In this document: one piece after another, positions 1 to 20,543 of the stretch
How positions within the stretch are numbered: position 1 is the stretch's first letter
Layout: every line of letters starts with the position of its first letter
IMG/VR virus record: IMGVR_UViG_3300025889_007970
Span: 1 to 20,543 of that record
Direction: 5' to 3' (one strand)
Source: a virus
Length of the DNA stretch: 20,543 nucleotides
Notes under the pieces: generated by a model
What the model saw: only the letters and a program-made list of their open reading frames with translations
What the model was told of the DNA's origin: nothing
The model's database searches: none
Position numbers and translations under genes: made by a program

Positions 1-1437
1 ATCAGGTGCTGTGCCTGAACGCAAATCACCTTTATATTTTAATTTATATTTCTTTACTACGCCTAGATCATCTAATACAAATACCCAAGAAACAGGACGT
101 TGTCCTTTAATGCCTGCGGCCCAAGATGCCATTCCTTTTACTATTACTGCTTTTTGTGTTTGATCGTCATCTAAATCTACGTTGAACCAGTTTTTTAATT
201 GTGCCTTATCTGTTCTAGCCTGGTCTTTCATTTTTTTCTCTAATACATATCTTTGTTTAGGACTTTTGTATATGCCATCATTATATTTTACTAGTGATGT
301 TAAACTCTTGTACATTTCTCCATCCCATTCAGAATCAAAATGAAAACCACGTGCTTGTTCTTTTAAAACAGGAGTACAATCACATTCTCCCGGAGGACAT
401 GTACATTCAGTACTTCCACATTGTGGGCAAGGCTTTTTCTTTTCAGTCATTATACCTTTTATTACAGAACTCTCACCAGTTGGAGACATTTCTTTTTCTG
501 CTTCTACGATTGTATGCAATGTATTCTTTAGTTGTTTTAGGTGATATAATGCTTGACGGAATTTATCGTCAAACACCATTTCAGTAATTTCTTTAGATTC
601 ATTTTTTGCTTTCTTACGTAAAGCACTCATAGGTAAAGTACCGCCACCACCTTGTATGTTTATCATTGGATCATCATTTTCTACTACTAAGTGATTTGGT
701 ATCACATTAGTTATATCTACTACTTTTACTTGATTACCGTCTGTTGTTGTTACAATGTCAAGTGATTTGTTTATCTTTTCTATTACTCCGGTAGACACGT
801 GGCCGCGACGTGTTTTTTCGCCCCAGTCACTGTCTTCTACATAATATGAAATCTTGTCACCTGGATTTATATCTCTAGTAGTATAAGTTTTTCTATTTAG
901 ATCGTATTCTCTTATAGGTAATTTGTCTGAATGTACTTTATGTTCTAGATATTCACGTATAGTGTTTAGATAATCATTGGCTTTTATAATTTTTTCTTGG
1001 ACCCAGCCTTCTATTCCTTCTTGTTCGGAAACATTTTTTAAGATGTCATACACTATCTTAGAATTTTTAGCGCACTGGAAAAGATCACTTAGAGCCATTT
1101 CTACTTCATGATCTGTTCTGTCTTTTTCTCGTGGTATGAATCCTGACTTCAATCTTTTACCAGCACTGGGAACTACTATAAGATCGGTTTCGGCAATATC
1201 TTCTTCTTTTAGTAAGGCGCGCATTTCTTCTTTGGTCTTGCCATATTTCTTCTTGAATTGTGCGTCAGATAGTTCCTCCATATCAGTAGCAATGCGCTTC
1301 ATCTTACCTTCATAAAATTTCTTTTTAGTCTTTTTACCCTTGAACATAGATCCTGCACGTTTTTGCGTACCGCCTATGGGCATGGATACACTAGCAACTG
1401 ATCCTGAGGTTGTTTCTTCTATTTGCCGGACTTTCAT
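1..1437 (-). CDS. Large phage protein of unknown role, C-terminus cut off by window edge
   Basis: The frame is open for all 479 codons from the ATG at 1437 to the left edge, so the C-terminus is missing. The start is supported by AAGGA 8-9 bases upstream and a late promoter box at 1461-1467. The N-terminus (about residues 10-27, a Gly/Ser/Val stretch ending in GGTQKR) and the helical segment at 109-167 (DHEVEMA, then EGWVQEKI and a Lys-Ala-x-Asp-Tyr motif) resemble segments I recall from hypothetical proteins of marine T4-like phages. Residues 188-250 look like a small SH3-like barrel. Residues 337-354 hold six cysteines in the pattern CPxC-x4-CxC-x4-CxC, probably a metal-binding knuckle. The protein is rich in Lys and Glu and has no signal peptide or membrane segment. 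It is the last gene visible, behind a terminator, so it probably has its own late transcript. Function is unknown; a virion-internal or assembly protein is a guess. Confidence 0.8.
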   Translation of the reverse strand, partial: MKVRQIEETTSGSVASVSMPIGGTQKRAGSMFKGKKTKKKFYEGKMKRIATDMEELSDAQFKKKYGKTKEEMRALLKEEDIAETDLIVVPSAGKRLKSGFIPREKDRTDHEVEMALSDLFQCAKNSKIVYDILKNVSEQEGIEGWVQEKIIKANDYLNTIREYLEHKVHSDKLPIREYDLNRKTYTTRDINPGDKISYYVEDSDWGEKTRRGHVSTGVIEKINKSLDIVTTTDGNQVKVVDITNVIPNHLVVENDDPMINIQGGGGTLPMSALRKKAKNESKEITEMVFDDKFRQALYHLKQLKNTLHTIVEAEKEMSPTGESSVIKGIMTEKKKPCPQCGSTECTCPPGECDCTPVLKEQARGFHFDSEWDGEMYKSLTSLVKYNDGIYKSPKQRYVLEKKMKDQARTDKAQLKNWFNVDLDDDQTQKAVIVKGMASWAAGIKGQRPVSWVFVLDDLGVVKKYKLKYKGDLRSGTAPD

Positions 1438-1467
1438 AAATAGATTCCTTAGTTATTAAGTATTTAT
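1436..1467 (-). promoter_or_regulatory. Candidate T4-type late promoter with RBS-hiding inverted repeat
   Basis: On the minus strand ATAAATA (1467-1461) lies 23 bases before the ATG at 1437. A T4-type late start would fall near 1455, leaving a leader that carries AAGGA. The seven bases of the box are repeated as an inverted copy at 1442-1436 over the start codon, and an inner CTTA/TAAG stem (1448-1451/1457-1460) covers part of the ribosome binding site. The box match is seen directly; promoter activity is inferred. Confidence 0.6.
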
Positions 1468-1491
1468 CTTAATTCCTATTATCAGGCTACA

Positions 1492-1521
1492 AAGATAAAG
1501 CCCCTTTCGGGGCTTTATCTT
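1492..1521 (-). terminator. Hairpin terminator after the 1578-2456 glycosyltransferase gene
   Basis: This is a perfect 13-base-pair inverted repeat (1492-1504 and 1509-1521) around a 4-base loop. On the minus strand the loop reads GAAA, a GNRA tetraloop closed by C-G pairs, which favours minus-strand RNA as the folded form. It lies 57 bases beyond the stop codon at 1578. The U-tract on the minus strand is weak (UUAUCUUUG). On the plus strand the hairpin is followed by AATCATTTTT, so it may also work in that direction, although no plus-strand gene is seen. Confidence 0.8.
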
Positions 1522-1577
1522 AATCATTTTTCAAGTTTGTGTGTATTAAAACTTGTTATCTCCTATTTGTTAAATCT

Positions 1578-2456
1578 TTACTTAGTTACTAATTGAACTC
1601 TACCTTCGTTCTTTTCTTTTTCTAGATACATAGGACCTATAGAATTGAACAGGTGTTCTTGTGCTTCCATGCAGAATACATAAGTTCCAGTATGACGTAG
1701 CAGAACTCTCTTGTCTACCCATACTCTTCCACCTATGTCACGCCAGTTCTCGCAGAAAGTCCAGTCTTCTGAATAATAGCGATTCTGACGAACAGCAGTA
1801 TCAAAATAAGTCTTTAAATACTTGTCATACTTTGGATCTAAACCTATGTCATTCTTATATGGTTTTACAGCAGGATGAGAATTTAACTTTTCAAAGCAAC
1901 TCTTCTTCATCAACAAGAAACCTGTACCTGCTTTGCTTACTTCTTGTAAGCCATCAGTACCTTCTTCTGCTCCCTCAAATCCATTGACTACCCACTTGAT
2001 AGGCATAGTCTTCATTGGGTACAAACCACCTATAACATCTACATTTCTGTTGAGTAGTACTAACAAATGCCACGGCTCCCAACCTATGTCTGCGTCTACG
2101 AAAAATAAGTGCGTAGCCTCTTCCATATCTAAGAACTTAGCAGTTAGTGTGTTTCTAGCCCTAGATATTAGTGATTCATTTACCATTGTTTCTAGAGTCC
2201 AGTCAATACCTAACTGTCTAGCAGTATTAGCCCACTTGATAAAACTCATAAAAGTAGATTCAGTAAGCATACCACCATAGCAGGGCATTGCTATATGTAC
2301 CCTAGTAGTACGTAAGAAATCAACATTTACTTGTACTTGCCCTGGTTGCGGAGCAGCGTTATCTGCTTGTACTGGTTGCTGATTTTCTACTATCTCCTGT
2401 ACTTTTTCTACAGGAATAGTCTTTTGTGTATTCTTAGTTGCTTTCTTCTTAGCCAT
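1578..2456 (-). CDS. GT-A fold glycosyltransferase
   Basis: Protein of 292 residues that probably transfers a sugar from a nucleotide-sugar donor in the host cytoplasm. The first 45 residues are a Lys- then Gln/Pro-rich low-complexity leader. The catalytic region starts near residue 52 (VHIAMPCYGG). Residues 96-107 include SLISRARNTL, common in this phage-type family, and FFVDADIGW at 118-126 gives the Asp-x-Asp metal-binding motif (D121, D123). SEDWTFC at 229-235 with the following WRDIGG, and H255 in the LRHTG segment, fit the C-terminal acceptor and metal-ligand region of such enzymes. The start is supported by GAGAGG and a late promoter box upstream (2479-2485). The acceptor is unknown; virion protein, DNA base and host surface are all possible. 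It is not closely similar to the paralogous pair at 8382-10545. Confidence 0.85.
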   Translation of the reverse strand: MAKKKATKNTQKTIPVEKVQEIVENQQPVQADNAAPQPGQVQVNVDFLRTTRVHIAMPCYGGMLTESTFMSFIKWANTARQLGIDWTLETMVNESLISRARNTLTAKFLDMEEATHLFFVDADIGWEPWHLLVLLNRNVDVIGGLYPMKTMPIKWVVNGFEGAEEGTDGLQEVSKAGTGFLLMKKSCFEKLNSHPAVKPYKNDIGLDPKYDKYLKTYFDTAVRQNRYYSEDWTFCENWRDIGGRVWVDKRVLLRHTGTYVFCMEAQEHLFNSIGPMYLEKEKNEGRVQLVTK

Positions 2457-2463
2457 GATATCC

Positions 2464-2494
2464 TCTCAGTTGTACTGTTATTTACTAACTGAGA
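2464..2494 (-). promoter_or_regulatory. Candidate late promoter in the loop of an 8-bp inverted repeat
   Basis: On the minus strand GTAAATA (2485-2479) lies 22 bases before the ATG at 2456. It sits in the 15-base loop of a perfect inverted repeat (TCTCAGTT at 2464-2471, AACTGAGA at 2487-2494). The promoter-distal arm carries the GAGA of the ribosome binding site GAGAGG. A transcript started near 2473 would lack the upstream arm. The box departs from ATAAATA by one base. Confidence 0.5.
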
Positions 2495-2505
2495 ACTAGT
2501 GCCAA

Positions 2506-3513
2506 TTATTTTTCGTCTAGGTAATCTTGAATTATTGGAGTAAAACTTTCTTGCACTCCGGCTGCAGCTGCTTTGTATAAATCTAACAGTTTCTGTATTC
2601 TGGGCTTGTATATCTCATATTCATCATCACGCATGTGTGCTTTCATATGGGGCTGGATGTACTTGATCATATCGTGTATGAATTGAAGTTTTTCACGATC
2701 AGTTTTTAATAATTCAAGTACTTTGGCACTCTTAATTGCTCGTTGTTGCACTGCTTTTAAGTCTTGTTCTTTCCCTGGTTTAGCCTTGTCAGCAAGTTTA
2801 GCAAGATTAAAAGTAGCAAAAAAACCGTAATCACCGATTAAATCCTGCATAGGTGTCCCTGGTGTAAGTCCTCTAGGTCCTTCAGTTAAGTAATCTACCC
2901 GTTCATCTAATTTTTTAGGCGGTTCGGACTCTCCACCCATACCAATATCTAGCATTTTAACAACAGTATCGGCTAGTTTTCTATTCTTTTGCGTTACAGG
3001 ATATAGACTCATAACCATTGCAGTTTTTTGTCTTTTGTTGAGTTTAGGCCATGCGTTACGTATTTCTGTCGCGCTTTTAATGCCGGGACCAAACTCTACT
3101 GTAGGTAGATAATGAATGTAAGCGTGTTTACCAAAAGGCTCTAAATCTTTTCCAGTATATGCTTGAAAATAAGCAGGACTGCCGTCTTTTTTAGTGCCAC
3201 CTGGCTTTGGTTGTTCTGTTCTGTCTTTTTCGCTACGCACAAAAATTACTATATCTTGTTCAGGATCATAGTTCTGAGTAATTTCTTTAGGCATGAATGG
3301 ACTCTTAACTTGTACGAAACTGCCTGGTTTTACTCCTGCTAACTTCGCTAACTTCTCTTTGATCTCAAAAGGAAAAGGACGTACTTTCTGATCGTTAGTA
3401 GCCGCGACATACATATCGGCATCAGGAAAGGCTTTTAGTGCGCTCTTATATAATTCATAATGACCTGCGTGAAAAGGATGAAATCCACCCGGCATTATTA
3501 CTATCTGTTTCAT
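2506..3513 (-). CDS. HxGH-type nucleotidyltransferase (cytidylyltransferase-like) with C-terminal extension
   Basis: Protein of 335 residues. Residues 1-185 form a Rossmann-like nucleotidyltransferase of the cytidylyltransferase/NadM superfamily: MPGGFHPFHAGH at 7-18 holds the nucleotide-binding HAGH, and KSATEIR at 146-152 is a variant of the family's ISSTxIR motif. Such enzymes join NMP to a phosphorylated substrate, releasing pyrophosphate; the substrate here cannot be told. Residues 200-335 are a separate, mostly helical extension rich in Lys and Asp/Glu that I do not recognise. I recall similar proteins near structural genes of T4-like cyanophages. The start lies 2 bases after the stop of the upstream gene, with AAGG about 13 bases before the ATG, so coupled translation is likely. 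It could supply an activated sugar or alcohol to the neighbouring glycosyltransferases, or act in NAD metabolism. Confidence 0.85.
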   Translation of the reverse strand: MKQIVIMPGGFHPFHAGHYELYKSALKAFPDADMYVAATNDQKVRPFPFEIKEKLAKLAGVKPGSFVQVKSPFMPKEITQNYDPEQDIVIFVRSEKDRTEQPKPGGTKKDGSPAYFQAYTGKDLEPFGKHAYIHYLPTVEFGPGIKSATEIRNAWPKLNKRQKTAMVMSLYPVTQKNRKLADTVVKMLDIGMGGESEPPKKLDERVDYLTEGPRGLTPGTPMQDLIGDYGFFATFNLAKLADKAKPGKEQDLKAVQQRAIKSAKVLELLKTDREKLQFIHDMIKYIQPHMKAHMRDDEYEIYKPRIQKLLDLYKAAAAGVQESFTPIIQDYLDEK

Positions 3514-3515
3514 GC

Positions 3516-3902
3516 TTAGTAACTTACCTTAACAAAATTAATTATGCCGTGCGCGAAATTTTCTACTCTTGCTCTGATGTAAACAAAATTACCTTCTATG
3601 TTAGTATAGGTAGATATATCAGAATTTAACTTCGGGGTAGTGTTAGCAGGGGCACTATAATTTGCTGTAAGGGAATAAACTTCAAACCAGTCACTGGATG
3701 ATGGTGAAGTTGCTAGAGAGGCTTCTATAACAAGATTGCCTGTTACTTCACTAAATTTAATGTTGACTGTTTGTAAATCTTCATTGCCTAGATAATAACT
3801 AGCAGCAGGTTGTGTGTTACCTGTAACATCATAGATGTTGGCTGTGCCACCGCCGTTATAAGCAGTTTCCGGTAACAAGATTAGTGTAGTAGATTGTGAC
3901 AT
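3516..3902 (-). CDS. Small beta-rich phage protein, probably structural
   Basis: Protein of 128 residues rich in Thr, Ser, Asn and Tyr, with alternating hydrophobic and polar residues typical of a beta-sandwich. It has one central Trp (SSSDWFEVYSL) and a C-terminal segment, GNFVYIRARVENFAHG, of the kind found in small virion-associated proteins of marine phages. There is no signal peptide, membrane segment or catalytic motif. Its ATG shares a base with the TAA stop of the upstream 55-residue gene (TAATG), so translation is probably coupled. Its own ribosome binding site is weak. The role as a neck, tail or decoration protein is inferred from composition and company only. Confidence 0.7.
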   Translation of the reverse strand: MSQSTTLILLPETAYNGGGTANIYDVTGNTQPAASYYLGNEDLQTVNIKFSEVTGNLVIEASLATSPSSSDWFEVYSLTANYSAPANTTPKLNSDISTYTNIEGNFVYIRARVENFAHGIINFVKVSY

Positions 3903-4069
3903 TAACTTTTTACCACTTCTACTACTATGCCATCACCCACTAACTCTTGTGCTACTTGCTCAAGAGCTTGTTGTACGTCAGAACCAGCAATTTCTGCGGC
4001 TTCTTTATCAGAATCTTTTACGATCTTGCTGAATTTAATTACTATAATATCTTCTACTATCTTAGCCAT
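3902..4069 (-). CDS. Conserved-looking 55-residue phage protein
   Basis: A short gene read directly from the minus strand, starting MAKIVEDIIVIKFSKIV and ending in VVEVVKS. It is acidic, without Cys or Trp, and probably has a beta-strand, an alpha helix (residues 21-43) and a final strand. Similar small proteins with a MAKIVE-type start are familiar to me from marine T4-like phages, without known function. The ATG follows GGAG by 5 bases, and a late promoter box lies 21 bases upstream. The strongest hairpin in the set covers both the ribosome binding site and the start codon. Its stop overlaps the start of the next gene (TAATG). Confidence 0.75.
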   Translation of the reverse strand: MAKIVEDIIVIKFSKIVKDSDKEAAEIAGSDVQQALEQVAQELVGDGIVVEVVKS

Positions 4070-4097
4070 AAATACTCCAATTTCTTAGAGTATTTAT
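4068..4097 (-). promoter_or_regulatory. Late promoter box forming a perfect 10-bp hairpin with the start codon region
   Basis: ATAAATACTC (4097-4088 on the minus strand) and GAGTATTTAT (4077-4068) are perfect inverted copies around a 10-base loop. The first copy is the late promoter box. The second carries three bases of the GGAG ribosome binding site and the first two bases of the ATG at 4069. Transcripts from further upstream would fold and hide the start, whereas a transcript begun at about 4085 would lack the first arm. The extended box GATAAATACTCT is shared with the site at 8344-8361. Confidence 0.7.
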
Positions 4098-4099
4098 CA

Positions 4100-4858
4100 C
4101 TAATCTGGGCGTTTCTCTAACTTAAAAGTTTCTCCCAACACCCCAGAAAAGATCATATGCAGTACAGTTAGATACTGACTGTCATCATAATCTACATAAA
4201 AACCCTGAATATAGTAGTTAAAATAGTATGGATGAGCAGAACAATCTATCAAGGGTTTACTAAGTCTTATGTTAGAATTGTATTTGTTTTTGTCAACATA
4301 ACTTAAAAGAGTATTCTGAATATTAACATCAGTCCACTTCTTACTACCTTTGAAAAAAGTCCTATATTTAAATTTGGGTTCCTTAGTAAAGTACTTGATA
4401 CCCTTAGGTAGTATCTTTACTTGATAAAATATGGAATCTTTGAAGTGACTAGCAAAATCTTTCAATTTGCTGAGGTCGTTTGAAAATACAGAAATAACAT
4501 TATTTTCTTGTCTTAGATAAATGTCCGGATTTTCTAGCACAGATTGTTTGAAATCAAAAACATATTTTATATGATTTATGTTCTCATTTACTACTTCCCA
4601 ATATAATATCCATGGACTACTTACTGATTTCCTAGAAGAATTATGTATTATAGAGTAATACTTAGGATAAGTAGCCGCTGGATTTCTATCCAGTATTTGT
4701 CTTTTTATTCTTTTTATTTTTGAAAAAAATTCATCTATGTTATCGCAATACCTGATGAACTCTACACCAGGTACCGCTACAATTACTTTATATTTAAACT
4801 TATTAAAAAAAAGTTTGTGTTGTTCTTTACGATTGAACTTCAATGATGCCATCCTCAT
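4100..4858 (-). CDS. Unrecognised 252-residue protein overlapping clpA
   Basis: I do not recognise this protein. It is basic and rich in Lys, Tyr, Phe, Asn and Ser, with no Walker, DxD or other catalytic signature and no membrane segment. It begins with a Lys/Phe-rich stretch (KLFFNKFKYKVIVAVPG). Its reading frame overlaps the 3' end of clpA by 32 bases from the ATG at 4858, but that ATG has no ribosome binding site. A TTG at 4843, preceded by GAGG with 9 bases between, would give a shorter form beginning MKFNRKEQ and may be the real start. The overlap suggests coupled expression with clpA, so an adaptor or partner role is conceivable but unsupported. Its base composition is more AT-rich than the neighbouring clpA. 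Confidence 0.65.
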   Translation of the reverse strand: MRMASLKFNRKEQHKLFFNKFKYKVIVAVPGVEFIRYCDNIDEFFSKIKRIKRQILDRNPAATYPKYYSIIHNSSRKSVSSPWILYWEVVNENINHIKYVFDFKQSVLENPDIYLRQENNVISVFSNDLSKLKDFASHFKDSIFYQVKILPKGIKYFTKEPKFKYRTFFKGSKKWTDVNIQNTLLSYVDKNKYNSNIRLSKPLIDCSAHPYYFNYYIQGFYVDYDDSQYLTVLHMIFSGVLGETFKLEKRPD

Positions 4859-7094
4859 TAATTTTCGCAGTTAGTTTGTTAGTAACGTTGAATTCAATCT
4901 TGTCGTCAACTAGAGTTGCGATAATATTAGAATCCTTTACACGCTCAAACAAAATCTTCTTTGATACAGGCACCCTGATCAATTCATCGATCTTTCTTGC
5001 TAGGGGTCTAGCACCCATCTTAGGATCATATCCTTCCTTAGCCAGATATTCTATTACTGGTTCAGTTAGATTGATAGTGATGTTATGCTTTTCTAACAGA
5101 GATCGCTTGATATCTTCCATAAACTTAACAACGATCTTCTTGATAGATAGCAAATCCAACTTCTTGAACTTGCAAATCTTGTCTAAACGATTCCTGAATT
5201 CAGGCTTGAAAAATTCTTTCATAGCCCTGTCATCTTCACCGGTCTTTTCTAGAGAACCGAAACCGATGTTGTTCTTTTCTGCGTCTGCTGATCCCAAGTT
5301 ACTAGTCAAGATGATAACAGTATTCTTACACGATACTTCCTTACCGTTACTACCTGTTACTCTTCCTTCGTCTAGGATCTGCAAGAATATATTAAAAATA
5401 TCTGGATGTGCTTTTTCTACCTCATCAAACAACATCACAGCATGGGGGTTCTTGCTAAGATCACTAATCAACCTACCACCCTGCACTTGGCTATCCCCAA
5501 ACCCAACGTAACCTGGTGGCGGGCCGATTAATGATGAAACACTATGCTTTTCAGAATATTCAGACATATCGTACTTTAGCAACGGCATATCTAGATTCTT
5601 GCTCAACAACTTAGCGAGTTCAGTCTTACCTGTGCCTGTTGGTCCTAAGAACAAGAAACTAGCGATAGGCTTAGTTTCGTTGTTGATACCCGCGAACGAT
5701 ACATAAACTCGTTCAAGCACACTCTCAACTGCTTCGTCCTGTCCATATAACTTGTCTTTGACATTTTGTGCTAGATTTTCGATCTTGACATAGTTATCTC
5801 CTGCTAGTTTATCAGCAGGTACTCCTGTGAATCTTTCTACTTGATCAAAGATCATTTGCTTAGTAATCTTAGCACCCTTGTTTTCTGCTACTCTCTGTTT
5901 AGCGCAAGCAGCATCTAGCAAGTCAATGCTCTTGTCTGGGTTCTTTCTATCTGAAATGTATCTTTCAGCAGTTTCTACCGCAGTCAGAATCGCTTCTTCT
6001 TGGATCTCTACTTCATGGAAGTCATTTAGTCTAGGTGCTAGACCATTCAAGATCCTGATAGTGGTATCCTTAGTAGGCTCATCAATAGTTACTTTGTAGA
6101 ATCTACGCATCAAAGCACGATCCTTCTCAAATGATTCGTAGAATTCTTCCCAAGTAGTAGAAGCGATTACCTTGAGTGTGCCCTTAGTGATCGCAGGCTT
6201 GATCAAGTTGGCGAAGTCTACAGCACCATTAGTAGAAGATCCTGCTGTATGCATCGTATGTGCTTCGTCAATAAACAAGATAGAATTCTTCTTGGCATTA
6301 AGTGCCTCGATAACTTGCTTTACCTTTTCTTCAAAGTCACCCCTATATCTACTACCTGCTAACAATCCACCTACTTCAAGTGAATACAAAGAATAACCCT
6401 TTAAGAATTCTGGAACAGCATCTTGCACTAGCGCAATTGCTAGACCTTCTACGATTGCTGTCTTGCCAACGCCGGGATCACCTACCATTAGCACGTTAGA
6501 CTTAAATCGCTTGGCTAACACATTAATGATACCATCAAGTTCCTCAGTTCTGCCGATACAAGGCTCTAACTTGTCTTGTTTTGCTAGGGCAGTTAAATCA
6601 GTAGTGAACTCAGCCAGAACTTCATCAGCCTGTCCCGGAGTCAATACACTCTCAAACTCATTGCCCTTATAAGTCTTTTGCCAATGTAGGACAAATTCGT
6701 TTTTAGAAATTCCATACTTCAACAAGAAATAATGAGCATGGCTATTGCCTTCTGCGGCAATGCTTAGATACAAGTCAATAGTTAGTACTTGACGCCTGCC
6801 CGTAAATAGTACCTGAGTAACTGTGCGATTCATCACTCGCTCAAGAGAATTAGTCTTGCGTGGTTGACAGTTAGCCTCTCTAGATTCGATAGCATGTAAT
6901 CCTGCGATATAAGCATTGAGTTCGTTGAGTAGCATTTCCATATCTACTCCATAAGAAACCAATGACTTCTTGAAAGGATTGTACGTGATCAATGATAGCA
7001 ACAAATGTTCTACAGTCACATATTCATGATTGTAGCCTTTAGCGATACTAATCGCTTGTTCGATAATAGTTTCTATTTCGGGTGAATTCATCAT
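4827..7094 (-). CDS. clpA: ClpA-type AAA+ protein unfoldase
   Basis: Protein of 755 residues with the ClpA layout. The N-domain is at 1-140. NBD1 has Walker A GDPGVGKT (205-212), Walker B ILFIDEAH (272-279), a pore loop with Tyr250 in SRYRG, and Arg fingers near 330. NBD2 has Walker A GPTGTGKT (484-491), pore loop GYVG (528-531), Walker B VMLFDEVEKAH (553-563), sensor-1 TSN (597-599) and sensor-2 GARPLAR (694-700). The coiled-coil middle domain of ClpB is absent, which argues for an unfoldase rather than a disaggregase. IGF at 610-612 sits where ClpA carries its ClpP-docking tripeptide. No clpP or clpS gene is in the window, so a partner would come from the host or elsewhere in the genome. 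The start follows GAGAGG by 7-8 bases. It sits 20 bases downstream of dnaJ, suggesting a chaperone pair. Both ATPase sites look intact. Confidence 0.95.
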   Translation of the reverse strand: MMNSPEIETIIEQAISIAKGYNHEYVTVEHLLLSLITYNPFKKSLVSYGVDMEMLLNELNAYIAGLHAIESREANCQPRKTNSLERVMNRTVTQVLFTGRRQVLTIDLYLSIAAEGNSHAHYFLLKYGISKNEFVLHWQKTYKGNEFESVLTPGQADEVLAEFTTDLTALAKQDKLEPCIGRTEELDGIINVLAKRFKSNVLMVGDPGVGKTAIVEGLAIALVQDAVPEFLKGYSLYSLEVGGLLAGSRYRGDFEEKVKQVIEALNAKKNSILFIDEAHTMHTAGSSTNGAVDFANLIKPAITKGTLKVIASTTWEEFYESFEKDRALMRRFYKVTIDEPTKDTTIRILNGLAPRLNDFHEVEIQEEAILTAVETAERYISDRKNPDKSIDLLDAACAKQRVAENKGAKITKQMIFDQVERFTGVPADKLAGDNYVKIENLAQNVKDKLYGQDEAVESVLERVYVSFAGINNETKPIASFLFLGPTGTGKTELAKLLSKNLDMPLLKYDMSEYSEKHSVSSLIGPPPGYVGFGDSQVQGGRLISDLSKNPHAVMLFDEVEKAHPDIFNIFLQILDEGRVTGSNGKEVSCKNTVIILTSNLGSADAEKNNIGFGSLEKTGEDDRAMKEFFKPEFRNRLDKICKFKKLDLLSIKKIVVKFMEDIKRSLLEKHNITINLTEPVIEYLAKEGYDPKMGARPLARKIDELIRVPVSKKILFERVKDSNIIATLVDDKIEFNVTNKLTAKINEDGIIEVQS

Positions 7095-7101
7095 ATTTTA
7101 A

Positions 7102-7118
7102 ACCTCTCAGGTATTTAG
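7102..7118 (-). promoter_or_regulatory. Candidate late promoter and small RBS hairpin before clpA
   Basis: On the minus strand CTAAATA (7118-7112) overlaps the dnaJ stop codon and lies 17 bases before the clpA ATG. Directly after it ACCT (7112-7109) and AGGT (7105-7102) can pair around a 3-base loop, covering part of the GAGAGG ribosome binding site. The stem is only 4 base pairs and the box departs from ATAAATA by one base, so this is the weakest of the five sites. Confidence 0.35.
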
Positions 7119-7897
7119 TTCTGCTTATTGCGTAAAATGCTATCAATTATATCGTTGTGTATATTATCAGGAATAAATGGTTTTAGCAATACTATCTGGT
7201 CTCCGAACCTACCTGTATTGCTTATGGGCATACCATGTCCGGGTATTCTTAGTTGCATATGTGGTTGAGTTTTGGGCTTAATAGTGACTTCTATAGTTTT
7301 TCCTGATATAGTCTCAAATTGGAAAGTACCACCTACTATTAGATCCAGTACTGATACTTGATGATTACATATCAAGTCGCTGTCTCTACGTTCAAACTTT
7401 AAATCTTGTATCTGGGCGAATAGTACAACCAGAGTACCATTTTCTATTATGTTCTCATATCTAATTTGATCTCCATGTTGTACACCTTTGGGTACTTCTA
7501 TGTTGATTACTTTAGTTCCTTTGTTGTCTTGGATTTTCAATACCTGACTAGAACCTTCGTATGATTCTTTCAACGTGAAGTTGATTTGAGTCCTGAACAT
7601 ATGTCTAGCATTGAAACCGGGCGGCCTGCCCTGCCCAAACATATGCCCAAAAATATCGTTGAGATCAAATGGGGAACCGCCAAAGCCCGGATTTGCGTTC
7701 ATCCTTGCTCTTGGGTTATCGTACTCTTCTCTTTTTTGTGGATTGGATAATGTTTCGTATGCTGCTTGTATTTGCTGAAATTTGGCTGTATCACCACCTT
7801 TATCTGGATGATGTTTGCTAGCCAATTTTCTGTATGCACGTTTTATATCATCGGGAGTCGCATTTTTATCGACTCCCAATACTGAATAATAATCCAT
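7115..7897 (-). CDS. dnaJ: Class B DnaJ (CbpA-like) co-chaperone
   Basis: Protein of 260 residues. The J domain spans residues 1-62 with the HPD motif at 30-32, which stimulates the ATPase of a DnaK partner. A short Gly/Phe-rich linker with NPGFGGSPF and a GHMFGQG segment follows (about 68-95). The C-terminal substrate-binding domains I and II follow from about 103, with [13 protein letters not shown], the typical signature of domain I, and LRIPGHGMP in domain II. The four CxxCxGxG zinc-finger repeats of class A DnaJ are absent, and the end is shorter than in cellular CbpA (about 300 residues). No dnaK or grpE is in the window, so it would have to recruit host DnaK. The gene lies between a holin-like gene and clpA. 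A sigma-70-like promoter is visible upstream. Confidence 0.93.
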
Positions 7898-7902
7898 GTA
7901 CT

Positions 7903-7931
7903 ATTTTATCTTATAAAAGATTTGTTGTCAA
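7903..7931 (-). promoter_or_regulatory. Sigma-70-like promoter before dnaJ
   Basis: On the minus strand TTGACA (7931-7926) is followed after exactly 17 bases by TAAAAT (7908-7903). The -35 is perfect and the -10 has one mismatch. The predicted start lies at or next to the dnaJ ATG (7897), which would give a leaderless or nearly leaderless message. This may explain the lack of a clear ribosome binding site. AT-rich DNA makes chance matches possible. Confidence 0.45.
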
Positions 7932-8336
7932 TTATTTTCTAGTTTTTCTTTTCACTGGCTCTTCTGAGACTTCACCTGCGCTTGGGCTATAATCTCTCTC
8001 ACCCTCGCAGTCTCCAGAATCATGATAGTGATTGTTATATCCTCCACCATAATATCCATATGGATTATATGGGGGCATTGGAGGCGGTGCATCTTGTTTA
8101 GTGTATGCTACCGGAGCGAACTTCTCTAGTCCAGTAAATCCTAAACCACCTATCACTATATATACCATAGAATCATATATAGCCTGAGTGATAGTTAAAC
8201 CAAAAAACAAATCTCCTATAAATGCTGCAACGCACAACAGAAATGCTAGGAAGGTTACTACCCTCTTAGAAGATATAGCATTATCGTCATGGCTGTCTGA
8301 TAACATTGATTTGAAATTTTTTGATATTGTACCCAT
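7932..8336 (-). CDS. Two-helix membrane protein, holin-like
   Basis: Protein of 134 residues. A short polar N-terminus (1-22) is followed by two hydrophobic segments at about 26-46 (VVTFLAFLLCVAAFIGDLFF) and 54-72 (ending in GGLGFTGLEKF). A 60-residue soluble tail follows that is rich in Pro, Tyr, Gly and Asn at 84-104 and then charged, ending in a basic run (VKRKTRK). Size, two transmembrane helices and charged C-terminus fit small phage membrane proteins often annotated as holins. No endolysin or spanin gene is next to it, so a lysis role is not proven. The start is well supported by GGGAG and a late promoter box with the same extended sequence as at 4091-4097. Confidence 0.75.
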   Translation of the reverse strand: MGTISKNFKSMLSDSHDDNAISSKRVVTFLAFLLCVAAFIGDLFFGLTITQAIYDSMVYIVIGGLGFTGLEKFAPVAYTKQDAPPPMPPYNPYGYYGGGYNNHYHDSGDCEGERDYSPSAGEVSEEPVKRKTRK

Positions 8337-8343
8337 AAGTTGT

Positions 8344-8361
8344 TACTCCCAGAGTATTTAT
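8344..8361 (-). promoter_or_regulatory. Late promoter with hairpin over the ribosome binding site
   Basis: On the minus strand ATAAATA (8361-8355) lies 18 bases before the ATG at 8336. Its downstream bases TACTC (8356-8352) can pair with GAGTA (8348-8344) around a 3-base loop. The GGGAG ribosome binding site lies in the loop and the second arm. A late transcript starting near 8349 would lack the first arm. The GATAAATACTCT core is identical to the site at 4087-4098. Confidence 0.6.
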
Positions 8362-8381
8362 CAAATATGCGTATTTTATTT

Positions 8382-9476
8382 TTAGCCTAACGCTTTTCGG
8401 TAATATTCAATGTTGTTCTTTAATCTTTCATTGCCGGGAGACATCTCTGATGCTTTAGTGCCTTGATCAAATGCTTCTTGATATAAACCTAAATGATAAG
8501 CAGAGATAGCGGCTAGATCATGAGGTTCGTCACCCCAAGATGTGCTGTCAGACATATATGAAAATGCTCTATTGGTTATCTCTAAAGATTTCCTAGCAGC
8601 ATAGAAACATAGATTCCAGTCTTGTAAAGCATATGCTGATCTTGCTAATTCTAACCACGGCTCTCTAGTTTGATCAAATTCTAAAACACCCTTCATCGCT
8701 GCATCTTTACTTTGCGGTAACCTGCCTAAACTCCTATGGCTTCTTGAAATATATCTATAACTGGCTGCTCGTTCTTCTTTCCAAGTAGCAGTGGGCATGG
8801 CTAGATGTCTTTCTAATTCAACTACGCACTCATTCCATTTAGCATTAAAAAATAATTCTCTGCCATAATAATGACTCATCCTGTCGTTATTGGGACTTTC
8901 ATCTACGGCCATTTTCAGTAAATGTAAATATTGCCCCCTACTCTTGGTAGGATCTGCCCTGTGATGTAAGAAAATGTCAGGTATAGTAACTTTTACTTCT
9001 TGATCGGGTCCATCGTAATACAAAGTTTCATGACATGGATGCAACCACTTATAATTATGTCTGTGATGTATCTTGTCAGCATAAAATCTGATATCAGGTG
9101 AACCATCTTCTTTCCAGTTCCAGATATAGTCATATGCTATTCTTGTAATTTTTCCTTCATGTCTCTGCCATTCTCTATTCATAGCATCTGACCAACCAGG
9201 CTGCAAAAATTCATCTAAGTCAATAGAAAGACACATATCAATGTCAGGAGGAACTAGGCTTAGAGCAGTATTTCTAGGTACATCAAATCTCCATGGCTTT
9301 TGAATTATGTTATATACTTTCGCTCCGCGTTCTCTTAGTCTTTCAGCAGTACCATCAGTAGATCCTGTGTCACATACTAATACTAAATCTGCTTCTTGAC
9401 AATGATCCATGAACTTGTCAACAAATTTTATTTCGTTTAGCGCGATAGCGTATACGCAAGTTTTAATTTTCTTCAT
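8382..9476 (-). CDS. GT2 glycosyltransferase with TPR-like tail (copy A)
   Basis: Protein of 364 residues. An N-terminal GT-A domain starts with CVYAIALNE, followed by CDTGSTDGT at 35-43 (nucleotide-binding turn) and DLDEF at 86-90 as the Asp-x-Asp metal site. HNYKWLHPCHETL near residue 140 is matched in the paralogue and probably forms the acceptor side. From about residue 200 to the end are helical repeats with TPR-like spacing (AASYRYISRSHRSLGR, AISAYHLGLYQEAF), probably for protein binding or self-assembly. The start overlaps the end of copy B by 14 bases. This arrangement (GT2 plus TPR) is known in phage and bacterial glycosylation loci. The acceptor is unknown; a neighbouring fibre is a reasonable guess. 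Confidence 0.88.
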   Translation of the reverse strand: MKKIKTCVYAIALNEIKFVDKFMDHCQEADLVLVCDTGSTDGTAERLRERGAKVYNIIQKPWRFDVPRNTALSLVPPDIDMCLSIDLDEFLQPGWSDAMNREWQRHEGKITRIAYDYIWNWKEDGSPDIRFYADKIHHRHNYKWLHPCHETLYYDGPDQEVKVTIPDIFLHHRADPTKSRGQYLHLLKMAVDESPNNDRMSHYYGRELFFNAKWNECVVELERHLAMPTATWKEERAASYRYISRSHRSLGRLPQSKDAAMKGVLEFDQTREPWLELARSAYALQDWNLCFYAARKSLEITNRAFSYMSDSTSWGDEPHDLAAISAYHLGLYQEAFDQGTKASEMSPGNERLKNNIEYYRKALG

Positions 9477-10545
9477 TTTGCTGTACTCTATGTTCGATAC
9501 CTTCTATATAATATTTTAAATTTTGCTGTAGCCTTTCATCTTCTGGGTTCATCTTTGCAGCGATTGATCCTAACTCAAATGCTTTGTCTTTTAATCCTAG
9601 ATTATATGCTGCTATCGCTCCCATGTCAAAAATCTCGGCACTCCAAGCACGTTCGTCATAAGTGAAACCATTTCTTCTTTCATGAACATTTATGCATTTC
9701 TGTGAGTAGATATAACATTTATCCCACTCTTTTCTTTTATAATGATGATAGCAATAATAAAACCAAGTTTCTCTTTCATTGCTGTGATCTGTTGCTATGT
9801 TGTACCACTTAACTGCGTTTTTGTTATCGTTTATTGTAGAATAAAGATTAGCAACAGATTTCGCTACGTGTGATTTAGTTATATCATCATCCTCACATAA
9901 TTCATAACTTTTTGTTCTCGCTTCTATGGCTTTGATAATGTCTCCACCGTATTCGATAGACAAGAAGAAATATGTACGCCAATCTACATGACCTTCTTCA
10001 ACTTTTTTAAGCAACAAGTCTTTGTATGATGATCTTGGTTTAGTAATATCTTGATTCTCGTCTAAGTAAATATTACCTGCCATTATATCTTTCTCGGGCA
10101 CAAACCAGATCAATTTTTCATGAACTGCTCCCTGCCATATACAATTGTGTCTAGGATGAATTTTATTGTGCCATTGCCAGGGTCTTCCATTGTGTCTGTA
10201 TCTATGATTATATTGAGTAATTTCTGGATCGTAAACTTGTTCTAAGTTTTCTCGCCAGCCTTCTAGTAATTCTTCATCTAAGTCTTGCCATATACATAGA
10301 TCAATGTCAGCCGGTAATAGGTTCAGGGAAGCGTTTCTAGCGAAATCAAATCTCCATGGATTGACTGTAATGGGATAAACGATAACACCGTGATCTCGTA
10401 ATTTAGATACAGTTTTATCAGTAGAGCCAGTATCACACACTAAACGATAGTCTGCTTGATGGTTAGACTTAGCCCAGCGATCTACAAATTGCTCTTCATT
10501 TTTGCATATAGTATAGATAGCAATTTTTAACTTTCTTGTTGCCAT
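9463..10545 (-). CDS. GT2 glycosyltransferase with TPR-like tail (copy B)
   Basis: Protein of 360 residues, clearly paralogous to copy A over its whole length. It shares IAIYTICKNEEQFVDR at the start, CDTGSTDKT (37-45), NPWRFDFARN, QDLDEE (87-92, the metal-binding site) and HNCIWQGAVHEKL. The C-terminal half is helical and TPR-like, ending with GAIAAYNLGLKDKAFELG, which aligns with the end of copy A. GGAG lies 4 bases before the ATG. It overlaps the methyltransferase gene by 19 bases upstream and copy A by 14 downstream, so the three genes form one translational unit. The two copies differ enough that separate donors or acceptors are likely. Confidence 0.88.
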   Translation of the reverse strand: MATRKLKIAIYTICKNEEQFVDRWAKSNHQADYRLVCDTGSTDKTVSKLRDHGVIVYPITVNPWRFDFARNASLNLLPADIDLCIWQDLDEELLEGWRENLEQVYDPEITQYNHRYRHNGRPWQWHNKIHPRHNCIWQGAVHEKLIWFVPEKDIMAGNIYLDENQDITKPRSSYKDLLLKKVEEGHVDWRTYFFLSIEYGGDIIKAIEARTKSYELCEDDDITKSHVAKSVANLYSTINDNKNAVKWYNIATDHSNERETWFYYCYHHYKRKEWDKCYIYSQKCINVHERRNGFTYDERAWSAEIFDMGAIAAYNLGLKDKAFELGSIAAKMNPEDERLQQNLKYYIEGIEHRVQQNEEN

Positions 10546-11144
10546 AAATCTCCGTCATAAAGTAAATCACCGTATGCCCACTTCGGTTTATTTTCTGTGT
10601 CATTCCAGTTTACATATGGTTCTTTATTTTTCTTATGAATAACTGTTAAGTTGCTTGACTTGTCATTGCTAGCCCTAGCATTTACTTCTATAGTTTGTAC
10701 CTCTAGATAAAAATCTTTTATTGATTCCATAGCAATCGCGTAATCAAAATCTCTTCTAGTATCGTGAAATATCATAACACCATTAACAGATAAACTAGGC
10801 CACACACGTACAGCAAAATTTTTTCTATGTTCCCACAAACCGTCTACAAATATTAAATCAAACTGTATTTTTAAATTTTCATTAATATAGTCATTAAACA
10901 CGTAGAACTTTGGGTTGGTGCGTAAATCTATTTTATTTAATCTTTTTTGAGTAATATCGATCCAGGCTGCGCTAGTGTCAACACTAATAAGTGTGCTAGG
11001 CATACATTGGGCTAGTATATGTGTACTACCACCTACACCATATTCTAATATGCTGGTTGATTTTTTTCCGTAATATGATAACAAGTCTGCATCTTCTAGG
11101 CTAAGATCACCTATGAATTTAAAATTACCTAAATTTTTTAACAT
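10527..11144 (-). CDS. Class I SAM-dependent methyltransferase
   Basis: Protein of 205 residues with a Rossmann fold of the class I methyltransferase type, close to the Methyltransf_24 group. Motif I is ILEYGVGGST (32-41), where Tyr and Val replace the more usual Gly-x-Gly start. The acidic residue at the end of strand 2 is D56 (LISVDTS). FDLIFVDG (95-102) is motif IV-like and MIFHDTRR (124-131) is the motif typical of the sugar/O-methyltransferase branch. The last 40 residues are Trp/Asn-rich and not recognised. It is transcribed first in a unit with two GT2 enzymes, which suggests methylation of a sugar or of the same acceptor. The ATG has no clear ribosome binding site, and a TAAATA box lies only 5 bases upstream, too close for an ordinary leader. 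Confidence 0.85.
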   Translation of the reverse strand: MLKNLGNFKFIGDLSLEDADLLSYYGKKSTSILEYGVGGSTHILAQCMPSTLISVDTSAAWIDITQKRLNKIDLRTNPKFYVFNDYINENLKIQFDLIFVDGLWEHRKNFAVRVWPSLSVNGVMIFHDTRRDFDYAIAMESIKDFYLEVQTIEVNARASNDKSSNLTVIHKKNKEPYVNWNDTENKPKWAYGDLLYDGDLWQQES

Positions 11145-11180
11145 GACGATATTTAGCAGATAGAAACTATATCCGAAATA

Positions 11181-14100
11181 TTATATAGAACTGCTCTTAC
11201 CTGCGTATGTGTCAACAGCATCGAATTCTACGAAGATAGCATCAGTACCTCCATCGAAACTGCCGCCAGCGTAGCCGCCTATTAACAAGAATTCACCATT
11301 TTTAGAACAACTACTGCCAAATTCGTTGTCTGGAGTACCTATCTGATATTTTCTGAAGGTTCCAGATTCTGGTTCCCATATTGCTAATATTACGTCTAGA
11401 TATCCATAAGTAATGGCGTTATCAGCAAACAAGCCAGTTGAACTAGCAACAATAGCGATTCTTCCGTTATCTAGTATCGCGCTGGGCTTGCCGTTCTGTA
11501 CAAATATTTCTGATGTGCTAGAACCTGTTTGATACGCATTTCCCCAAGTATCTGTAGAATAATTAAATTTGATCAACCCTATGTCTTGCGAACCTAAGTT
11601 GGTTTGATCACCCAATCCTCCATATGAAGCATAAACTACAGCCAATTCGTTATTACCTAGATCATGTACATTCAAACCAACGTCATCTAGACCTGATCCT
11701 ACGTTATAGTAATCTGCTGTTTCAGTAGCAGGGTCCCATATACCTAAGAATATGTCATAACCTCCTTGGTTATCTCCTCCTAGATTACCTGTTGTTCTAC
11801 CTGTAAATGCTATCTTACCATTCTCTAATTCACACAGCGCATAAGTTTCTTCGTCCAGAGAAGTACCGTTTTGATAGAATTCTAATTCTTCTGTAACCGG
11901 ATCAAGTTCTACTAACAGATAATCATATGCTCCTGATAAACCCAAGTTTGTCATAGTTACGTCACCTGAAGTTTGCCCGATAGCCCATATTAAGCCATCA
12001 CTAGCTTCTATGATGTCATATCCGAACATATTACCATCGTCAGCAGTACCGTCACCTACCGTGGCTGCTTGCCACATCTTGCCTATCAATGTCCAATCAG
12101 AAAGATAATTGATAGCACTACAGCCAGCATTAGTTTCTCTAAATGTAGCAGTATTTTGATATGCTTGTAACAATTCTGGATCAATATAGGCCATGAAAAA
12201 TGTGAACAAACCATTAGGACCGAATCCGCCATCATATTCTCTACTTGTATAGTCAGAAGTGTCATATGTTGGTGAGTAAGAATCTGCTGCTAAAGATCCT
12301 GGATTATCACTGGGTGCAGTTACAGAAGCAAAAGTATCAACATCACTAGCAGTAGTTAGCGCACTTGCTAAGTAGTAATAAGGTGCTGTACCTGTTTCTG
12401 TGAAGTAATATGTACCTGTACCCCAGCCCTCTTTGTATCCCCTGAATAGTATAGCATCCATACTGTCTGAGTGAGACATGCTCCATCCTGATGTTATGAA
12501 GTTTAATCCAGTAGTGTCATTTACTATTCCAGTAAACTCTTCATCCATGTCATGTCCGAAAACGTTTTGCCAGTCTTGTGTTCCATCTGAAGATTGATAT
12601 CTAGCCACATACCCTTCTTGCATTCCCATACTAGGTATATCGCTTTTATCTGTGCTACCTGCTACCCATATATATCTCGTAGTATCTGTATATGGCGAAA
12701 CACACATGGCTGTAAATTTAACGTAGTACGTAGCCGCCACAGATACGTTCTTAGACCAATCTTTAGTGACAGTGTATGTACCAGATGATTCATCTACTAA
12801 GACTTTTAATAGCATAGCTTTAGAACCGTTAGATCCGCATATTACATATCCTGCATCTAATCCACCAGTAGCGGCTTCTGTATTTGCTATGTCCAAAGCG
12901 TTAATAGAACTAGCACCAGTATAACTTCCTACCCATTGTACCATTCTACTGATACTAGAGTTGAGTTCACACATGCCAAATCTCGCTTGAGAGGTTCCTC
13001 CCCCGTTATTTCCTGCGAATAAAAATCTACCAGCAGTTGGTGTAGATTGATTAGGTCTTACTTTATTAACAACTAAATTAGTATATGTATTTTGCTCTGA
13101 TATAACACCAGCAGTAGTTACTGCCAAGAATGTAGTAGAAGTTCCAGTAACAACTGCCATTACTACTACGTCAGTACCACCGTTGTTTATTACGCAAACA
13201 CTTTTCGCAGAGTCAGCATTAACAGTTCCATAAACTTTAGCCCAAGATAATGAACCATCTGAAGTACTTATTTTGCATAGTAAAGCGTCAGTACTGCCTG
13301 CGCCTGCTTGATTAGTTTCTCCTGCAACGTATATATATTCGTCGTTGCTGTCTACAGTTATGCCATAGCCAACATCATCAGGACTGCCGCCTGCTCCTAA
13401 AATCTTTTGCCACTGTATATCATAATTTTTGTTATATTTCGCTATAACGATGTAACCGTCGTCATGAGCACCTACCATGTAAACATTGCCGAGGCTGTCT
13501 ATAGTAAGATCACGCCACATTAATGTTGATCCACCGTCGTTTAAATTACGTACCCAACCGTGAATGCGTATTTCGCCCTTAGGTACTAACTCACTCTTAC
13601 TATATCCAGTTAACCATATCTTACCATCTGCTCCTTGATAGCATCCAGTTATGTAGTCATCGCCGGATCCTCCATAAGCAAAATGTGTACCTGAGTTTAG
13701 ATCAGGAGTAAAAATACTGAATAACAAATCTCCTGAACCCGTTGGTCCGAGGTTGCCGGGATTATTAACTACCTGACCAGCACCGAATTTTCTACCGTTA
13801 CTTAAAACTATAGAATGAAAATAGAATTCGTCAATTCCCGATCCTAAACTCAAAGATTTTCTATTAAAAAAGTTTGTACCGGCATTATCATAATCTAATA
13901 CTCTTATGTCAGATCCTATCGCTTGTGGTTCGATAGCATTTATTCTAGATAATTGTGAAGTTGTTGTGGTATATTTTACATAACCCGATGTTAAAGGATC
14001 TTTAACTACGAATTGATAATTAGTAGCATCAAAATCTAGATGTTTGTATCCAGTAAAAGTACCTGTTAGTTCAAAACTGTACATACCGGGTCCTACATAT

Positions 14101-15371
14101 GTAGAAGCACCGCCTGATGCAGTTCCGCTCAATAACGCATAATATTTAAAATCTTCTGAGTTAAATTCAAAACCATGTACTCTGATAGGATCACTAGCAT
14201 TGTTAGTTAAGAACGCACCTTCATCAGTCCAAGTAGTTCCATTATAACTATGAAGTCTGCATCCACCATTAGCGACATCAGTTCTTAAAACATATAAAGC
14301 AGTAGTACCCACAACTGCACAACATGAGTCAGGTCTAGATGCTAATCCAGATGCCAACACTTGTCTAGTAAGCGATCCGCTGCTAATAGTATCTAAACTA
14401 TCAAAACTCCATATCTCAAGATCAAAACCACTAACGCTATTGTTAAGTATAACTGGAAAATATATCTTAGTACCAAAAGAAGTACCCATACTAGCTCTAA
14501 CAGGATAACTGTTCTGTATATTACTACTTGGATTAAAATTAGGATCTGCTAAATCATAAGTACCTACAGTTACTTCAGAAGTCCAGCCCGATAAAGCGTC
14601 AGTATAAGTTCTACAAAATACATCCCACTCAGTACCGTTAGCAGTAATATAAAAAGCATGAAATCTTTCACCTATACCCCTTAATATTCCTCCAGGCATG
14701 TAATCTTTATTCGATACACTGGGTAATATCTGGTCGTTGTGAGAGTTGTGCGCTCCACCAACACTTGGTGTGTGTACGCGAGCAAACACGCTAGAATAGT
14801 TTACAGATGATACCCTGACTTTAACGTTAAGCATATAGCCAAATGCTTTATCTGCTGAGTCAATAAATCCCCTAGCACCTATAACTTCTCTACCGTTCTC
14901 GTATTCTGTATAAGTAGTAGGTGAGTGAGCGTGATATTGATAATAATACCAATCAGTTCCTGCGAAAGGTTCATATGCTCTGTCCCAATAAAAAGTTTGG
15001 TCGTCTGGGGCAGTAGATAAAGTACCTAAATGCGCGAAGAAAAATGCATCGTCTTCTTCTTCGTTTGTTATATCGTTTTGTCCTGGACCTATCCATTCGA
15101 TACAACCACCGTAATATGAAACGTTAGCACCATCCCATGGGTCTATGATTAAAGGATAACTACCCTCTATAGTCATGTTGGCGTTACCACCTGCTAATGG
15201 TAATGCGCTGCCCCATTTATATGGCTTGATTGCTGCTCCAAGACTCGTATTGTTTGCATTGGCTGGAAGATAAGTATACCAGTAACCATTATGAGATATA
15301 CCAGCAGTAATAGGTAAATTCAAATAACCATTAGTAATTGAGAGTTCTTGTTGCGAATTAGCTATTGCCAT
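11181..15371 (-). CDS. Large beta-propeller-type phage adhesin or fibre protein
   Basis: Protein of 1396 residues, rich in Gly, Ser, Thr, Tyr and Asp and poor in Lys and Arg. Residues 1-500 are a beta-rich region I do not recognise. About 510-985 hold repeats of the SBBP/seven-bladed-propeller kind: GGSGDDYITG, DLTIDSLGNVYMVG, DGYIVIAKYNKNYDIQWQK, EYIYVAGETNQAG, RYIWVAGSTDKSD and DEEFTGIV. After a linker at about 1000-1110, a second set of about 60-residue blades runs to the end (YDYLLVELDPVTEELE, GYDIFLGIWDP, GSQDIGLIKF, LDVILAIWEP). These blades are built around D-aliphatic-x-x-x-(W/F)-D/P strands. Such proteins are usual as distal tail or baseplate adhesins of marine T4-like phages. The start is chosen at 15371, with AGGA 10 bases upstream, right after two micro-ORFs. 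Binding of a host glycan is inferred. Confidence 0.85.
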   Translation of the reverse strand: MAIANSQQELSITNGYLNLPITAGISHNGYWYTYLPANANNTSLGAAIKPYKWGSALPLAGGNANMTIEGSYPLIIDPWDGANVSYYGGCIEWIGPGQNDITNEEEDDAFFFAHLGTLSTAPDDQTFYWDRAYEPFAGTDWYYYQYHAHSPTTYTEYENGREVIGARGFIDSADKAFGYMLNVKVRVSSVNYSSVFARVHTPSVGGAHNSHNDQILPSVSNKDYMPGGILRGIGERFHAFYITANGTEWDVFCRTYTDALSGWTSEVTVGTYDLADPNFNPSSNIQNSYPVRASMGTSFGTKIYFPVILNNSVSGFDLEIWSFDSLDTISSGSLTRQVLASGLASRPDSCCAVVGTTALYVLRTDVANGGCRLHSYNGTTWTDEGAFLTNNASDPIRVHGFEFNSEDFKYYALLSGTASGGASTYVGPGMYSFELTGTFTGYKHLDFDATNYQFVVKDPLTSGYVKYTTTTSQLSRINAIEPQAIGSDIRVLDYDNAGTNFFNRKSLSLGSGIDEFYFHSIVLSNGRKFGAGQVVNNPGNLGPTGSGDLLFSIFTPDLNSGTHFAYGGSGDDYITGCYQGADGKIWLTGYSKSELVPKGEIRIHGWVRNLNDGGSTLMWRDLTIDSLGNVYMVGAHDDGYIVIAKYNKNYDIQWQKILGAGGSPDDVGYGITVDSNDEYIYVAGETNQAGAGSTDALLCKISTSDGSLSWAKVYGTVNADSAKSVCVINNGGTDVVVMAVVTGTSTTFLAVTTAGVISEQNTYTNLVVNKVRPNQSTPTAGRFLFAGNNGGGTSQARFGMCELNSSISRMVQWVGSYTGASSINALDIANTEAATGGLDAGYVICGSNGSKAMLLKVLVDESSGTYTVTKDWSKNVSVAATYYVKFTAMCVSPYTDTTRYIWVAGSTDKSDIPSMGMQEGYVARYQSSDGTQDWQNVFGHDMDEEFTGIVNDTTGLNFITSGWSMSHSDSMDAILFRGYKEGWGTGTYYFTETGTAPYYYLASALTTASDVDTFASVTAPSDNPGSLAADSYSPTYDTSDYTSREYDGGFGPNGLFTFFMAYIDPELLQAYQNTATFRETNAGCSAINYLSDWTLIGKMWQAATVGDGTADDGNMFGYDIIEASDGLIWAIGQTSGDVTMTNLGLSGAYDYLLVELDPVTEELEFYQNGTSLDEETYALCELENGKIAFTGRTTGNLGGDNQGGYDIFLGIWDPATETADYYNVGSGLDDVGLNVHDLGNNELAVVYASYGGLGDQTNLGSQDIGLIKFNYSTDTWGNAYQTGSSTSEIFVQNGKPSAILDNGRIAIVASSTGLFADNAITYGYLDVILAIWEPESGTFRKYQIGTPDNEFGSSCSKNGEFLLIGGYAGGSFDGGTDAIFVEFDAVDTYAGKSSSI

Positions 15372-15435
15372 TTATCTTTTTTCCTATTAAATCTATATAG
15401 ACTTTGCTAGATGCTATACCCATCATTAACCACAT
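15358..15435 (-). CDS. Candidate 25-residue micro-gene with hydrophobic start
   Basis: A short frame beginning MWLMMGIASSKVYIDLIG and ending 14 bases inside the downstream adhesin gene. AAGGA lies 8 bases before its ATG, a better ribosome binding site than many large genes here have. The first 17 residues are hydrophobic enough for a short membrane helix. It may be a real peptide, or a coupling frame that brings ribosomes to the adhesin start. No homology is known to me. Confidence 0.35.
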   Translation of the reverse strand: MWLMMGIASSKVYIDLIGKKINGNS

Positions 15436-15515
15436 AAACCACATCCTTTTGGTTTGTAGTGACTTCTTAGATATGCCTGTTCAAATCCTGCTTGGTCCCA
15501 ATTATATAACTGCAT
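15426..15515 (-). CDS. Candidate 29-residue micro-gene with CxxC end
   Basis: The frame starts MQLYNWDQAGFEQAYL and ends KGCGLCG. It lies in the same frame as the upstream 123-residue gene, separated from it by two adjacent TAA codons, and AGGA lies 9 bases before the ATG. The amphipathic start and the terminal Cys-Gly-Leu-Cys-Gly look non-random. It overlaps the next micro-frame by 10 bases. Whether it is translated cannot be told from the sequence. Confidence 0.4.
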   Translation of the reverse strand: MQLYNWDQAGFEQAYLRSHYKPKGCGLCG

Positions 15516-15518
15516 TTA

Positions 15519-15890
15519 TTATGATCCTGAGATAGGTATACCTGGTCTAAAAACTAAGTCAGTTGTATTCACAGCAAATCCGATTAGCAGCACACGAACT
15601 GAACTAGTTGGTGTGGGAGGACTGGCTGTGATATTTCCTGCTGTAGACAAGTAATATGCTGAACCGGGGTTCAATCCTGAAAATCCTGTCAAGTATCCGC
15701 TTGAATAATAAACGTCTGATACCTTGAACATAACTGTGTTTAACTGCGTTGCTGTATCTGTATTGGCAGCATCGGTTACTTGATTAGTGCCGCTCATTCT
15801 TACTACCTTACCATTGGTCCCGCCGGTAAGATTAGGAACTGTTACTGCAACACTAGTAATTGTGCTTGTTGAAGTAATAAAATCACTCAT
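15519..15890 (-). CDS. Small phage fibre or surface protein
   Basis: Protein of 123 residues rich in Thr, Ser, Val and Gly. The middle part, SGLNPGSAYYLSTAGNITASPP followed by VRVLLIGFAVNTTDLVFRPG, is a beta domain often found as a module in phage tail fibres and surface proteins (pattern GLxPGxxYYLS...IGxAxxxTxLxF). The N-terminal 30 residues are a Ser/Thr/Val beta stretch. No catalytic motif, Cys or signal peptide is seen. Its ATG follows the stop of the jelly-roll fibre gene by one base. The frame ends in a double TAA. Short length suggests a trimeric cap, collar or accessory fibre piece. Confidence 0.75.
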   Translation of the reverse strand: MSDFITSTSTITSVAVTVPNLTGGTNGKVVRMSGTNQVTDAANTDTATQLNTVMFKVSDVYYSSGYLTGFSGLNPGSAYYLSTAGNITASPPTPTSSVRVLLIGFAVNTTDLVFRPGIPISGS

Positions 15891-15891
15891 A

Positions 15892-16839
15892 TTAATATCC
15901 CATCCTTATAATTTCAAAGTGTGTGGCTGTAGTCAAACTACCAGTTGAATCTGTATCACTAGCAAACAATTCTAAGTAATCATCTGCTGTTAGATAGTAT
16001 GTTTGTTCATAACTAGCAGATTCGTTTGCTGACATAGTAGATGATACTAGATCGGTAGAACCATTTTTCTTTAATGTTACTGTATATGTACCGCCAGCAG
16101 TTCCTGTTCTGAGGAAAATGTCTACGTTATAGTATCCTGAAACTTTTACTGTTAGTCTAGCCGGCGTACCAATAGACCAGTATGTTAGACCTAATGCATT
16201 GGCGTTCGTATCGTATTCTGTAGCGTTCCATGCTGTGGCTGTGGGTGTAGAAGAAGTAGAGAAGGGAGCAGTTAGATATACTTTAGCACCTGAGAAAGCA
16301 GAATAACTTGATATACCAGTACCTACAGTCAAACCCATTTGAGTGACTTCTATGAATGAACTAGTAAGTAAAGTTCCAGTACCATCTATTTCACTTACAT
16401 AAACTTCAATGTAATCGTCTTTGGCTAATTCTATAACTTCTTCGTAAGTTGCTGTTTGATTAGCATTGAATATAGAAGTTGCTATATTAGTAGTTCCGTT
16501 CTTTTTAACTGCTACAGAGTAACCTGATCCTTGACTACCTGCGAAAAGTGTTGTAGTTACTAAATAAAATCCAGAGCCTGGAGCAGTTATTCTTGTAGCA
16601 TTGCCACTACTAAAATAACCACCTTGATCGTAAGATTCTACATCCCAACTCACAGCAGTTGATGTTGTAGTAACCGCTACGTTGGCAGTTACTCCTAACT
16701 TAGTACCACTAAAAACTTTTAATGTAGTTCCAGTAACTACATTCCACACAGTTTTAGTGCTACTATACTGCCACACAACTGAATTATCATCAGTATAAAT
16801 GTCACCGTCACTAGGGCTTGTTGGAAAATTTAGCGGCAT
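15892..16839 (-). CDS. Tail fibre protein with two C1q/TNF-like jelly-roll domains
   Basis: Protein of 315 residues. Residues 1-38 (NFPTSPSDGDIYTDDNSVVWQYSS) are a common N-terminal attachment module of phage fibres. Two homologous domains follow: about 42-172 (FSGTKLGVTANVAV to EVTQMG) and about 181-315 (FSGAKVYLTAPFST to IIRMGY). Each has the repeated elements VxVKKNGTTN or VTLKKNGSTD, the NxxxSASYEQ-type strand, and DDYIEVYVSE or DDYLELFASD, followed by TGxLxTxxxFEIxxMG. These match the C1q/TNF-like jelly-roll fold, normally a trimer. The duplication is internal and diverged. A TAAATA box lies 4 bases before the ATG, which is too near for a normal late promoter. The neighbouring tail chaperone-type gene supports a fibre role. 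Confidence 0.85.
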   Translation of the reverse strand: MPLNFPTSPSDGDIYTDDNSVVWQYSSTKTVWNVVTGTTLKVFSGTKLGVTANVAVTTTSTAVSWDVESYDQGGYFSSGNATRITAPGSGFYLVTTTLFAGSQGSGYSVAVKKNGTTNIATSIFNANQTATYEEVIELAKDDYIEVYVSEIDGTGTLLTSSFIEVTQMGLTVGTGISSYSAFSGAKVYLTAPFSTSSTPTATAWNATEYDTNANALGLTYWSIGTPARLTVKVSGYYNVDIFLRTGTAGGTYTVTLKKNGSTDLVSSTMSANESASYEQTYYLTADDYLELFASDTDSTGSLTTATHFEIIRMGY

Positions 16840-16851
16840 AAACTATTTATC

Positions 16852-20543
<3,692 letters not shown>

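Follow-up and report, generated by a model that had tools for sequence, protein, structure and literature searches.

Predicted late promoter boxes in a jumbo-phage fragment

The window, that is, the whole stretch of DNA analysed here, is a virus record of 20,543 bases whose minus strand carries all large genes. Their products include a ClpA-like ATPase, a DnaJ-like protein, glycosyltransferase-like and methyltransferase-like proteins and a collagen-repeat protein. A DNA-level search with 8 kb of the window against known phages returned no match, and neither did a search of Rfam. The ClpA-like protein shares ~75–80% identity with relatives encoded in contigs of up to 525 kb, but only ~40% with those of cultured phages (e.g. 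Atu_ph07 and Phosso). From these identities and the missing DNA match, the window can be assigned, as a fragment, to an uncultured jumbo-phage lineage. The genes 1437, 2456, 4069, 7094, 8336, 11144 and 16839 are named after their start coordinates on the minus strand. Five of them, 1437, 2456, 4069, 7094 and 8336, have a TAAATA box that ends 23, 22, 21, 17 and 18 nt, respectively, upstream of the ATG, as described in an earlier sequence-only reading of this DNA:

1461–1466, minus strand: predicted late promoter box of gene 1437, conserved in ~50 orthologous loci
2479–2484, minus strand: TAAATA, predicted T4-type late promoter box of gene 2456, present in 50 of 61 family members
4091–4096, minus strand: TAAATA, predicted late promoter box of gene 4069, forming part of the anti-Shine-Dalgarno arm
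7112–7117, minus strand: TAAATA before the ClpA-like gene 4827–7094, with no supported hairpin
8355–8360, minus strand: TAAATA before gene 7932–8336, where the repeat 8344–8348/8352–8356 (5 bp) is marginal and not conserved

The heptamer ATAAATA was also correctly counted by eye as occurring four times on the minus strand (at 1461, 4091, 8355 and 16844), each time in a gap between genes, while on the plus strand it is found twice, at 1436 and 4068, where it falls on the start codons of genes 1437 and 4069. The signal of TAAATA in the window is positional, not numerical, and its raw count shows no enrichment (19 versus 31 expected). A scan of relatives for the box upstream of gene starts, proposed at the outset as a check, revealed the same kind of signal, namely a positional enrichment 15–24 nt before gene starts (81 loci). 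Besides the 2456 orthologs, the box is present in 44 of 81 ClpA genes and in 42 of 48 and 42 of 46 members of two other families, and many gene families in the surveyed loci carry it in none of their members. Across ten large relatives GATAAATACT was found 81 times, compared with 7 times for the reversed pattern.

A gp55-type late sigma factor is encoded in nine of these ten large relatives (phrog_12791, E ~1e-71 to 1e-76; phrog_234). The gp55 query was taken from T4 and matched T4 records at 100%, and the database copy was used in later steps. The relative G005 gave no gp55 match although boxes and hairpins are present, possibly owing to an incomplete record, and no sigma gene was recognised in the 20.5-kb window. 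Since gp55-type sigma genes and the positional enrichment are found together in the relatives, the natural reading is that the TAAATA boxes would serve as T4-type late promoters. The predicted promoters comprise a TATAAATA-like box with an A+T-rich segment downstream, and their starts are placed by T4 spacing, in which the box and the RNA start are about one helical turn apart (PMC2988020). A further A+T block, ~20–28 nt upstream, apparently consists in part of end-of-gene coding sequence. The same box has been proposed as a late promoter in the phages CBB and GAP32, where, as here, the putative late promoter ATAAATA of vB_PcaM_CBB and GAP32 lies before structural genes and a gp55-like sigma factor is encoded; by contrast, hairpins around the box, which the present lineage has, are not mentioned in the parts of that account drawn on here (PMC5259590).

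Hairpins at genes 2456 and 4069

The sequence-only reading had placed hairpins that hide the ribosome binding site at all five gene starts. This was borne out for 2456 and 4069 and failed for 7094 and 8336, whereas at 1437 it holds for the family and not for the copy in the window. The elements of the two hairpins are as follows:

1578–2456, minus strand: gene 2456, 292 aa, phrog_1574, behind a hairpin
2487–2495, minus strand: 5' arm TTCTCAGTT, upstream of the box and therefore outside the predicted late RNA
2463–2471, minus strand: 3' arm AACTGAGAG, over most of the Shine-Dalgarno sequence GAGAGG
3902–4069, minus strand: gene 4069, 55 aa, behind a box hairpin
4085–4097, minus strand: 5' arm ATAAATACTCTAA, including the box and a few bases after it
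4068–4080, minus strand: 3' arm TTGGAGTATTTAT, over the Shine-Dalgarno sequence GGAG and into the ATG

The 2456 stem, of 9 bp, has a 5' arm ending before the box is reached and is shared by dozens of orthologs; the 4069 stem has 13 bp. When the region from −60 to +10 was folded and compared with dinucleotide shuffles, as the earlier reading had suggested, extra stability was found at 2456 (z −2.9) and 4069 (z −5.3), but not at 1437 (z +0.3) or 7094 (z +0.6), and 8336, with a 5 bp stem and a 3-nt loop, was marginal (z −1.6). The computed cost of opening the Shine-Dalgarno sequence is 5.8 kcal in read-through RNA versus 0.2 kcal in late RNA at 2456, and 12.8 kcal versus 1.8 kcal at 4069. Of 74 distinct orthologs in the 4069 family, 66 have a stem of at least 8 bp, the loops of which vary. 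The arm itself is nearly invariant among these orthologs, which leaves little variation for compensatory changes to show in, and because it runs past the box, a swap test on the sequence up to the box is uninformative for this family.

The situation differs at the remaining starts, two further elements of which lie at gene 1437:

1450–1478, minus strand: weak box-centred repeat of gene 1437, 6 + 3 bp, with the box in the loop
1491–1522, minus strand: intrinsic-terminator-like hairpin AAGATAAAGCCCC..GGGGCTTTATCTT, seen in the sequence upstream of the 1437 box

With high probability, the short repeats near the late boxes of 7094, 8336 and, in the window copy, 1437 arose by chance, which would leave these ribosome sites open. 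The repeat at 7094 is no stabler than chance, the window copy at 1437 likewise has no extra stability, and at all three genes opening of the Shine-Dalgarno sequence costs no more than with swapped upstream sequence (60 swaps each, giving low power). The ClpA family has no hairpin, its own upstream arms do no better than swapped ones (z −0.7), its Shine-Dalgarno pairing is lower than that of control families, and its box frequently shares bases with the stop codon that ends the upstream gene; the orthologs of 8336 have no box at the corresponding place. Against chance stand the marginal stem at 8336 and the 1437 family, in which own arms match better than swapped ones (z 3.7) and the stem of the orthologs pairs over the Shine-Dalgarno sequence; the window copy barely does so and may represent a weaker form. 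A hairpin of the T4 gene e type lacks support at 7094 and 8336, where no stem over the ribosome site is both stable and conserved. At 1437 the terminator upstream of the box may already restrict read-through.

Arm covariation and strand context in relatives

Compensatory changes in the arms, which had been named as a check on the stems, were found in the 2456 and head-tail adaptor families, among others. For this, the pairing of a gene's own upstream arm was compared with that of arms swapped in from other members of its family, after removal of near-identical sequences; the families were drawn from one metagenomic collection, and the z values derive from permutations and are uncorrected for the tree. 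Own arms performed better in the 2456 family (15.0 versus 13.1, z 4.5, 31 distinct orthologs), the head-tail adaptor family (17.8 versus 11.5, z 9.7), the baseplate wedge family (14.8 versus 11.3, z 5.8) and the family of a 355-aa gene (z 2.3), whereas in three boxed control families they were no better than swapped ones (z −0.7, 0.1 and 0.6). Since relatedness alone gives no complementarity between arms, this advantage points to selection on pairing. In the adaptor family arm pairing reached 0.63, compared with 0.48 when permuted (maximum in 1000 permutations 0.57), and 3–5 pair types occur at each of seven paired positions beside the core. A test of pairing for outward arms gave no signal in the 2456 family, whose stem extends inward. 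Arm sequences vary among families as well as among orthologs, and the loops are of variable length.

The frequency of such stems was determined in eight large relatives, in which a simple longest-ORF method applied to 20-kb pieces called 3,373 genes, 347 of them with a box 13–28 nt before the start. Strong stems had to have their 5' arm at the box or ahead of it and their 3' arm over the Shine-Dalgarno sequence, a definition that undercounts stems of the 4069 type, which extend past the box. Of the leadered boxed genes whose upstream neighbour is known, only about 1 in 15 (23 of 345) have one, and all 23 are located behind a gene on the same strand (23 of 283, versus 5.0 expected by arm swapping), where stems of higher strength are also in excess (14 versus 0.77 expected). 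Behind divergent genes there is none (0 of 62, versus 1.7 expected; Fisher 0.009 by site, 0.037 by family). The carriers in relatives include the head-tail adaptor, a baseplate wedge protein, two homing-endonuclease-like genes and several unknowns. The homing-endonuclease-like genes (L090 and L087 of a large relative) have stems of 15–20 bp around the box, which are among the longest, and versions of 10–11 bp exist at the adaptor gene of the cultured jumbo phages XaC1, Munch and Muenster; in XaC1 this gene comes immediately after an extended series of non-structural genes on the same strand (e.g. RNA ligase and thymidine kinase). The genes upstream of 2456 and 4069 are co-directional, too. Thus, only a minority of the late genes use the hairpin, and those that do have an upstream gene from which read-through is available.

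These counts contradict the proposal that the hairpins form a shared design acting throughout the late regulon, as do the ClpA and two other boxed families without a hairpin and the orthologs of 8336 without a box. What stands is the layout of T4 gene e, which was recognised in the same reading and has strong support at 2456 and 4069 and, with compensatory changes, in at least four more families in relatives.

Proposed read-through and late transcripts, and leaderless-type starts

In the proposed mechanism the DNA around the boxes of 2456 and 4069 would have two roles, as a late promoter and as the template for one arm of a hairpin, the other arm of which covers the ribosome site. RNA reading through from the upstream gene on the same strand would contain both arms, fold and be poorly translated. 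RNA from the late promoter would begin about six bases after the box, so that the first arm would be missing and translation could proceed. Precedents are known from T4 and from phage Aeh1. The late promoter of the T4 lysozyme gene e resides within the sequence of the 5' strand of a hairpin, and late RNA lacks that strand (PMC3014915). RNA structure likewise hides the ribosome sites of T4 e, soc, 49, 25, 26, I-TevI, I-TevII, I-TevIII and segB and of Aeh1 mobE, and for several of these genes transcription from a late promoter leaves out the 5' arm (PMC3014915, PMC2988022); homing endonucleases are a class under hairpin control in T4 (PMC2988022).

The layout of gene e (PMC3014915) is the same as the one described here, which is known from sequence and covariation, in other genes and in distant jumbo rather than T-even phages. 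For I-TevI, I-TevII, I-TevIII, segB and mobE (PMC2988022) the likeness to the stems of L090 and L087 is again one of layout. T4 soc, 49, 25 and 26 are late genes, some of them for the baseplate, whose ribosome sites are sequestered (PMC3014915, PMC2988022), as here, but the best-conserved carriers in the present lineage are the head-tail adaptor and the large baseplate wedge gene. Genes 2456 and 4069 very likely work as the T4 gene e-type cases do, which would be a known mechanism in new carriers. More generally, we put at roughly 0.8 the probability that late promoters within hairpins hiding the ribosome site, of the gene e/I-TevI type, are selectively used in this lineage, by a minority that would comprise 2456, 4069, the 1437 family, the adaptor, the wedge, the 355-aa gene and homing endonucleases. 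However, the upstream neighbours on the same strand may be late too; the block would then not separate early from late.

It is improbable that the inverted repeats instead act as DNA, either as divergent late promoters with facing ribosome sites or as a palindromic operator. T4 does have palindromes at divergent late promoters (4/53, 26/51 and inh/segE), and the 3' arm of 4069 contains TATTTA, the box on the opposite strand, in 55 of 74 distinct orthologs. However, the 4069 family keeps the stem more often (66) than this opposite-strand box, arm sequences vary between families and orthologs, as does loop length, and the strong stems of the eight genomes are all behind co-directional genes; palindromes of divergent promoters, though present in T4, are ruled out as a general cause by this gene orientation. 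A role of the stems in stabilising or processing late mRNA, or in terminating upstream transcription, rather than in hiding the ribosome site, is very improbable. Some upstream regions do have terminators, such as 1491–1522 in the window, but the 5' arm precedes the expected late start, so that late RNA would be without the stem, and the 3' arm enters the Shine-Dalgarno sequence and often the ATG, with no U run after it.

Besides the peak at 16–27 nt, box-to-start distances in the eight large relatives show a second, sharp peak at 4–5 nt. This class holds 154 genes, all with ATG starts, and only 10% of them have at least four Shine-Dalgarno letters, compared with 69% of the 13–28 nt class. Two of its boxes are located in the window:

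11150–11155, minus strand: TAAATA of gene 10527–11144, 5 nt before the ATG, leaderless-type class
16844–16849, minus strand: TAAATA of gene 15892–16839, 4 nt before the ATG, leaderless-type class

With the start spacing of T4-type promoters (PMC2988020), the RNAs of this class would begin at or beside the AUG, which suggests leaderless late mRNAs. The gene caller favours ATG and Shine-Dalgarno sequences and should not produce a peak of starts poor in the latter. The peak was not found in a T4 late region or in 49 kb each of Atu_ph07 and XaC1, and SCTP-2 has two leaderless-type cases. A tentative extension, to which we give somewhat less than even odds, is that late genes would be translatable only via their own late promoter, either through a hairpin that hides the ribosome site or through a leaderless AUG start combined with read-through RNA that has no Shine-Dalgarno sequence. 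Leaderless late genes would then number ~150 across the eight genomes.

For these phages, the covariation suggests that a mechanism described for a handful of T-even genes is recurrent and selectively kept in distant, mostly uncultured jumbo phages. That the hairpins are found behind same-strand neighbours is a direct prediction of the read-through idea, and if the leaderless class were confirmed, these phages would have in the choice of the start site a general means of timing translation.

Box-bearing stems in relatives, XaC1 and T4

In the 335-kb relative G005, no match to a gp55-type late sigma factor was found, although TAAATA boxes and hairpins are present, and the missing match is perhaps due to an incomplete record. 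Box-centred stems among the longest found, an arrangement also known from T4 I-TevI and segB, occur at two loci of a large relative, whose genes were assigned by PHROG matches:

L090:11649-12410, homing-endonuclease-like gene
L087:18238-18861, homing-endonuclease-like gene

In the cultured jumbo phage XaC1 (L558), inspection by eye pointed to two additional possible stems, at genes 20101 and 23922, which look as if they carry the box within the 5' arm and extend to the start. The T4 divergent late promoters 4/53, 26/51 and inh/segE (L512, T4 76000-118000) are palindromic because two ribosome sites point away from each other, and these palindromes represent a trap when scanning for hairpins.

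Surroundings of the window genes

Further features of the window are:

1491-1522, terminator-like hairpin 5' of gene 1437
11181-15371, protein of 1,396 aa that matches a beta-propeller repeat
17220-20429, collagen-repeat protein

Several orthologs of gene 1437 likewise carry a terminator, GGGGCTTTT, at the place of the window's terminator-like hairpin. At the ClpA gene (window 7094-7117) and its orthologs, the TAAATA frequently overlaps with the TAA stop of the DnaJ-like gene upstream, and in some relatives the box spacing is just 5 nt.

Short box-to-start spacing

Across eight relative genomes, 154 genes have a gap of exactly 4-5 nt between TAAATA and ATG, with the Shine-Dalgarno sequence nearly absent. 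Two window genes belong to this class:

gene 11144
gene 16839

The 154 genes are candidates for leaderless late mRNAs.
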